Made by a program: the position numbers and the translations under genes
From: Massilia polaris
GTDB taxonomy: Bacteria; Pseudomonadota; Gammaproteobacteria; Burkholderiales; Burkholderiaceae_D
Assembly (NCBI RefSeq): GCF_012927275.1
Contig: NZ_JABBGG010000010.1
Span: 62,001 to 126,000 of the forward strand
Length of the DNA stretch: 64,000 nt
Direction: 5' to 3'
In this document: piece after piece, positions 1 to 64,000 of the stretch
Layout of the letters: each line of letters opens with the position of its first letter
How positions within the stretch are numbered: the stretch's first letter is position 1
Notes under the pieces: model-generated
What the model was told of the DNA's origin: nothing
The model's input: only the letters and a program-made list of their open reading frames with translations
Databases searched by the model: none

Positions 1-1
1 C

Positions 2-412
2 CGGCCGGTGAAAGTGGAAGTGGCGTGCGCGGACGATCTCCATCTGGAGAGCTTCCCGGGCGCGGTGTCGCAGATCGTCACCAACATGGTGATGAATTCG
101 CTGGTGCACGGGTACCAGCGCGAACAGGCGGGCAAGATCCGGATTTCGGCGGTGCTGGAGGACGATACGGTGGTGTTCGAGTACAGCGACGATGGCGCCG
201 GGATGGAGCCGGAGATGCTGGCCAAGCTGTTCGACCCGTTCTTTACGACGCGGCGCGGGCAGGGCGGCAGCGGGCTTGGCGCGCACATTTTGTACAACCT
301 CGCGACCGGGCCGCTGGGCGGGACCGTGAAGGTGGAAAGCGCGCCGGGGATGGGGCTGCAGTATGCGTTGCGGTTCCCGCGCAGCAGGCGGGAAGTGAAG
401 GCCGCGGCGTAA
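2..412 (+). CDS. Sensor histidine kinase, C-terminal ATP-binding part (cut by window edge)
   Basis: About 137 residues are visible and the frame is open to the left edge, so the start and the sensor and dimerisation domains lie outside the window. What remains is a HATPase_c domain: N box around NMVMNSLVHG, G1 box DDGAGM, F box FDPFFTTRR and G2 box GSGLGAHIL. All nucleotide-binding boxes are present, so the catalytic half looks functional. The protein would phosphorylate its own histidine and pass the phosphate to a response regulator. It ends in a short Arg/Lys/Ala tail. It converges on the HD-GYP regulator at 447-1952, so the two are not one operon, and partnership between them is only a guess. 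Confidence 0.88.
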   Translation, partial: RPVKVEVACADDLHLESFPGAVSQIVTNMVMNSLVHGYQREQAGKIRISAVLEDDTVVFEYSDDGAGMEPEMLAKLFDPFFTTRRGQGGSGLGAHILYNLATGPLGGTVKVESAPGMGLQYALRFPRSRREVKAAA

Positions 413-417
413 ACGTC

Positions 418-444
418 GTCGTTCCCGCCAATGGCGGGAACGAC
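418..444. terminator. Perfect 12-bp hairpin between convergent genes
   Basis: Two 12-base arms (418-429 and 433-444, left arm GTCGTTCCCGCC) are perfect inverted copies around a 3-base AAT loop. The hairpin lies between the TAA of the kinase and the stop of the HD-GYP gene. There is no T-run, so it is either a bidirectional terminator that does not depend on a U-tract or a REP-like dispersed palindrome. Confidence 0.5.
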
Positions 445-446
445 CG

Positions 447-1952
447 TCAGTCCGGCCAGTTGCGGTTGATTTCCTGCGCCTTGTCGATATTCTGGATCAA
501 CAACTCGACATATTGCGGGTCAAGGTGGCGTCCGGCGACTTCGCGCATGTGGCCAACGACCTGCTCGATCGGCCATGCTTCCTTGTAGCAGCGCTTGTGG
601 CTCAGCGCATCGAACACGTCGGCCACCGCCACAATGCGTGCATACTTGTGGATGTCTTTGCCCTTCAGGCCTTGCGGATAGCCGCTGCCATCGTACTTTT
701 CATGGTGCTGGTGCGCGATCACCGCGGCCGCCTTCAGGATCGGCCGCGTCGAGCCATCGAGGATCGACAGCCCCACCGTCGGGTGCTGCTTCATGATTTC
801 CCACTCGTCCGGCGACAGCGCGCCAGGCTTGAGCAGCACCGCGTCCGGCGTGGCGATCTTGCCGATGTCGTGCATCGGCGCGGCGTGCATCAGCACCGCC
901 GTTTCGTCGTCCGGCAAGCCGGATGCCTGCGCCAGCAGGTGGCAGACCTGCGACATGCGGCGCACGTGGTTGCCGGCTTCGTTCGAACGCGATTCGACCA
1001 CGTCGCCGAGGCGCAGAATCAGTTCGGCCTGGGTATCGGTAATCTCCTGGGTCAGCAGGATGTTGTCGAAAGCGATCGCGACGCCGGAGCAGAAGACTTC
1101 CAGCAACTGCGCGTCGATTTCGGAGATTTCTTCCACGCCCTTGAGCACCAGCAGCGATGCCTTGCCGCTGCTGTTCGGGAAGTAGCCGACGTAGGTGTCA
1201 CCCTGCAGCTTGGATATCCGGTTGCTGCGCGCCTCGTCGAGCTGGGCCATCAGTTCAGGCCCGAGCATCTCTTCGCCGATATCGCCGATCTGCGCGAGGA
1301 CTTCGTATTCGGCGTCGCCGGCCAGGATGCTGGCACCGGAAATGCGCAGCAGCATGCTTTGCTCAAGGCGCAGCAGCGCCACGACCTGCTGCAGCAAGCC
1401 GCTGGCGAAGTCCTTCAGGTTGCGCTGCTGGAAAATGTGGGCCGAGGCGGCGATCACGCGCTCGAGGCCTTCGCGGTAGGTCAGCTGCACGCGGCGGGCG
1501 TCTTCCACCTTCATGATGTCGCGGTAGGCGCGCAGCGCGGCGAAGGTGGTGGTGAACAGCTTGGTGCGATCGAGCTCGGTCTTTTCCTTGTAGTCGTTGA
1601 TGTCGTAGTTGACGATCACGCGCTCTTCCGGCGCCTGGCCCGGCTGGCCGGTGCGCAGCACGATACGGGTAAAGGTGTTGTTCAGGTCTTCGCGCATCCA
1701 GCGCGCCACTTCGAGGCCGCTGTCTTCGTTCTCCATCACCACGTCGAGGAACACCAGCGCGATGTCCGATTCACGCGCCAGCACTTCCTTGGCTTCCGTG
1801 CCGCTGTAGGCGTGCAGGAAGGAAAGGGCGCGGCCATCGAGCCGGAACCGGTTGAGCGTGAGCTTGGTAATGTCGTGGATATCGGGCTCGTCGTCGACGA
1901 GCAGGATTTTCCACGGCGCTAGCTTAGGCGTAGCAGAGGACAAGAATGACAT
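447..1952 (-). CDS. Response regulator with REC, DUF3369 and HD-GYP domains (c-di-GMP phosphodiesterase)
   Basis: 501 residues from the chosen ATG at 1952. An in-frame upstream start at 2171 exists, but the added residues are not conserved-looking and would run through the promoter region. Order: receiver domain (about 13-140) with KILLVDDEPD and phospho-acceptor Asp in FLDVVM; DUF3369 (about 150-310); HD-GYP (about 320-490) with the metal-binding HD in MHDIGK and the GYP loop in YDGSGYPQGLKG. All diagnostic catalytic residues are present, so an active cyclic di-GMP phosphodiesterase of the RpfG type is predicted, acting in the cytoplasm under control of a phosphorelay. A promoter-like sequence lies 74 bases upstream. 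No cognate kinase is transcribed with it. Confidence 0.93.
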   Translation of the reverse strand: MSFLSSATPKLAPWKILLVDDEPDIHDITKLTLNRFRLDGRALSFLHAYSGTEAKEVLARESDIALVFLDVVMENEDSGLEVARWMREDLNNTFTRIVLRTGQPGQAPEERVIVNYDINDYKEKTELDRTKLFTTTFAALRAYRDIMKVEDARRVQLTYREGLERVIAASAHIFQQRNLKDFASGLLQQVVALLRLEQSMLLRISGASILAGDAEYEVLAQIGDIGEEMLGPELMAQLDEARSNRISKLQGDTYVGYFPNSSGKASLLVLKGVEEISEIDAQLLEVFCSGVAIAFDNILLTQEITDTQAELILRLGDVVESRSNEAGNHVRRMSQVCHLLAQASGLPDDETAVLMHAAPMHDIGKIATPDAVLLKPGALSPDEWEIMKQHPTVGLSILDGSTRPILKAAAVIAHQHHEKYDGSGYPQGLKGKDIHKYARIVAVADVFDALSHKRCYKEAWPIEQVVGHMREVAGRHLDPQYVELLIQNIDKAQEINRNWPD

Positions 1953-2025
1953 GATTGCGATTCCGGTAATGTTTCGACTATACGCTACGGCCGCAACAGG
2001 CATTAAACGGCCGACTTTCCCTTCG

Positions 2026-2054
2026 ATTGTAGTATGACCCCACTCTATTAACAA
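2026..2054 (-). promoter_or_regulatory. Sigma-70-like promoter for the HD-GYP regulator
   Basis: On the minus strand, TTGTTA (2054-2049) and TACAAT (2031-2026) are separated by exactly 17 bases. Each is close to the TTGACA/TATAAT consensus. It points at the ATG at 1952 with a leader of roughly 70 bases. Read by eye; no experimental support. Confidence 0.5.
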
Positions 2055-2250
2055 CAGGCAATAGTCGTGCTTTATGTAGAATGAGACATTGTTTTGCAGG
2101 ATTTGCGTCGTTGTATTGACGAGCGGCGCAAAGACGACCGGTACGGCGCATAACATTTCGATACAAAACACGACATTTCGTCGCTAACGGCATGCACTGA
2201 AACGGCGTATATTGGGATGAGGAACAAACGAATTTTGAAAGGAAACCAGC

Positions 2251-2739
2251 ATGAAAACCGCGATCAAGGGCCTGGCCCTGGCCAGCCTCGTGCTGATGTC
2301 GTCCGGCAGCGCATTCGCCGGCGTCACGGTAAGGTTTGCGCAGCCCCAGAATTATTCGGACCTGCCGTTCGCATCATGGGACCGCAAGCAGGTCCTGGAC
2401 GACCTGACCGAACACTTCCAGAAGCTGGCGGAAACGCTGCCCCCGGGCGTGGACCTGAACGTCGAGGTGCTCGATATCGACCTGGCCGGCCGCATCCATC
2501 ACCGCCGCGCGAATGAAATCCGGGTGCTGCGCGGCGGCGCCGACTGGCCGATCATCCACTTGCGCTATTCAGTGACGCAGAATGGCGAGGTGGTCGCCAG
2601 TGGCGATGAGCGGCTGCGCGACATGATGTATCTCGACACCCTGCGCAACCGCTATTCGACCGGCGATCCGCTGCGCTACGAGAAGCACATGATCGACGAG
2701 TGGTTCAGCAAGAAAATCGCGCCGAAGCGCATCGGCTAG
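2251..2739 (+). CDS. Exported DUF3016 family protein
   Basis: 162 residues. A clear signal peptide (about 1-23, cleavage after SAFA) is followed by a compact domain that I recognise as DUF3016, with the conserved-looking core VLDIDLAGR near the middle and a C-terminal YEKHMIDEWF. Function of the family is unknown; it is periplasmic or outer-membrane associated. An AAAGGA ribosome site sits about 9 bases before the ATG. It is a single gene, divergent from the HD-GYP regulator and convergent with the next gene. Length fits the family. Confidence 0.82.
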   Translation: MKTAIKGLALASLVLMSSGSAFAGVTVRFAQPQNYSDLPFASWDRKQVLDDLTEHFQKLAETLPPGVDLNVEVLDIDLAGRIHHRRANEIRVLRGGADWPIIHLRYSVTQNGEVVASGDERLRDMMYLDTLRNRYSTGDPLRYEKHMIDEWFSKKIAPKRIG

Positions 2740-2757
2740 GCGCGGCGTCGATGAAAA

Positions 2758-2780
2758 CCGGGTATCCATCAGGTACCCGG
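2758..2780. terminator. Hairpin between convergent genes
   Basis: Arms CCGGGTA (2758-2764) and TACCCGG (2774-2780) enclose a 9-base loop, just after the DUF3016 stop and just before the stop of the convergent exported protein. A T-rich stretch follows only loosely. Likely a bidirectional terminator. Confidence 0.45.
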
Positions 2781-2787
2781 CGTTGTC

Positions 2788-3687
2788 TTACTTGTTTTCG
2801 TCCTTGCGCATTTCCATCCGTACCCGCGCATCCGTGACCGTGTAGTCCGCTGGCACCGCGAACAGCGTCGCTGCCGGCTCTTCACGTTTCAGGTTTTCCA
2901 GGCGATAGGTGTTCTCGCCGGTGCGCGGGTCGCTGTGTTTCGTGTACACCGTCACCTGCAGTTCCGGCGAATACCAGGTCTCCTGCGAGACGGCGATCGG
3001 ATTGCGGTTGCCCAGTTCGCCGGCCGGGATCTCGTAGCTGCGCCTTTTCCCTTCCGCCTTGACGGCGCCAAATTCGCGCGTGCCGAGGTCGCGCGTGACC
3101 GCCTTGGACGACCATTCGCGGTCGCCGAACGCGCCGGCGATCGCCGTGCCGAGCCCGAAGCCATGGCCATGCTCTCCGGTGGCGCGCTCGATGCGCTTGA
3201 CGATGATCGCCTCGCGCCCGGCCGCGTCTGCCGGCAATTTGCCTTCCTTGCGCAGCTGCGCAATGCGTTCGCGTGCTTGCTCGCGCGCCGCCGCCGCCAT
3301 TTCGCGTGCCGCGCCGATGCGGGTGGCGGTCTTGTCGCGGGGACGCAGCACGTAAGTGACGCCGTCGGCGTCGCGGATCGTGATGTTGCGCACCTCGCCG
3401 TCCGGCAAAGCCATTTCGCGGCGCGTGCGGCCGGCGCTGTCGCGGTACACCGTGGTGGTATTGCGCACCGTGATCTGGTTGCCGTCGGGCAGGGATTGCA
3501 CCTTTTCCGAAATGGCCTGCGCCGAGTACGGCGCGTTTTTGACAATCTTCCCTTCGTGGACCATCAAGGGACTGGCGAGGGCGACGGCGCGGGCGCGCGC
3601 CAGCGCCACCGGCGCCGGGGATGGGTTTGCCATCGCCGGCAGGCAGGCGGCCATCAATATTGCGAGTACAAGTTTATTGGTCTTCAT
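2788..3687 (-). CDS. Exported protein of unknown function, third gene of the ECF sigma operon
   Basis: 299 residues with a signal peptide (about 1-21, cleavage after AMA). The mature part is beta-rich, with repeated short strands such as ITVRNTTTVYRD and VTYVLRPRDK. A central helical Ala/Arg/Glu-rich segment (about 125-160) follows. The overall look resembles periplasmic LolA/RseB-like folds, but I see no diagnostic motif, so function is unassigned. It starts 23 bases after the stop of the anti-sigma-like gene on the same strand, so it is probably co-transcribed with the sigma factor. It could be the envelope target or a sensor that feeds the membrane protein upstream. Confidence 0.75.
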   Translation of the reverse strand: MKTNKLVLAILMAACLPAMANPSPAPVALARARAVALASPLMVHEGKIVKNAPYSAQAISEKVQSLPDGNQITVRNTTTVYRDSAGRTRREMALPDGEVRNITIRDADGVTYVLRPRDKTATRIGAAREMAAAAREQARERIAQLRKEGKLPADAAGREAIIVKRIERATGEHGHGFGLGTAIAGAFGDREWSSKAVTRDLGTREFGAVKAEGKRRSYEIPAGELGNRNPIAVSQETWYSPELQVTVYTKHSDPRTGENTYRLENLKREEPAATLFAVPADYTVTDARVRMEMRKDENK

Positions 3688-3710
3688 GTCATCCTCAATT
3701 GGTGGGGTGG

Positions 3711-4175
3711 TTATTCGGTCGATGTCAGCCGCAGCGCCAGCGGGTCGCCGTCGGCGCTGACCAGCATTTCCGCGAGCACGGTGTCGCCCGCGTTTTCAGG
3801 CGTGACCGGCACGCCGAGGCTGGCCAGTTCCATGCGCGGCACCTCGGTTTCGATCATGCGCGGGTTCGGTTCGCTTTCGATGCGTTCGAGCGATTCGAGC
3901 GCGATGAAAAAACCGGCTTCGTCGCGTTGGAGCAGTCCGTCGGCCGCGCGAAGCGGCGCTTTGAGGACCACGATGGCGGCCACGGCCAGCATCGCCACAG
4001 CACCGGCGCCGGCGAACGCCAGGCGCGGGATACGCTGGTGCCAGCGGGTACGCACATGCTGCCGGGCGAATGCGGCCATCAGTTCTTTCTCGACGCAGCG
4101 CGGGGCGTCGATGTCGTCCATCGCGTTGCGCAGGGTGCCGAGTGGGCCGTCGAGGCCGTCGTTGCGGGTATCCAT
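3711..4175 (-). CDS. Single-span membrane protein, probable anti-sigma factor
   Basis: 154 residues. An N-terminal cytoplasmic segment of about 48 residues is followed by one membrane span (about 50-70, AGAVAMLAVAAIVVL) and a C-terminal periplasmic part. This topology, and its place 14 bases after the sigma-factor stop on the same strand, are those of a regulator that holds an ECF sigma factor at the membrane. The zinc-binding HxxxCxxC anti-sigma motif is absent; only one Cys (RCVEKE) is seen. It would therefore be a non-ZAS type, and the assignment rests on context. Confidence 0.62.
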   Translation of the reverse strand: MDTRNDGLDGPLGTLRNAMDDIDAPRCVEKELMAAFARQHVRTRWHQRIPRLAFAGAGAVAMLAVAAIVVLKAPLRAADGLLQRDEAGFFIALESLERIESEPNPRMIETEVPRMELASLGVPVTPENAGDTVLAEMLVSADGDPLALRLTSTE

Positions 4176-4189
4176 ATGTTCTCCAATGC

Positions 4190-4777
4190 TCAGGCGTTGA
4201 TGGTGCCGGGGTGGTGCGCGCCCAGCCGTTTAGCGAGCAGGGCGCGGCCGCGCGACAGGCGCGAACGGACCGTCCCGATGTCCACCTGGCAGATCGCGGC
4301 GATCTCCTGGTAGGACAGGTCGTGCATTTCATAGAGGATGAGCGCGTCGCGGTAGTGCGGCGCCAGCTGGGCCAGCGCGCGGCGCACGTCGTCAGCCAGT
4401 TCGTTGCTCAGCATGCGCGCCAGCGGTTCGGCGTTGCTGTCGCCATCGGCGTCCTCGTCGCCGTCCCCGGTTTCGGGCAGGCTGCCGGTGCGGCCGCGCG
4501 CCTGTTCGTGCCTGAGGATCAGCTTGCGCGCCACGCCGAACAGGAAATGCTGGAGCTGGCCGCGCAGCGGGTCGAAGCGCAGGGCGTCGGTTAGCACGCC
4601 CATGAAGACTTCCTGTACCACGTCGGCAGCCGTGTCGGGCGAACCGCTGCGCAGCACGGCGAAGCGGTAGAGCGGGCCCTGGTGGCGCCGGTACAGCGCC
4701 TGGAAGGCGGCCGCCGTCCCGCTGCGCATCTGGCGCAGCAGTTCGGCGTCGGGGATGGGGGTGGGGGTGGTGGTCAT
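4190..4777 (-). CDS. RNA polymerase sigma factor, ECF family
   Basis: 195 residues. Region 2 is at about 20-90 (AFQALYRRHQGPLYRFA, then DVVQEVF and a FLFGVARKLI stretch). An acidic linker of about 25 residues (GDGDEDADGD) follows. Region 4 is at about 130-185 with the helix-turn-helix LSYQEIAAICQVDIGTVRSR. It directs RNA polymerase to a small regulon, normally including its own operon. It heads a three-gene unit with the probable anti-sigma factor and the exported protein. The acidic linker between regions 2 and 4 is longer than usual. Confidence 0.93.
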   Translation of the reverse strand: MTTTPTPIPDAELLRQMRSGTAAAFQALYRRHQGPLYRFAVLRSGSPDTAADVVQEVFMGVLTDALRFDPLRGQLQHFLFGVARKLILRHEQARGRTGSLPETGDGDEDADGDSNAEPLARMLSNELADDVRRALAQLAPHYRDALILYEMHDLSYQEIAAICQVDIGTVRSRLSRGRALLAKRLGAHHPGTINA

Positions 4778-4853
4778 CGTCGTCTTCTTTAACTGTATTC
4801 CCGGCTCGCGGCCAAAAAGTTCCAGTTATTTTTACGGCGATGGCGTGGACGGG

Positions 4854-5297
4854 CTAGTCGATCCAGTTGACCCGGCTGAACTTGTTGCGGAATTCTTCCG
4901 GCATGGCGACCACCTGGCTGGTCTTGTAGTTGAAGAAGACAAAGCCGGACTTGGCCATGGCGACCAGCACCTTGTCCCTGGGACGGGTGACCCGGAAGGT
5001 GATGTCGCCGCCGTATTTGTTGAAGTCCATGACGCCCACTTCGAACAGCAGCTGGTCGCGCGCGTGCGCTTCGGCGCGGTAGGTGGTGGCCAGGTCGGTG
5101 ACGATGATGCCGGTGCCGTCGCGCTCGGTCTCGGGCACGCCGAATTCGAACAGGAAGCGCGCGCGTGCCTCGGAAATCATCGAGATCATCGAATCGTTGC
5201 CGAGGTGGTTGCCGGCGTTGATGTCGGTGACCCTGACGGTCAGCGGTGTTGTGTAGTAATACTGGTCTTCGGGAAAATCCAGGTGCAGACGGGCCAT
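4854..5297 (-). CDS. Hot-dog fold acyl-CoA thioesterase
   Basis: 147 residues from the ATG at 5297. A longer in-frame start at 5375 would overlap the 3' end of the upstream dehydrogenase gene and adds unlikely residues, and an AAGAGA-type ribosome site precedes 5297. The motif VTDINAGNHLGNDSMI matches the YbgC/FcbC (4-hydroxybenzoyl-CoA thioesterase-like) catalytic region with its early Asp. The family hydrolyses acyl-CoA thioesters in the cytoplasm; the substrate cannot be told. It lies 31 bases after the sugar dehydrogenase on the same strand. Confidence 0.82.
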   Translation of the reverse strand: MARLHLDFPEDQYYYTTPLTVRVTDINAGNHLGNDSMISMISEARARFLFEFGVPETERDGTGIIVTDLATTYRAEAHARDQLLFEVGVMDFNKYGGDITFRVTRPRDKVLVAMAKSGFVFFNYKTSQVVAMPEEFRNKFSRVNWID

Positions 5298-5328
5298 GTG
5301 GGTCTCTTGCAGTTGTGCGGAGTCAATT

Positions 5329-6780
5329 TTAGCTTGCCGGCGCGGAAGTCCGGATAATTTTATGCACCCGGCCATCCGCGCCGACGATGTACAGTTCGCC
5401 GTCGGCGTCGCGGCCGAAGGAAACGACGTTGCCGATGACGGGGATGTTCCAGTCCACCGGCTCGCGCACGCCGTTGCCGGTGCCGGTAGCCTGCAGGCTC
5501 TTCAGGTAGCCGCCGCAGAAGTCCGAGTAGAAGTAGCGCCCGGCCAGCTCGGGGATCGCCTGGCCGCGGTAGACGTAGCCGCCGATGATCGAGCAGCCGT
5601 TGATGTCGTTGGTGCCGTGGTCGTATTCGTAGGCCGGCAAGGTCAGTGCCGCCTGGTTGCAGGTGGCGGTGCCGAAGCACAAGGTGCCTTCCATCAGGTT
5701 CCAGCCGTAGTTCAGCGCCCCCTGCGACAGGGTGGCGAGGTTGACTTCCTCGCGCCGGTCCTGGCCGGCGTCGGCGATGTACAGGCCGCTCGTATCGAAG
5801 GCGAAGCGCCACGGGTTGCGCAGGCCGCTGGCCCAGATCTCGGCGCGGCGCCCGGTCTGGTTAATGTAGGGATTGCTCGGCGGGATCACGTAGCGCCGGG
5901 CGGCGGTGGCGTTGTTGACGTCCAGCCGCAGCATCTTGCCCAGCAGCGAACCGAGGTTCTGGCCGTTGCGCTGCGGATCGCCGGCGCCGCCGCCGTCGCC
6001 GGTGCCCAGGTACAGGAAGCCGTCCGGGCCGAACGCGGCCAGTCCGCCGTAGTGGTTGGTGAAGGCGGCGTGCGGGATGCCGATGATCTGCAGCGCCGAG
6101 GTGGCGTTGGCGACGTCGCGGTTAAGCGAGACGGTATAGCGGTCGACGACGATATTGCGGTCGAAGTCGGTGAAATAGACGAAGAACTGGCCGTTGGTGC
6201 TGAACTGCGGGTGGAAGGCCATCGACAGCAGGCCGCCTTCGCCCTGCATGTTGATACGCCCGGAGATGTCGAGGAAGGGCTGGGTCAGCATGCGGCCGTC
6301 GCGCAGGATGAGGATGCGGCCGCCGCGGTCGACGATGAACAGGCGGTCGTCGCCTTCGGGCGCGGCCACGAAGACGGCATTCTCGACGCGGGCGACCTCG
6401 CGCAGGCCGAGCGCCAGCGTGGCTGCAGTGTAGTTGACCGTGACCGTGGTGTTGACGCCGGCGGCAACGGCCACCGTCTGTTGCGCCGGCACAGGGGCGT
6501 AGGTGGTGCCGCCGCTGACCACGTTCGATGCGCTGACGGTGTAGTTGCCAGCGACAAGGCCGCTCAGGGTGGTGGTCTGGGTGATGTCGCGCGAATAGCC
6601 GGAGGGACCGGTGAGCTTGACCGGGCTGGTGACGCCTGAAGGCAGTCCCGCCAGGGTGACGGCCAGGCTGGCCGTGCCGGCCGGCGGCGGATCGTCCGGA
6701 TCGCCGCCACCGCCGCCGCATGCGGCCAGCAGGGAAAACGCAAACGACAGCAGGATGAAGCGCACACGATCGATCAGCAT
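5329..6780 (-). CDS. Lipoprotein, PQQ-dependent sugar dehydrogenase family (GSDH)
   Basis: 483 residues. A lipoprotein signal with lipobox LLAAC (Cys about 21) is followed by a Gly/Asp/Pro linker. An Ig-like or carboxypeptidase-regulatory-like beta domain comes next (about 36-115). The C-terminal six-bladed propeller (about 125-480) is recognisable by FHPQF, GPDGFLYLGTGDGG, GQNLGSLLGKMLRLDV and ASGLRNPWRFAFD. These are hallmarks of the glucose/sorbosone dehydrogenase family, including soluble aldose dehydrogenase YliI. It would oxidise sugars at the outer surface or in the periplasm using PQQ. No PQQ synthesis genes are in the window, so cofactor supply is unknown. Confidence 0.87.
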   Translation of the reverse strand: MLIDRVRFILLSFAFSLLAACGGGGGDPDDPPPAGTASLAVTLAGLPSGVTSPVKLTGPSGYSRDITQTTTLSGLVAGNYTVSASNVVSGGTTYAPVPAQQTVAVAAGVNTTVTVNYTAATLALGLREVARVENAVFVAAPEGDDRLFIVDRGGRILILRDGRMLTQPFLDISGRINMQGEGGLLSMAFHPQFSTNGQFFVYFTDFDRNIVVDRYTVSLNRDVANATSALQIIGIPHAAFTNHYGGLAAFGPDGFLYLGTGDGGGAGDPQRNGQNLGSLLGKMLRLDVNNATAARRYVIPPSNPYINQTGRRAEIWASGLRNPWRFAFDTSGLYIADAGQDRREEVNLATLSQGALNYGWNLMEGTLCFGTATCNQAALTLPAYEYDHGTNDINGCSIIGGYVYRGQAIPELAGRYFYSDFCGGYLKSLQATGTGNGVREPVDWNIPVIGNVVSFGRDADGELYIVGADGRVHKIIRTSAPAS

Positions 6781-6885
6781 CTGGTTCTCCGTAGGGCAGG
6801 ATGGAAGCTGTGTCCAGCAGCCAGTTTACCGCTTTTTTGGCGGCAGGCGTCGCGGAAATGACGCGGCCTTTGGCCGCGTCGACGG

Positions 6886-8181
6886 TCAGCGCGTCAAGCG
6901 GTAGATAAAGATGGCGGTGCGGATCGCCGCGCGCTCGATCGACGCCAGCTCCAGGTCTTCGGACGGCGAATGGGCGCCGCTGCCGGTAGCGCCGATACCG
7001 TCGAGGCTGTCGACGTAGGGCGCCACGAACTGGATGTCGCCGGCGCCGCGCAGGCCGGCCGGCACGGCGGCAATGGCGCCGAGGCCGGCGTCGTCGCTGG
7101 CCTGGGAGTACAGTTCAAGCACCTTCAGGTTGCCGGCCGTGACCGCCATCGGCGGGTAGGATTCGTCGAAGGTGATGCTGGCGCTGGTGCCCGGCAGGCT
7201 TTGCGCGACGATGGCGCGCATTTTCTCGTGGGCGCGGTCGCGCTGGACCGTGTCGAGGTAGCGCAGGTCGCCCTTGACGGTGACGGCGTTGGCGATCACG
7301 TTGGTCTTGCCGAACGCGGTGCCGCGCGAGCCGGTGTCGTCGTAGCCGACCTGGGTGCCGCCGAGAATCACGCCGGGATTGAAGGTCAGGTCCGGCTCGA
7401 TGACGTGCTGGCGGAAGCCATCGAGGATGCGCGCGGCCTCGTAGACTGCGCCGTAGCCGGCGCGCTCGCTGAAGATGCCCGACGAATGCCCTTGTTTGCC
7501 GTGCACTTCGAGTGCGAAGCCGGACGATGAACGGCGCCCGACGGTGGCGGTGGCGCGCCCTTCCTTGTCGAGCACGGTACCCTCGAAGGCCAGCGCGATA
7601 TCGCTCCTTTTCGCCAGCGCAATCATGTCGGCGCGCGAGACGTCCTTCGGATCGCCCGCATCTTCTTCGTCGCCGGTGAACATGACGGCGATATTCGTGT
7701 TGTCGAGCGCGCCGGCCTTGTGCAGGGCGCGCAAGGCCTCGATGACGACGACGTTGCCGCCCTTCATATCGGACACGCCCTGGCCGCTGACCCGGTCGCC
7801 GTTGAGCTGCCACTTCTGCACCGGGCTGTCGGGCTCGAAGACGGTGTCGAGGTGGCCGAGCAGCAGCAGGCGCTTGCCCTGGCTGCCTTCACGCGTGGCG
7901 ACCAGGTGGCCGGCGCGCTGCATCGCGGCCGGCATGTCGATCCAGCGCGTCTTGAAGCCCAACTGGTCGAGCTCGGTGCGGAACACCTTGCCCACGGCGC
8001 GCACGCCGGCATGGTTCATGGTGCCGCTGTTGATGTTGACGCTGCGTTCGAGCAGGCCCAGCGCCGCGGCCGAGCGCGCCCGGACTTCGGCGACGATGCG
8101 CTCCTCGACCGGCGACAGCTGCTGGGCGCACGCGGTGCTGGCGGAAAGAAAGGTAATCAGGGCAAGGGCGCAGCGTTTCAT
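6886..8181 (-). CDS. Exported M20 family metallopeptidase
   Basis: 431 residues from ATG 8181; an in-frame ATG five codons earlier (8196) directly abuts the MFS stop and is an alternative. A signal peptide (about 1-20, to ACAQ) is followed by the M20 zinc core: LLLGHLDTVF with the His/Asp pair, DMKGGNVVVIEAL, and FTGDEEDAG with the catalytic Glu. The usual dimerisation insert follows (GKQGHSSGIFSERAG). C-terminal GATGSGAHSPSEDLE carries the last metal ligand. Exported carboxypeptidase or aminoacylase-like hydrolysis of peptides is expected. It follows the MFS gene without a gap and is probably co-expressed with it. Confidence 0.9.
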   Translation of the reverse strand: MKRCALALITFLSASTACAQQLSPVEERIVAEVRARSAAALGLLERSVNINSGTMNHAGVRAVGKVFRTELDQLGFKTRWIDMPAAMQRAGHLVATREGSQGKRLLLLGHLDTVFEPDSPVQKWQLNGDRVSGQGVSDMKGGNVVVIEALRALHKAGALDNTNIAVMFTGDEEDAGDPKDVSRADMIALAKRSDIALAFEGTVLDKEGRATATVGRRSSSGFALEVHGKQGHSSGIFSERAGYGAVYEAARILDGFRQHVIEPDLTFNPGVILGGTQVGYDDTGSRGTAFGKTNVIANAVTVKGDLRYLDTVQRDRAHEKMRAIVAQSLPGTSASITFDESYPPMAVTAGNLKVLELYSQASDDAGLGAIAAVPAGLRGAGDIQFVAPYVDSLDGIGATGSGAHSPSEDLELASIERAAIRTAIFIYRLTR

Positions 8182-8196
8182 GGGCGGGGTTTCCAT

Positions 8197-9414
8197 TCAG
8201 GTCGGGCTGGGAACATCGTGGGCGAGGTGGGGCGTGGTGCGGACCGCCATCAGGTAGCACATCAGTGACGCGACGGCGAAGGCAAACAGCACGCTGAACA
8301 ATAATACGGGCGAGGGGTTGTGCTGGATGAGGGCAGCCACCGCCAGCGGCCCGGCGGCTTTCGACAGCATCGACGGGCCCGCCATCGCGCCGGAGATCGC
8401 GCCGTAGTTCCTGCTGCCGAACATGGCCTGCGGAACGGTGCCGCGCACGATGGTCAGGATACCGTTGGATAAGCCGTACAAGGTGCAGAACAAGGCCATC
8501 GCCCATTGCCGGGTCCCGAAGAACAGCAAGGCCAGCAGGGCCGCGGGCAGCAGCGCAAAGGTGATCTTGCCGACGGTCTGCGGCATCAGGCCGCGCCCGA
8601 TCGTCATTTCGCCGATCCGCCCGGCCACCTGCATCGGCCCGATCAGCGCCGCCATGAAGACGACGGTGGCGATCGGGTGGCCGAAGTGCTGCAGGATCGG
8701 GATCAGGTGCACCGACAGGGCCGAGAAAATGAAGCTGTTGGCCGAAAACGCGAAGGCCAGCGTCCAGAACGCCGGGTGGCGCAGCGCTTCCTTCAACGTG
8801 AAGTCGGCGCGCGCGCCCGGCGTGCGGACGGCTTGCGCGTGGCGTGGCGCGCTGCCGCTCAGCATCAGGTGCAGCGGCAGGCACACGCACAGCTGGAGCG
8901 CGGCGTACCACAGGTAGGTCTCGCGCCAGCCGATCAGGGTATTGAGCTTGAGCGTCAGCGGCCAGAACACGGTGCTGGCAAAGCCGCCGAACAGGGTCAG
9001 GGTGGAAATGGCCTTGCGCGCGGACAGTCCGTATTGGTGGTTGATGGCGGCGAAGGCCGCTTCATACAAGGTTGCCGCCATCGACATCCCGAGCATGGTC
9101 CACGCCAGGTAGTAGGTCGGCACGTCGCGCGCCTGGCTGAGGACGATGAAGCCGAGGCCGCAGGCCAGCGACCCGGCCCCCATCACGAAGCGGCCCCCGA
9201 ACCGGTCGAGCAGCATGCCGACCGGCGCCGACACCAGCCCGCCGACCAGCAGGCACCACGAGAAAGCGCCGAACACGAGCTCGGCACGCCAGCCGAGTTC
9301 GCGCTGGATATCGCCGGCGAGAATCGCGAACGCGTAGTACAAGGTGCCCCAGGCAATGACCTGGGTGACTGCGAGGATGGGAATCGTATTGCGGGCGGGC
9401 GCGGCGTTATTCAT
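8197..9414 (-). CDS. MFS transporter
   Basis: 405 residues from the ATG at 9414, which has a GTGAAG-type ribosome site; the frame also opens at 9444. About twelve hydrophobic spans are visible, starting with VTQVIAWGTLYYAFAIL. An MFS A-loop-like MLLDRFGGRF (about 73-82) follows spans 1-2, and the central loop (about 190-210) is short and basic. Substrate is unknown. Its stop touches the start of the M20 peptidase gene, so a peptide or amino-acid derivative exporter/importer working with that enzyme is plausible but unproven. Confidence 0.88.
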   Translation of the reverse strand: MNNAAPARNTIPILAVTQVIAWGTLYYAFAILAGDIQRELGWRAELVFGAFSWCLLVGGLVSAPVGMLLDRFGGRFVMGAGSLACGLGFIVLSQARDVPTYYLAWTMLGMSMAATLYEAAFAAINHQYGLSARKAISTLTLFGGFASTVFWPLTLKLNTLIGWRETYLWYAALQLCVCLPLHLMLSGSAPRHAQAVRTPGARADFTLKEALRHPAFWTLAFAFSANSFIFSALSVHLIPILQHFGHPIATVVFMAALIGPMQVAGRIGEMTIGRGLMPQTVGKITFALLPAALLALLFFGTRQWAMALFCTLYGLSNGILTIVRGTVPQAMFGSRNYGAISGAMAGPSMLSKAAGPLAVAALIQHNPSPVLLFSVLFAFAVASLMCYLMAVRTTPHLAHDVPSPT

Positions 9415-9498
9415 GTCTTCACGGGTTGGCGCTTGCACTCGCACCTATCGTGAAAGAATAACATGCTTAGGAGAAATTGCCGGGATGGGGCCTGGCAC

Positions 9499-9804
9499 TC
9501 AGGGATCGCGCCGGCGCGTCTTCCTGACCACGCCGTCGGGGCCGACCAGCACCACGAACTCGGTGTAGCGATCGGCACCGGCCGGCGACAGGTAGAGCCA
9601 GGCTTCGTAGCCGCTGTCGAACACGATGGCTTTGGTGTTGCCGAGGGCCGCAAGCAGTTCGGCCCGGGTGGTGACGCCGGCAATGACCGCCTGCGAAAAA
9701 CGGGCCGGGGCGACCACCGTGCCGGGAGGCGGCGGGGCGCTGGCGCAGGCGCCCAGCAGCACGGCGCACAGCACCGGCAGCAGGCGGACGCACTGGGTAG
9801 TCAT
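9499..9804 (-). CDS. Small lipoprotein resembling SmpA/BamE/OmlA
   Basis: 101 residues. A lipoprotein signal peptide has lipobox LLGAC (Cys about 20). The mature part has the pattern of the SmpA/OmlA fold: a GVTTRAELLAALG helix followed by strands including EAWLYLSP and FVVLVGPDGVV. Such proteins are outer-membrane lipoproteins; this one lacks features that would call it BamE itself. The start overlaps the stop of the upstream gene by 4 bases, so the pair is translationally coupled. Confidence 0.72.
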   Translation of the reverse strand: MTTQCVRLLPVLCAVLLGACASAPPPPGTVVAPARFSQAVIAGVTTRAELLAALGNTKAIVFDSGYEAWLYLSPAGADRYTEFVVLVGPDGVVRKTRRRDP

Positions 9805-10628
9805 GGCGGCGCTCCCGCCGGTTCTTCCATGTACGCGAATTCGACCATGGTGTCGTCGGGCCAGGACTTGTCCCAGAGCGGCGCGTAGTAGCTGCGGTCG
9901 AGCAGCACCTGGCAGTCGCAGAAGGGCAGCGATTCCCGTGTTTCATTGCCGCCCGCGTACAGCAGCTTGAACGGCAGCACTTCGCTGCGGGCGCCGTGGC
10001 GCAAGGTGACGCTGAACACCGGCCTCCCGGCAAAGAACAGATAGTTGCCGTCCTCCGAGGAACATACCTGCTCGGTGTCGGTCAGCGCATTGGTCAGCCA
10101 GGCGAACATCGGCGACGTATTCGAGATCAGGCCGGAGTCCATGCCGACCCGGCATTCGAGGCGCAGGTCGCCAAGGCGGCGCGTGCCTTCCGGCAGGCCG
10201 GGGGTCTGGACCCAGGCGCGCCAGGTCATGCTGGTCGACTTGCGGTTGGCGACGACCGCCGCGTCTTCGCGCAGCGCCTGTTCATTGCGTTCCAGGATAA
10301 AGCTGTTGTCGGGGGCAAGTTTTACCGGCAAGGTGATGTTGTCGCCCGCGACGCGCAAGCTGATGTCGTCCATTTTGGCATTCGGCAGGCGCGGCAGCAG
10401 GCGGAAGCGCAAGGTGGCGGCAGGCGCGTAGCCGCGGTCGCGGACGAACCGGTCCATGCCCCTGATCATCTTGCGGTAGGACTTGTCGACCGGGTCGCGC
10501 ACGTACGGGACGTGCACGGTTGCGATGGGTCCTGCCTGCGCCTTGCCATCCCGGGCCGCGAACGCGGGCAGGCCGCTGCTCCACGCGAGCGCGGCAACGG
10601 CGGCGGCAGGGAGCAAGTGTTTAAACAT
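9801..10628 (-). CDS. Exported protein of unknown function
   Basis: 275 residues from ATG 10628; the in-frame start at 10667 adds 13 residues ahead of the signal peptide. The signal peptide runs to about LPAFA. The mature part has two Cys pairs (LECRV and QVCSSE; PFCDCQV) and alternating strands such as FRLLPRL and SVTLRH. I do not recognise the family. Coupled by a 4-base overlap to the SmpA-like lipoprotein downstream, so a joint envelope role is likely. The upstream end overlaps the frame of a truncated MEDS domain. Confidence 0.7.
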   Translation of the reverse strand: MFKHLLPAAAVAALAWSSGLPAFAARDGKAQAGPIATVHVPYVRDPVDKSYRKMIRGMDRFVRDRGYAPAATLRFRLLPRLPNAKMDDISLRVAGDNITLPVKLAPDNSFILERNEQALREDAAVVANRKSTSMTWRAWVQTPGLPEGTRRLGDLRLECRVGMDSGLISNTSPMFAWLTNALTDTEQVCSSEDGNYLFFAGRPVFSVTLRHGARSEVLPFKLLYAGGNETRESLPFCDCQVLLDRSYYAPLWDKSWPDDTMVEFAYMEEPAGAPP

Positions 10629-10699
10629 TTGCCAAGTGTACGGCGTTCGCGCCTGTGCCCGGCGCACAGCTGCGGGGTGGGCTGGTCAGGCGTGCAGGG

Positions 10700-10978
10700 G
10701 CTGCCCGGCCAGGTCTGGTCCGGCAGGCCGTTCGCCATGAACAGCGGCAGCATGTGGTTGGCGTCGATGGGGATGTAGTTGTGCGCGGTGTCGCCGCCGA
10801 GCAGGCCGCGCTGGGCCAGCGTGTTTTCCAGCTGGTCGAGGTGATTGCGCGCGGCGATCACGATGCCTTTATCGCCGCCGGACAGGGCTGCGCCGATAAA
10901 ATCGGCCAGCCCGGCAATGAGGAAACGTTCGTTCTCGTAGAACTGGACAAGGTGGGCCTGCGGCCCATGGCTGTGCAT
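10700..10978 (-). pseudogene. Truncated MEDS (DcmR-type sensory) domain
   Basis: The N-terminal 90 residues carry the MEDS pattern: HLVQFYENERFLIAGLADFI, then KGIVIAARNHLDQLE and IPIDANHMLPLFMANGLPD. MEDS domains normally run longer and are usually joined to a histidine kinase or output domain. Here similarity stops near 10700 and the frame then runs to 10466 through the start of the neighbouring exported-protein gene, giving residues with no domain character. I read it as a 3'-truncated remnant, although a short stand-alone MEDS protein cannot be excluded. Confidence 0.6.
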
Positions 10979-11022
10979 TGCCTACACCCGGTGTGGTTAG
11001 CAAAGACCATTAGACCCAGGTC

Positions 11023-11044
11023 CGGGGGCCAAGTTCAGCCCCCG
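11023..11044. terminator. GC-rich hairpin after the DUF882 peptidase gene
   Basis: Arms CGGGGGC (11023-11029) and GCCCCCG (11038-11044) flank an 8-base loop, directly past the stop of the minus-strand gene at 11049. No T-run follows, so termination strength is uncertain. Confidence 0.4.
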
Positions 11045-11048
11045 ATTG

Positions 11049-11594
11049 CTACCAGGTACGGACCCGGCCTGTGTCCATGTGCACGAATTGCGAGCTCGGA
11101 TAGTAGCCGACGCCACCGCCACGCACGGCCAGTGCCGCCTTGTGCAGCTGCGCCAGGTCGCGGCCCGGCATGCGGATGTCGATCGCCTTGCCTTCCAGGT
11201 GCATGCTGTGCCTGGCCACGCCGCCGCTGGCCGCTGCCAGCTTGCGGTTGGTCTCGGGCGAACGGTAGCCGGAAATGACGTGCAGCACATCGGTACCGCC
11301 GAATTTGTCCGACACACGGTCGAGCAGCATCAGCAGCTGCGGATCGATCTGCGAAATGGTGTTGCTGCGGTGATCGCGCAACAGCTTGTTGATGTCCTTC
11401 AGCGCGTCGGGCACGTACTGGCCTTCGGCCCAGAAAATGCTGCGCAGGCTTTCACCGGTGTGCGTGTTGTACAAGCGCACGGTGCGCTCGACTGGCTCGA
11501 CTTTGGTGGTTTGGGTGGCGCGGGCAAAAGCCGGGACGCTGAGGGCAGACGCCAGGACGACTGAGCTTTTAAGGAATGAGCGGCGTTGGTTCAT
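11049..11594 (-). CDS. Tat-exported DUF882/YcbK-type murein peptidase (M15-like)
   Basis: 181 residues. N-terminal RRSFLK followed by a mildly hydrophobic stretch to AFARA is a Tat-type signal. The mature domain is the YcbK/DUF882 family: LLRDHRSNTISQIDPQLL, VISGYRSPETNR, the zinc-binding SMHLEGKAIDIRM (His and Asp), and VGYYPSSQFVHMDTG with the last His. MepK (YcbK) of E. coli is a murein endopeptidase. Length and ligands are complete, so an active peptidoglycan hydrolase in the periplasm is expected. Stand-alone gene. Confidence 0.9.
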   Translation of the reverse strand: MNQRRSFLKSSVVLASALSVPAFARATQTTKVEPVERTVRLYNTHTGESLRSIFWAEGQYVPDALKDINKLLRDHRSNTISQIDPQLLMLLDRVSDKFGGTDVLHVISGYRSPETNRKLAAASGGVARHSMHLEGKAIDIRMPGRDLAQLHKAALAVRGGGVGYYPSSQFVHMDTGRVRTW

Positions 11595-11709
11595 GGTGAT
11601 CCTCCTCCATGTTCACAGACCTTCCATCATACACGGACGAGAGCGAAATCGTGCATGCAACCGTGTGCATGCACGCCGCCAACTGTGGCGGGCTTGCCGG
11701 CCTTGCAAG

Positions 11710-12150
11710 CTATTCGACGCTGACGCCGGCCCCTCCCTTGTTGAGCACGCAACGGCTGGCCACGCAGGACGCGCCCGGGTCGCTTTCCATCATGCAATTG
11801 GACAGCATCCCGCTACGTTCGTTTTCAGCCTTGCGGGCCGCCGCGTACTGCTCACCCAGGGCCATCAGGCGCTTGCTGTCGCCCGATTTGGTCGAATAGG
11901 CTGCATAGCCCTCGGGACCGCCACAGGATTTGTGTCCGACAGGCATGGTGCGGCACTGGCCGCCGTTGTCGCAGGCGGCGCTGCCAATTTCTGCCTGGAT
12001 CTTTTGCCACAATCCCTGGTGCATCTGGCCGGCCGGGGCCGCTGCCGCGGGCGAGTCGCCGTTAGCGGAAACGCCACTGCAGGCCGCCAGGCCGAACAGC
12101 AGGGCAAGCGCGCCGAATCGCACGGCGCCGAATCGAGTCGTATTTTTCAT
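11710..12150 (-). CDS. Cysteine-rich small lipoprotein, unknown function
   Basis: 146 residues with a lipoprotein signal (LFGLAAC, Cys about 24). The mature part has three Cys-containing patches (SAACDNGGQCRT, HKSCGGPEG, LSNCMMES then ASCVASRC), spaced as if forming disulfides. I do not know a characterised homologue. It is monocistronic and divergent from the M28 peptidase at 12288. The paired cysteines fit an extracytoplasmic location. Confidence 0.68.
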   Translation of the reverse strand: MKNTTRFGAVRFGALALLFGLAACSGVSANGDSPAAAAPAGQMHQGLWQKIQAEIGSAACDNGGQCRTMPVGHKSCGGPEGYAAYSTKSGDSKRLMALGEQYAAARKAENERSGMLSNCMMESDPGASCVASRCVLNKGGAGVSVE

Positions 12151-12287
12151 GCCGCCTATCTTCTACCGTCAATACTAAAATGGCAAGCGCCGCACGTTTG
12201 CCGATACGTTGCGATGCAGCACCATCGACTCCGGGCTTCTGCTAGAGTGAGGCTCCGATCCACACCCGAATCCCCGAGGAAATACCC

Positions 12288-13913
12288 GTGCTAAAACACC
12301 GACTGATCCTTGCCGGCGGCATGCTGGCGCTGGCCGCCAGTTGCAGCGCCGGCGCCGCAGCCGTTGCCGACAAGAACATGATCCGCGCCCACCTGAGCTT
12401 CCTGGCCGATGACCTGCTCGAGGGCCGCGAGACCGGCAGCCGCGGCTACGACATCGCGGCCCGCTATGTGGCGTCGCAATTCCTCCAGTACGGCGTCAAG
12501 CCGAAGGGCGACAAGGATGGCTACCTGCAGCACGTGCCGCTGCGCGCGACGCACCTGGTGCAGGAGTCGCCGGTGGTCGAGCTGCGCACGGCGCGCGGCA
12601 CCGAGACGCTGGCCTGGCTCGACGATTACGCGGTCAGCGGCAGCCTGCTGGAAGACCAGTCGGAGGTGACGGCGCCGCTGGTGTTCGTCGGCTACGGCAT
12701 CCAGGCAGCTCGCCTCGGCCATAACGATTACGCCAACATCGATGTCAAGGGCAAGATTGTGGTGGTGCTGGCCGGCAAGCCGGGCAGTTTCCCGACCGAA
12801 GAGGGCGCCCACTTCGCCAGCGGCGACCACAAGCGCGGCCTGGCGGTGCAGCATGGGGCGGTCGGCATGGTCACCCTGCAGACCCCGGTGGCCGAAAAAG
12901 CCGCGCCGTTCTCGAAGAACAAGGACTACCGCCACATCCCGGCGATGAGCTGGGTGCAGGCCGACGGCACGCCGGCGCGCGAAGTGGCGAGCATGCAGAA
13001 CCGGGTCAGCCTCAGCATTCCCGCATCGAAGAAACTGTTCTCGCAGGTCGACCTGCGGCTCGACGATATCTATGCGCTGGCCACCGCCAACCGGCCGGTC
13101 CCGCACCTGGACCTGAACATGTCGATGCGCATGTTTAAGAAGAGCCTGCGCTCCGAGGTCAGCAGCAGCAACGTGGCCGGCATGATCGAGGGCAGCGACC
13201 CGGTGCTTAAGAACGAGTACGTGGTGTTCACCGCCCACCTCGACCACCTCGGGCAGGTCAAGGAACGCAGCGGCGACAATATTTTCAACGGCGCCATGGA
13301 CAACAGCACCGGCGTGGCGACGCTGATCGAAGCTGCGCGCCTGTTCACCGCATCGGGCGTGCAGCCGAAACGCTCGATCCTGTTCGTCGCCGTCACCGGC
13401 GAGGAAAAGGGATTGCTGGGGGCCGACTACTTTGCCACCAACCCGACCGTGCCGCGCGGCTCGATCGTCGCCAATGTCAACCTCGACATGCCGCTGCTTG
13501 TATACGACTTCAATAATGTGATGGCGTTCGGCGCCGAGCACTCGACCCTGAAGGGCACCGCCACGCGCGCGCTGAAGAAGATGGGCATGGACCTGATTCC
13601 CGACCCGTGGCCGGAGATGGGCCTGTTCACCCGTTCCGACCACTACATGTTCGTGCGCCAGGGGATCCCGTCGATCTTCCTCGCCACCGGCATGGGCTCG
13701 GCGCGCAAGGACGAGAATCCGGGCAAGCTGTGGAACGAGTTCCTGACCAAACGCTACCACCAGCCGAACGACGACCTGACCCAGCCGATCAACTACGACG
13801 CCGCCGCGCGTTTCGCCCAGCTCAATTACAACATTGCGCGCGAGATCGCCGATGCGCCGGTGCGCCCGGCCTGGAACAAGGACGACTTCTTCGGAGATAC
13901 GTTCTCGAAATAA
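12288..13913 (+). CDS. Exported M28 family peptidase with PA domain
   Basis: 541 residues, GTG start with GAGGAA about 8 bases upstream. A signal peptide (to about GAAA) is followed by an N-terminal lid (LSFLADDLLEGRETGSRG). A PA insert lies at about 125-260. The zinc peptidase core has FTAHLDHLG (His/Asp), NGAMDNSTGVATLIE (bridging Asp), AVTGEEKGLLGADY (catalytic Glu-Glu) and RSDHYMFVRQGIPSI (C-terminal His). All ligands are present. Aminopeptidase activity on peptides in the periplasm or outside is expected. A second, related enzyme lies at 55292. Confidence 0.93.
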   Translation: MLKHRLILAGGMLALAASCSAGAAAVADKNMIRAHLSFLADDLLEGRETGSRGYDIAARYVASQFLQYGVKPKGDKDGYLQHVPLRATHLVQESPVVELRTARGTETLAWLDDYAVSGSLLEDQSEVTAPLVFVGYGIQAARLGHNDYANIDVKGKIVVVLAGKPGSFPTEEGAHFASGDHKRGLAVQHGAVGMVTLQTPVAEKAAPFSKNKDYRHIPAMSWVQADGTPAREVASMQNRVSLSIPASKKLFSQVDLRLDDIYALATANRPVPHLDLNMSMRMFKKSLRSEVSSSNVAGMIEGSDPVLKNEYVVFTAHLDHLGQVKERSGDNIFNGAMDNSTGVATLIEAARLFTASGVQPKRSILFVAVTGEEKGLLGADYFATNPTVPRGSIVANVNLDMPLLVYDFNNVMAFGAEHSTLKGTATRALKKMGMDLIPDPWPEMGLFTRSDHYMFVRQGIPSIFLATGMGSARKDENPGKLWNEFLTKRYHQPNDDLTQPINYDAAARFAQLNYNIAREIADAPVRPAWNKDDFFGDTFSK

Positions 13914-14023
13914 GCGGTCCGCGCAGGCATCGTTGAGATGCCTCAAGCGCGGCACCGAATGCCAAAACGGAGCGAGCGCAGGTCCGTCCTACCTGGACCC
14001 CGACTTTTGCGCTGTGCTTCCCA

Positions 14024-15426
14024 ATGGCCAGAATGCCCCCCGATCCGCAAGCTGACATCCAGCCCGGCGGCGCCGCGCCGCGCGCGGTGATCGGGCTGGC
14101 CGAGGCCGTCGCGCTGATCATCGGCGTGGTCATCGGCGCCGGCATCTTCAAGGCGCCCTCGCTGGTCGCGGGCCTGACCGGCCAGGCCGGCTGGATGTTC
14201 GCCGCCTGGGCGCTGGGCGGGCTGATGTCGGTGGCCGGCGCGCTCTGCTACGCCGAACTGAGCACCGCGTACGCGCACGTCGGCGGCGACTATCATTTCC
14301 TGCACCGGGCCTACGGGCGCCAGGTGTCCTTCCTGTTTGCCTGGGCCCGCTTTTCGGTCATCGCCACCGGCTCGATCGCGCTGCTCGGCTTCGTGTTCGG
14401 CGACTACATGCAGCGCGTGCTGCCGCTGGGCGACCCTGGCGCGCCATGGGGGCGGCGGCGTATGCGGCGCTGGCCATCATCGCGCTGTCGTGGCTCAACA
14501 TTCGCAGCGTCAGGACGGGCACCTTCGCCCAGGCCTGGCTGACCACGATCGAGGTCAGCGGGCTGGCGCTGATCGTGTTCGCGGCGCTGTTCCTGGTCGC
14601 CGGCGGCGGCGCGCCGCCCGCAGAGACCGCGGCGGCCGCCACCCCGGCCTGGCCGGCGTCGTTCGGCCTGGCGATGGTGTTCGTGCTGCTGACCTACGGC
14701 GGCTGGAACGAAGCGGCCTGCCTGAGCGCCGAACTGCTGGACGTGCGCCGCAACATGGTGCGCGCGCTGGTGCTGTCGCTGCTCATCATCACCGCGCTGT
14801 ACCTGCTGGTGACCTGGGCCTGCTGGAAGGGCCTTGGCATGGCCGCGATGAGCCGTTCCGACGCCGTCGCCGCCGACCTGCTGCGGGCGGCGTTCGGCGC
14901 GCCCGGCGCCGCCACCATCTCGCTGGTCATCGCCATCGCCGCGCTGACCTCGATCAACGCCACCATCATCGTCGGCGCCCGCTGCAGCTACGCGGCCGGG
15001 CGCGACTGGCCGGTGCTGCGCCGCCTCGCCGTGTGGGACGCGCGCCGCGGCACCCCCGCCAACGCGCTGCGGGCCCAGTGCGCCGCCGCGCTGCTGCTGG
15101 TGCTGGCAGGCGCCTGGAGCGGCAGCGGCTTCAAGTCGATGGTCGAATTCACCGCACCCGTGTTCTGGCTGTTCTTCCTGCTGGCCGGCCTGTGGCTGTT
15201 CGTGCTGCGGGTGCGCGAGCCGGCCACGGCGCGGCCGTTCCGCGTGCCGCTGTTCCCGTTGGTGCCGCTGGCGTTCTGTGCGATGTGCGCCTACATGCTC
15301 TGGTCGCGCCTGTCGTATGTTTACAGCCAGTCGCTGGGCGGCTGGAACGCGGCATGGGTCGGCGTCGCCGTGCTGGCGCTGGGCTGCGTACTGCTCCATT
15401 TTGCCGGCCGCAGCAGGGCGGCGTGA
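14024..15426 (+). pseudogene. APC-family amino-acid permease, broken by a single-base frameshift
   Basis: The first frame (14024 on) encodes the start of an APC permease: AVALIIGVVIGAGIFKAP in TM1, then about 140 residues, ending correctly near LPLGDPGAP. The rest of the transporter (AAYAALAIIALSWLNIRSV through TM12) continues in the +2-shifted frame from about 14446 to the TGA at 15426. The switch lies at a run of five G at about 14447, where six G would keep one frame. Joined, the product would be about 467 residues, normal for the family. Either a one-base deletion (pseudogene), a sequencing error in a homopolymer, or a slippage site. Confidence 0.85.
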
Positions 15427-15467
15427 CACTTTCCCTTTAATTTTGTAGACTTTCTTAAGGAGCCGCC

Positions 15468-16088
15468 ATGAGATCCCCACATCGCACCGACCGTCCCTCC
15501 GGCTTGCTTGCCCGGCTGGCGCTGATCGCCATGCTGGCCAGTGGCGCCGCCGCGCAGGCCTGGGCCCAGTCGCCGCGCCTGGACGTTCCTTTCGTGCCGA
15601 CGCCCCAGCCGGTGGTCGACCGCATGCTCGACCTGGCCAAGGTCAGGCCCGACGACCTGATCTACGACCTCGGCAGCGGCGACGGCCGCATCGTCATCAC
15701 GGCGGCCAAGCGCTACGGCGCGCGCGGCATCGGCATCGACCTCGACCCGCGACGCATCCGCGAAGCGCGCGACAACGCGCGCGAGGCCGGCGTCGAAGGC
15801 AAGGTCCAGTTCGTCAACGGCGACCTGTTCAAGACTGACCTGTCGAACGCCAGCGTGGTGACGCTGTATTTGCTCAACAGCGTCAACCGCGACCTGCGGC
15901 CCCAGTTGTGGAAGCAGCTCAAGGTCGGCACGCGGGTGGTGTCGCATGCCTTCGACATGGGCGACGAGTGGCCGCCGGAGCGGGTCGATGAGGTCGAGGG
16001 CCGCACCATTTATTACTGGACCATCAGCGAGGCGAACAAGCGCGCGGCGCAGCGCAGCGCGGGCGCGGACGGCCGGTCGCGGCGCTGA
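15468..16088 (+). CDS. Class I SAM-dependent methyltransferase with N-terminal signal peptide
   Basis: 206 residues; AAGGAG lies 5 bases before the ATG. A hydrophobic segment (about 16-33, ending AQAWAQ) looks like a cleavable signal peptide. It is followed by a complete Rossmann methyltransferase: motif I IYDLGSGDGRIVI, motif II IGIDLDP, and a FVNGDLFKTDL acidic loop. The C-terminal part is short. The fold resembles small protein-lysine methyltransferases of the FAM173/ATPSCKMT type. Export is odd because SAM is cytoplasmic; the segment could instead be a membrane anchor with the enzyme facing inward. Substrate unknown. Confidence 0.8.
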   Translation: MRSPHRTDRPSGLLARLALIAMLASGAAAQAWAQSPRLDVPFVPTPQPVVDRMLDLAKVRPDDLIYDLGSGDGRIVITAAKRYGARGIGIDLDPRRIREARDNAREAGVEGKVQFVNGDLFKTDLSNASVVTLYLLNSVNRDLRPQLWKQLKVGTRVVSHAFDMGDEWPPERVDEVEGRTIYYWTISEANKRAAQRSAGADGRSRR

Positions 16089-16256
16089 GCTGAGCAAAGC
16101 GGCCAGGCACGGCACCTAGGCTGGCGCCGCGCCGCCGGCCTTGACCTGGCGGCGCGACCTATCTATGCTTTTCGGGTACCGCCGTGTTCGTCCACCGGAG
16201 CCGGCAATTGTTAAACCTGCCAATCTTCGACTGGACCTGCCGATGCCGACCTGCCA

Positions 16257-17465
16257 ATGAGGGTGCTCCTCCGTGCCATTGCCATGACTGCCAGCGCGTG
16301 TATTGTCCTTAGCACTGCCGGTTGCGCCGTGCTCGCGCCGCGCACCGCCCCGCTCGACGCCGCGCGCTTCGCGCAGATCGACCATGCGATCGACAGCGTG
16401 ATCGGCGAACGGCGCATGCCGGGCGCGGTCTTCCACCTGGAACGCGCCGGCATGGCCTACCAGAAGGCGTTCGGCAGCTACAGTTATGAGGAGGGCGCGG
16501 CGGCGGTCACGCCAGCCACCGTGTTCGATGCGGCCTCGCTGACCAAGATCGTCGCCACGGCGCCGTCGGTGCTGCTGCTGGCCGAGGACGGGCGCATCGC
16601 GCTCGACGCCCCGCTGGTGCGCTACCTGCCCGAATGCGCGGGCCAGGGTCGCGACCCGATCACCGTGCGCCACCTGCTGACGCATACCTCGGGCCTGCCG
16701 GCCGGCTTGCCGGCCATGCCGGCGTGGCAGGGCCTGGCGCGCGCGCTCGAACTGGCCTGCAGCCGCACCCCGACCGATGCGCCCGGCAGCGCTTTCCGCT
16801 ATTCGGACGTGAACTACATCCTGCTTGGCGAACTGGTGCGGCGCGTTTCGGGCACGCCGCTCGACCGCTTTGCGCGGGAGCGCATCTTTACGCCGCTGGC
16901 CATGCGCGACAGCGGCTTCGTGCCGCTGGCGGCGTTCGATGCGGTCCGCATCGCGCCGACCCAGCGCCTGCCGGGCGACGGCCTGCGCCTCCTGCAGGGC
17001 GAGGTGCACGACCCGACCGCGCGCCGCATGGAGGGCGTGGCTGGCTCGGCCGGGCTGTTCACCACCGCACACGACCTGGCCCGCTTCGCCCGCATGCTGC
17101 TGGCCGGCGGCGAGCTCGATGGCGTGCGGGTGCTGTCGCGCGACAGCGTGCGCCTGATGACGACCGCGCAGACCGGCCCGGGCATCGTGGCGCTGCGCGG
17201 CATGGGCATGGACATCGACTCGCCGTTCGCGCGCCCGCGCGGCAAGCTGTTCCCGGTCGGCAGCTACGGCCATACCGGCTTCACTGGCTGCATCCTGTGG
17301 ATCGACCCGGCCTCGGGCACCTTCTATGTGCTGCTGTCGAACCGGGTCTATCCTGACGACCAGAACAACATCCTCGACCTGTACACCCGGCTCGGGACGC
17401 TCTCCGCCAAGGCGGTCGCCGGCTTCGATTTCGCCGCGCTGCACAAGACAAACCCCGGCAAATAG
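16257..17465 (+). CDS. Serine hydrolase lipoprotein, class C beta-lactamase/esterase family
   Basis: 402 residues. Lipobox around Cys23 (LSTAGC). The SxxK nucleophile motif is S94-L-T-K97; the second motif is Y182-S-D (Y-x-N-type with Asp as in many esterases). The C-terminal triad motif is GHTGFTG (HTG). Also HLLTHTSGLPAG, typical of this family. These enzymes include esterases and peptidoglycan or D-amino-peptide hydrolases; true beta-lactamase activity is not implied. No strong ribosome site was seen before the ATG. Followed by the formate dehydrogenase operon on the same strand after a 109-base gap. Confidence 0.88.
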   Translation: MRVLLRAIAMTASACIVLSTAGCAVLAPRTAPLDAARFAQIDHAIDSVIGERRMPGAVFHLERAGMAYQKAFGSYSYEEGAAAVTPATVFDAASLTKIVATAPSVLLLAEDGRIALDAPLVRYLPECAGQGRDPITVRHLLTHTSGLPAGLPAMPAWQGLARALELACSRTPTDAPGSAFRYSDVNYILLGELVRRVSGTPLDRFARERIFTPLAMRDSGFVPLAAFDAVRIAPTQRLPGDGLRLLQGEVHDPTARRMEGVAGSAGLFTTAHDLARFARMLLAGGELDGVRVLSRDSVRLMTTAQTGPGIVALRGMGMDIDSPFARPRGKLFPVGSYGHTGFTGCILWIDPASGTFYVLLSNRVYPDDQNNILDLYTRLGTLSAKAVAGFDFAALHKTNPGK

Positions 17466-17488
17466 GTACCGCCTGGCGTGTGGAAAAT

Positions 17489-17519
17489 TCTACCCTGCAC
17501 GGCAATCGTGCGGGGTAGA
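17489..17519. terminator. 13-bp hairpin between serine hydrolase and formate dehydrogenase operon
   Basis: Arms 17489-17501 and 17507-17519 pair over 13 positions with one G-T wobble and a 5-base loop (GCAAT). No T-run follows. It can end transcription of the serine hydrolase gene. It overlaps the -35 element proposed for the operon, so a regulatory role is also possible. Confidence 0.5.
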
Positions 17520-17544
17520 CAAGATATACATACCGGCTTAGACT
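17516..17544 (+). promoter_or_regulatory. Possible sigma-70 promoter of the formate dehydrogenase operon
   Basis: TAGACA (17516-17521) and TAGACT (17539-17544) are 17 bases apart, five and four matches to the consensus. The GTG start of the first gene is about 30 bases on. No sigma-54 GG-N10-GC box or clear FNR site was seen by eye in this gap. Confidence 0.38.
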
Positions 17545-17574
17545 CGGCTGTGTCCATAACGGCAAGGGGGTCAT

Positions 17575-18240
17575 GTGAGGCAGCCGCCAATAGCAGGGCA
17601 GCTCGAAACAGGCACAAGCGTTGGCATGGCGGCCGAGCCTGAAGAACAGGCCAGGGCCGACATGTACGCGCTGCTCGCCCGCCTGCTGCATGCTGCCCCC
17701 GACGCGACGCTGCTTTCGACCCTGGCTCGCGCCGACGCCATCGTGGGCCAGTCCGGCCACCCGCTCGACCGCGCGTGGGAACGGCTGGTGCTTGGCGCCA
17801 GCGTCGTGGACGAGGCTTCCGTGGCCGCAGAATTCAACGCGCTGTTCATCAGCGTCGGCACGCCCAAGATCAATCCCTACGCTTCGCTGTACCTGACCGG
17901 CTTCATCAACGAGAAGCCGCTGGTCGCCTTGCGCGACGACCTCGCCCGCCTCGGACTGGGGCGCGCGCCCGGACAGCGCGAGATGGAAGACCACCTCGGC
18001 GCCTTGTGCGAAGCGATGCGCCTGATGGTCGTGGGAGCGTCGGACGCCGCCGCTCAGCCGCTGGCACACCAGCAGCAATTTTTCCATACCCACATCGCGC
18101 CATGGTACCTGCGCTGCCTGCACGACATCCGCTCGGCCCCGGAGGCGAATTTCTACCGCCTGGTGGCCGATTTTGCACAAGCATTTTTCGACCTGGAGGC
18201 GCAAGCCTTCGCCCTCGACGACGCATGCGAGGCCGCCTGA
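17575..18240 (+). CDS. TorD-family chaperone for formate dehydrogenase
   Basis: 221 residues from GTG 17575, which has AAGGGGG 4-8 bases upstream; an ATG two bases earlier is out of frame and hits a stop at once. All-helical protein with the TorD/DmsD signatures EFNALFISVG, PYASLYLTG and a HQQQFFHTHIAPWY stretch. Such chaperones bind the Tat signal of molybdoenzymes and help insert the cofactor before export. First gene of the operon, followed 18 bases later by the Tat-target peptide gene. It probably acts on the alpha subunit at 18505. Confidence 0.87.
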   Translation: MRQPPIAGQLETGTSVGMAAEPEEQARADMYALLARLLHAAPDATLLSTLARADAIVGQSGHPLDRAWERLVLGASVVDEASVAAEFNALFISVGTPKINPYASLYLTGFINEKPLVALRDDLARLGLGRAPGQREMEDHLGALCEAMRLMVVGASDAAAQPLAHQQQFFHTHIAPWYLRCLHDIRSAPEANFYRLVADFAQAFFDLEAQAFALDDACEAA

Positions 18241-18258
18241 GCGGCTGACGGAGCACAC

Positions 18259-18477
18259 ATGGACAAGCATGACACCGACACCCCCGACGAATCCCGGCGC
18301 TCCTTCCTCAAGGCGGCCAGGGGGGCTGGCGCGCTCGGTGTGCTGGCGGCCGCCGCCGCAAGCGGGGCGGCCGAGGCGGCCCCGCAGCCGGAGCAAACCC
18401 CGGCCGCACCGGACGCCAGGGGCTACCGCGTAACCGAACACATCCAGAAGTACTACCGTACCGCCCGCTACTGGTAA
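18259..18477 (+). CDS. Formate dehydrogenase region Tat-target small protein
   Basis: 72 residues. It starts with a twin-arginine signal SRRSFLKAARGAGALG, then an Ala-rich stretch and a conserved C-terminal tail YRVTEHIQKYYRTARYW. This matches the short Tat-target family known from formate dehydrogenase loci (TIGR02811 type). It may be a small exported partner of the enzyme. It stands between chaperone and alpha subunit, 27 bases before the latter, within the operon. Confidence 0.85.
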   Translation: MDKHDTDTPDESRRSFLKAARGAGALGVLAAAAASGAAEAAPQPEQTPAAPDARGYRVTEHIQKYYRTARYW

Positions 18478-18504
18478 GGCGGGCACGCACAGGAGCGATA
18501 CGCC

Positions 18505-21387
18505 ATGACGCTGGTGAAGACTGACAACACTGCTGGCAGCGGCGCGTCCACGGCAAGCGCCGCGCTGCCCCAGGGGATGACCCGTTCGGCGGGGGCCGTG
18601 CTGCGGCGCCGTTCCTTCCTGGTCGGCGCCGGGGTGACGGCGGGCGCGGCGGCGCTGGCGCGCAAGCTGCCGCTCAACGTCATCCAGCCGGCCCAGGCTG
18701 CCGACACTGCCGCGGCGCCGGCTGCGCCCGAAATCAAGCACACCGTGTGCACCCACTGCTCGGTCGGCTGCTCGGTCGAGGCGGTGGTCAGCAACGGCGT
18801 CTGGATCCGCCAGGAGCCGGCCTTCGATTCGCCCTTCAACATGGGCGCGCACTGCGCCAAGGGCGCCTCGGTGCGCGAGCACGGCCACGGCGAACACCGC
18901 CTGCGCTACCCGATGAAGCTGGTCGGCGGCAGATACCAGCGCATCTCCTGGGACCAGGCCATCAATGAAATCGGCGACAAGCTGCTGTCGCTGCGCCAGC
19001 AGGCCGGCCCGGATTCGATCATGATCATCGGCGGCAGCAAGCACAACAACGAGCAGGCCTACATGATGCGCAAGTTCGCCTCGATGTGGGGCTCGAACAA
19101 CTGCGACCACCAGGCCCGCATCTGCCACTCGACCACGGTGGCCGGCGTCGCCCAGACCTTCGGCTATGGGGCGATGACGAACTCGTTCAACGACCTGCAT
19201 TACAGCAAGGCCGTGCTGTTCATCGGTTCCAATCCTGCCGAGGCGCATCCGATCTCGATGCTGCACTTCCTGCACGCCAAGGAACTGGGCGCGAAGATGA
19301 TCGTGATCGACCCGCGCTTCACGCGCACTGCGCGCTTTGCCGATCATTACGTGCGCGTGCGCCCGGGCACCGACATCCCGCTGGTGTGGGGCATGCTGTG
19401 GCACATCTTCCAGAACGGCTGGGAGGACAAGGCCTTCATCGAGCAGCGCACCTACGGCATGGACGAGGTACGCAAGGAAGTCGCCAAATGGACGCCCGAT
19501 AAAGTGTCGGACGTCACCGGCGTGCCGGAGTCGGCGGTGTTCCTGGCGGCCGAAATGCTGGCCAAGCACCGTCCATCGTCGGTGGTCTGGTGCATGGGCA
19601 TCACCCAGCACCACGTCGGCACCGCCAATGTGCGCGCGCTGTCGATCCTGCAGCTGGCCCTTGGCAACATCGGCGTGGCTGGGGGCGGCGCCAACATTTA
19701 CCGCGGCCATGACAACGTGCAGGGCGCCACCGACGTCGGACCGAATCCCGATTCGCTGCCCGGCTACTACGGCCTGGCCGAAGGCGCATGGAAGCATTTC
19801 GCCAACGCCTGGGGCGTCGACTACAACTGGCTGCTGTCGCGCTACGGCTCCAAGGAACTGATGGAGAAGCCCGGCATGACGGTCTCGCGCTGGTTCGACG
19901 GCGTGCTCGAACGGAACGACTACGTCGACCAGCCGACCAACCTGAAAGCGGTGCTGTACTGGGGCCACGCGCCCAACAGCCAGACCCGCCTGCCGGACAT
20001 GAAGGAGGCGATGCAGAAGCTCGACCTGCTGGTCGTCATCGATCCTTACCCGACCGCCACCGCCGCCATGCACGGCCGCCAGGACGGCGTTTACCTGCTG
20101 CCGGCCACCACGCAATTCGAAACCTCGGGCTCGGTGACTGCGTCGAACCGCAGCCTGCAGTGGCGCGAGCGGGTCATCCAGCCGCTGTTCGAATGCAAGA
20201 CCGACCAGGAGATCATGTACCTGTTCGCCAAAAAATTCGGCTTCGCGAACGAGTTCTGCAAGAACATCAAGGTGGTGCACAACGAGCCGCTCATCGAGGA
20301 CATCCTGCGCGAGATCAACCGCTCGTGCTGGACCATCGGCTACACCGGCTGTTCGCCGGAGCGCCTCAAGCTGCACATGTTGAACAAGCACACCTTCGAC
20401 CCGACCACCCTGCGCGCCGAGTCCGGTCCCTGCAAGGGCGACTACTACGGCTTGCCGTGGCCGTGCTGGGGGACGCCGGAAATGAAGCATCCGGGCACGC
20501 CTATCTTGTATGACGAGTCGAAGACAGTGGCCGAAGGGGGACTGCCGTTCCGCGCCAACTGGGGCGTCGAGCACGACGGCAAGACCCTGCTCGCGTCGGA
20601 CGGTTCGACCACCAAGGACAGCGAACTGGACACCGGCTATCCGGAATTCGACCACGTGTTCCTCAAAAAGCTGGGCTGGTGGAGCGAGCTGACGGCGGCC
20701 GAACAGGCGCTGGCCGAAGGCAAGAACTGGAAGACCGATGCGTCGGGCGGCATCATCCGGGTCGCCATCGCGCACGGCTGCGCGCCGTTCGGCAATGCGC
20801 GGGCCCGCTGCCATGTGTGGAACTTCCCCGACCCGGTACCGGTGCACCGCGAACCGCTGATGTCGCCGCGGCGCGACCTGGTCGCCCAATATCCGACCTA
20901 CGAGGACAAGGCCAACTTCTGGCGCCTGCCGACGCTGTACAAGTCGGTGCAGGCGGTCGACTTCGCCAAGGATTACCCGCTGATCATGACCTCCGGCCGG
21001 CTGGTCGAATACGAAGGCGGCGGCGACGAGACGCGCTCCAACCCGTGGCTGGCCGAACTGCAGCAGGACATGTTCATCGAGGTCAACCCGCATGACGCGA
21101 CCCAGGTCGGCGCCCAGACCGGGCGCTACCTGTGGGTCGAAACACCGAGCGGCGCGCGCCTGAAAATCATGGCGCTGGTGACGCCGCGCGTACCGGCCGG
21201 GATCGTCTGGATGCCATTCCACTTCGCCGGATGGTGGATGGGCGATGACCTGCTTGAAAAGTATCCCGAAGGGGCAGCGCCGATCGCGCGCGGCGAGTCG
21301 GTCAACACCGGCTGGACCTACGGCTACGACGCGGTGACGATGATGCAGGAAACCAAGGTGTCCTTATGCAGGCTGGCGGCCGCCTGA
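18505..21387 (+). CDS. fdhA: Formate dehydrogenase alpha subunit, molybdopterin, Cys type
   Basis: 960 residues. Tat signal RRRSFLVGAG at about 34-43, then a cleavable region. The [4Fe-4S] motif is Cys82-x2-Cys85-x3-Cys89-x27-Cys117. The active-site stretch DHQARICHSTTVAG has Cys207 (codon TGC at 19123) where E. coli FdnG has selenocysteine, so no Sec machinery is needed. The adjacent His and the FGYGAMTN motif follow. C-terminal molydopterin-binding domain (about 820-950) is complete. It oxidises formate to CO2 in the periplasm and feeds electrons to the beta subunit. Molybdenum versus tungsten cannot be told from the sequence. Confidence 0.95.
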   Translation: MTLVKTDNTAGSGASTASAALPQGMTRSAGAVLRRRSFLVGAGVTAGAAALARKLPLNVIQPAQAADTAAAPAAPEIKHTVCTHCSVGCSVEAVVSNGVWIRQEPAFDSPFNMGAHCAKGASVREHGHGEHRLRYPMKLVGGRYQRISWDQAINEIGDKLLSLRQQAGPDSIMIIGGSKHNNEQAYMMRKFASMWGSNNCDHQARICHSTTVAGVAQTFGYGAMTNSFNDLHYSKAVLFIGSNPAEAHPISMLHFLHAKELGAKMIVIDPRFTRTARFADHYVRVRPGTDIPLVWGMLWHIFQNGWEDKAFIEQRTYGMDEVRKEVAKWTPDKVSDVTGVPESAVFLAAEMLAKHRPSSVVWCMGITQHHVGTANVRALSILQLALGNIGVAGGGANIYRGHDNVQGATDVGPNPDSLPGYYGLAEGAWKHFANAWGVDYNWLLSRYGSKELMEKPGMTVSRWFDGVLERNDYVDQPTNLKAVLYWGHAPNSQTRLPDMKEAMQKLDLLVVIDPYPTATAAMHGRQDGVYLLPATTQFETSGSVTASNRSLQWRERVIQPLFECKTDQEIMYLFAKKFGFANEFCKNIKVVHNEPLIEDILREINRSCWTIGYTGCSPERLKLHMLNKHTFDPTTLRAESGPCKGDYYGLPWPCWGTPEMKHPGTPILYDESKTVAEGGLPFRANWGVEHDGKTLLASDGSTTKDSELDTGYPEFDHVFLKKLGWWSELTAAEQALAEGKNWKTDASGGIIRVAIAHGCAPFGNARARCHVWNFPDPVPVHREPLMSPRRDLVAQYPTYEDKANFWRLPTLYKSVQAVDFAKDYPLIMTSGRLVEYEGGGDETRSNPWLAELQQDMFIEVNPHDATQVGAQTGRYLWVETPSGARLKIMALVTPRVPAGIVWMPFHFAGWWMGDDLLEKYPEGAAPIARGESVNTGWTYGYDAVTMMQETKVSLCRLAAA

Positions 21388-21418
21388 CGGCTGCGCGCGC
21401 GATTAACAGGAGACAAAG

Positions 21419-22090
21419 ATGGCAGCAAGGATGAAGTTCATTTGCGACACCGAGCGCTGCATTGACTGCAACGGCTGCGTCACGGCGTGCAAGAGCGAGC
21501 ATGAGACGCCGTGGGGCGTCAACCGCCGGCGCGTGGTCACCATCAACGACGGCGTGCCGGGCGAGCGCTCGATCTCGGTCGCCTGCATGCACTGCACCGA
21601 CGCGCCCTGCCTGGCGGTGTGCCCGACCAACTGCATCTACCATACCGAAGACGGCATCGTCCTGCACAGCAAGGACCAGTGCATCGGCTGCGGCTACTGC
21701 TACTACGCCTGTCCGTTCGGCGCGCCGCAGTTCCCGGAAACCGGCATGTTCAACCACCGCGGCAAGATGGACAAGTGCACCTTCTGCGCCGGCGGCCCGG
21801 AGGCCGACACGTCCGAGGCGGAATTCAAGAAGTACGGCCGCAACCGGATCGCCGAAGGCAAGCTGCCGGCCTGCGCCGAACAGTGCGCCACCAAGGCCCT
21901 GCTGGCCGGCGACGCCGACGTGATCGCCGACATCTACCGGCAGCGCGTGGAAATCCGCGGCTACGGCCCGGAACTGTGGGGCTGGAAAATCGCCTATGGG
22001 AAAAAGACGCGTACCAAAGCGACCGAACTCCGGCGCGAAAACCAGGACACCGGCGACGCCCAGAACAACCCGCGCAGGTTCCCGACATGA
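21419..22090 (+). CDS. fdh3B: Formate dehydrogenase beta subunit (FDH3 type), four iron-sulfur clusters
   Basis: 223 residues, no signal peptide of its own; it would be carried across the membrane with the alpha subunit. Four cysteine groups of [4Fe-4S] type: CIDCNGCVTACK, CMHCTDAPCLAVCPTNC, CIGCGYCYYACPFG, and the CTFC plus CAEQCATK pair. It transfers electrons from alpha to the cytochrome b. AGGAGA ribosome site before the ATG. The TGA overlaps the ATG of the next small lipoprotein gene (ATGA at 22087-22090). Confidence 0.94.
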   Translation: MAARMKFICDTERCIDCNGCVTACKSEHETPWGVNRRRVVTINDGVPGERSISVACMHCTDAPCLAVCPTNCIYHTEDGIVLHSKDQCIGCGYCYYACPFGAPQFPETGMFNHRGKMDKCTFCAGGPEADTSEAEFKKYGRNRIAEGKLPACAEQCATKALLAGDADVIADIYRQRVEIRGYGPELWGWKIAYGKKTRTKATELRRENQDTGDAQNNPRRFPT

Positions 22091-22305
22091 GGCCCGCACG
22101 CCGCATCGCGGCGGCCGCGCTGTGCGCCTTGCTGGGCGGCTGCCTCGAAGTCGACCAGTACCCGGTATGGATCAAGGGCGACATCGCCGGCAAGCCGGAC
22201 AACCTGCCGTACCAGGCCAGGTTCCACAACGACAAGCTGGCATGGGCCGCAGCGATCCAGGACCGCACCTTGAAGCAGAACGAGTACCTCCGCGCCAAGC
22301 CATGA
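22087..22305 (+). CDS. 72-residue lipoprotein inside the formate dehydrogenase operon
   Basis: Starts in a 4-base ATGA overlap with the beta subunit, so translation is probably coupled. A lipoprotein signal ends at lipobox LLGGC (Cys19). The mature part is about 54 residues with a VDQYPVWIKGD strand and a helical end DKLAWAAAIQDRTLKQN. I do not know this family. It ends 13 bases before the gamma subunit. Its position between the two electron-transfer subunits suggests a small envelope accessory of the complex, for assembly or anchoring. A beginning at an earlier in-frame codon (21511) would be entirely inside the beta gene and is rejected. Confidence 0.78.
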   Translation: MRPARRIAAAALCALLGGCLEVDQYPVWIKGDIAGKPDNLPYQARFHNDKLAWAAAIQDRTLKQNEYLRAKP

Positions 22306-22318
22306 GGAAGGATACACA

Positions 22319-23416
22319 ATGACTCCGATCGACCTCCTGCGCCGGCTGCCGTTGGCGGCCTTGCTGGCGCTGCTGTGCGCGCTGTTGCTGCTGCTGCCTT
22401 CCGCCGGCCGCGCCGAAGTGCCGAACAAGGATGCGCAGCCGGCCTACGCCGAAGAACAGACCATCCTGCAGGCCGAGCACGACGCGGTCGCGCGCAGTCC
22501 AGGATGGGGTTCGGCGGCCTCGGGCAAGGTGCATGTCGACCGCCACTTCCTCGGCGAGTATGGCGCCAGCGAACACAACGTGATCCTCCAGCGTGGCGGC
22601 AATACCTGGCGCGTGCTGCGCAACGGGCCCATGGCCACGCTCAGCGGCACCGTGCTGCTGGTGGTGCCGCTGCTGCTGTTCGGCTTCTACCTGATGGCTG
22701 GTCCGGCCCGGGTCGAGCACCGCGAATCGGGCCGGCGCATCGTCCGCTTCACCGCGTGGGAACGGCTGGTGCACTGGGCCACCGCAATCAGCTTCCTGCT
22801 GCTCGCCATCACGGGCCTGCTGATCATGTTCGGCAAGCTGCTGATCCCGCTGATCGGCCACGCCGCGTTCTCGTGGCTGGCGATCATTTCCAAATACGTC
22901 CACAACGTCATCGGACCGCTGTTCATCGTGTGTTCGGTGATCATGTTCTTCACCTTCCTGCACCGTAATTTTTTCCGCCGCTGGGACTGGAACTGGATCA
23001 GGCAGGGCGGCGGACTGGTCAGCCATAAGCACATCCCCGCCGATTACTTCAATGCCGGTGAAAAGTTGTGGTTCTGGGGCGGCGTCGTCCTGCTGGGCCT
23101 GCTGATGTCGGTCACCGGGCTGGTGCTCGACTTCGTGACCGTCGGCCAGACCCGCTATGTGCTGCAGGTCGCGAACATCCTGCACATCGTCGGCGCCACA
23201 CTGTACATCGCCGCCTCGCTCGGCCATATCTACATCGGCACGCTTGGCACGCCGGGCGCCTACGAGGGCATGCGGCACGGCACGGTCGACGAGGAGTGGG
23301 CGCGCACCCACCATGAGATCTGGTACCAGAAGGTCATCGATGGGACGCCTGGCGCGGCGCCGCCGGATTCCGGCCCCTATGTTCCGGATCCGGCCAGCCC
23401 CGGCCGGGCGCACTGA
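22319..23416 (+). CDS. Formate dehydrogenase gamma subunit, cytochrome b
   Basis: 365 residues. Signal-like N-terminus (to about GRAE), a periplasmic segment of about 70 residues (VHVDRHFLGEYGASEHN), then about five membrane spans. The cytochrome b561-type core includes RFTAWERLVHWATAISFLLL, KYVHNVIGPLF and LHIVGATLYIAASLGHIYIG, whose histidines would bind haem b. It takes electrons from beta and reduces quinone. AGGAAGG-type ribosome site. Longer than E. coli FdnI because of the N-terminal extension, as in many FDH3-like operons. Confidence 0.92.
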   Translation: MTPIDLLRRLPLAALLALLCALLLLLPSAGRAEVPNKDAQPAYAEEQTILQAEHDAVARSPGWGSAASGKVHVDRHFLGEYGASEHNVILQRGGNTWRVLRNGPMATLSGTVLLVVPLLLFGFYLMAGPARVEHRESGRRIVRFTAWERLVHWATAISFLLLAITGLLIMFGKLLIPLIGHAAFSWLAIISKYVHNVIGPLFIVCSVIMFFTFLHRNFFRRWDWNWIRQGGGLVSHKHIPADYFNAGEKLWFWGGVVLLGLLMSVTGLVLDFVTVGQTRYVLQVANILHIVGATLYIAASLGHIYIGTLGTPGAYEGMRHGTVDEEWARTHHEIWYQKVIDGTPGAAPPDSGPYVPDPASPGRAH

Positions 23417-23434
23417 GAGCGTGGAGAACCGCAC

Positions 23435-23917
23435 ATGAAACCAACCCTCTACATCGCCGCCGCGCTGACAGCGCTGGCGACGCTCGCCGCATGCGGCGAG
23501 CGCGACCTTGCCCACACCAGCGCCAAGACCGGCGTGCGCCAGACCTCGTTCCCCGGACAGATTACCGCCGGCGGCGGCAGCAGCGGTGCGGTAATGGCAA
23601 GCACTGCACGGCCGGAAACCGACGCCACCTACGCGGGCGGCACGCCGGGCCATGCCGGCGGCGCCGGCGGCACCACCGGCGGCGCGGCCACGGCAGGCAC
23701 GGTGGCCGAGGCCGGGCAGGGACCATCCTCCGGAACCACACCGGTGACCGGCGCGGGACCGGGCGTCACGCCGCCGACCGCCACTGCCACGCCGGCCGGT
23801 ACCACGCCTGCCGCAGGCGCTTCGCCGCGCGGCGGCACGGCGCCCACCAGCGGCGAGATCCCGACGGCCGGCAGTCCGCCGCCGCCATCCGGCCAGCCCA
23901 ACCCTGAACGGCGGTGA
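23435..23917 (+). CDS. Gly/Thr/Pro/Ala-rich lipoprotein in the formate dehydrogenase operon
   Basis: 160 residues. Lipobox LATLAAC (Cys about 20) and a short normal segment (ERDLAHTSAKTGVRQTSFP) are followed by over 100 residues of low complexity, such as GGTPGHAGGAGGTTGG and TPAGTTPAAGASPRGG. This would be an unfolded, surface- or periplasm-exposed tail tethered to a membrane. No family recognised. It sits 18 bases after the gamma subunit and 4 bases before the next gene, so it is part of the operon. The reading frame is supported by the lipobox, the ribosome site and tight spacing rather than by homology. Confidence 0.7.
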   Translation: MKPTLYIAAALTALATLAACGERDLAHTSAKTGVRQTSFPGQITAGGGSSGAVMASTARPETDATYAGGTPGHAGGAGGTTGGAATAGTVAEAGQGPSSGTTPVTGAGPGVTPPTATATPAGTTPAAGASPRGGTAPTSGEIPTAGSPPPPSGQPNPERR

Positions 23918-23921
23918 CACC

Positions 23922-24347
23922 ATGGCCCTGCTAAAGAAGACAACGATCTTGCTGTTGCTGGCCATTCCGGCGCTGGCGCTGGGCAAGCTGCCGCCGCCCA
24001 CGCAGGCGCAGGCGCAGGTAGCCGCCGACAAGAAGGCTCAGGCCGCAGCCCAGGCCGACAAGGACAAGCAGGCGCTGCTCGCGACGATGGACGCGCTCAC
24101 GGCGCGCTGGCGCAGCCGCGCCGCCACCGAGGGCTGGCAAGCGAATGCGCCGGTGGCAGTTGCCGCGCCGATGCCGGCGCTGGTGCAGCCCAACACCCAG
24201 AGCAGCGCGTCGGGACAACCGGGCGGCGTGATGGGGGCGGTCGCGAAAGCTGCGCCAATCACCAGCGAGAAAAACGGTACCGCCGCACCCAGCGCGGACG
24301 TGAAGAAGGCGCCCTCGCCGCCGCCGTCGACACCGCAGAAAAGGTAA
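23922..24347 (+). CDS. Exported Ala/Lys-rich protein of unknown function in the operon
   Basis: 141 residues. Signal peptide about 1-20 (LLLLAIPALALG). Then a predicted coiled or helical Ala/Gln/Lys region (QAQAQVAADKKAQAAAQADK), a short ordered patch around ALTARWRSRAATEGWQ, and a disordered Pro/Ser/Lys tail. Family not recognised. It directly follows the Gly/Thr-rich lipoprotein with a 4-base gap and precedes the DUF3305 gene by 9 bases. A role in formate dehydrogenase envelope assembly is inferred only from position. Confidence 0.65.
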   Translation: MALLKKTTILLLLAIPALALGKLPPPTQAQAQVAADKKAQAAAQADKDKQALLATMDALTARWRSRAATEGWQANAPVAVAAPMPALVQPNTQSSASGQPGGVMGAVAKAAPITSEKNGTAAPSADVKKAPSPPPSTPQKR

Positions 24348-24356
24348 AGGAACAGC

Positions 24357-24821
24357 ATGCGCATGGCCAGCCTGCCGATCGCAGTCATCATGCAGCGGCG
24401 CTCGTTGAATCACCGCTGGGCCACCGAAGCATGGTCCGCCATCGGCGTCGTGGCCGACGGCGGCTTGCCGCCGTACCGGCTGCTGAGCCAGGACGAGGGC
24501 CGCGAAACCTACCTGGTCAGCGGCCTGACGCTCGACCTGTACCCCGACGAAAACGACGGCTACTTCGAAAACTGCGTCGCCCCGGAAGCGAAGGTGTTTA
24601 TCAAGTGGCGCATGGACCAAGGCCGCGCGATGCCGGTGCAGGCCTCGGTCAGCTACGCCGACGGCGCCCGCATGTTCGATTCGGGCGAGAGCGCAGACGG
24701 CGTCGCCATGCCGGCCGAGATCCATGCCTGGCTGGCCGAATACCTGCGCACCCATTACGAGCCGCCAGTACGGCGCGGCAAGGAATACAAACAACGCAAG
24801 CAGGGCGAGCATGCCGACTGA
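24357..24821 (+). CDS. DUF3305 protein, formate dehydrogenase accessory
   Basis: 154 residues, cytoplasmic. Start with PIAVIMQRRSLNHRWATEAW and ETYLVSGLTLDLYPDENDGYFENC, which I recognise as DUF3305. The family is found with formate dehydrogenase, DUF3306 and polyferredoxin genes in betaproteobacteria; its biochemical role is not known. The 3' end overlaps the DUF3306 start by 11 bases, consistent with coupled translation. Confidence 0.88.
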   Translation: MRMASLPIAVIMQRRSLNHRWATEAWSAIGVVADGGLPPYRLLSQDEGRETYLVSGLTLDLYPDENDGYFENCVAPEAKVFIKWRMDQGRAMPVQASVSYADGARMFDSGESADGVAMPAEIHAWLAEYLRTHYEPPVRRGKEYKQRKQGEHAD

Positions 24822-25341
24822 GGGTTTTTTCCATCGCTGGTCACGCCTGAAAACCGAGCCCGCGCCTCCTGCGCCGGTTCCGGACGAGCTCGCAGTCAGT
24901 CCGGCGCCTCCCCCCGCTGCACCGGCCGGCCAGGACGGGCAGGTAGAAGGCGCACCTTTACGCCAGCCGAGCCTGGAAGATGTTGCACAGCTGCGCGCCG
25001 ACTCCGATTACTCCGCCTTCGTCGCGCGCGGCGTCGACAAGTCGGTGCAGCGCAGCGCCCTGAAGAAATTGTTCGCCGACCCCCACTTCAACATGGGCGA
25101 TGGCCTCGACCTATACATGGGCGACTACAACAAGCCCGATCCGATTCCCGCCGCGATGATGAGCGCGCTGCGCCATACCCAGAGCTTCTTCGCCCAGGCC
25201 TATCCCGACAAGGAGACCGGGATTGAAGACGCCACTGCGGTCCACGATGAACCTCCAATTCACGATAACTTAACTAATCCGGAACCACAGATGGCTGACA
25301 CCACAGGCGCCGCCAGCGCCGCCAGCGAGGATGACACATGA
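24811..25341 (+). CDS. DUF3306 protein, formate dehydrogenase accessory
   Basis: 176 residues from ATG 24811; the frame opens at 24724 but the family begins with the FFHRWSRLK motif seen right after 24811. Conserved core: SDYSAFVARGVDKSVQRSAL, KKLFADPHFNMGDGLD and a LYMGDYNKPDPIP stretch. Disordered Pro/Ala linker after the first 15 residues and acidic tail. Overlaps DUF3305 upstream and the 4Fe-4S protein downstream (ATGA 25338-25341). Unknown role in maturing or modulating the dehydrogenase. Confidence 0.88.
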   Translation: MPTEGFFHRWSRLKTEPAPPAPVPDELAVSPAPPPAAPAGQDGQVEGAPLRQPSLEDVAQLRADSDYSAFVARGVDKSVQRSALKKLFADPHFNMGDGLDLYMGDYNKPDPIPAAMMSALRHTQSFFAQAYPDKETGIEDATAVHDEPPIHDNLTNPEPQMADTTGAASAASEDDT

Positions 25342-27020
25342 ACGACAGGCCAGGAATCGATTGGGTACAGGAACACCGCAACGCCGCCGCGCGCGCGGCA
25401 GCGCTGGCGGTCGCGCCGCCGCCGCCGTCCGACAGCCTGCAAACGGTCGCCTATACGTCGGCAGGAAAGACGCTGATTATCGGCAGCGCCGAGATCGCCC
25501 TCAAGTGCGCAGACCAGCTGTGCGGCGTGCTTCCCGTGACGGTACTGCTCACAAGTCCCGGCGGCGTCGCCGCGCAGCCAGCGCCGCGCAGTTATTCGGC
25601 ACTGCATTGCAGCGAGATCCAGGTCAGCGGCTGGTTGGGCGCATTCGACGCGCGCTGGCGCGACGCCGGCCGCGGCGTGCTGCGGCGCGAGGGCCGCTTC
25701 GACCTGGTGCTCGACCTGTCGGCCATCCCGCTGATCCCTGCCCACCAGAAACCGCACGGCTACTTCGCGCCTGGCAGTAGCGAACCGGACATCGCAACAG
25801 CGATCGGGGAGCTGGCCCAGATGATCGGCGAATTCGAAAAGCCGAAATACTTCCGCTACAAGGACAGGCTGTGCGCGCACAGCCGGAACGGCCAGACCGG
25901 CTGCACCGCCTGCATCGACATCTGCTCGGCCAGGGCCATCGCCAGCGCCGGCGACCTGGTCCGGGTCAACCCCTACCTGTGCGCCGGCTGCGGCGCCTGC
26001 ACGACGGCGTGCCCGACCGGCGCGCTGGCATATGCGTATCCGGGCGCGCCCTACACCGGCGACCGCCTGCGTGCCGTGCTCGCCAGTTACAAGGGCGAAG
26101 GCGGCCTCGATCCGGTGATCCTGTTCCACGGCGCCGGCCACGGCACCGGCCTGGTGTCCGCGCTCGACGCCAACAGCGAAGGCCAGCCATACGGCATGCC
26201 GGCGCGGGTCATCCCGATGGAGCTGCACCACATGGCCTCGACTGGCATCGACGTCTGGCTGACCGCGGTGGCATACGGCGCCAGCGGCATCTCGGTCCTC
26301 GTCACCGAATCGGAAGCGCCGCAGTACGCCGAGGCGCTGGAAGACCAGATGGGCATGGCGCAGGAAATCCTGTCCGGCCTCGGTTACGCGGGCGTGCATT
26401 TCCAGCTGGTGCGGGCGGCGACGCCTGGCGGGCTGGGCGAGGCGCTGGCCAACGCACCGGCCGGCATCGCGCCGCAGCAGAGCGCCACCTTCCACGTGGC
26501 CCAGGAAAAGCGCAACGCGCTCGACATGGCGCTCGACCATTTGTTCCGCCACGCCACGCTCCAGCCGGAGTACGTGCCGCTGCCGCCCCGTTCGCCGTTC
26601 GGCGCGATTGCTGTCGACAAGGGCCGCTGCACCTTGTGCATGTCCTGCGTCGGCGCCTGTCCTTCGTCGGCCTTGATGGACAGCGACACGGCGCCGCAGT
26701 TGCGCTTCGTGGAAAAGAATTGTGTGCAGTGCGGGCTGTGCGCCAACACCTGTCCGGAAGACGCGATCTCGCTGCTGCCGCGCATGTCGTTTGCCGACAC
26801 CCGGAACAAAACGGTGCTGCTGAACGAAACCGAGCCGTTCTGCTGCATCCGCTGCAACAAGCCGTTCGGCACCTTGCTGATGATCCAGAGCATGCTGGGA
26901 AAACTGTCGCAGCACAGCGCCTTCCAGGGCAACCTCGACCGCATCCGCATGTGCGGCGACTGCCGCGTGATCGACATGATGCAGTCAAATTCGCCCGAGG
27001 GCGGAGGGAGCCACCGCTAG
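25338..27020 (+). CDS. Polyferredoxin-like 4Fe-4S protein of the formate dehydrogenase operon
   Basis: 560 residues, cytoplasmic. An N-terminal NAD-like/thiol-rich region (about 35-170) is followed by a first pair of clusters (CTACIDICSA, CAGCGACTTACPTG at about 187-230). A middle domain (about 240-400) follows without Cys motifs. A second pair comes next (CTLCMSCVGACP, CVQCGLCANTCPED at about 430-480). A C-terminal CCIRCNKPFG plus CGDCRV group could bind another metal. Such proteins accompany DUF3305/3306 in these operons and probably move electrons for cofactor insertion or sulfuration. Last gene of the operon. Confidence 0.9.
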   Translation: MNDRPGIDWVQEHRNAAARAAALAVAPPPPSDSLQTVAYTSAGKTLIIGSAEIALKCADQLCGVLPVTVLLTSPGGVAAQPAPRSYSALHCSEIQVSGWLGAFDARWRDAGRGVLRREGRFDLVLDLSAIPLIPAHQKPHGYFAPGSSEPDIATAIGELAQMIGEFEKPKYFRYKDRLCAHSRNGQTGCTACIDICSARAIASAGDLVRVNPYLCAGCGACTTACPTGALAYAYPGAPYTGDRLRAVLASYKGEGGLDPVILFHGAGHGTGLVSALDANSEGQPYGMPARVIPMELHHMASTGIDVWLTAVAYGASGISVLVTESEAPQYAEALEDQMGMAQEILSGLGYAGVHFQLVRAATPGGLGEALANAPAGIAPQQSATFHVAQEKRNALDMALDHLFRHATLQPEYVPLPPRSPFGAIAVDKGRCTLCMSCVGACPSSALMDSDTAPQLRFVEKNCVQCGLCANTCPEDAISLLPRMSFADTRNKTVLLNETEPFCCIRCNKPFGTLLMIQSMLGKLSQHSAFQGNLDRIRMCGDCRVIDMMQSNSPEGGGSHR

Positions 27021-27071
27021 CGTGGCTTTGAAGTTGGACAACGCCTACGTGACGAAGAGTTGCCCAAGCGG

Positions 27072-27101
27072 CCGCCCTCCGGGCGGAGCGACCGCCCTTC
27101 T
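27072..27101. terminator. Overlapping GC hairpins after the operon
   Basis: CCGCCC (27072-27077) can pair with GGGCGG (27081-27086), which can alternatively pair with CCGCCC at 27092-27097 followed by TTCT. Placed between the convergent polyferredoxin gene and the small gene ending at 27110. Probable terminator, possibly with two alternative structures. Confidence 0.45.
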
Positions 27102-27109
27102 GTGGAAGC

Positions 27110-27391
27110 CTAAACGGCCTGGGCGTGTTGGCTGACGTCGAGGCCATTGGCCAGCCGGTACGTTTGAGCAGAACCTTCACCGCATCGGCGTGCGACCGAT
27201 AACCCCAGGCGGGCGTACTCGCCGCTGTGATAAAACGCGCGGCCGAATTCCTGCTTCTCCTTGTCGGTCAGCTCGTTCCAAATGGCACCCGCCAATGCAC
27301 GGCAAGTGCGGGTGTGGAGAATGCTAATCTTCAAAATCCCGCAAGCGATGGCGGGGATTACGCCTTTCAGGCGGGGCGAATCCAGGGTCAT
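27110..27391 (-). CDS. Small protein of unknown function, DUF1413-like tail
   Basis: 93 residues from ATG 27391, chosen because AAGGAG stands 6 bases upstream; an earlier in-frame start at 27553 would overlap the next gene and adds Cys/His-rich nonsense. The C-terminal half (IWNELTDKEKQEFGRAFYHS, then GEYARLGLSVARRC) recalls the DUF1413 pattern of W, L, LGxxF and a final Y, but this is a weak match by eye. Same strand as, and 106 bases downstream of, the 116-residue gene. AT content is higher than in the neighbouring operon. Confidence 0.6.
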   Translation of the reverse strand: MTLDSPRLKGVIPAIACGILKISILHTRTCRALAGAIWNELTDKEKQEFGRAFYHSGEYARLGLSVARRCGEGSAQTYRLANGLDVSQHAQAV

Positions 27392-27497
27392 ATCAGCTCC
27401 TTGTCGTAGTGGTGCATGGTGGGATTGGGATGCATGTGCGGCGAAACGGGAGGCCGCCGGCCCCCCATCGTCGTGGCAACAGTGTGGCCGGTGGCAC

Positions 27498-27848
27498 TTA
27501 GGCGAGCGGTTGGGGTGTGCGCTTGGGGCCACCAGCCTGCTGCCACATGTCATAGCGATAGCTGGCTGCGGAGAAGCTGATGCCCATCAATGCGCCGACT
27601 GCATACCGCGACTTGCCGGCATCGAACAGGCGGTAGCACACCTCTGCACCTCGATCGCTGAGTTTCTTGTCCGAGAGCTTGTTTCGCGGATCCTTCGGGT
27701 CGATGCCCGCCAGCTTGTCCTCGGGCTCTGGGTCCGCGACCAGCGCCATCAGTACCCTGATGGAAGCGAGCATGTTTTCCATCTTGATCTCGAGTGCGGC
27801 CACCTGTTGCAATACGCTGCGTCGGAATCCTTCGTTATTGGTAGTCAT
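27498..27848 (-). CDS. Hypothetical protein with coiled N-terminus and HTH-like C-terminus
   Basis: 116 residues. The N-terminal helix VLQQVAALEIKMENMLASIRV looks coiled-coil (amphipathic heptads), then a charged linker DPEPEDKLAGIDPKDPRNK. The C-terminal KSRYAVGALMGISFSAASYR resembles a helix-turn-helix. No family recognised. The ribosome site is poor (A-run then ACTCT), and an AT-rich TATAAA box lies just upstream at about 27865. May form a two-gene unit with the 93-residue protein. Could be a remnant of mobile DNA, but no integrase is nearby. Confidence 0.55.
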   Translation of the reverse strand: MTTNNEGFRRSVLQQVAALEIKMENMLASIRVLMALVADPEPEDKLAGIDPKDPRNKLSDKKLSDRGAEVCYRLFDAGKSRYAVGALMGISFSAASYRYDMWQQAGGPKRTPQPLA

Positions 27849-28253
27849 AGAGTTTTTTTCTATTTATAGTTAGACGAGACAAACGATACGCCCGCATGCC
27901 GAAGACGTCAAGTCTCTCTTGATACCAACACACATAGGCGCTGATTGCGCATCTCTGGTTCGTGGCTCCTAGGCTCGATCAAGTCCTCCAAGCTCGCCGG
28001 TGGACCTCGGCGATCAGGAAGGAACATCGCACTGTCGCTGGCGTGACATCAGGCAGCGCCACGCCGGGTGGGGCGAGCCTCTTGGTTTTGCAAAGAACCA
28101 GGGGTTAATTGGCAATAGGATTTGGCCGGCCGACATCCGACGTTGGTAAGCACCGCAACATTCCCGTAACGGACCCGCTCGTTATCAGTTCCCACAAGCG
28201 CTTGTTCCCGGGCCTGCTCCGGCTGCACTAACGCGTGGCCTGACATCGCCCGT
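27849..28253. other. 405-base gap without a supported gene
   Basis: Between the 116-residue gene and the PAS kinase. The left 60 bases are AT-rich and probably hold the promoter of the minus-strand small gene. A 65-codon minus frame at 28049-28246 has no ribosome site or recognisable motif. No tRNA, repeat or hairpin of note was found. Confidence 0.5.
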
Positions 28254-29930
28254 TCATGCGTTGTCGCCCTCGTCGAATACCGCCTTGCGCGGCAGCACGA
28301 GCTTGAACACGGTGCCGGTCCCGACTTCGCTGCGCACGTCGAACTGGCCGCCGTGCTTCTTGACGATGCCGTACGACAGCGACAGTCCGAGGCCGGTGCC
28401 CTTGCCGACCGGCTTGGTGGTGAAGAAGGGTTCGAAGATGCGCCCCAAATGTTCCTCGCGGATGCCCTTGCCGGTGTCCTCGACCTCGACCCACACAGAG
28501 TCGTCGTTGAAGCCGGTGCGCAAGGTGATCTTCCCGCGTTCCTCGATGGCGTGGGCCGCGTTGACGATCAGGTTCATGAACACCTGGTTCAGCTGCGACG
28601 GGAAACAGTCGATCGCCGGGATGCCCGCGTATTCCTTGATGACCTCGGTCTTGTACTTCAGTTCGTTCCACACCACATTCAGCGTGCTGTCGAGCCCCAT
28701 TTCGAGGTTGGCCTGCTGGTGGCCGCCGCTGTCGACGTGCGAAAAATCCTTCAGGTCGCGCACGATGCGCTTGACCCGTTCCAGCCCGTCGAGCGACTCG
28801 GCCAGCAGGCTGCCGACGTCTTCGCGCAGGTAGCCGGCGTCGATGTCCTGTTTGAGCTGGCCCAGTTCCGCGCGCTCCGCCGGGCTCAGGCCCGGTTCGC
28901 GCTGCTCGTAGGCGTCGATCAGGCGCAGCATGTCGGTGGTGTAGCGCTGCAAGGTGCCGAGGTTGGAATTGACGAAACCGATCGGGTTATTGATCTCGTG
29001 CGCGACGCCGGCCGCCAGCACGCCGATCGACGCCATTTTCTCCGACTGCAACAGCTGGCTCTGGGCTTCGCCCAGCTTGCGGATCAGCTCCGCCTGCAGC
29101 GACTTTTCCGTCTCCAGCGTGGCGTTGGCCTGACGCAGCGCGGCGGTGCGTTCCTGCACGCGCTGTTCGAGCTGGTCGCGCGATTCGCGCAGCGCCTCGG
29201 CGGCCAGCTGGCGCTCGGTGATGTCGGTATAGCCGAATACCCGGCCGATGATGCGCTCGCCCAGGTATTGCGGGCGCGAGCGGCACTCGAAGACGCGGCC
29301 GTCGCGCAGCCGGAACACATCCTCGGCTTCGTTGCGGTCCACGACCTCGTTCAGGCGCTTGCGGCACAGCTCGCCGTCGACCACCTGGCTGCACAGGTAG
29401 CCGAGGATTGCATCGTCATTGCGCGCCAGCAGCAGGGACTCGGGAATCGCCCACATCTTGCTGAACAGCCGGTTCATGCTGGCGATCTTGCCATGCCAGT
29501 CCAGCACCAGGATGCCGTTGCCGGTCGACTCCAAGGTCGCGCGCAGCTGCGACAGCGTATGTTCGAGCGCATCCTCGACCTTGCGCTCGTGGCGGATGTC
29601 GCGCGCCTGCACCAGTATCAGCGCGGCGCCGCCGTGATCGACCACGCGCACCTGCTTGGTGACGGTCAGCTGCGAGGCGTCGGCGCACTGGTACTCGCCC
29701 TCCTGCGCATCGATCTCCAGGTACTGGCCGTTGCGCACGTCTTCCCAGTAAAACACGTCCTGCAGCGAACTCTCGATATCGGTGATGGCCATCGACAGCA
29801 GCTGCTCATTGCTGTAACCGAGCGCTTGGGCGGCGGTGCGGTTGGCCAGCACGATGCGCAGTTCGGCCGGCTCGACCAGCAGCATCATGTTCGGGCTATG
29901 GTCCAGCATCAATTGCTGCAGGTTGCTCAT
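28254..29930 (-). CDS. PAS-PAS sensor histidine kinase
   Basis: 558 residues from ATG 29930, which overlaps the stop of the upstream HD-GYP gene as TGATG, so translation is coupled; the frame continues upstream only as shadow of that gene. Two PAS domains (about 1-115 and 135-255, with ITDIESSLQDVFYWEDV and GYTDITERQLAAEAL), then a coiled-coil. The DHp domain has phospho-acceptor His311 in VAHEINNPIGF. The HATPase has NLIVNAAHAIEER, DTGKGI, FEPFFTTKPVGKG and GTGLGLSLSYG. Cytoplasmic, no membrane span. No receiver gene follows, so its partner is elsewhere. Confidence 0.93.
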   Translation of the reverse strand: MSNLQQLMLDHSPNMMLLVEPAELRIVLANRTAAQALGYSNEQLLSMAITDIESSLQDVFYWEDVRNGQYLEIDAQEGEYQCADASQLTVTKQVRVVDHGGAALILVQARDIRHERKVEDALEHTLSQLRATLESTGNGILVLDWHGKIASMNRLFSKMWAIPESLLLARNDDAILGYLCSQVVDGELCRKRLNEVVDRNEAEDVFRLRDGRVFECRSRPQYLGERIIGRVFGYTDITERQLAAEALRESRDQLEQRVQERTAALRQANATLETEKSLQAELIRKLGEAQSQLLQSEKMASIGVLAAGVAHEINNPIGFVNSNLGTLQRYTTDMLRLIDAYEQREPGLSPAERAELGQLKQDIDAGYLREDVGSLLAESLDGLERVKRIVRDLKDFSHVDSGGHQQANLEMGLDSTLNVVWNELKYKTEVIKEYAGIPAIDCFPSQLNQVFMNLIVNAAHAIEERGKITLRTGFNDDSVWVEVEDTGKGIREEHLGRIFEPFFTTKPVGKGTGLGLSLSYGIVKKHGGQFDVRSEVGTGTVFKLVLPRKAVFDEGDNA

Positions 29931-31207
29931 CAGGCAGGCGCTCCTGCGCCGGCGTCGAAGTAGTAGCTGACCCGCTTGCGCGGGCTCAGGTACATGTAGA
30001 TCTCGCGCGGCACTTGCGCCGGCCGGATCGACTTGACGATGTTCAGGTCGGGCTCGCGGTCCATGTCGACCAGGATCGCCTCTTCGCGCGGCACGCCCTC
30101 GTCGTAGATCACCAGCACCGGCTTCATCGGCCGCGTGGTGTTGACCGTCGCGACCATGCCGATCACGCCGTTCGACAGCTGGACGATGGTCCCGGGCGGA
30201 TACACGCCGAGGCAGCGGATGAACACTTGCAGCAGCTTGGGATCGAACTTGCTGCGCAGCTTGGTGAACATCATCGACAGCGCCTCGTGCGGCGTCAGCG
30301 CCGCCGCCACGTTCAAGGGATTGCACAGCTCGTCGTAGCAGTTGGCGATCGCGATAACCCGCGCCAGCACGCCGATGGCTTCGCCTTTCAGCTTGCGCGG
30401 GTAGCCGGTGCCGTCGAAGGCTTCATGGTGGTCGCGGATGACCGACACCACCGGCGCCGCGAAATGCAGGCGCTCGCCGATCTCGACGCCGTACTGGGTG
30501 TGCAGTTCGTAGAAGTTGCGCTCGGCCTGGGTCAGCGGGTCGAGCTTGTTCAGGATCTTGTCCGGGATGTTCTTGTGGCCGACGTCGTGGAACAGCGCGC
30601 TCAGCGCCAGCGGCGCCGCCACTTCCTGCGGCAGCTTGATGTCGCGCGCGATGATCATCGACAGCATCGTCACGTTCATCGAGTGGTAGTAGACCTCCTC
30701 GCCGCCCATCTTGTCGCCCATCACGTGGATCGCCATTTCCGGCGCCACCAGGATCGAATCGACGATCTGGCCGATCAGCGCGGTGGCCTTGCGCATGCTC
30801 TCTTGCGGCTGCGGGAACAGGTTTTTTTCGATGTCGCGGATCGCGCGCGCCGTGTTCAGGAAGGCGTCCTCGATGCGTGCGGCGGCCGCGCGCTGGTCCT
30901 TGATGCGCTCCATCAGCGCCAGCTTGGCCTGCAGTGCGGGCGACAGCGGCGCAGCTTCAACCGGCGCGGCCGGCGGCGCCTCATTGCGGGCAGGCTGGGC
31001 GGCGGCGGGCGGGCGCGGCGCCACGTCCGACAGCGCGGGGTCGTAACGCACCCTGGCCAGGCCGAGGCCCTGGATGGTGCGGATCTGTTCTTCGTTCTTG
31101 ATCTTGAAGTGGCTGAAAGCGAACGGATGTTCAAACCACTTCAGGTCGAGGTGGATGTACAGGCCGACTTCAAGCCGGTCCACCGAAATTTCGAAATTGT
31201 CGAGCAT
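29930..31207 (-). CDS. DUF3391-HD-GYP protein, probable c-di-GMP phosphodiesterase
   Basis: 425 residues from ATG 31207, AAGGA about 10 bases upstream; longer frame to 31261 not supported. N-terminal DUF3391 (about 5-60, ISVDRLEVGLYIHLDL), a Pro/Ala linker, then HD-GYP (about 150-340). The metal His-Asp is in SALFHDVGHKNIPDKIL and the GYP loop is FDGTGYPRKLKG. In the usual HDxGK motif the Lys is replaced by His here, with Lys one place later. Metal ligands are otherwise present, so hydrolysis of c-di-GMP is likely. Operon with the PAS kinase downstream. Confidence 0.9.
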   Translation of the reverse strand: MLDNFEISVDRLEVGLYIHLDLKWFEHPFAFSHFKIKNEEQIRTIQGLGLARVRYDPALSDVAPRPPAAAQPARNEAPPAAPVEAAPLSPALQAKLALMERIKDQRAAAARIEDAFLNTARAIRDIEKNLFPQPQESMRKATALIGQIVDSILVAPEMAIHVMGDKMGGEEVYYHSMNVTMLSMIIARDIKLPQEVAAPLALSALFHDVGHKNIPDKILNKLDPLTQAERNFYELHTQYGVEIGERLHFAAPVVSVIRDHHEAFDGTGYPRKLKGEAIGVLARVIAIANCYDELCNPLNVAAALTPHEALSMMFTKLRSKFDPKLLQVFIRCLGVYPPGTIVQLSNGVIGMVATVNTTRPMKPVLVIYDEGVPREEAILVDMDREPDLNIVKSIRPAQVPREIYMYLSPRKRVSYYFDAGAGAPA

Positions 31208-31417
31208 CGTCAGCCATCCTTTTCGTGCTTCTAGGATACTCGGCCCTCGCGCCGAGGGCAACAGTGGCAGCGTGCGCCCTGTACCAGCCTAGCCTCAAGT
31301 GTATGATTGGTATTTCGATCAAGGCGCGTTTACGGGGGGGGGAAGATGTCGACCACGTCGCGGGCCACGACCTGCTCGGCCACGATGCCGGCGCCATGCT
31401 GCTGGCGGGCGATGCAC

Positions 31418-31655
31418 GACCCGACCAGCCAGACCGTCACCGAAACCATCATCGTGATGGCCCACAAGCGGCCTGAAAGTCATCGCCGAAGGCGTCGAAT
31501 CGGCCGACCAGCGCGACTGGCTGGCGTCCCAGCACTGCGATGACGTGCAAGGCTTCCTGTTCGGCCAGCCGGTCCTGCCGGACGAATTCGAGCTGCTGCT
31601 GGCCAGCCAGCCCTTCATGACGGGGCCGCCGCATCGGATACAATCCCCCTCCTGA
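31418..31655 (+). pseudogene. Remnant of a GGDEF-EAL protein (C-terminal EAL end)
   Basis: From 31418 the frame reads DPTSQTVTETIIVMAHK, then after a shift at about 31470 LKVIAEGVESADQRDWLASQ and GFLFGQPVLPDEFELLL to a TGA at 31653-31655. These are the last helices of an EAL phosphodiesterase. A two-base loss (the Leu codon before GLKVIAEG) explains the shift. In a third frame, 31355-31420 gives GHDLLGHDAGAMLLA, reminiscent of a GGDEF domain, so the parent was probably a GGDEF-EAL protein with large deletions. No start, no catalytic EAL motif: non-functional. Confidence 0.8.
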
Positions 31656-31701
31656 ATTGCCACACGATAAATCATTGGCCATAGCGCCAGGAGGGGATCG
31701 A

Positions 31702-33759
31702 ATGAAGTTACGTTTACTGTTGTTGGGGACGGCTGTCGCGGCCGGCAGCGCGATCGCCGCGCCGCGCGGCCTTACCGTCGAAGACCTGGTCGCGATGGAG
31801 CGGGTCGGCAGCCCGGTGCTGTCGCCGGACGCCAGCCGCGCCGTGTACACCGTGCGCACCACCGAACTGGACAAGAACCGCGGCCATACCGAACTGTGGA
31901 TGGTTGACCTGCGCGCCGCCAAGCCGGCGCCGCAACGCCTGACCAACCACGCCGCCAGCAGCAGCGACCCGCAATGGGCGCCGGACGGCGACGCGGTGTT
32001 CTTCCTGTCGGGCCGCTCCGGCTCGTCGCAGGTCTGGCGCCTGCCGCTGGCCGGCGGCGAGGCCGCGCGCGTCACCGACCTGCCGCTCGACATCGACAAC
32101 TTCCGCCTGGCGCCGGCGGGCGACCGCATGGCGATGAGCCTGTCGGTATTCCGCGACTGCGCCGACCTCGCATGCACCAAGACGCGCCTCGAACAGGCCG
32201 GCAAGCAGAAGGCGTCGGGCCGCGTGTTCGACCGCATGTTCGTGCGCCATTGGGATACCTGGGCCGATGGCCGCAACTCGGTGCTGTACTCGGCGCCGGT
32301 CGAGCGCAGCGGCAAGGTCAGCGCCGCGCCGGTCAGCCTGACCGGCAGCCTGGACGGCGACGTGCCATCCAAGCCGTTCGGCGACCATGAGGAATACCGC
32401 TTCAGCCCGGATGGAAAGAGCATCGTGTTCTCGGTACGCATCGCCGGCAAGGACGAATCGTGGTCGACCAACTTCGACCTGTACAGCGTGCCAGCCGCCG
32501 GCGGCGCCGCGCCGCGCAACCTGACGGCGGAAAATCCGGCCTGGGATACCAAGGGCACGTTCTCGCCGGACGGCCGCACGCTGGCCTGGCTGGCGATGGC
32601 CAAGCCCGGCTTCGAGGCGGACCGCTACCAGGTCATGCTGATGGATGTTGCGACCGGCAAGAAGCGCAAGCTGGCCGAGAGCTGGGACCGTTCCGCGGGC
32701 GAGCTGCGCTGGACAGCGGACGGCAAGACCCTGGTGGTGGACGCCCAGGATGTCGGCCAGCACCGCCTGTTCGCCATCGACGTCGCCAGCGGCAAGGTCA
32801 GCGCGCTGACCGGCCCTGGTTCCGTAGGCGGCTTCGACGTGCGCGGCGACACGATCGCGTACAGCCTGTCGACGCTGGAGTCGGACGCGCAACTGTTCAA
32901 GGCCAAGCTGGGCGGCAAGCCTGTGCAGCTGACCTGGCAGAACCGCGAAGCGCTCGCCGATGTGCGTTTCGGCCAGTACGAGCAGTTCTCGTTCGCCGGC
33001 GCCAATGGCGCAACGGTGTACGGCCACGTGATGAAGCCATGGAATGCGGTGCCGGGCCAGAAATACCCAATCGCCTTCCTGGTGCACGGCGGCCCGCAGG
33101 GCAGTTTCGGCAACGGCTGGAGCTACCGCTGGAACCCGCAGGTGTACGCGGGCGCCGGCTACGCCACCGTGTTCATCGACTTCCACGGTTCGACCGGCTA
33201 CGGCCAGGCGTTCACCGATTCGATCAGCAACGACTGGGGCGGCAAACCCTTGGTCGACCTGCAGAAGGGCCTCGAGGCGGCGGTCACGAAGTTCCCGTGG
33301 CTGGACCGCGAGCGCAGCTGCGCGCTGGGCGCATCCTACGGCGGCTACATGATGAACTGGATCCAGGGTAACTGGCCGGACGGCTTCCGCTGCATCGTCA
33401 ACCACGACGGCGTGTTCGACAACCGCGGCATGGCGTACGCGACCGAGGAATTGTGGTTCACCGAATGGGAAAACGGCGGCACCTACTACGCCGTGCCGGA
33501 CAACTACGAGCGCTTCAATCCGGTGCACCACGTCGCCAAGTGGAAGACGCCGATGCTGGTGATCCAGGGCGAAAAGGATTTCCGCATCCCGACCTCGCAG
33601 GCACTGGGCGCCTTTACCGCGCTGCAGCGCCGGGGTATCGACAGCAAGCTGCTGGTGTTCCCGGACGAGAATCACTGGGTCCTGAAACCGGCCAACTCGC
33701 TGATGTGGCACCACACGGTGATTGGCTGGCTCGACCAGTACCTGAAACCGAAGAACTAA
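31702..33759 (+). CDS. Exported S9 family prolyl oligopeptidase-like peptidase
   Basis: 685 residues from ATG 31702, preceded by AGGAGGGG; the frame opens at 31657 but the signal peptide begins at 31702 (KLRLLLLGTAVAAGSAIAA). N-terminal beta-propeller (about 35-400) with WD40/TolB-like repeats (SPDASRAVYTVRT, WAPDGDAVFFLSG, FSPDGRTLAWLA), then an alpha/beta-hydrolase domain. The triad is Ser545 (GASYGGYMMN), Asp626 (GEKDFRIP) and His658 (DENHWV). Typical exported dipeptidyl- or acylaminoacyl-peptidase of the S9C group that trims peptides outside the cytoplasm. Confidence 0.93.
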   Translation: MKLRLLLLGTAVAAGSAIAAPRGLTVEDLVAMERVGSPVLSPDASRAVYTVRTTELDKNRGHTELWMVDLRAAKPAPQRLTNHAASSSDPQWAPDGDAVFFLSGRSGSSQVWRLPLAGGEAARVTDLPLDIDNFRLAPAGDRMAMSLSVFRDCADLACTKTRLEQAGKQKASGRVFDRMFVRHWDTWADGRNSVLYSAPVERSGKVSAAPVSLTGSLDGDVPSKPFGDHEEYRFSPDGKSIVFSVRIAGKDESWSTNFDLYSVPAAGGAAPRNLTAENPAWDTKGTFSPDGRTLAWLAMAKPGFEADRYQVMLMDVATGKKRKLAESWDRSAGELRWTADGKTLVVDAQDVGQHRLFAIDVASGKVSALTGPGSVGGFDVRGDTIAYSLSTLESDAQLFKAKLGGKPVQLTWQNREALADVRFGQYEQFSFAGANGATVYGHVMKPWNAVPGQKYPIAFLVHGGPQGSFGNGWSYRWNPQVYAGAGYATVFIDFHGSTGYGQAFTDSISNDWGGKPLVDLQKGLEAAVTKFPWLDRERSCALGASYGGYMMNWIQGNWPDGFRCIVNHDGVFDNRGMAYATEELWFTEWENGGTYYAVPDNYERFNPVHHVAKWKTPMLVIQGEKDFRIPTSQALGAFTALQRRGIDSKLLVFPDENHWVLKPANSLMWHHTVIGWLDQYLKPKN

Positions 33760-33770
33760 GCACCAAATAC

Positions 33771-33811
33771 AAAAACCCGCCTGAACTTGAACTGATCAGG
33801 CGGGTTTTTTT
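33771..33811. terminator. Rho-independent bidirectional terminator
   Basis: Arms AAAAACCCGCCTGA (33771-33784) and TCAGGCGGGTTTTT (33796-33809) flank an 11-base loop. T-run on the plus strand and A-run at the left, so it serves both the S9 peptidase and the convergent chemotaxis receptor. Confidence 0.9.
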
Positions 33812-33826
33812 GTGCCTCGAAGCTTG

Positions 33827-35458
33827 TTAACGAACCAGGGCAGGGCGTGGCCGCGCGGGTGCTGCCAGCGGCCGGCCGGCTGGCGCGGCCGTCGCCGGTT
33901 CGAGATGGAACACGCGCACCGCCTGCAGCAGGCGGGCCGCCTGGTCCTGCATGCTTTCGGCGGCGGCCGCGGCCTGCTCGACCAGTGCCGCGTTCTGCTG
34001 GGTCGCCGCATCCATCTGGGCGATCGCCTGGTTCACCTGCGAAATGCCGGCGCTCTGCTCGCTGCTGGCGGCGGTGATTTCGCCCATGATGTCGGTCACC
34101 CGGCGCACGCTCGCCACCACTTCTTCCATCGTGTGACCGGCGTCCGACACCAGCTTGTTGCCCACTTCGACCTTGTCGACCGAATCGCCGATCAGCGCCT
34201 TGATTTCCTTCGCCGCCGACGCGCTGCGCTGGGCCAGGTTGCGCACTTCCGAGGCGACGACCGCGAAGCCGCGGCCCTGTTCGCCTGCACGGGCCGCTTC
34301 GACGGCGGCGTTCAGCGCGAGGATGTTGGTCTGGAACGCGATGCCGTCGATCACGCTGATGATGTCGACAATCTTCTTCGACGAGTCGTTGATCGACTGC
34401 ATCGTGTCGACCACCTGCGCCACCACGACACCGCCGCGGCTGGCCACTTCCGACGCCGAGGCGGCCAGCTGGTTGGCCTGGCGCGCGTTGTCGGCGTTCT
34501 GCTTGACGGTACTGGTCAGCTCTTCCATCGAGGCGGCCGTTTCCTCCAGCGAGCTGGCCTGTTCCTCGGTGCGTGCGGACAGGTCGATATTGCCGGATGC
34601 GATTTCACCCGATGCGGTGGCGATGGTGTCGGTGCCGGCGCGCACCTCGCTGACGATCTTGGCCAGGTCGTCGCGCATCGCGCGGATCGCATGCAGCAGG
34701 CTGGAGCGGTCGTTCGGCGCCACCTCGATGTGCACGCCCAGGTCGCCCGCGGCGATGCGGCGCGCGATGCCTGCGGCGTAGGCCGGCTCGCCGCCAAGCT
34801 GTCCCAGCAGTGCGCGGCGGATCACCACGCCCAGCGCCAGCAGCACCGCCGCCATCGCCAGTGCGGCCAGCGAGAAGGTGATGATGCGGCCCTTGATGGT
34901 TGCGGCGACGGTGTCGGCGTACACGCCCGAGCCGATGATCCAGCCCCAGGGCGCAAAGCCTTGCACGTACGACACTTTCTGCACCGGCACATCGCTGCCC
35001 GGTTTCGGCCACTTGTAATCGACCCCGCCCGCGCCTTGCGCCTTGACGGTGTTGACGAATTCCACGAACAGCAGCTTGCCGTCGGGATCCTTGTTGGTCG
35101 ACAGGTCCTTGCCGTCCAGCTCGGGCTTGATCGGGTGCATGACCATCACCGGCTGCATGTCGTTGACCCAGAAATATTCGTTGCCGCCATAACGCAGTCC
35201 GCGCAAGGTGGCGAGCGCTGCCTTGCGGGCGTCGGCGTCGCTCATCGCGCCGCTGGTGGACAGTGTGTGGAAGTGCACCAGCACGCCGTGTGCGGTCTGC
35301 ACCGCCTGGCGCACGTTGCTCTTGCGTTCGTCGAGGATCAGGTTGCGTTCGGATACCAGGAAGAGCGAGGTCAGCAAGACAATGCCGACAAGGGAGCTGA
35401 CGATCAGCACGGCGAGCTTCCTCGCCATGCTCATAGAGTGGAGAAACTGGATGTTCAT
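33827..35458 (-). CDS. Methyl-accepting chemotaxis protein, single Cache sensor
   Basis: 543 residues from ATG 35458 (AAGGA 10 bases upstream; longer frame to 35482 rejected). TM1 about 16-35, a periplasmic sCache domain (about 40-195) with the [18 protein letters not shown] motif, TM2 about 200-220. A HAMP (about 225-280) and a signalling domain follow, with the hairpin tip [20 protein letters not shown]. Membrane receptor that signals to CheA/CheW. The Cache motif fits small carboxylates or amino acids but ligand is unknown. No che genes near. C-terminus is Pro/Ala/Arg-rich with no CheR-binding pentapeptide. Confidence 0.93.
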
Positions 35459-35704
35459 GACGCGATCCTTCGACGATGGCAAGCGGGTGTTGCGGCCGCC
35501 CGATGCGGGCTAACAATGGGGAAACAGGAGGGCGGGAGCGCATGCCGTCCCGATGATTCCGTGCGGAAATAGTAGCTGTCGTCGGGAAAGCGGTCAACGT
35601 ATTGATACGGCTGTGTCGGAAATGGCACGGATACTTCGGCAGTCAACGACTTCGCAGAATCGCAAGCTTGCAGGACAAGCATTGTCCAAAGTTACATCGC
35701 AGGG

Positions 35705-36646
35705 TCAGAACGTTTCTGCCTCTGCGTCCTTGCGCAGCGCCTGCGTCACTTTCGCTTCGGTCAGCTCCGCCGCGCACAGTTCGATGAAGCGGTAGGCGTA
35801 GCGCCGCAGGTAGTGGCCACGCCGCACCGCGATGCGCGCGACGTTTTCGGGGAACAGGTGGGCGCTGTCGAGCTGGCGCAGGTCGCTGTCGCGCGCCGGG
35901 TCGACCGCCATCGACGCAACGATCCCGACGCCCAGGCCCAGCCCGACATAGGTCTTGATGACGTCGGCGTCCAGCGCCGACATCACGATGTCCGGCACCG
36001 CCCCGGCCGCCGCGAACGCCTTGTCCAGGTGGGTGCGGCCGGTGAAACCTTCGTGATACGTGATGACCGGATAGTCGGTCATCGCTTCCAGTGTCAGCGG
36101 GCGCACGTCTTCCAGCGGATGGCCGGACGGCACGATCACCGAATGGTGCCAGCGGTAGAACGGGAACGAGGCGAACGCCGGCACGTCGGCCAGCGCTTCG
36201 GTCGCCACGCCGATGTCGGCTTCGCCGTCGAGCAGCAGCTTGACGATTTCGCCAGGGCTGGCCTGGTGCAGCTTGAGGTGGACCTTCGGATAGGCGCGTT
36301 TGAATTCGGTAATCACGGCCGGCAGCGCGTAACGTGCCTGGGTATGCGTGGTGGCGACGGTCAACTGGCCGACGTCACGCTGGCTGTACTGGTCGCCGAG
36401 CCGCTTGATGTTGGCCGCTTCCAGCAGCATGCGCTCGACCATCACCAGCAGTTCCTGTCCCGGCTCGGTCAGTCCCAGCAGGCGCTTGCCTTTGCGCGCG
36501 AACAGCTCGATGCCGAGCTCGTCCTCAAGGTCCTTGATGTGCTTGGACACGCCCGATTGCGAGGTGAACAGCGCACCGGCCACTTCGGTCAGGTTGAAGC
36601 CGCGGCGTACTGTTTCGCGGATGATGCGCAATTGCTGGAACTTCAT
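35705..36646 (-). CDS. cysB: LysR-type regulator CysB
   Basis: 313 residues. N-terminal winged HTH (LTEVAGALFTSQSGVSKHIK) and a CysB-like effector domain with TTHTQARYALP, HQASPGEIVKLL and a YPVITYHEGFTGR ligand-binding loop. These are near-invariant in CysB/Cbl. It would activate sulfate uptake and cysteine synthesis genes with N- or O-acetylserine as inducer. It lies two genes downstream of a sulfate-binding protein, a fitting target. Called cysB rather than cbl because of the full-length match, not by functional evidence. Confidence 0.88.
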   Translation of the reverse strand: MKFQQLRIIRETVRRGFNLTEVAGALFTSQSGVSKHIKDLEDELGIELFARKGKRLLGLTEPGQELLVMVERMLLEAANIKRLGDQYSQRDVGQLTVATTHTQARYALPAVITEFKRAYPKVHLKLHQASPGEIVKLLLDGEADIGVATEALADVPAFASFPFYRWHHSVIVPSGHPLEDVRPLTLEAMTDYPVITYHEGFTGRTHLDKAFAAAGAVPDIVMSALDADVIKTYVGLGLGVGIVASMAVDPARDSDLRQLDSAHLFPENVARIAVRRGHYLRRYAYRFIELCAAELTEAKVTQALRKDAEAETF

Positions 36647-36738
36647 GATTGTTCCGGATCGAGGATTGACAGCCAGTCTATGCTGTAAGGTCCACTATCT
36701 GGAAATACATAAAACTCAACAATTTATTACGAAAAGAG

Positions 36739-37407
36739 CTAAGCCCCCATGTTGGCGCGGGTCTGGCGGCGCAGGCGCGCGAGCGCACTGAAGCGTCGCC
36801 CTGCGGCTGGCGCCTTGCCGGCGTCGTCGATGGCGCCGAGCGGGAAACCGTCGCAGGCCTGCTGCAGCTCCGCCAGCAGCCCCATGCCTTGTGGCCAGGC
36901 GCCGTGGCCGGACGCGGTGTTGACATGGCCAGCCTCGCCGATATCGACCAGCCGGCTGCCCCAGCGTTCCGCCAGCTCGCGGGCGCGGCCGAAGTCGAGC
37001 CAGGGATCGTTGCGGCTGGCAACCAGCAGGCTGGGAGAGCCGAGTTGCTCGGCAGGCAGTGCGGCGGCAACGCTGTCGCCGCCGGGATATTGCTCACGAG
37101 TTCCAAGCAGCGAAAAACGGCGCGGCTCGGCTGGCGCCACCAGCAGCAGCCCGGCGACCTTGGCGGGCCGGTCGGCCGCCGCGATCACGCTGGCCAGGCA
37201 GCCGAAACTGTGCGCGACGATCCAGACGGCGCCCGGCGTGGCATCGATTTCGCGCCTGACCTCGGCTGCCCACAGCGCCAGCACCGGCAGTTCCCAGTCG
37301 ATGCCCGTCACGCGCCGGGCGTCGGGCAGCCGGCCTTCCAGCCATGTTTGCCAGTGCGCCGGGCCGCTGCCGTGAAAACCCGGGACGATCAGGGTGGTGT
37401 GGTGCAC
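36739..37407 (-). CDS. RBBP9/YdeN-family alpha/beta hydrolase
   Basis: 222 residues. N-terminal TLIVPGFHGSGPAHWQTWL is the hallmark of this family. Nucleophile Ser in IVAHSFGCLAS, acidic residue near SRNDPWLDF, catalytic His in GEAGHVNTASG. Serine hydrolase of unknown substrate, cytoplasmic. Lies between the sulfate-binding protein gene (17 bases upstream) and cysB on the same strand, so it may be in the sulfur regulon. The C-terminal 20 residues are basic and not conserved-looking. Confidence 0.85.
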   Translation of the reverse strand: MHHTTLIVPGFHGSGPAHWQTWLEGRLPDARRVTGIDWELPVLALWAAEVRREIDATPGAVWIVAHSFGCLASVIAAADRPAKVAGLLLVAPAEPRRFSLLGTREQYPGGDSVAAALPAEQLGSPSLLVASRNDPWLDFGRARELAERWGSRLVDIGEAGHVNTASGHGAWPQGMGLLAELQQACDGFPLGAIDDAGKAPAAGRRFSALARLRRQTRANMGA

Positions 37408-37424
37408 GATGCCTCCGCCCTTGC

Positions 37425-38444
37425 TTACTTCGATGCGTAGATCTGGTCGAAGGTGCCGCCGTCGGCGAAGTGGGTTTTCTGCGCCTTCTGCCAGCCGCCG
37501 AAGGTGTCGTCGACCGTGAAGGTCTTCAGCTTCGGAAAGCGCGCCACGTCTTTCGGATCGGCCAGTTCGGGCTTGACCGGGCGGTAGTAGTGCTTGGCCA
37601 CCAGCTTCTGGCCGGCCGGCGAGTACAGGTAGTCGAGGTAGGCGGTGGCGACCTTGGTGGTGCCGCGGCGATCGGTCACGCCTCGCACCACAGCGACCGG
37701 CGGCTCGGCCAGCACGGAAACCGACGGCACCACGATCTCGAACTTGTCCGGGCCCAGTTCATTGACGGACAGGAAGGCTTCGTTTTCCCATGCCAGCAAT
37801 ACGTCGCCAAGGCCGCGCTGGACAAAGGTGTTGGTCGATGCGCGCGCGCCCGAATCGAATACCGGAACGTGCTTGAATAGTTCAGCCACGAAAGCCTTGG
37901 CCTTTGCTTCGGTGCCGCCCGGGCGTTTCAGGGCGTAGCCCCATGCGGCGAGATAGTTCCAGCGCGCGCCGCCCGAGGTCTTCGGATTCGGCGTGATGAC
38001 CTGTACGCCTGGCTTGACCAGGTCGCCCCAGTCCTTGATGCCCTTTGGATTTCCCTTGCGAACCAGGAACACGATGGTCGACACATACGGCGAGCTGTTG
38101 TTGGCGCGGGCTTTTTGCCAGTCGGCAGGAACACGTTTGGTTTTCTCGGCGATGGCGTCGATGTCATAGGCCAGCGCGAGTGTGACGACATCGGCTTCGA
38201 GTCCGTCGATGACGGCGCGCGCCTGCTTGCCGGAACCGCCATGCGACTGGCGCACCGTCACGGTTTCGCCGGTCTTGCCTTTCCAGTATTTGGCAAATTC
38301 CAGGTCGTATTCCGCATACAGCTCGCGGGTTGGATCGTAGGAGACGTTGAGCAGGGTGGTTTGCGCAAGCGCTGCGCCGGAAAGGCCGGCAAGACCGGAG
38401 AGCAGGGCGGCGAGAATGAGCGAACGGCGGGTAGGGCGGAACAT
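37425..38444 (-). CDS. sbp: Periplasmic sulfate-binding protein, ABC transporter
   Basis: 339 residues with a signal peptide (to about AALAQ). Family landmarks: [36 protein letters not shown], a [15 protein letters not shown] stretch and [20 protein letters not shown]. These form the sulfate site in Sbp/CysP proteins. It would hand sulfate or thiosulfate to a CysTWA permease, but no permease or ATPase gene lies here; the gene stands alone. The hydrolase and cysB follow on the same strand. Confidence 0.92.
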
Positions 38445-38699
38445 GGTTTTCCTCGGTCTGTGGTGGATTTGGTATGGATCGAGTCTACCGGCCGGGTTCG
38501 CGAAACCGAACCAAGAAATTCTGCAATGCTTATCAGCTCATGCGTAATGGCCCCGTTGCAGGGCGCGAGCTGATGGGGCAGCAAGGGCATCGAACCATCG
38601 GCGAAGCGGGGTATTCATGGCGCATTTAATACGTGGAGGACCTTGGTGTCGCGTGTAGAATTAGTCCATTCACCACCGCCATAGATTTGCAGATCGCAC

Positions 38700-41381
38700 A
38701 TGACCCTGCCACAAGATCCGACAGCCTCCGTAGGCAAGACCAGGCCGTATGCGCGCACGCGCCTGGTTGCCGCGACTGCCTTGTTGATCTCGGTGCTGGC
38801 AGTGGCGAACTCGGCGATGTTGTATGTGAGCTACAACGACGCCTTGCGCGAACAACAGACCAGCCTGCGCAACCTGTCGATTGCCTTTGCGGCCCAGACC
38901 CTCACCGTGGCGCAGGCGGTCGACCAGGTGATGCGCCAGGTGGGGCGCGTGCACCGTGGCGGCGCCGCCACGCCGCCGTCGCTGTCACCCTATTTTGAAG
39001 AGAATGGCCCGGCCCAGGAATATCTGCTCGGCGTGCACCTGTACGATGCGGCCGGCCACCTGATTGCCAGCGGTGTACCGGCCAGCGTCGCCATTGCTTC
39101 GGAACCGATCCAGCCGCCGCCCAATGCGCCCCAGCAGGACGGCCCCACGCCGGTCAGCATCACGATCAGCAACATCGACCCGGCCACGGGGCGCGGTGTC
39201 ATTAATTTTGCGCGCGCTATCAGCAACGCGCGCGGCGAGCGTCTCGGCACCATCCTCGCCCAGGTCGATTCAAAACGTTTCGAACGGATATACACGCTGG
39301 TCGAACTGGGCGAGGGCGGCTCGGTCACGCTGCTCCAGCGCGATGGCACCATGCTGGTGCGCGGTCCGAATCTTCCTTCAGGCATCGGACGCTCCTTCAA
39401 GACGACACCGCTGTTCGTGCAGCATTTGCCGATTGCCGAGCGCGGCGGGTTCGAGAGCGTCAGCCCGATCGACGGGGTCATCCGCCTGTACGGCTACGAT
39501 TCGGTGCCGGGCTTCCCGCTCGTGATCATTACCGGCACGAACAAAACCGATGCACTGGCCGCATGGTATGGGCGCCTGCGGACCGCGCTCGGTTTCTTCA
39601 GCCTCGTCTCGCTGACGCTGGTCTTCCTCGCATGGCGGGTGGCGCGCGACACTGCGCGCCAGGTCAAGCTGATCGAGCGGCTGGCCGCCAGCGAAGCGCG
39701 CGCGGAAGCGAGCGCCGAGTACCTGGCCAACATCCTGAACGCGGTCGGCACGCCGATCTGGGTGCTCGACAGTGCGCGCAAGTTTGTCACGACGAATGAG
39801 GCGTTCAGCCGCTTTGTCGGGCGGCCCACAGCCGACCTGGCCGGGCTGCCCGAACACGAGGTACTGGACCCGGGCAACCTGGGCGACCGCGAGCGCCGCT
39901 ACCGCCAGGTACTGGACGACGCCGCCACCAGCGAGGCGCTGGCCCGACTGCGCGATGGCGCCGGCGAGACCCGCACCGTGATCCAGCTGACGTCGAAACT
40001 GGTCAACGAGGCCGGCCAGGCCCAGCTGGTGAGCGTGCTGACCGACATCACCGAGCGCCAGCGGGCCGAACAGCGCCTTGCCTACCTGGCGGACTTCGAT
40101 TCGCTCACCGGCCTGCCGAACCAGCACCAGTTCCTGCGCGTGCTGGAAGCGGTGATCGGCGATGCCGCCACACACGACCGCATCGTCGGCACCGTGGTCG
40201 TGTCGCTCAAGCGCCTGCACGAGATCAGCGACCTGCTTGGGCAGGAGGCGGGCGACGGCGCACTGCGCCAGGTTGGCGAGACCTTCCGCACCTTGCTACC
40301 GCCAGCAGTCGTCGTTGCGCGCATCAAGGGCAGCGAATTCGCGGTGCTGATCGCCGCCGAGCGTGGCCGTCTCGCGATCGAGGAATTCGTGATCGACCTC
40401 CAGCAGCGCCTGTCGGGTCTGATGACCATCGGCGGGCGCGATTTCTACCTCGGCCCAGTGATGGGCGTCTCGGTGTTCCCCGAGGACGGGACCACGGCGG
40501 ACGAACTGTACCGGCGTGCCGAAAGCGCCCGCAACCGGGAAGGCGGCGACGACGACGAGGCAATCCACTTCTTCTCGCCCAGCACCCACACCGACCTGGA
40601 CGAGCGCCTGGCCATCGAAGCGCAGTTGCGGCGCGCGTTGGAACGCCGTGAATTCCGTCTTGAATACCAGCCGAAGGTCAACATTGCCGACGGCCGCATC
40701 GTCGGTTTCGAGGCGCTGCTGCGCTGGAATAACCCGGTGCTGGGCGAAGTGTCGCCGGTCCTGTTCGTCCCGATCGCCGAACGTACCGGCCTGATCATCG
40801 CAATCGGCGCCTGGGTGCTGGACGAGACCTGCCGCCAGATGCGCAGCTGGACTGCCAGCACCGGCGCGCCGGTCAAGGTGGCGGTCAACCTGTCGCCGCG
40901 CCAGTTCCACCAGAAAGACTTGCTGCCGAGTATACGCGACTGCATCGACCGCTGGAACGTTCCGGCGGGCGCGCTCGAGCTGGAAATTACCGAGACCGCG
41001 CTGGTCAGCCGCGAGCAGGAAGTCGATGTGCTGATGCGCGGCATCCGCGCGCTCGGGGTCGAGTTGTCGATCGACGATTTCGGCACCGGTTATTCGAGCC
41101 TGGCCTACCTGAAGCGCTTCCCCGTGCAGCGCCTGAAGGTGGACCGCGCATTCATCCGCGACCTCGGCCAGGACGACGACAGCGCCGCGATCGTCCACTC
41201 CGTGATCAGCCTGGCGCGCAACCTCAAGCTCGGGGTGGTGGCGGAAGGTGTCGAGACTGAAGAGCAGCTGGCGATGCTGCGCGACATGGCCTGCGACGAG
41301 TACCAGGGATTCCTGTTCAGCCGGGCGGTGGCCGCCGACAAGGTGCTGGCGCTGCTTGAAGTGAACAAGACACTGGCTTGA
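38700..41381 (+). CDS. Cache-PAS-GGDEF-EAL protein, predicted c-di-GMP phosphodiesterase
   Basis: 893 residues. TM1 about 22-43, extracytoplasmic Cache-like domain (about 45-285), TM2 about 290-315, PAS (about 340-455, ending TDITERQRAEQRL), GGDEF (about 465-630), EAL (about 645-885). The GGDEF motif is degenerate (KGSEF in place of GGDEF), so no cyclase activity is expected. EAL is intact: GFEALLRWNNP, NLSPRQF, EITETAL, DDFGTGYSSLAYLKRFP and LKVDRAFI. It should break down c-di-GMP in response to an outside ligand. Stands alone after a 255-base gap. Confidence 0.92.
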   Translation: MTLPQDPTASVGKTRPYARTRLVAATALLISVLAVANSAMLYVSYNDALREQQTSLRNLSIAFAAQTLTVAQAVDQVMRQVGRVHRGGAATPPSLSPYFEENGPAQEYLLGVHLYDAAGHLIASGVPASVAIASEPIQPPPNAPQQDGPTPVSITISNIDPATGRGVINFARAISNARGERLGTILAQVDSKRFERIYTLVELGEGGSVTLLQRDGTMLVRGPNLPSGIGRSFKTTPLFVQHLPIAERGGFESVSPIDGVIRLYGYDSVPGFPLVIITGTNKTDALAAWYGRLRTALGFFSLVSLTLVFLAWRVARDTARQVKLIERLAASEARAEASAEYLANILNAVGTPIWVLDSARKFVTTNEAFSRFVGRPTADLAGLPEHEVLDPGNLGDRERRYRQVLDDAATSEALARLRDGAGETRTVIQLTSKLVNEAGQAQLVSVLTDITERQRAEQRLAYLADFDSLTGLPNQHQFLRVLEAVIGDAATHDRIVGTVVVSLKRLHEISDLLGQEAGDGALRQVGETFRTLLPPAVVVARIKGSEFAVLIAAERGRLAIEEFVIDLQQRLSGLMTIGGRDFYLGPVMGVSVFPEDGTTADELYRRAESARNREGGDDDEAIHFFSPSTHTDLDERLAIEAQLRRALERREFRLEYQPKVNIADGRIVGFEALLRWNNPVLGEVSPVLFVPIAERTGLIIAIGAWVLDETCRQMRSWTASTGAPVKVAVNLSPRQFHQKDLLPSIRDCIDRWNVPAGALELEITETALVSREQEVDVLMRGIRALGVELSIDDFGTGYSSLAYLKRFPVQRLKVDRAFIRDLGQDDDSAAIVHSVISLARNLKLGVVAEGVETEEQLAMLRDMACDEYQGFLFSRAVAADKVLALLEVNKTLA

Positions 41382-41467
41382 GTTGTTGGCTGAAGAAAGA
41401 TGTCAACGAGACAGTTCCGCCGCGCGTTTTTTTTATTGGTATTTCGCCATTTACTGAGGAAAACGCA

Positions 41468-41773
41468 ATGAACAAGTTCATTTTTGCTGTAGCTGGTCTG
41501 CTTTTGTCGAACCTTGCTTTCGCGCAGGCTCCTGTTTCCTCAGCCGCTACCGCCCCGGGCGCGAAGGCCTGCGAGTCGCGCGCCATCGACAAGAGCGGCA
41601 AGATGCTTGCCGGTGCGGCGAAAAAATCGTTCTTGAAGAAATGCGAAGCGGACATGATGGATCCGGTGTCGCGCAGCTGCGAGGCCAAGGCGATGGGCAA
41701 GACTGGCAAGGCGTTGGCTGGCGCTGCGAAGACGTCGTTCATGAAGAAGTGTGTGGCGGACGCGCCGAAGTAA
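41468..41773 (+). CDS. PsiF-repeat exported protein
   Basis: 101 residues from ATG 41468 (GAGG 8 bases upstream; the frame opens at 41378). Signal peptide to AFAQ. The mature part holds two near-identical PsiF units, CESRAIDKSGKMLAGAAKKS (then FLKKCEAD) and CEAKAMGKTGKALAGAAKTS (then FMKKCVAD), each with a Cys at start and end. PsiF is a phosphate-starvation-inducible periplasmic protein of unknown role. No Pho box was seen. Small, monocistronic. Confidence 0.85.
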   Translation: MNKFIFAVAGLLLSNLAFAQAPVSSAATAPGAKACESRAIDKSGKMLAGAAKKSFLKKCEADMMDPVSRSCEAKAMGKTGKALAGAAKTSFMKKCVADAPK

Positions 41774-41802
41774 GCAAGCCGGATCGCGACGCGCACAATT
41801 TC

Positions 41803-41824
41803 GGCGGATAAGCGCGCATCCGCC
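41803..41824. terminator. Hairpin between convergent genes
   Basis: Arms GGCGGAT (41803-41809) and ATCCGCC (41818-41824) with an 8-base loop, between the PsiF-like gene and the convergent TPR gene. Without T-run; tentative. Confidence 0.4.
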
Positions 41825-41838
41825 GTTCTAACGTTCGC

Positions 41839-43641
41839 TCACAACAACGCCAAATCCGGCCCGCCTTTCTTGCCCAGCCACGTCGTCTCGAACCGCTTCT
41901 GCGCCGCAGCAAGCGCGGCCGTATCGCCACGCTTGCGATAAACCTCAATCAGCCCCCGCAGCGCCCACCCATTGCTCGGCGTGCGCGCCAGCGATGCGCG
42001 AAACACCTGCTCGGCCGCCTCCAGCTGGCCGGCCCTGAGCAGCGCCGCTCCCAGCGACTGGCGCACCGGGTAATACCAGTACGGCGGTTCCGTGTAAGGC
42101 AGGCTGTCCTGCACCGCCACAGCCTCCTGGTAAGCCTTGATCGCGCCGGGCACGTCGCCTTGCGCGTCCGCCAGCCGGCCGCTGGCCACCGCGCGCGCGG
42201 TGCGCACGATATCCCTGGCGGGCACGGCCCAGTCTTCAATGGGCTTGAAGTTGGCCGTGCGCTCCAGCTGGTCCAGCGCCTCAATTTCCTTGCGGCTTTC
42301 AGGCAGCGCGCCCTTGCGCGCATATCCGGTGGCGCGCGCATAGTGCCACATCGCCTTGACCAGCACGAAGTCAGGCCCCGGATCGGGCAGCGCAATCAGC
42401 ACGTCCGGGCTGCTGAACTGGACGTGCGAGAAGTAGGGCGCGGCTTTGACCGGCTGCATGCCGGCAAAATCCTTGAGCAGTTCGGGAGGCAGCGACTTGT
42501 CCAGCTTGGCCGCCGATTCGAGCGCGGTCTTGCCATCCCCTCCCATCAGCGCGGAGACCATCACGAAGTGGATGTTGTGCGGGTAATAGGCGCCCCGGTA
42601 CACCGGGTCGCTGCCAGAGCGGCGGAAGTAGCGCTCGTCCGCTGCGATGGCGGCAAGGTTCGATTCAAGCGCCTCCTTGTACAGCCCGACCCGGTAGTAA
42701 ATGTGCGAGGGCATGTGGACGATGTGGCCCGCCCCGGGGATCTGCTTCGCCAGCACGCGCGCCGGCGCGAGCGCTTTCTCGGGATGGACCGACGCTTCCA
42801 TCGCGTGGATGTAATAGTGGGCGGCGCCCGGATGGGTTGGATTGCGTTCCAGCACGCGTTCCAGCGCATCGACCAGTTCGGCGGTGCGGTTCTTGGGCCG
42901 CGTGCCGCCTCCTTCCCAGTAGTCCCATGGCGACAGGTCCATCAGCGATTCCGCAAACAGCACCTGGATCGTGTCGTTGTTGGGAAATGCCTTGGCGGCG
43001 TCGGTCATGGCGTCGGCATAGGCTTTGTCGAGCGCCGAGCGGTCGGCGCCGGCGGCTGCGTCATAGCGGCGCGCGACGGCGCGGATCAGCGCTTGCTCCG
43101 CAGGCGTGGCGCTTGCGGCATGTCTGGCGGCGTTAGCCGCCGCCGCGACGGCCGGTGCAACTGCGGTCGGGAACATTGGCGCATTGATGTTGGGCCCTAA
43201 CACCAACGCCTCGCCCCAGTAGCACATCGCGCAGTTGGGATCGAGTTGCTGGGCCGCGCGGAAGGCGCGCGCAGCTTCGGCATGGTTGAAGCTGAACGTC
43301 AGCCGCATGCCCTGGTTGAAATAGGCTTGCGCGGTGGGGTTGCGGGTGCTGACCGGTACGTGCAGCTTGCCGAGGTCCTTGTACAGCGGTGGCTTCTCGG
43401 CGGCGGCGGGTGCCGGCGCTTGCTGGCCGGGTTTGAAGGGCGCGGTTTCCGCCTGCGCCAGTACCAGCTGTTCAAGCAGCCGAGGACGCCCGCCCTGGGG
43501 GGGCGCGCAACTGGCGCCGCCGGCAAACAAGGGATCGAAAGCAGCGCCGTCCGGCTGGCGTTCGGCCAGTGTCGGCGCAAACGCGAGCCCCAGGCAAGCC
43601 GCACCGGCAAAGGCGGCTGCAAGCTTTTTCTTTTTCATCAT
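41839..43641 (-). CDS. Exported tetratricopeptide repeat protein
   Basis: 600 residues with a signal peptide (KKKKLAAAFAGAACLGLAF). TPR-like helical pairs: AQAYFNQGMRLTFSFNHAEA, LDPNCAMCYWGEALVLGPNI, a middle region of long helices with YYIHAMEAS and MPSHIYYRVG, and C-terminal TPR (AALLRAGQLEAAEQVFRASL, then NGWALRGLIEVYRKRG). The CAMCYWGEALVLGPN and HIVHMPSHIYYRVGLY pattern marks a widespread family of unknown function. Periplasmic; predicted scaffold. Monocistronic, divergent from an amidohydrolase. Confidence 0.83.
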   Translation of the reverse strand: MMKKKKLAAAFAGAACLGLAFAPTLAERQPDGAAFDPLFAGGASCAPPQGGRPRLLEQLVLAQAETAPFKPGQQAPAPAAAEKPPLYKDLGKLHVPVSTRNPTAQAYFNQGMRLTFSFNHAEAARAFRAAQQLDPNCAMCYWGEALVLGPNINAPMFPTAVAPAVAAAANAARHAASATPAEQALIRAVARRYDAAAGADRSALDKAYADAMTDAAKAFPNNDTIQVLFAESLMDLSPWDYWEGGGTRPKNRTAELVDALERVLERNPTHPGAAHYYIHAMEASVHPEKALAPARVLAKQIPGAGHIVHMPSHIYYRVGLYKEALESNLAAIAADERYFRRSGSDPVYRGAYYPHNIHFVMVSALMGGDGKTALESAAKLDKSLPPELLKDFAGMQPVKAAPYFSHVQFSSPDVLIALPDPGPDFVLVKAMWHYARATGYARKGALPESRKEIEALDQLERTANFKPIEDWAVPARDIVRTARAVASGRLADAQGDVPGAIKAYQEAVAVQDSLPYTEPPYWYYPVRQSLGAALLRAGQLEAAEQVFRASLARTPSNGWALRGLIEVYRKRGDTAALAAAQKRFETTWLGKKGGPDLALL

Positions 43642-43861
43642 CTCCCCCTTTCGGCGGGAACATGCAGATCATCGGATTGTATCGTCATTGGCTTTTTAGA
43701 GTCGCAACGTTTTTCCGAGTTCCGCACGGCGGCTTTACCGGATGCCGGCCATCCTGTGCACCGAGTTATTCAGTTTTGCCAGGCCGGCCTGCTTGCGGCC
43801 GCAGCCGTGATTGCCTTGCTTCTAAACTTGTGCCAGCATGCGTGGTTTGCCACTCGAGACC

Positions 43862-45184
43862 ATGACCGCCATGCGCACTTTGCCAACCAGGACCATTCTT
43901 GCCAGCGCCTTGCTGGCGCTATCGATCAATGCCGCTGCGGCAGGCGCCGTCACGCTGGTGCAGGCCGGGCACCTGCTCGACCGTCCCGGCCATCCGCAAC
44001 GCGGCGCATCGACGCTGGTCATCAGGGATGGCAAAGTGGCCGAGGTACTGGACGGCTACGCCGGCGTTGAACGCTACGCCGGCGCTACCATCGTCAACCT
44101 GCGCGACCGCTTCGTGCTTCCCGGACTGATCGACAGCCACGTGCACCTGACCAGCGACCGCGCCGGCATCGAAGGCCAGCTGGCCGGCGTGACCGACAGC
44201 GTCGCAGCGGCGGCCTACGAGGCGCAGATGAACGCCGGGAAGACCCTGCAGGCCGGATTCACCACAGTGCGCAACCTTGGCGACGGCAACGGCGTAACGC
44301 TGGCGCTGCGCGACGCCATTGCCCGGGGCTGGGTGCAAGGACCGCGCATCATCGACGCCGGCATGCCGATTTCGGCCACCTCCGGCCACATGGACGGCCG
44401 GCTCGGGTACGCCGACTGGGTGCAGCATGGCGTGCCGACCGCAAACCTGTGCGATGGCCCGGAGAGTTGCCGCAAGGCGGTACGGGTGCAGATCGGGCGC
44501 GGCGTCGACGTCATCAAGATCGCCACCACGGGCGGCGTGAACAGCGTGGTCGGCGCCGGCGTCGGCAAGCAGATGTTCGACGATGAAGCGAAGTCGCTGA
44601 TCGAGGCCGCCCACTTGTACGGCAAGAAGGTGGCGGTGCACGCGCATGGCGCCGGCGGTATCAACCTGGCGCTGGCGGTCGGCGCCGATTCCATCGAACA
44701 CGGCACGCTGCTGGACGAGGAGGGCGTCAAACTGTTCCTGAAATCAGGCGCGTATTACGTCCCGACCCTGTCGACCATCAACGGCTACAAGGAGCGGATC
44801 GCCAATAATCCGGATGCTTACCCGCCGGCCGTGCGTGCGAAGATCGACTGGCGCATTGGCATCACCGGCAAGGCGCTGCGCCAGGCGCACAGCCGAGGCA
44901 TCAGGATCGCCTTCGGCACCGACGCCGGCGTGTCGAAGCACGGCCGCAATGCCGACGAATTCGAATTGATGGTCCAGTTCGGGATGACGCCAGCCGAAGC
45001 GATCAAGTCCGCCACCGTCAATGCCGCGGACCTGCTCGGTATCAGCGCCGTGGCCGGCACGCTCGAGGCGGGCAAGGGCGCCGACCTGATCGCCGTCGCC
45101 GCGAATCCGCTCGCCGACGTGACCGCGCTCAAGAAGGTCGACTTCGTGATGAAGTCGGGACAAGTGGTCAAGAGCCGCCACTAA
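43862..45184 (+). CDS. Exported amidohydrolase (Xaa-Pro dipeptidase/imidazolonepropionase-like)
   Basis: 440 residues from ATG 43862; ATGs at 43871 or 43838 are alternatives. Signal peptide to about NAAAAG. Metal-dependent amidohydrolase: LPGLIDSHVHLTSD (first two His), VDVIKIATTGGVNS with the Lys likely carboxylated, VAVHAHGAGGI and SIEHGTLLDEEG (His), FGTDAGVSKHGRNADE (Asp). This arrangement is common in exported peptidase-like amidohydrolases that cleave X-Pro or similar dipeptides. All ligands present; substrate cannot be read. Confidence 0.88.
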   Translation: MTAMRTLPTRTILASALLALSINAAAAGAVTLVQAGHLLDRPGHPQRGASTLVIRDGKVAEVLDGYAGVERYAGATIVNLRDRFVLPGLIDSHVHLTSDRAGIEGQLAGVTDSVAAAAYEAQMNAGKTLQAGFTTVRNLGDGNGVTLALRDAIARGWVQGPRIIDAGMPISATSGHMDGRLGYADWVQHGVPTANLCDGPESCRKAVRVQIGRGVDVIKIATTGGVNSVVGAGVGKQMFDDEAKSLIEAAHLYGKKVAVHAHGAGGINLALAVGADSIEHGTLLDEEGVKLFLKSGAYYVPTLSTINGYKERIANNPDAYPPAVRAKIDWRIGITGKALRQAHSRGIRIAFGTDAGVSKHGRNADEFELMVQFGMTPAEAIKSATVNAADLLGISAVAGTLEAGKGADLIAVAANPLADVTALKKVDFVMKSGQVVKSRH

Positions 45185-45339
45185 ATTAAAGGGAATCTGA
45201 GGGAAGCTGCGCCGCCGGCACGGCGTTTCTCCGGGGGGCGAAACGACGGTATTTGGGTTATGCCCATACCGGCGAACTTGGAGATGCCGTCCGAGTCAAA
45301 TGGGATACGCAATCAATTCCGACGCAAGGAGGATTCGCC

Positions 45340-46067
45340 ATGCCCCAACCTGGTCCATCCCCCGCTTCCGGCCAGGAGTCGCGGCCGCCCGACATGCCGG
45401 ATTTCGCGGCGATCAAGCAACGCCAGCAAGCGACATGGGCGAGCGGCGACTTTGCCGTCATCGGTGTCACCTTGCAGATTGTCGGCGAATCGCTGGCCGA
45501 GGCCGCTGACATCCGCGCCAATGAACGAGTGATCGATGTCGCCGCCGGCAACGGCAACGCCACCCTGGCCGCTGCACACCGCTTCGCGAAAGTCACGTCC
45601 ACCGATTACGTTCCGGCGCTGCTGGACAAAGGGCGCAAGCGTGCCGAAGCCGAAGGCCTGCAAATAGACTTCCGCGAAGCCGATGCGGAAAACCTGCCAT
45701 TCCCCGATGCAAGCTTCGACGTGGCCATCTCGACCTCCGGCGTGATGTTCACGCCGGACCATACTCGCTCCGCCAGTGAACTGCTGCGCGTCGTGCGGGA
45801 TGGCGGCCGTATCGCGCTGGCGAACTGGACGCCCGAAGGTTTTATTGGCCAGCTGTTCAATACGCATCGTCCGCGCACTGGCTGCAGGTCTTCCGCGACT
45901 TCTACGGGCCGACCAATAAGGCGTTTGGCGCGCTCGACGCGGGTGGGCAGCAGGCGTTGGAGCAAGACATCCTCGCCTTGCTCGACCGCTTCAACATTGC
46001 GGGTTCGTCGTCGCTGGTTGTGCCGGCCGAGTACCTGGAGGTGGTGATTACCAAGCGCAGCGGATAA
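45340..46067 (+). pseudogene. SAM-dependent methyltransferase with internal deletion
   Basis: ATG 45340 with AAGGAGG upstream. Residues 1-about 175 are a good UbiE-like methyltransferase (RVIDVAAGNGNATLAAA, TDYVPALLDKGRKRAEAEG, FREADAENLPFPD and DVAISTSGVMFTPD). After FIGQLF at about 45860 the frame turns to nonsense. In another frame the true C-terminus continues (SSAHWLQVFRDFYGPTNKAF to EVVITKRSG, stop 46065-46067). Homologues have about 40-45 residues between these parts, so a deletion of some 130 bases with a frame change has broken the gene. Estimated from family memory. Confidence 0.83.
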
Positions 46068-46088
46068 AGCCGGCGCGGCCGCATGGAT

Positions 46089-47870
46089 TCAGCGTTGCGC
46101 TTGCTCCGGCGCCAGGCGGATTCGATCTTGTTCGAAGGAACGCTCCAGCTCGTCGCGCGCTGCCTGTTGGATGGAGATCATCGTTTTTTCGTCGCGATAA
46201 TGCGGGAAGATCGCGTCGAGGGTCGACAGGTTATGCTCGCGGAACTTGATGCGCGCGCGCTCGGCGGTAAGGGGATCGATGCCCATTTTTTCGAGTGCGT
46301 GCTGGCCGATCAGCAGCGCCGACTCGAAGGTTTCTCGTTCGACCTGTTCGACGCCGCGGCTGCGCAGCTCGAACAAATGCGTCAGGTTGCGCGCCCTGGC
46401 AATGATCTCCAGGTGGGGGAAGTTCTCGCGCACCAGGTCGGTCAGCTTCAGGCTGCCTTCCATGTCATCGATGGCGTTGATCAGCAAATGCGCCTTGCGC
46501 GCTCCGGCCGCGTGCAGCAGGTCGAGGCGGGTTGCGTCGCCGTAGAACACGCGCATGCCGAACCTGCGCAGCATGTCGATCAGGTCGGGGTCGTTGTCGA
46601 GCACGGTCACCTTGATGCCCGATGCGATCAGCAGGCGCGCGGTAATCTGCCCGACGCGTCCGAGTCCCGCAATGATGACGCGCGCGCCCTCCGGCTCGAT
46701 CACGTCCGGTTCCATCGGCGGTGGCGCGTGCAGACGGCTACTGATCCAGCTGCCGCCCATCACCGCCAAAGGCGTCAGCGCCATCGACACGGCCACGACC
46801 ACGACCAGCGTTTCGTTCAGTGCCGGCGGCAGCACCTGGGCCTGGCGCGCCACCGCGAACACCACGAACGCGAATTCGCTCCCCTGGGCCAGCAGGCCGG
46901 CGAACGGCCAGCGCTGCACCGCCGGGATCGGCATCGCGCGCGCGATCAGCGCCAGCAGCGCCATCTTGAGCGCCATGTAGGCAAGCGTCAGGCCCAAGAT
47001 ATGCAGCGGTCCGTCGGACAGCAGCCCCATGTTGACGGACATGCCCACTGACGTGAAAAACAGCCCCAGCAACAAGCCCTTGAACGGTTCCAGGTCGGCT
47101 TCCAATGCCTTGCGGTATTCGGACCCGGCCAGCAGCACGCCGGCAAGGAAGGCGCCCAGGCCCATCGACAGGTCGGCCAGCGTCATCAGCTGTGCGATGC
47201 CGAGCACCAGCAGCAGCGCGAACGCGGTAAAGATTTCACGCAGCCCGCTTTTGGCGATCAGCCGCAACGCTGGTGGAATCGCGTAGCGGCCGATGACGAG
47301 GACGGCAGCGATGGCCGCGGCCGTCAATGGCCAGTTGAAACCGGGCCCGCTGCTTGCGGCGGCGCCGAGCAGGGGCGTCACGACGAGCAGGGGGATGGCG
47401 GCCATGTCCTGGAACAGCAGGATCGCAAACGCGGCCTTGCCGGCCGGCGTGTGCTCGAGATGCCGTTCGTGCATGTTCTGGACCACGATGGCGGTCGACG
47501 ACAGCGCCAGCGCGAAGCCGGCAACCAGCGCGGCGGTCCATTGCATATCGAGGAAAAAGGCCGCCGCGGCCAATGCCGCTCCGCAGGCGGCCACCTGCAG
47601 GGTGCCGCCGCCCAGCACCAGCATGCGCATTTCCAGCAGTTTTTTCGGCTGCAGTTCCAGCCCGATCAGGAACAGCATCATCACCACGCCGATCTCGGCC
47701 ACATGGCTGATCATTTCGACGTTCTGGATCAGCGCCAGGCCCCACGGGCCGATGATGCAGCCGCCGATCAGGTAGCCGAGCACCGATCCAAGTCCGAGGC
47801 GCTGGGCCAGCGGTACCAGCAGGACGGCGGTGAGCAGGAAGACGATGGGGGTCAGCAGAAATTCGGGCAT
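46089..47870 (-). CDS. CPA2 monovalent cation:proton antiporter, KefB/KefC-like, with RCK domain
   Basis: 593 residues. Twelve or so spans; family motifs LGYLIGGCIIGPWGLALI, GLELQPKKL, FALALSSTAIVVQ, LLFQDMAAIPLL and LLGLFFTSVGMS. C-terminal RCK_N/TrkA domain (about 405-525) with the nucleotide loop VIIAGLGRVGQI. It would exchange K+ (or Na+) for H+ at the inner membrane, gated by nucleotide binding. No KefF/KefG ancillary flavoprotein gene adjoins. Stop lies 21 bases from the end of the methyltransferase pseudogene, convergent with it. Confidence 0.92.
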   Translation of the reverse strand: MPEFLLTPIVFLLTAVLLVPLAQRLGLGSVLGYLIGGCIIGPWGLALIQNVEMISHVAEIGVVMMLFLIGLELQPKKLLEMRMLVLGGGTLQVAACGAALAAAAFFLDMQWTAALVAGFALALSSTAIVVQNMHERHLEHTPAGKAAFAILLFQDMAAIPLLVVTPLLGAAASSGPGFNWPLTAAAIAAVLVIGRYAIPPALRLIAKSGLREIFTAFALLLVLGIAQLMTLADLSMGLGAFLAGVLLAGSEYRKALEADLEPFKGLLLGLFFTSVGMSVNMGLLSDGPLHILGLTLAYMALKMALLALIARAMPIPAVQRWPFAGLLAQGSEFAFVVFAVARQAQVLPPALNETLVVVVAVSMALTPLAVMGGSWISSRLHAPPPMEPDVIEPEGARVIIAGLGRVGQITARLLIASGIKVTVLDNDPDLIDMLRRFGMRVFYGDATRLDLLHAAGARKAHLLINAIDDMEGSLKLTDLVRENFPHLEIIARARNLTHLFELRSRGVEQVERETFESALLIGQHALEKMGIDPLTAERARIKFREHNLSTLDAIFPHYRDEKTMISIQQAARDELERSFEQDRIRLAPEQAQR

Positions 47871-48052
47871 GGCGCGCCTCTGGCCTGGAATGGAAATTTC
47901 CCAGCCGTGCGGCCGGGTTCCTGGCCGCGAGAGGCCTTGTCAGTATTATATCGGAGCCACTCCCGCGCACCGCTTCCCCGGGGCGCGCCGACGCGCGTGG
48001 CGCGGGTGGGATATGATCTTTCTTCATCTATTCCAATGAATAATTGCTCACT

Positions 48053-49159
<1,107 letters not shown>

Positions 49160-49179
49160 GCGGGCCAGGCAAGGCAATT

Positions 49180-49206
49180 GGGCGGCGCAGTGCGCCGCCC
49201 TTTTCT
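49180..49206. terminator. Rho-independent terminator after frmA
   Basis: Arms GGGCGGCGC (49180-49188) and GCGCCGCCC (49192-49200) with a 3-base loop, followed by TTTTCT. Also lies just past the end of the convergent LLM gene. Confidence 0.9.
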
Positions 49207-49207
49207 A

Positions 49208-50233
49208 TCACGCCGTCCGGTGCGTGTCGGCCGGGTCGAGCGGTTCGGACAAGTCGCGGTGGGCCTGGGCCGTGATCTGGTACGAGCGCAGGCGCGCGGC
49301 GTGGTGGTAGATCTGCGAGGTGATCATCAGTTCGTCCGCGCCGGTCCGGGCCACGAACTCCTGCAACTGGCGGGTCACCGTGCCGGGCGAGCCGATGGCC
49401 GAGCACGACAGCACCTGGTCGAGCATCGCGCGGCCGGCAGGGCCGACCTGGTCCAGGTAGCCGGGCACCGGCGGCTGCAGGCGCGAGGCGCGCCCGCTGT
49501 GCAGGTTGACGAAAGCTTGCTGCATCGACGTTGCCAGCACTTGTGCTTCGGCGTCCGTGTCGGCGGCGAACACGTTATAGCCGAGCATGACGTAGGGCTT
49601 GGCCAGCTGCGCGGAAGGCTTGAAGTTGCTGCGGTAGAAGTCGACGGCCTGCATCATCATCGCCGGTGCAAAATGCGAGGCGAACGCGTACGGCAGGCCC
49701 AGCGTCGCGGCCAGTTGCGCGCCGAACAGGCTGGAGCCGAGGATCCAGACCGGCACCTTCAGGCCGGCGCCCGGCACCGCCTGGACTGAGCGCCGCGACG
49801 AGCCGGCAAAGTAATCCATCAATTCGACCACGTCCTGCGGGAATTCATCCGCGCTGGAAGCGAGATTGCGGCGCATCGCGCGCGCGGCAGCCTGGTCGGA
49901 GCCGGGCGCGCGGCCCAGGCCAAGGTCGATCCGGCCGGGGTAGAGCGATTCGAGCGTGCCGAACTGCTCGGCAATCACGAGCGGCGAGTGATTCGGCAGC
50001 ATGACGCCGCCGGCGCCGACGCGGATCGTCGAGGTCCCTCCTGCGATATAGCCAAGCAGCACCGCCGTCGCCGCACTGGCGATGCCGGGCATGCCGTGGT
50101 GTTCGGCAAGCCAGTAGCGGTTGAATCCCCAGCGCTCGGCGCTTTGGGCCAGGTCGAGGGAATTGTGAAACGACGTGCGTGCGTCGCTGCCTTCTGTGAT
50201 AGGGGAGAGGTCGAGTACGGAAAAGGGAATCAT
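49208..50233 (-). CDS. LLM class flavin-dependent oxidoreductase, MsnO8 type
   Basis: 341 residues from ATG 50233; the frame runs to 50296 but the family begins [11 protein letters not shown]. Luciferase-like TIM barrel with [55 protein letters not shown] and [14 protein letters not shown]. Monooxygenase that uses reduced FMN on an unknown substrate; no flavin reductase neighbour. Stand-alone gene. The C-terminal helix carries [15 protein letters not shown] as usual. Confidence 0.9.
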
Positions 50234-50481
50234 TAGTTCTTTCGCTTGCGGTAGAGAGGCGGTTGCTGTTCCAGTTATGGGGACGACAAGGGGCATTTGA
50301 AAGCTGAATTTTTGAGCTCTTGCGATTTCAATAACGGCTATTTTGTGCCGTTGTGCAAAAGCCCCAATCGCGTCATTAACGGTCTAAATATGGTGCCCTA
50401 CAGAAAGACTTCCGGTATCGTTCGATATTGCTCCAAGTCCACACATCACGACGGTCGGCGAGCCCCAACTAGTTCCCCTCA

Positions 50482-50906
50482 ATGAAAACTTCGATCACGA
50501 CCGGCCGCAATTTCATGGTCGGTACCAAGCTGTCCGCCTTTACCCTGGCACTGATTAGCAGCATTTTTATTGCCTTTATCCTCTTCGTTGCACATACGAT
50601 GTCGGGTTCCCTCGAAAGAAGGGCGACTGAACTCGTCAATACGCAGGCTGAAGGCGTCGGGACAATGATCGACACGTTCAACCGCGCGCAGCTGAGCGCG
50701 GTTGAGAAGTTTTCGCGGGTGTTCTCCAGCCTGCTGCCGGGGGCGTTCTCGGTAGACGCCAGCCGTACCGTCGACACGGGCGGGAAGGAGTTGCCGGTCA
50801 TGAAGCATGACGACGTGGACCTGAACCTCAATTTCGAGGCCGTCGACCGCTTCTCTGCCATGACCGGCGGCAACGCGACTGTCTTCATCAAGCAAGGTGA
50901 CGACTT
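50482..50906 (+). pseudogene. 5' part of a chemotaxis receptor, cut by an inversion
   Basis: Encodes TM1 (LSAFTLALISSIFIAFILFV, about 17-36) and the start of a periplasmic Cache sensor (QAEGVGTMIDTFNRAQLSAV, then GGNATVFIKQGDD). After Asp141 (GAC 50902-50904) the frame runs into antisense DUF817 sequence and gives meaningless residues to 51102. The missing rest is at 54755-53169 on the other strand, where the frame begins exactly with [13 protein letters not shown]. Rejoined, the receptor would have about 670 residues. No ribosome site of note before the ATG. Confidence 0.88.
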
Positions 50907-51438
50907 AGTGATGGGTGAAGAAATTCGCGTAGATGAGGATGGCCACGGTCGTCGCCATCCAGTACGGCGGATGGTGGCGGATGCGCAGGTCGAACAGGCG
51001 CCAGGCCTGGACCACGTAGCTGCCCACCGCCGCGTACATGAAGCCCGCGAACAACGGCACGTCGAGTATCTTGGTATAACCGAAGTCGGGATAGCTCCAT
51101 GACCTGATGCTGCCCGAGACCTTGAACGCCTCAAGTGCGAAGCCGACCATATGGAACAGGCAGATGGCTTTCAGCTCATCCATCGTTTCGAGCTTCGAAC
51201 AGACCATCCAGAACTGGATGAGCAAGGCCACTGCCAGCAGCACGTCGTAGCGCGGCAGTCCTGCGATGCCGGTCCGCGGAATCACCATCATCGCGATGAA
51301 GAACAGCCCGACGAACAGGCATGCGCGCGCATTCTTGATGCCGAAGTAGCAGAATTCGAGCAAGCCGCGGCGCCAGCCGCCGATTTCTCGCGCCCGCATG
51401 TCCAGCAGGTGCACGTCAAGTGCGGAAAGGCCCTTCAT
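50905..51438 (-). pseudogene. 5' part of a DUF817 membrane protein, cut by the same inversion
   Basis: 177 residues with about five membrane spans: CLFVGLFFIAMMVIP, YDVLLAVALLIQFWMVC, LFAGFMYAAVGSYVVQAW and so on, matching the DUF817 family start (EFCYFGIKNARACLFVG). It ends abruptly at YANFFTHH followed by a TAA made at the junction (50905-50907). The continuation [20 protein letters not shown] is found at 54758 on the plus strand. Family function unknown; an integral inner-membrane protein. Confidence 0.87.
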
Positions 51439-51576
51439 GTAACCTCTTTACGTCAAGGATGTTCGATGTCGCCGGTGCTACACCGGACCGGGAAATGCCT
51501 TGACGTAAAAGTTACATTAGTTCACTAGTGGACGCACTAAAAATTGCCGTCACGACGTAGTTTTTTGCATGGTTCA

Positions 51577-52113
51577 TTACCACATCAAATCGTCCGGAAT
51601 CTGGAAGGCTGCGTATGGATCGTCCTCGTCGACTTCGTTGCTGGTCTTTTTCACACGCACGACCAGCGACGCATCGCGCTCGGCGATCTTGTCGGCGATG
51701 ACTTTCGGGACCAGTTCGGTGACGCCGCCAAGGCACACGATCACCAGCCGTCCGGCCATCAGGTGGGCCTGGACCGCCGCGGAAACATAGATGCGTTCGA
51801 TTTTGCTACCGTGGGTGAAGTTGTAGGCGACATCGCCATTGCCTTTGCCCTGGCGGTTCTGCTTGACCATCTGGGCAATCTGCGCGGCGATCGCTTTCTG
51901 CGACGCGGCCGCATCGCGCTGCGCATTCAGCTCGCGCGCGCGCTCGGCGTTCTTGCGCTGCAGCTCCTGGGCGGCGCTACGCGCTTCGTCAACGGTCGTC
52001 GTGCCGGTGCGGCGTTCGACCTTTTTCTGCTTGCTCTTGTCCTGGTTGACCAGTTTGACCTTGTTCTTGTCGACCAGGCCGGCTTTCAAAAACTGTTCTT
52101 GCAACGAGGCCAT
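51577..52113 (-). CDS. DUF2058 (YaiL-like) protein
   Basis: 178 residues from ATG 52113, which has GGAG 8 bases upstream; the frame opens at 52194. Starts SLQEQFLKAGLVDKNKVKLV, then a strongly basic/coiled region (QDKSKQKKVERRTG, then SAAQELQRKNAERARELNAQ). The C-terminal DUF2058 core is AYNFTHGSKIERIYVSAAVQ, then RLVIVCLGGVTELVPKVIA. Probably a cytoplasmic nucleic-acid-associated protein; function unknown. It lies wholly inside the inverted segment. Confidence 0.85.
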   Translation of the reverse strand: MASLQEQFLKAGLVDKNKVKLVNQDKSKQKKVERRTGTTTVDEARSAAQELQRKNAERARELNAQRDAAASQKAIAAQIAQMVKQNRQGKGNGDVAYNFTHGSKIERIYVSAAVQAHLMAGRLVIVCLGGVTELVPKVIADKIAERDASLVVRVKKTSNEVDEDDPYAAFQIPDDLMW

Positions 52114-52294
52114 GTTTGCTACTCCATAAGTAAAGGACGCCGGCGCGGGTAGCGGTCCCGGCCTCTGTAAAGGCGATAGCATAGCAAACTGCACACTCCG
52201 CCGCGCAAAATTCCCCGCACGGATCAGTTGCCGGGCAAGCGGGCGTAGCGGCTGCGGTGTATGCTTTCCGGTTAATGGATTACAGGCACTTCAT

Positions 52295-53164
52295 TTGAAC
52301 ATCACTGGTCCCGTCATCAGCTGCGTTTTCGCCAGCCTCAGCCTCCTCGGTGCACACCCGGCGCACGCAGAAGGCAACGCGCCGCTTGTGGAGCTGATCA
52401 ACGCTTACCGTGCTGCACCGCGCGTTTGCGATGGCAGGCAAGCCATGCCGATGACCCCGCTGGCCGCTCATCCGGCACTGGCCCGCGTGCAGGTCACAAC
52501 CGGCACGTTCCTGGAACAGGCAATCGAGCGCGCCGGATATCCGGTCGCGAAGGCCGCGGCGATCTTCATCTCGGGGCCAGGCGACGCGAGCGCGGTCATG
52601 GCATCGATCGAACGTAAATATTGCAAGACCTTGCTGAACCCTGATTTTTCCGATGTGGGCGCTGCACGCAACGGCGACAGCTGGCTGATCGTACTCGCCC
52701 AGCCCGCGCCGCTGCCATCGATCAATCTTCTTCCGGGCCCGGAGGCTGCCGGCAAAGCAATCCTCGAGGCTGTCAACCTTGCGCGCGCGGCGGCCCGCAA
52801 TTGCGGCGACCAGCATTTCCCTGCTGCGCCGCAAGTAGCGTGGAATGGCGCGCTGGGCGACGCGGCACTGGTGCACAGCCGTGACATGGCGGAGCACAAG
52901 TACTTCAGCCACAAGGGAAAGGATGGCCGTGCCGCGGCGGACCGTGCGCTGCAAGCTGGCTATCGGTGGCGGCGCATCGGCGAGAACATCGCTGCCGGAC
53001 AGTCGTCGCCCGAGGAAGTGGTGGCCGGCTGGCTGACGAGCCCCGGCCACTGCGCCAACATCATGAACGGCAGCTTTACCGAAATGGGCGCCGGCTACGC
53101 GATCAACAGTGCGCGCGCGACCGGGCGGGTGTACTGGACCCAGGTCTTCGCGGCGCCGCGTTGA
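52295..53164 (+). CDS. Exported CAP/SCP-domain protein
   Basis: 289 residues with a TTG start at 52295; a nearby ATG at 52275 is out of frame. Signal peptide to about AHPAHA. An N-terminal variable region of about 120 residues is followed by a CAP domain (about 155-285) with AVNLARAAARNCG, VHSRDMAEHKYFSHKGKDG, WRRIGENIAAGQSSPEEVVA, the GWLTSPGHCANIMNGSFTEM stretch and a final YWTQVF. CAP proteins are secreted and of varied roles. The catalytic-like His and Glu of the CAP pocket are present. Lies in the inverted segment. Confidence 0.88.
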   Translation: MNITGPVISCVFASLSLLGAHPAHAEGNAPLVELINAYRAAPRVCDGRQAMPMTPLAAHPALARVQVTTGTFLEQAIERAGYPVAKAAAIFISGPGDASAVMASIERKYCKTLLNPDFSDVGAARNGDSWLIVLAQPAPLPSINLLPGPEAAGKAILEAVNLARAAARNCGDQHFPAAPQVAWNGALGDAALVHSRDMAEHKYFSHKGKDGRAAADRALQAGYRWRRIGENIAAGQSSPEEVVAGWLTSPGHCANIMNGSFTEMGAGYAINSARATGRVYWTQVFAAPR

Positions 53165-53168
53165 TTTT

Positions 53169-54755
53169 TTAGTCGCGCCCGAGCAGCGCGACTGGCTTGC
53201 CGCCACGCGCGCCATCGAGCTTGAACACGCTGACGGATTGCGCCAGCGTGGCCGCCATTTCCTGCATCGACTGCGCGGCGGCCGATGCTTCTTCGACCAG
53301 CGCGGCATTCTGCTGGGTCACCTTGTCCATCGACACAATCGCCTGGTTCACTTCGTCGATACCAACGCTCTGTTCCTGGGTGGCGGCCATGATATCGCCC
53401 ATGATGTCGGTCACTTTCCGGACGCTTGCCACGACATCGTTCATGGTCTGGCCGGCCATTCCGACCAGCTTGCTGCCCGTCTCCACCTTGTCGACCGAGT
53501 CGCCGATCAGCGCCTTGATCTCGCGGGCAGCCTCGGCCGAGCGATGTGCAAGCGAACGCACTTCGGACGCAACAACGGCAAAACCACGTCCCTGTTCGCC
53601 AGCCCGGGCTGCTTCCACCGCCGCATTCAGGGCCAGGATATTGGTCTGGAAAGCGATGCTGTCGATCACGCCAATGATGTCGACGATCTTCTTCGACGAT
53701 TCGTTAATTTCGCCCATCGTCGAGACCACCTGCGCCACCACATCGCCGCCCTTGACCGCGACCGACGATGCCGACGAGGCAAGGTCATTCGCTTCGCGCG
53801 CGTTGTCGGCGTTCTGGCGCACCGTTGCGGTCAGCTCTTCCATCGACGAGGCAGTCTCTTCAAGCGATCCGGCCTGGTGTTCGGTACGGCTTGACAGGTC
53901 CTGGTTGCCTGCGGCGATCTGAGCCGACGCGGTGGCAACCTGCTCGGTGCCATCGCGAATCGTTGCCACCACACCCGCCAGCCCATGGCTGATGCCGTTC
54001 ATCGCGTTCATCAGCTGGCCGATCTCGTCCTGGCTCGCCGGCGTCAGTTTTACGGTGAGGTCGCCGTGTGCGAGGCGCTGCGCCGCATCGGTAGCGAGGC
54101 GCAATGGTTTGGTCACGACATGTCGGACGATAAAGACCAGTGCAGCGGCGAAACCCAGCAGTGCGAGTACACCAATCGCCAGCAGCTTGTTGCGCATGCT
54201 GGTGACTTCCTGCGTGACCTCGTCGACGAAGGCGACGCCGGAAATGGTCCAGTTCCAGTCCTTGTTGGTCTGGTAGACAAAGATACGTTCGCGTTCGGGA
54301 ACGCCCTGCGCGTCCTGCGGCGTCACGTGCAACGTGCCGGCGCCAGTCTTCAGGATTTCATTGATGTATTCACGGCCTTCGACGTCGCGGCGCTCCAGCC
54401 CCTTCTGCCCTTCCGTTTCAGGATGCACGAGGAAGGTGCCGAACGTATCGCCCGGCTTCGAGTCCATCACAAAGAAATAACCGGTTTCGCCGACCTTGAG
54501 CGACTTGATCCGCGCTTTCAGCGCCGCCACCTCGGACGAAATGTCGATGCCGACATACAGGATGCCCAGCACCTGGCCGCTCGCGTCCTTGATCGGCACA
54601 TATTCGGTCACGTGCGGCTTGCCGAACAGGACAGCCATGCCGCGGAAGGTTTCGCCCTGCATCAGTTTGGCGTAGGCCGGATGCTTGTTGCCCAGGTTGG
54701 TACCGACCGCGCGCTTGCCGTCGGCCTTCTTTACCGAAGTCGCAACGCGGATGAA
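53169..54755 (-). pseudogene. 3' part of the chemotaxis receptor, cut by the inversion
   Basis: Frame starts at 54755 with [20 protein letters not shown], continues the Cache sensor ([35 protein letters not shown]), TM2 ([20 protein letters not shown]), HAMP and a complete signalling domain with [20 protein letters not shown]. It lacks a start codon of its own; the first ATG (54660-54662) is deep in the sensor. Without TM1 a functional receptor is not expected. Partner half: 50482-50906. Confidence 0.9.
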
Positions 54756-54757
54756 AC

Positions 54758-55126
54758 TACATCGGCGACTACCGCTGGTACCTGGCGGCCTGCGCGCTTG
54801 CGCTGTACTTCCGCACGTCGGTGGTCTACCGGCCGCTCGACCGCGACCGCCAGATGCCGCTAATGCTGGGTTTCGTGCTGATCGGATTCTTCGTCTGGCT
54901 TGCCGAGAATATTGCTACCTTTTGGGGCGTCTGGCGCTACCCGAACCAGCTTGGCGCGTGGTCGCTTGTCCACGTCAGCAAGTGGAGCTCGTGGTCGCTG
55001 ATGGTCATCATGACGTTCACGATCGTCGCCAACCTCAAGCACGTCAAATCGAAAATCCACCTGGCCGAGCGGGGCTGGCAAAATGGCCGATGGAGCCGCG
55101 GCTCGCCGGGTGGTAGCGCCGACTAG
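54758..55126 (+). pseudogene. 3' part of the DUF817 membrane protein
   Basis: Frame from 54758 reads [20 protein letters not shown], then [20 protein letters not shown], a WGVWRYPNQLGAWSLVHVSK loop and TIVANLKHVK, ending at 55126. This is the C-terminal half of DUF817, with no ribosome site or ATG at its beginning (a start at 54821 would skip a membrane span). Its N-terminal half is at 50905-51438 on the other strand. Confidence 0.87.
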
Positions 55127-55291
55127 ACGCGCAAATTGCGTGATGATGGGCGGGAACGCCGTGCCACTTGTGTCATCCGGTCGCGCTGCCCGGACGTTTG
55201 ACCAAGCCAAACTCCCCTGTGTTACCGTGCCGATAGTTTAGGATTCAACCTTTTGCCCTGTTAGTCATTTTTTACGCAACGGAGAAACGCA

Positions 55292-56941
55292 TTGAAAAAC
55301 GCTACCCTTGTACTGTTGGGCCTGGCCGCGGCCACCGCCCAGGCTGCCGATAGCCCCAAGTTCGACCCGCAGCGCCTGTCGCACGATGTAAAGGTATTGT
55401 CCTCGGATGAATTCGAAGGACGCGGCCCGAATACCGCCGGCGAGACCAAGACCGTCAACTACCTGATCGAACAGTTCAAGGCCGCGGGCCTGAAGCCGGG
55501 CGGCGACCTGGCCAACGGCAAGCGCAGCTGGACGCAGGACGTGCCGCTGGGCCGTTTCGAGATCAAGGGATCGGTGACGTTGACCCTGAACGACGGCAAG
55601 AAAGCGCAGACGCTCAAGCAGGGCGACGACATGGCGGTGCGCGCGGCGATGAACGGCGAGAAGAAGGTCAGTTTCAAGCATGCGCCGATGGTATTCGTCG
55701 GCTACGGCGTGACCGCGCCGGAACGCAAGTGGGACGACTTCAAGGGCCAGGACTTGAAGGGCAAGCTGGCGATCGTGCTGATCAATGATCCCGACTTCGA
55801 AACCGGCAACGGCGATTTCGGCGGCAAGGCGATGACCTACTACGGCCGCTGGACCTACAAATACGAGGAAATGGCGCGCCGTGGCGCACTCGGCACAATC
55901 ATCGTGCACGAAACCGCGCCGGCATCGTATGGCTGGCCAACGGTGAAGAACTCGAACACCAATGTCATGTACGACATCGTCCGCAAGGAACCACGCAAGG
56001 CGCACGCGCCGATGGAAGCCTGGATCCAGCGCGACCTGGTGGCGGATATGTTCAAGCGCTCCGGCCTCGACTTCGAAGCGGCGAAGAAGCAGGCGCAATC
56101 GCGCGACTTCAAGCCGGTCGAGCTGAAGGGCTTGACGCTGTCGGCCAACTACGCGGTCGCTGCGCAGGTCATCAAGTCGAAGAACGTTGCCGCCGTGCGC
56201 GAAGGCAGCAAGTATCCGAAGCAGTACGTGATGTACAGCGGCCACTGGGACCACCTCGGCATCGGCCTGCCGGATGCCAAGGGCGACAAGATCTATAACG
56301 GCGCCGTCGACAACGCGACAGGCATTGCCGCCATGCTGGAACTGGCGCGCGTGTATGCAAAGCAGCCGGCGCCCCAGCGCAGCATTGTCTTCCTGGCAGT
56401 GACGGCTGAAGAAAAGGGCCTGCTCGGTTCGGAATACTATGCGTCCAACCCGCTGTATCCGCTGGCGAATACGGTTGGCGTGATCAACATGGACGCGCTC
56501 AGCCCTTACGGCCCGGCCCGCAACTTCAACATTTCGGGCAGCGCCAAGCTCGACCTGATCGACCAGCTGGTCGCCAAGGCGAAGCAGTGGGACATCGCCT
56601 ACTCGCCTGATCCGAAGCCGGAAGCGGGCCACTTCTTCCGTTCCGACCACTTCCCGTTCGCCAAGCGCGGCGTACCGGCCATCTCCTTTGGTTCGGGACA
56701 TGACTGGATCGACGGTGGTGTGAAGGCGGGCGAAGCGGCGGAAGAAGCCTACGTCAAGGACGCTTACCACCAGCCTGCGGACGAATTCAATCCGAAGTGG
56801 ACCTTTACCGGCATGGCGCGCGATCTGGAAGTGCTGTACGCGGTGGGCGCGGATCTCGCCAATTCGACCGCCTGGCCGAACTGGTCGGCGGACTCCGAGT
56901 TCCGCGCGGCGCGCGATAAAACGGCGGCGCAGCGTAAATAA
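55292..56941 (+). CDS. Exported M28 family peptidase with PA domain
   Basis: 549 residues with a TTG start at 55292, GGAG about 9 bases upstream. Signal peptide to AQAAD. PA insert at about 125-260. Zinc core: MYSGHWDHLGIG (His/Asp; Trp replaces the usual Leu), NGAVDNATGIAAMLE, AVTAEEKGLLGSEYY (Glu-Glu) and FRSDHFPFAKRGVPAI. Full set of ligands, so an active secreted aminopeptidase is expected. Distant paralogue of the 12288 enzyme. A strong terminator follows. Confidence 0.93.
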   Translation: MKNATLVLLGLAAATAQAADSPKFDPQRLSHDVKVLSSDEFEGRGPNTAGETKTVNYLIEQFKAAGLKPGGDLANGKRSWTQDVPLGRFEIKGSVTLTLNDGKKAQTLKQGDDMAVRAAMNGEKKVSFKHAPMVFVGYGVTAPERKWDDFKGQDLKGKLAIVLINDPDFETGNGDFGGKAMTYYGRWTYKYEEMARRGALGTIIVHETAPASYGWPTVKNSNTNVMYDIVRKEPRKAHAPMEAWIQRDLVADMFKRSGLDFEAAKKQAQSRDFKPVELKGLTLSANYAVAAQVIKSKNVAAVREGSKYPKQYVMYSGHWDHLGIGLPDAKGDKIYNGAVDNATGIAAMLELARVYAKQPAPQRSIVFLAVTAEEKGLLGSEYYASNPLYPLANTVGVINMDALSPYGPARNFNISGSAKLDLIDQLVAKAKQWDIAYSPDPKPEAGHFFRSDHFPFAKRGVPAISFGSGHDWIDGGVKAGEAAEEAYVKDAYHQPADEFNPKWTFTGMARDLEVLYAVGADLANSTAWPNWSADSEFRAARDKTAAQRK

Positions 56942-56954
56942 TCGCGGCACCAAC

Positions 56955-56987
56955 AGAAGCGCCACCGATCAGGTGGCGTTTCTTTTT
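56955..56987. terminator. Rho-independent terminator after M28 peptidase
   Basis: Arms AGAAGCGCCACC (56955-56966) and GGTGGCGTTTCT (56972-56983), 12 pairs with one G-T wobble and a 5-base loop, then a T-run. The T-run overlaps the stop of the convergent CAT-like gene. Confidence 0.9.
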
Positions 56988-57627
56988 AACTCATCAGTTC
57001 CGACAATTCGGCGGCGATCGTCTGCGCCAGGTGATGGATGTGGTAACCGTCGACGAAACCGTGATGCGCCTGAACCGAGAAGGGCAACTGCAGGCGGCCG
57101 TTGGCGCCATTCCTGAACTTCCCCCAGGCCAGCGAAGGAATATCCGGCGAGCCCACTGACGCCATCGGGTGCTGGATCGAGGTGAAGTCCAGCCACGGGA
57201 TGCAGGTGACGAAGACCTGGTTCTTGCACTCGCGCGGCGACATCCCCTGGTAGGTATCGTTCAGCCCGGCCATGCTGCTCGCTTCCTCGCGCGCCACCAG
57301 GCTGCGGGCGACGAATTCACGCAGCTCGTCCGACCAGGCGAACTGGGCGAAGTTCAAGTCGTGGTGCTGGTTGACCACGGTGTAGGACGGCGTAAGGCGG
57401 TCGATGCAGATCACCTCGCCCTCGAAAATGCGGTAGCGGAAGTTCTCCACTTTCAAGATGCTCCGCAGCACAGCGCACAGCAGCACGTGAAATGGCGGCA
57501 AGCCCTGCGCCTTGCACCAGGGCCGGAAATCCGGCAAGTCCATCGTGAAACTCAGGTTCACGGCCGGGCTGTCCATCCGGTTGAAAAGCTCAAAGCGATC
57601 GCGCCGGCGTTCGAAGTTCTGCATCAT
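56986..57627 (-). CDS. Chloramphenicol acetyltransferase-like enzyme
   Basis: 213 residues, the length of type A CAT. Landmarks: F-rich start NFERRRDRFELFNRMDSPAV, YTVVNQHHDLNFAQFAW, CIPWLDFTSIQHP and the catalytic histidine loop SVQAHHGFVDGYHIHHL (HHxxxDG). It would move acetyl from acetyl-CoA to a hydroxyl; whether chloramphenicol is the substrate cannot be known from sequence, since chromosomal homologues often lack resistance activity. The start overlaps the stop of the DUF4268 gene by 4 bases, so they are coupled. First gene of the AT-richer stretch to have clear function. Confidence 0.85.
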   Translation of the reverse strand: MMQNFERRRDRFELFNRMDSPAVNLSFTMDLPDFRPWCKAQGLPPFHVLLCAVLRSILKVENFRYRIFEGEVICIDRLTPSYTVVNQHHDLNFAQFAWSDELREFVARSLVAREEASSMAGLNDTYQGMSPRECKNQVFVTCIPWLDFTSIQHPMASVGSPDIPSLAWGKFRNGANGRLQLPFSVQAHHGFVDGYHIHHLAQTIAAELSELMS

Positions 57628-58631
57628 TGGACTAGAAGAGGCGGCGAAGTATCTTCGTTGAAGTTGGTCTGCGCTTGAACGTTAACCGTGGCAAGTGCTG
57701 CGGTGAACCTTTTCGGGAAAGTCGCCTTTAAGCGCAAGAGATTTTCGATTGCCCATTTTCTTATCTCCGCAAGTACCCCAGTATCGACATCGATATCGCC
57801 GTCACGGTAGACTGCAATGCGACACGAACGTTTTGCATCTAGTCGCTCCCATTTTAGTTCGCCAATTCCAAATTCGGCTTGGATGCCATCCCTCTGACTA
57901 TATAGCAGGTCGAATAAGGCTTCATTCTTAATCTTATCACCGCAGTCGATGTAGACTTCCGCTCGCACGCGGCCGCCTTGCGCGAAGCTGGTTGAATACC
58001 TGTAGATTTTTGAGTTTTCCGATGAAAAATCGTACCAGTTCTGCGGCTGTCCCGCCTTAGCATTTGTAAACTTGTGGACTGTGCGAAGTTCGTCGATCAG
58101 TCCTTGAAAGTAGGTTCGGTATTTCTGGCCCGTGTCACTGTCACCCTTGACGCCATCGGTGACGCTGACTTGTGCTTCGGATGGAGCACATATGGTATTA
58201 AACACATACGCTGGCTTGGAGTCATCGATGCGGATGACGGAGACCTCAATGGCGAACAGTTGTAAGCCCGCTTTGAGGTTTTGATTTAGGAAGTCGATCG
58301 CAGATTTGTGCTCCGCTCGAATCGCTTCTGCGATCCATACCACTACACCCGCGCCTAACACGGATGAATAAGTGATGATCTGGCCTAAGTGCTTATGGTC
58401 GGTTTTTCCAAACTGATTTTCTATGACGACGAGCCTGCCGGTAGAAAGGTCCCGTGCAACGATGTCGGCCGAAAAATCGCCAGCATTTCCCTCCACCGTT
58501 TCCAGATCGAGGTCCATTCCAAGCTTTTCCGAAATGACGCTCAAATTCTGTGCTAACCAAGGCGTGAAATGCGTGGCTTCCCCGGTCCAAATCTCGCGAA
58601 GCGCAACAAGTTGTATCTTTCCAAACTCCAT
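57624..58631 (-). CDS. DUF4268 protein with PD-(D/E)XK nuclease-like N-terminus
   Basis: 335 residues. About 45-110: SADIVARDLSTGRLVVIENQ, then FGKTDHKHLGQIITYSSVL. The Asp and the Glu-x-Gln/Lys spacing resembles PD-(D/E)XK nucleases of restriction type. C-terminal DUF4268 (about 170-310, YRTYFQGLIDELRTVHKFT, AEVYIDCGDKIKNEALFDLL, AEFGIGELKWERLDAKRSCR). Such proteins occur near restriction or defence genes, but activity is unproven. Base composition is visibly more AT than neighbours. Divergent from the NYN gene. Confidence 0.8.
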   Translation of the reverse strand: MEFGKIQLVALREIWTGEATHFTPWLAQNLSVISEKLGMDLDLETVEGNAGDFSADIVARDLSTGRLVVIENQFGKTDHKHLGQIITYSSVLGAGVVVWIAEAIRAEHKSAIDFLNQNLKAGLQLFAIEVSVIRIDDSKPAYVFNTICAPSEAQVSVTDGVKGDSDTGQKYRTYFQGLIDELRTVHKFTNAKAGQPQNWYDFSSENSKIYRYSTSFAQGGRVRAEVYIDCGDKIKNEALFDLLYSQRDGIQAEFGIGELKWERLDAKRSCRIAVYRDGDIDVDTGVLAEIRKWAIENLLRLKATFPKRFTAALATVNVQAQTNFNEDTSPPLLVQ

Positions 58632-58812
58632 TGTATTTCTCCGTTATCGTATTTGCGACGGGTACCTTCGCGGGCCTGTAGTATATGCGTGGCGCCACCA
58701 CTCAACGAAGAATAAGTTGCATAGGGACTTTCCGAACCAGGGAGTGAAGAACGTTGGCGATGGGTACCCTCAACCGCTAGCACCACAGATTCGCACAATA
58801 GTAGAGACTAGG

Positions 58813-59556
58813 ATGAAACCAAACGACATGCGCATTGCCCTCCTTATCGATTGCGATAATGTGAGCCACATTGCGATTGAAGGAGTGCTATCTGAACTTG
58901 CTAAACATGGTACGGTCAACGTACGGCACGCGCATGGCGACTGGAAAAGCAGTCACCTAAGCGGTTGGATCGAGAAACTGCACCCCAATGCAGTCCGACC
59001 GATCCAGCAGTTTGCCTACACGACCGGAAAGAACGCAACCGACTCAGCGATGATCATTGATGCAATGGATCTGCTCTACAGCCAAAACATCGATGCATTT
59101 GCTCTGATGACGAGTGACAGCGACTTTACCCCCCTCGTTATGCGCATTCTCGAAAGCGGTATGCCCGTCTATGGTTTCGGAGAAAAAAAGACGCCGTCAC
59201 CCTTCGTGCACGCGTGCTCCCAGTTTATTTTTATCGAAAACTTGATCACCAAACCTGAGGCATTACCGGAAAAGTCGGGTGGGTTATCCAAGTTGGATCT
59301 CACGCAAGACGCCGATCTTATCCAACTCCTGCGAAACGCTGCCGACCAGACGTCCGATATTGACGGTTGGTCGCACCTCAGTAAGGTCGGTCATTACATC
59401 TCAAACACAAGTTCGTTTTCTCCAATAAACTACGGATATCGAAAAATAAGCGAAGTTCTACGCGCAAGTAAGCTATTCGATATTGAGATGCGTCATGACA
59501 ATACGGCAATGTTCGTCAGACCAAAAGGCAACAGCTGGCCCAACGGTGGCGGGTAA
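58813..59556 (+). CDS. NYN (LabA-like) domain RNase with C-terminal LOTUS/OST-HTH domain
   Basis: 247 residues from ATG 58813; ATG 58828 (MRIALLIDCDN) is an alternative, and the frame opening at 58423 is rejected since it crosses the DUF4268 gene. NYN domain (about 5-140): LLIDCDNVSH, KNATDSAMIIDAMDLLYS and a FALMTSDSDFTPLVMRILES stretch with the conserved acidic residues of this PIN-like nuclease fold. C-terminal OST-HTH/LOTUS (about 165-240, INYGYRKISEVLRASKLFDI). Predicted RNA-cleaving or RNA-binding protein. AT-rich, stands opposite the DUF4268 gene. Confidence 0.87.
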   Translation: MKPNDMRIALLIDCDNVSHIAIEGVLSELAKHGTVNVRHAHGDWKSSHLSGWIEKLHPNAVRPIQQFAYTTGKNATDSAMIIDAMDLLYSQNIDAFALMTSDSDFTPLVMRILESGMPVYGFGEKKTPSPFVHACSQFIFIENLITKPEALPEKSGGLSKLDLTQDADLIQLLRNAADQTSDIDGWSHLSKVGHYISNTSSFSPINYGYRKISEVLRASKLFDIEMRHDNTAMFVRPKGNSWPNGGG

Positions 59557-59603
59557 ATTCAAGTAGCCAAGTGCGGGCCGCGCTGAGCTTGAAGGGGGAA
59601 GTC

Positions 59604-59804
59604 GTGCAGCGAATGTTAATCGTTCTGGGAATGGTGATGGTGGCGGCAGGCCTGGCGTGGCCGTGGCTGCGCAGGTTGCCGCTGGGGCGCTTGCCCGGCG
59701 ATATACATGTCGTCAGGGAGGGCTTCAGTTTCCACTTCCCGATCGTCACCTGCCTCATCATTTCCGTGGTGGTGAGCCTGCTGATTTGGTTCTTCAGGCG
59801 TTGA
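59604..59804 (+). CDS. DUF2905 small membrane protein
   Basis: 66 residues from GTG 59604, which has AAGGGGGA 4-5 bases upstream; ATG 59613 is the alternative. Two membrane helices (MLIVLGMVMVAAGLAWPWL and FPIVTCLIISVVVSLLIWFF) joined by LGRLPGDIHVVREGFSFH, the DUF2905 signature. Function unknown. It overlaps the 3' end of the frame of a truncated dehydrogenase on the other strand. Confidence 0.87.
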   Translation: MQRMLIVLGMVMVAAGLAWPWLRRLPLGRLPGDIHVVREGFSFHFPIVTCLIISVVVSLLIWFFRR

Positions 59805-60374
59805 GCCGGGCAGGCTGGTCAGCTTGGCGGGGCTATCGACGCCAGTTACTTCGGCTCCGTACAGCCTGGCGATCTGGATTGCAAAGGTACCGACGCCGCC
59901 CCCGGCGCCATTGATCAGGACTTTGTCGCCCTGGCGGATGCCTCCGGCATCGCGCAGGCCCTGAATCGCCAGCATTGCCGCCTGGGGTATCGACGCTGCC
60001 TGGACGAATGTCATGCCCGGCGGTTTTAACGCCAGTGCCGCCGGACGCGCGCAAACATACTCGGCGAAACCGCCCCATCGCCCGCTCAAATCGCCGAACA
60101 CCTCATCGCCCGCGCGAAATTGCGTCACGTTCTTGCCGACCGCCTCGATCCGCCCTGCGACGTCGGAACCCAGTATCGTATTGCGGGGGCGGAAGAAGCC
60201 GAACAGGAGGCGGTCGATGAATGCGGAACCCTGGAGCAGGCCCCAATCCCAGTCGTTGACCGAGACGGCGTGGACGCGGACAAGGACCTCGTCGTCTTTG
60301 GGGACGGGCTTTGCCACCTCGCGCAATTCGAGCACATCCGGTGACCCGTACTTCTCACTGACGATCGCCTTCAT
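59616..60374 (-). pseudogene. 3'-truncated zinc-type alcohol dehydrogenase (quinone reductase family)
   Basis: ATG 60374 with AAAGGA 6 bases upstream. About 185 good residues: AIVSEKYGSPDVLELREV, VSVNDWDWGLLQGSAFIDRL, GSDVAGRIEAVGKNVTQF and VLINGAGGGVGTFAIQIARL, the GROES-like half and the nucleotide loop. After GAEVTGVDSPAKLTSLPG at about 59810 the homology stops; the frame then continues to 59616 through the antisense of DUF2905 with Gln/His-rich nonsense. The C-terminal half of the Rossmann domain is missing, so no activity is expected. Confidence 0.85.
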
Positions 60375-60471
60375 GGGCATTCCTTTATACGTTCTGGAAA
60401 CTTCAACATCGGAAACGCAACCATGTCTGCCGCGCCGCTTGCGCGGTCGGCAAGCTCATACGCATATCCAA

Positions 60472-61176
60472 TCAGGGGCGGGCAGGAATGTTCAGGCCGC
60501 GCTCGACGGCTGGGCGTGCGACGAACGCGGCCAGCACCCGTTGCACGTTGGGGAAATTGTCAATGCCAACCAGGTCGCCCGCGCCATAGAACCCGACCAG
60601 GTTGCGAACCCACGGGAATGTGGCGATGTCGGCGATGGTGTACTGGTCTCCCATCATCCACTGGCGTCCTTCCAGATGGCGCTCCAGCACGCCCAGCAGC
60701 CGCACCGATTCGGCCACGTAGCGGTCGCGCGGGCGCTTGTCCTCGTAGTCCTTGCCGGCGAATTTGTGGAAGAAGCCCAGCTGGCCGAACATCGGGCCGA
60801 TGCCGCCCATCTGGAACATCAGCCACTGGATGGCCTGGTAGCGCGCGCTTGCATCTTGTGGCAGCAGCATGCCGCTCTTGTCGGCGAGATAGATCAGGAT
60901 GGCGCCGGACTCGAACAATGCCAGCGGTTCGCCGCCGGGACCGTTGGGATCGATGATGGCGGGAATCTTGTTGTTCGGGTTTAGCGAAATGAATTCCGGC
61001 GACAGCTGGTCATTGCTGTCGAAGTTCACCAGGTGCGGCTCATAGGGGAGGCCGGTTTCTTCCAGCATGATCGACACCTTGACCCCGTTCGACGTGGGCA
61101 GTGAATACAACTGGATGCGGTCCGGGAAACTGGCAGGCCATTTGGCATGGATGGGGAAATCGGCGATTCCGGTCAT
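60472..61176 (-). CDS. Glutathione S-transferase, YghU/YfcG (disulfide-bond oxidoreductase) type
   Basis: 234 residues from ATG 61176 (AGGAGG 7 bases upstream; frame opens at 61332). Thioredoxin-like N domain with IQLYSLPTSNGVKVSIMLEE, the NPNNKIPAIIDP loop and LFESGAILIYLADK. The helical C domain has QWLMFQMGGIGPMFGQLGFF and YTIADIATFPWVRNL. Nu-class GSTs bind two glutathiones and reduce organic hydroperoxides or disulfides. Cytoplasmic, monocistronic. Confidence 0.92.
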   Translation of the reverse strand: MTGIADFPIHAKWPASFPDRIQLYSLPTSNGVKVSIMLEETGLPYEPHLVNFDSNDQLSPEFISLNPNNKIPAIIDPNGPGGEPLALFESGAILIYLADKSGMLLPQDASARYQAIQWLMFQMGGIGPMFGQLGFFHKFAGKDYEDKRPRDRYVAESVRLLGVLERHLEGRQWMMGDQYTIADIATFPWVRNLVGFYGAGDLVGIDNFPNVQRVLAAFVARPAVERGLNIPARP

Positions 61177-61267
61177 GATCAGTCCTCCTGTGAGCAAATG
61201 ATCATGATTATCGTTGAATCGCGCATCGAGCGCATTGAATTGCGCCTGACCGCCTGAGTGTATCCCA

Positions 61268-61298
61268 GGGCTGGTCCCGTCGAATGCGGGACCAGCCC
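61268..61298. terminator. Perfect 12-bp hairpin between RTX gene and GST gene
   Basis: Arms GGGCTGGTCCCG (61268-61279) and CGGGACCAGCCC (61287-61298), 7-base loop. Placed just past the stop of the minus-strand RTX gene. No T-run; likely terminator or dispersed palindrome. Confidence 0.55.
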
Positions 61299-61328
61299 CC
61301 TGCCGCCTGGCCGGCATGGCCGTCACAC

Positions 61329-64000
61329 TCAAACAATCCAGAGGCCTTCGCTTCCATACTGGACGCCGATGATCTCGGCATTGGCCGTCAGCGCGGCGGC
61401 CAGCTCAGCACGCGTATGCGTTGTCAGATAGGCTGTCCAATTCTGCAAATTTGCGGCATCGGGACCATGGTCGCTTGCATTCTGGTACATCAAGCTGACA
61501 AACGCCGCATCGTCGAGCGCCCCGTAGCGCGCTGCGAACTCATTGGAATTCACAAATACGGCAGCCAAATCGACCTTATTGAGCGACTGATCGAGCCAGA
61601 AAACAAAACCGGCCAAATCGCCCGAGCGTCCCAGCACGGTTTGATACAGCATGCCGACCTGCTGTAACGCAGCTTGGGATGACTGGGTGAAACCGAGATC
61701 GATGCCGACGTCGCTGAACTGCCCCTTCTCGATTTGCTGGATGACGTCCACATCTCCGCCAGCCCTGGCTTCTGCCAACTTGATTTCGCCGTTGGGCGAA
61801 AGCAGGAACTTATATTCTGCAAGCTTTGCCCCGAACACGGCGGTGTCGATGCCATCACCCCCGACCAGCGTATCGTTGCCAGCCCCGCCGTGCAGGACGT
61901 CGTCGCCACTGTCGGCGATCCATCCGCGGTCCACCATCAGATTGTCGCTGCCGAGCGCCACACCAAGCGTGCTGCTCCGGGCGGCGTGATGTTCACTGCT
62001 CAATGCGAGCTCCCGCAAAATATCAGCGCGGGAGATCGCATTGCTGTCCAGCTTGTTGACCCATTCGCCCAGCTGGCTGGCGGGCGCCGCATGCCCCAGG
62101 GTGTTCTGGTAAAGTTGCTGCACCAGGTCCTGGTTCGACAGTTTGCCCATCCCGTTCACCCACTCCGACGTCCGCATGAAGGATTGGACGAACTGGTCGG
62201 TCGGCGCGGCGGTCCCGGCCCAATAATTCAGTCCAGCCAGGTCGGGTGCGCGGTGGAAGGCGGCGTGATAGAGCAGGGACAAGCTTTTCAATGTCGACTG
62301 ATCCGCCGAAACAAAGCCCAGTTCGGCAAGCGCCGTATTCATCTCGCCGGCGGTCAGGGTTTCATGCGCGCCGGCGTTGACCAGCACGGTGTTGTGCCGC
62401 CCGACGACCTGGCCCGCGCTGGTCAGGTAGAAATCCCACTGGCCGATGTCGCTGCGCCCGCCTTGCAACAGATCGTCGCCGCTACCGCCGAGCAAGCTGT
62501 CGTTGCCGATGCCGCCGAACACGATATCGTCGTCGGCGCCGCCGTCGAGGACATCGTTGCCGCCGGCGCTGCCAATCACGTCATCGCCCGCGCCGCCATG
62601 CAGGACATCGTCGCCGGCGCCGAGCACGATGGTCTGTGCCGAACTGTCGCCCCAGACATGCTGCGATCCCGCGCCACCGGTGACCTTCACCGCTCCGATG
62701 ATGGCGGCGAATTCAACGTTCTGCAGTTGTAATGCCGAGCCGGCCGGCAACGCGCGCGCGTCGATCACCAGCGCGGTCATCGGCGTTCCCACGGCGGCCT
62801 CATTGCCGATGATTACCAGCGGTGCGCCACTCGCCGCCGCGCCGGTCGCGGCGCTCGGAACGATTGTCTGCACCAGCAAGGGCGTCGTCGCCGGCAAATC
62901 GGCCAGGAAACCGGTGCCGCCGCCTGCCAGTGCGAGTTGATCGCTGGATCCGGCGACGGTATGGGCCTGGATCTCCCGGATCAGGTCAGTCAGCGCATTG
63001 CCTGCAGGTTTCGGTGCGGCCGCGCCCGACACCACCAGGCCGTAGCCAACCGGTACTTGCACACTGAGAACGCTGGTCCCGCCGCTCGACACGAGGGGGA
63101 TGTCGGCCACCGAATTATTGCCGACGGCCTCAACGCGGTTCGCCGTGATCACCGGAATCAGGATGGTCTGCGATACCGAGCCGTCGGCATTGGTCGTGGT
63201 GGCTTTGCTCACGCCGACGCCATCGATCGTGGTGGACGCCGGCGGCGTCGGCGGTGTGGTCGGCGGGGTAACGGGCGGGACATTGACGGCCAGGCTGAAA
63301 CTGGTCTGTGCAATGGCGCCGCCGAAGCCATCGGACACGGTGAAGGCAAAGCTGGTGCTGCCTGCCGTCGCGGCGCTTGCGTAGCTCAGCTTGCCGGCGT
63401 CGATGTCGGCTTGCGTGAAGGTGGCCGCCACGGACAGCGGCGTGCCGTTTAATGCCAAGCTGCCTGCGGCCGGCAGCTCCGCCACGGTATACACGCGCTG
63501 CGTGGCCGGATTGTCCTGGTCGGTCACGCTCAGCATGGCGGACGTGATGACCCTGGAGGCGCCGGTGTTCAATGCGATGCCGGTATTGACGGCCAGGACC
63601 GGCGCGTCGTTGACGTCCAGGAGATTGACCGTGAATACCGTGTCGGTGGTGTTGCCGCTTGCGTCGGTGGCGCGCACCGTGACCTGATGGCCGGGCGCCG
63701 TTTCGACGTCGAGCAGGCTGCCGTTCGCCACGGTGATCGCAGCGCTGTCGGCATCGATCGCGAAGCGCCCGCCGGCATCATCCTGCAGTGTGTAAGTCAG
63801 CGCAGTCTGGTCGGTGCCAGGCGCGGTGCCGACCGCGGCGCCAATGGCCGCATTTTCCGCAACGCTGAACGTCGCGGTGGGCAGTGCCGGCGCCGCGGTG
63901 TCGATGACGATGTTTTTGTTGGCGCCCAGCGAGCCGGCGGCGCCTGGGGTGGACAGTACCAGCGAAACGGCCTGTCCGCCGCCGCCGGTCTCGGTGATGG
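61329..64000 (-). CDS. C-terminal part of a giant cadherin/RTX/DUF4214 secreted protein (runs off right edge)
   Basis: At least 890 residues visible; no stop to 64000 and the start is beyond the edge. From the edge inward: cadherin-like repeats (TFSVAENAAIGAAVGTA, QDDAGGRFAIDADSAAI, NLLDVNDAPVLAVNTG), a Pro/Thr hinge (PPVTPPTTPPTPPA), a beta domain, then RTX Ca-binding repeats (GAGDDVLHGGAGDDV, GGADDDIVFGGIGNDSLL). Two DUF4214 domains (about 62.0-62.45 kb and 61.35-61.7 kb) flank a single extra RTX unit GGAGNDTLVGGDGID. Likely exported by a type I system and used as an adhesin or S-layer-like surface protein. No transporter in view. Confidence 0.9.
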   Translation of the reverse strand, partial: ITETGGGGQAVSLVLSTPGAAGSLGANKNIVIDTAAPALPTATFSVAENAAIGAAVGTAPGTDQTALTYTLQDDAGGRFAIDADSAAITVANGSLLDVETAPGHQVTVRATDASGNTTDTVFTVNLLDVNDAPVLAVNTGIALNTGASRVITSAMLSVTDQDNPATQRVYTVAELPAAGSLALNGTPLSVAATFTQADIDAGKLSYASAATAGSTSFAFTVSDGFGGAIAQTSFSLAVNVPPVTPPTTPPTPPASTTIDGVGVSKATTTNADGSVSQTILIPVITANRVEAVGNNSVADIPLVSSGGTSVLSVQVPVGYGLVVSGAAAPKPAGNALTDLIREIQAHTVAGSSDQLALAGGGTGFLADLPATTPLLVQTIVPSAATGAAASGAPLVIIGNEAAVGTPMTALVIDARALPAGSALQLQNVEFAAIIGAVKVTGGAGSQHVWGDSSAQTIVLGAGDDVLHGGAGDDVIGSAGGNDVLDGGADDDIVFGGIGNDSLLGGSGDDLLQGGRSDIGQWDFYLTSAGQVVGRHNTVLVNAGAHETLTAGEMNTALAELGFVSADQSTLKSLSLLYHAAFHRAPDLAGLNYWAGTAAPTDQFVQSFMRTSEWVNGMGKLSNQDLVQQLYQNTLGHAAPASQLGEWVNKLDSNAISRADILRELALSSEHHAARSSTLGVALGSDNLMVDRGWIADSGDDVLHGGAGNDTLVGGDGIDTAVFGAKLAEYKFLLSPNGEIKLAEARAGGDVDVIQQIEKGQFSDVGIDLGFTQSSQAALQQVGMLYQTVLGRSGDLAGFVFWLDQSLNKVDLAAVFVNSNEFAARYGALDDAAFVSLMYQNASDHGPDAANLQNWTAYLTTHTRAELAAALTANAEIIGVQYGSEGLWIV

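Follow-up and report, generated by a model that had tools for sequence, protein, structure and literature searches.

A 3.85-kb inversion that breaks a chemoreceptor gene and a DUF817 gene in Massilia polaris is most probably a recent microinversion through illegitimate joining

In Massilia polaris, the two halves of a chemoreceptor gene and the two halves of a DUF817 gene lie on opposite strands at the edges of one 3.85-kb segment. Does this arrangement represent a chance inversion of recent origin, a reversible switch acting on both genes together, or an error of the assembly? The original prediction for this locus, which had described an inversion splitting both genes, left these three options side by side. 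The window (the whole stretch of 64,000 nucleotides analysed here) lies within contig C2 (168,156 bp) of a 4.52-Mb genome assembled in 30 contigs. The features of the locus are as follows.

50482–50904, plus strand: N-terminal part of the Cache-type chemoreceptor (MCP), residues 1–141, first part of the Cache domain (Pfam, M. soli comparison)
50905–50909, no strand: left junction, MCP joined to reversed DUF817, 1 bp attributable to either (codons of relatives)
50905–51438, minus strand: N-terminal part of DUF817, 177 residues (Pfam, frame)
50907–54755 (3,849 bp), no strand: inverted segment (strand change in blastn alignments to M. soli and M. agrisoli)
51577–52194, minus strand: DUF2058 gene, whole, inside the inversion (Pfam, relatives)
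52295–53164, plus strand: CAP-domain protein gene, whole, inside the inversion (Pfam, relatives)
53169–54755, minus strand: C-terminal part of MCP, 528 residues, with the rest of Cache, HAMP and MCPsignal (Pfam, M. soli)
54754–54759, no strand: right junction, with bases also present at the left junction, 2 (or 1) from MCP and 3 (or 4) from DUF817
54758–55126, plus strand: C-terminal part of DUF817, 122 residues (Pfam, frame)

MCP is cut after residue 141, and DUF817, a family of unknown function according to the Pfam listing, is cut after residue 177. On the Pfam Cache_3-Cache_2 profile (299 positions), the N-terminal part of MCP occupied positions 3–114 and the C-terminal part positions 113–298, with HAMP and MCPsignal matched in addition on the latter. 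The two DUF817 parts corresponded to positions 1–150 and 151–237 of PF05675 (237 positions). In M. soli, the residues on either side of each cut are direct neighbours in a single frame per gene: 141|FIRV of MCP is contiguous at L076 4044/4045, and 177|YIGD of DUF817 falls inside one frame of 297 aa (L076 8001–8894). The MCP halves also abut exactly in all five orthologues examined (L009, L011, L012, L013 and L014). The predicted split of both genes, the opposite strands of their halves and the intact frames across the reversed junctions were therefore confirmed by the Pfam halves and the M. soli locus; the predicted edges, 50905 and 54758, were off by no more than about 3 bp.

The N-terminal part of MCP has kept its own start, and its 141 native residues are followed by foreign sequence up to residue 206, the frame being open to 51102. 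For the C-terminal part, the first ATG listed in frame is at 54,662. In the DUF817 gene, the TAA stop after residue 177 is a product of the left junction, and an in-frame TGA (54752–54754) lies closely upstream of the C-terminal part. A scan of 50300–55400 for sigma-70-like promoters found none (shuffle mean of 1.2). Both proteins are presumably non-functional now. The signalling part of MCP has matches at 18 or more further sites of the genome; a second copy of DUF817 was sought there and none was found.

The nearest named relatives, ranked by identity of the N-terminal part of DUF817, were Massilia agrisoli MAHUQ-52 (L075; 94%) and Massilia soli R798 (L076; 92%), followed by M. cavernae (L077; 80%). 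We sought the uninverted order in relatives and found it in M. soli for both genes and in M. agrisoli for DUF817, which is whole there. The M. soli genes, all intact, are arranged as luciferase-like monooxygenase, MCP, CAP, DUF2058 and DUF817, and reversal of the single 3.85-kb segment restores this order in the window. M. agrisoli has the luciferase-like, CAP, DUF2058 and DUF817 genes in the same order without MCP. In the blastn comparison with M. soli, the blocks switched strand at 50,906 and at 54,755–54,758. Judged from these alignments, the segment 50,907–54,755 (with 1 bp uncertainty at its left edge) has the opposite orientation to that in the ancestral order. By parsimony, the inversion would be derived and would have occurred on the window's own lineage.

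This arrangement was not seen elsewhere among the relatives examined. The two DUF817 halves were on the same strand, with under 60 bp between them, in all of the 80 named loci kept from 298 found, a set that may lack entries for the genome of the window itself or for very near ones. Besides the genome that contains the window, the genus set comprised 16 others (17 in all). Both DUF817 halves were matched in 12 of these 16 and were adjacent in 12 of 12; one further genome (G007) matched MCP alone and three matched nothing. The named loci and the genus set share species and are not independent counts. Within the DNA of the 80 named loci, the N-terminal part of MCP (E <= 1e-8) was present only in M. 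soli R798.

Some other differences from the relatives were observed around the segment. In M. agrisoli, no MCP was found in the interval from the luciferase-like gene to CAP, so at that locus it would have been either lost or never present. The gap between DUF2058 and DUF817 is ∼0.77 kb in M. soli (L076 7230–8000) versus ∼0.14 kb in the window, and the longer gap possibly contains a small gene. At 55269–57627, an M28 peptidase gene and the adjacent gene for a PF00302-family acetyltransferase are in swapped order compared to M. soli and M. agrisoli, their strand being unchanged; this is a second local rearrangement, directly to the right of the inversion. Further to the right (57624–59556), a DUF4268 gene (minus strand) and a gene with NYN and OST-HTH domains (plus strand) are divergent, and no blastn match of more than 250 bp covered this region in the comparison with 40 kb of M. 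soli or of M. agrisoli.

The junctions were then read against the ancestral order, taken from M. soli for both genes and from M. agrisoli and M. cavernae for DUF817. At the right junction, the remainders of MCP and DUF817 are joined flush. The two junctions together hold a net gain of 5 bp (2 from MCP and 3 from DUF817, or 1 and 4) and no base was lost, a count drawn from relatives that are ∼80–86% identical in DNA, the codons concerned being conserved. The reciprocal junctions share 0–1 bp of sequence. A net gain of 5 bp is what would be expected to remain from filling two staggered ends before rejoining in reverse. The duplications differ in length (2 and 3 bp, or 1 and 4) and so give no indication of one enzyme cutting at a constant stagger.

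The original prediction had also pointed to a near-matching inverted motif of nine bases at the edges (CGACTTAGT and CGATGTAGT). This did not hold up: seven of the nine bases match, the likeness includes the duplicated junction bases, and 155 of 500 random pairs of points 3.85 kb apart did as well or better, which is chance level. Local inverted matching at the edges gave the same picture, as the observed level was reached by 81, 56, 28 and 80% of 1000 random pairs for flanks of 15, 30, 60 and 150 bp, respectively. Among the 25 inverted pairs listed out of 153 (70–85% complementary), none had repeat arms at both edges, and a repeat-mediated inversion was rejected on this ground. A 14-mer from the left junction, with up to three mismatches allowed, had 12 matches in the window versus a mean of 3.2 and a maximum of 7 in 100 shuffles, none of which reached 12. 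Eleven of the 12 have two to three mismatches and are scattered off the inversion edges, none being at the right edge; these 11 near matches may be common codon strings of a GC-rich genome and were not taken as recombination sites.

We looked for decay of the broken genes as an indication of age. No internal stops were found in the aligned parts of the MCP and DUF817 halves. The two MCP parts had dN/dS values of 0.13 and 0.08 against M. soli and both DUF817 parts a value of 0.07, within the range of 0.06–0.24 obtained for five intact genes located inside or next to the segment. Changed codons were polarised by a simple parsimony count from which unpolarisable codons were dropped. For DUF817, the ratio of nonsynonymous to synonymous changes was 11/36 in the window versus 7/29 in M. 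agrisoli with M. soli as outgroup (Fisher p 0.79), and 7/28 versus 5/34 in M. soli with M. cavernae as outgroup. For MCP, it was 11/75 in the window versus 34/71 in the M. soli lineage (p 0.002), a difference in the direction opposite to decay. Pooled over 22 and 111 changes, the neutral, post-break share of the window lineage would be at most 9–14%, a rough bound that combines two branches of unequal depth. An old inversion with decaying halves was rejected on the absent stops, the dN/dS values and the polarised changes. As the halves have neither internal stops nor an excess of amino-acid changes, the inversion appears to be recent. It may be fixed or be a variant of the culture.

We consider it very probable that the locus arose by a single, derived and recent microinversion through illegitimate joining. 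In the most plausible course of events, the DNA would have been broken on both strands at two points 3.85 kb apart, one in the MCP gene and one in the DUF817 gene, leaving short staggered ends; the overhangs would have been filled in, and the freed segment would have been rejoined in reverse, probably via the Ku/LigD end joining that the genome encodes. On contig C23, Ku is found one gene away from a LigD that has both ligase and primase-polymerase domains. The staggered breaks and the pathway are inferred, and the case for Ku/LigD is circumstantial.

An artefact of assembly or library, with the segment reversed in the contig but still in ancestral order on the real chromosome, would account for the undecayed halves. 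It is nevertheless unlikely, because two reciprocal junctions free of repeats lie within one contig; the edges carry no good inverted repeat that could have misled the assembler, and a plain mis-ordering would not add short duplications at the junctions. Another possibility is that the inversion is real and was retained by selection because the strain benefited, for instance in culture, from losing the receptor or DUF817. The missing MCP at the M. agrisoli locus suggests that its absence is tolerated, and the other genomic matches to the MCP signalling part point the same way. There is, however, no positive evidence for such a benefit, and DUF817 is single-copy in the genome and whole in all relatives in which both halves were found. 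We regard retention by selection as highly improbable.

A reversible site-specific switch that toggles MCP and DUF817 together would fit the frames that are open in the other orientation, the undecayed halves and the excess of near matches to the left-junction 14-mer over shuffles. Conservative exchange by a site-specific recombinase leaves no gain of bases, whereas the junctions here have gained five. The genome has domain hits for serine (PF00239; 4), tyrosine (PF00589; 10, of which 1 is under the cut-off) and IS110/Piv-type DEDD (PF01548; 1) recombinases, the three families covered by our search, but none of these domains was matched on the 168-kb contig C2. The edge motif is at chance level, and no inverted relative was found among those examined. 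Thus, of the options originally offered, the recent chance inversion stood and the switch was rejected on edge repeats, gained bases, recombinase positions and relatives; we give it almost no credence. A two-gene inversion switch of a less usual kind, with a distant recombinase, very short or degenerate sites and small footprints left by each flip, is likewise exceedingly improbable.

The microinversion through illegitimate joining can be set beside known systems. It resembles microinversions by bacterial Ku/LigD non-homologous end joining in its homology-free reciprocal junctions, its few duplicated bases and the presence of Ku and a LigD polymerase in the genome; it differs in that use of the pathway here is inferred. 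In Drosophila, short duplications at the ends of inversions are reportedly a sign of staggered breaks. Such duplications are shared by the present case, which differs in that it concerns a bacterium and duplications of only 1–4 bp. Intragenic invertons have their edges within coding sequence. The locus is like them in being an inverted DNA segment with edges so placed, but differs in having no inverted repeats above chance, no conservative exchange and no recombinase hit on the contig, and its alternative orientation was not seen among relatives. Among the titles found on invertons and intragenic inversion, phase variation, DUF817, inversion breakpoints, LigD fill-in and small bacterial inversions, none dealt with this locus.

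The locus is an ordinary gene-breaking microinversion, and a clean recent case of one: a single rearrangement has broken two genes, its breakpoints can be read nearly to the base, and a sister species retains the ancestral order intact. It indicates that an inversion whose edges fall within genes is not necessarily a switch. If obtainable, the strain would provide a naturally occurring disruption of both DUF817 and a Cache chemoreceptor.
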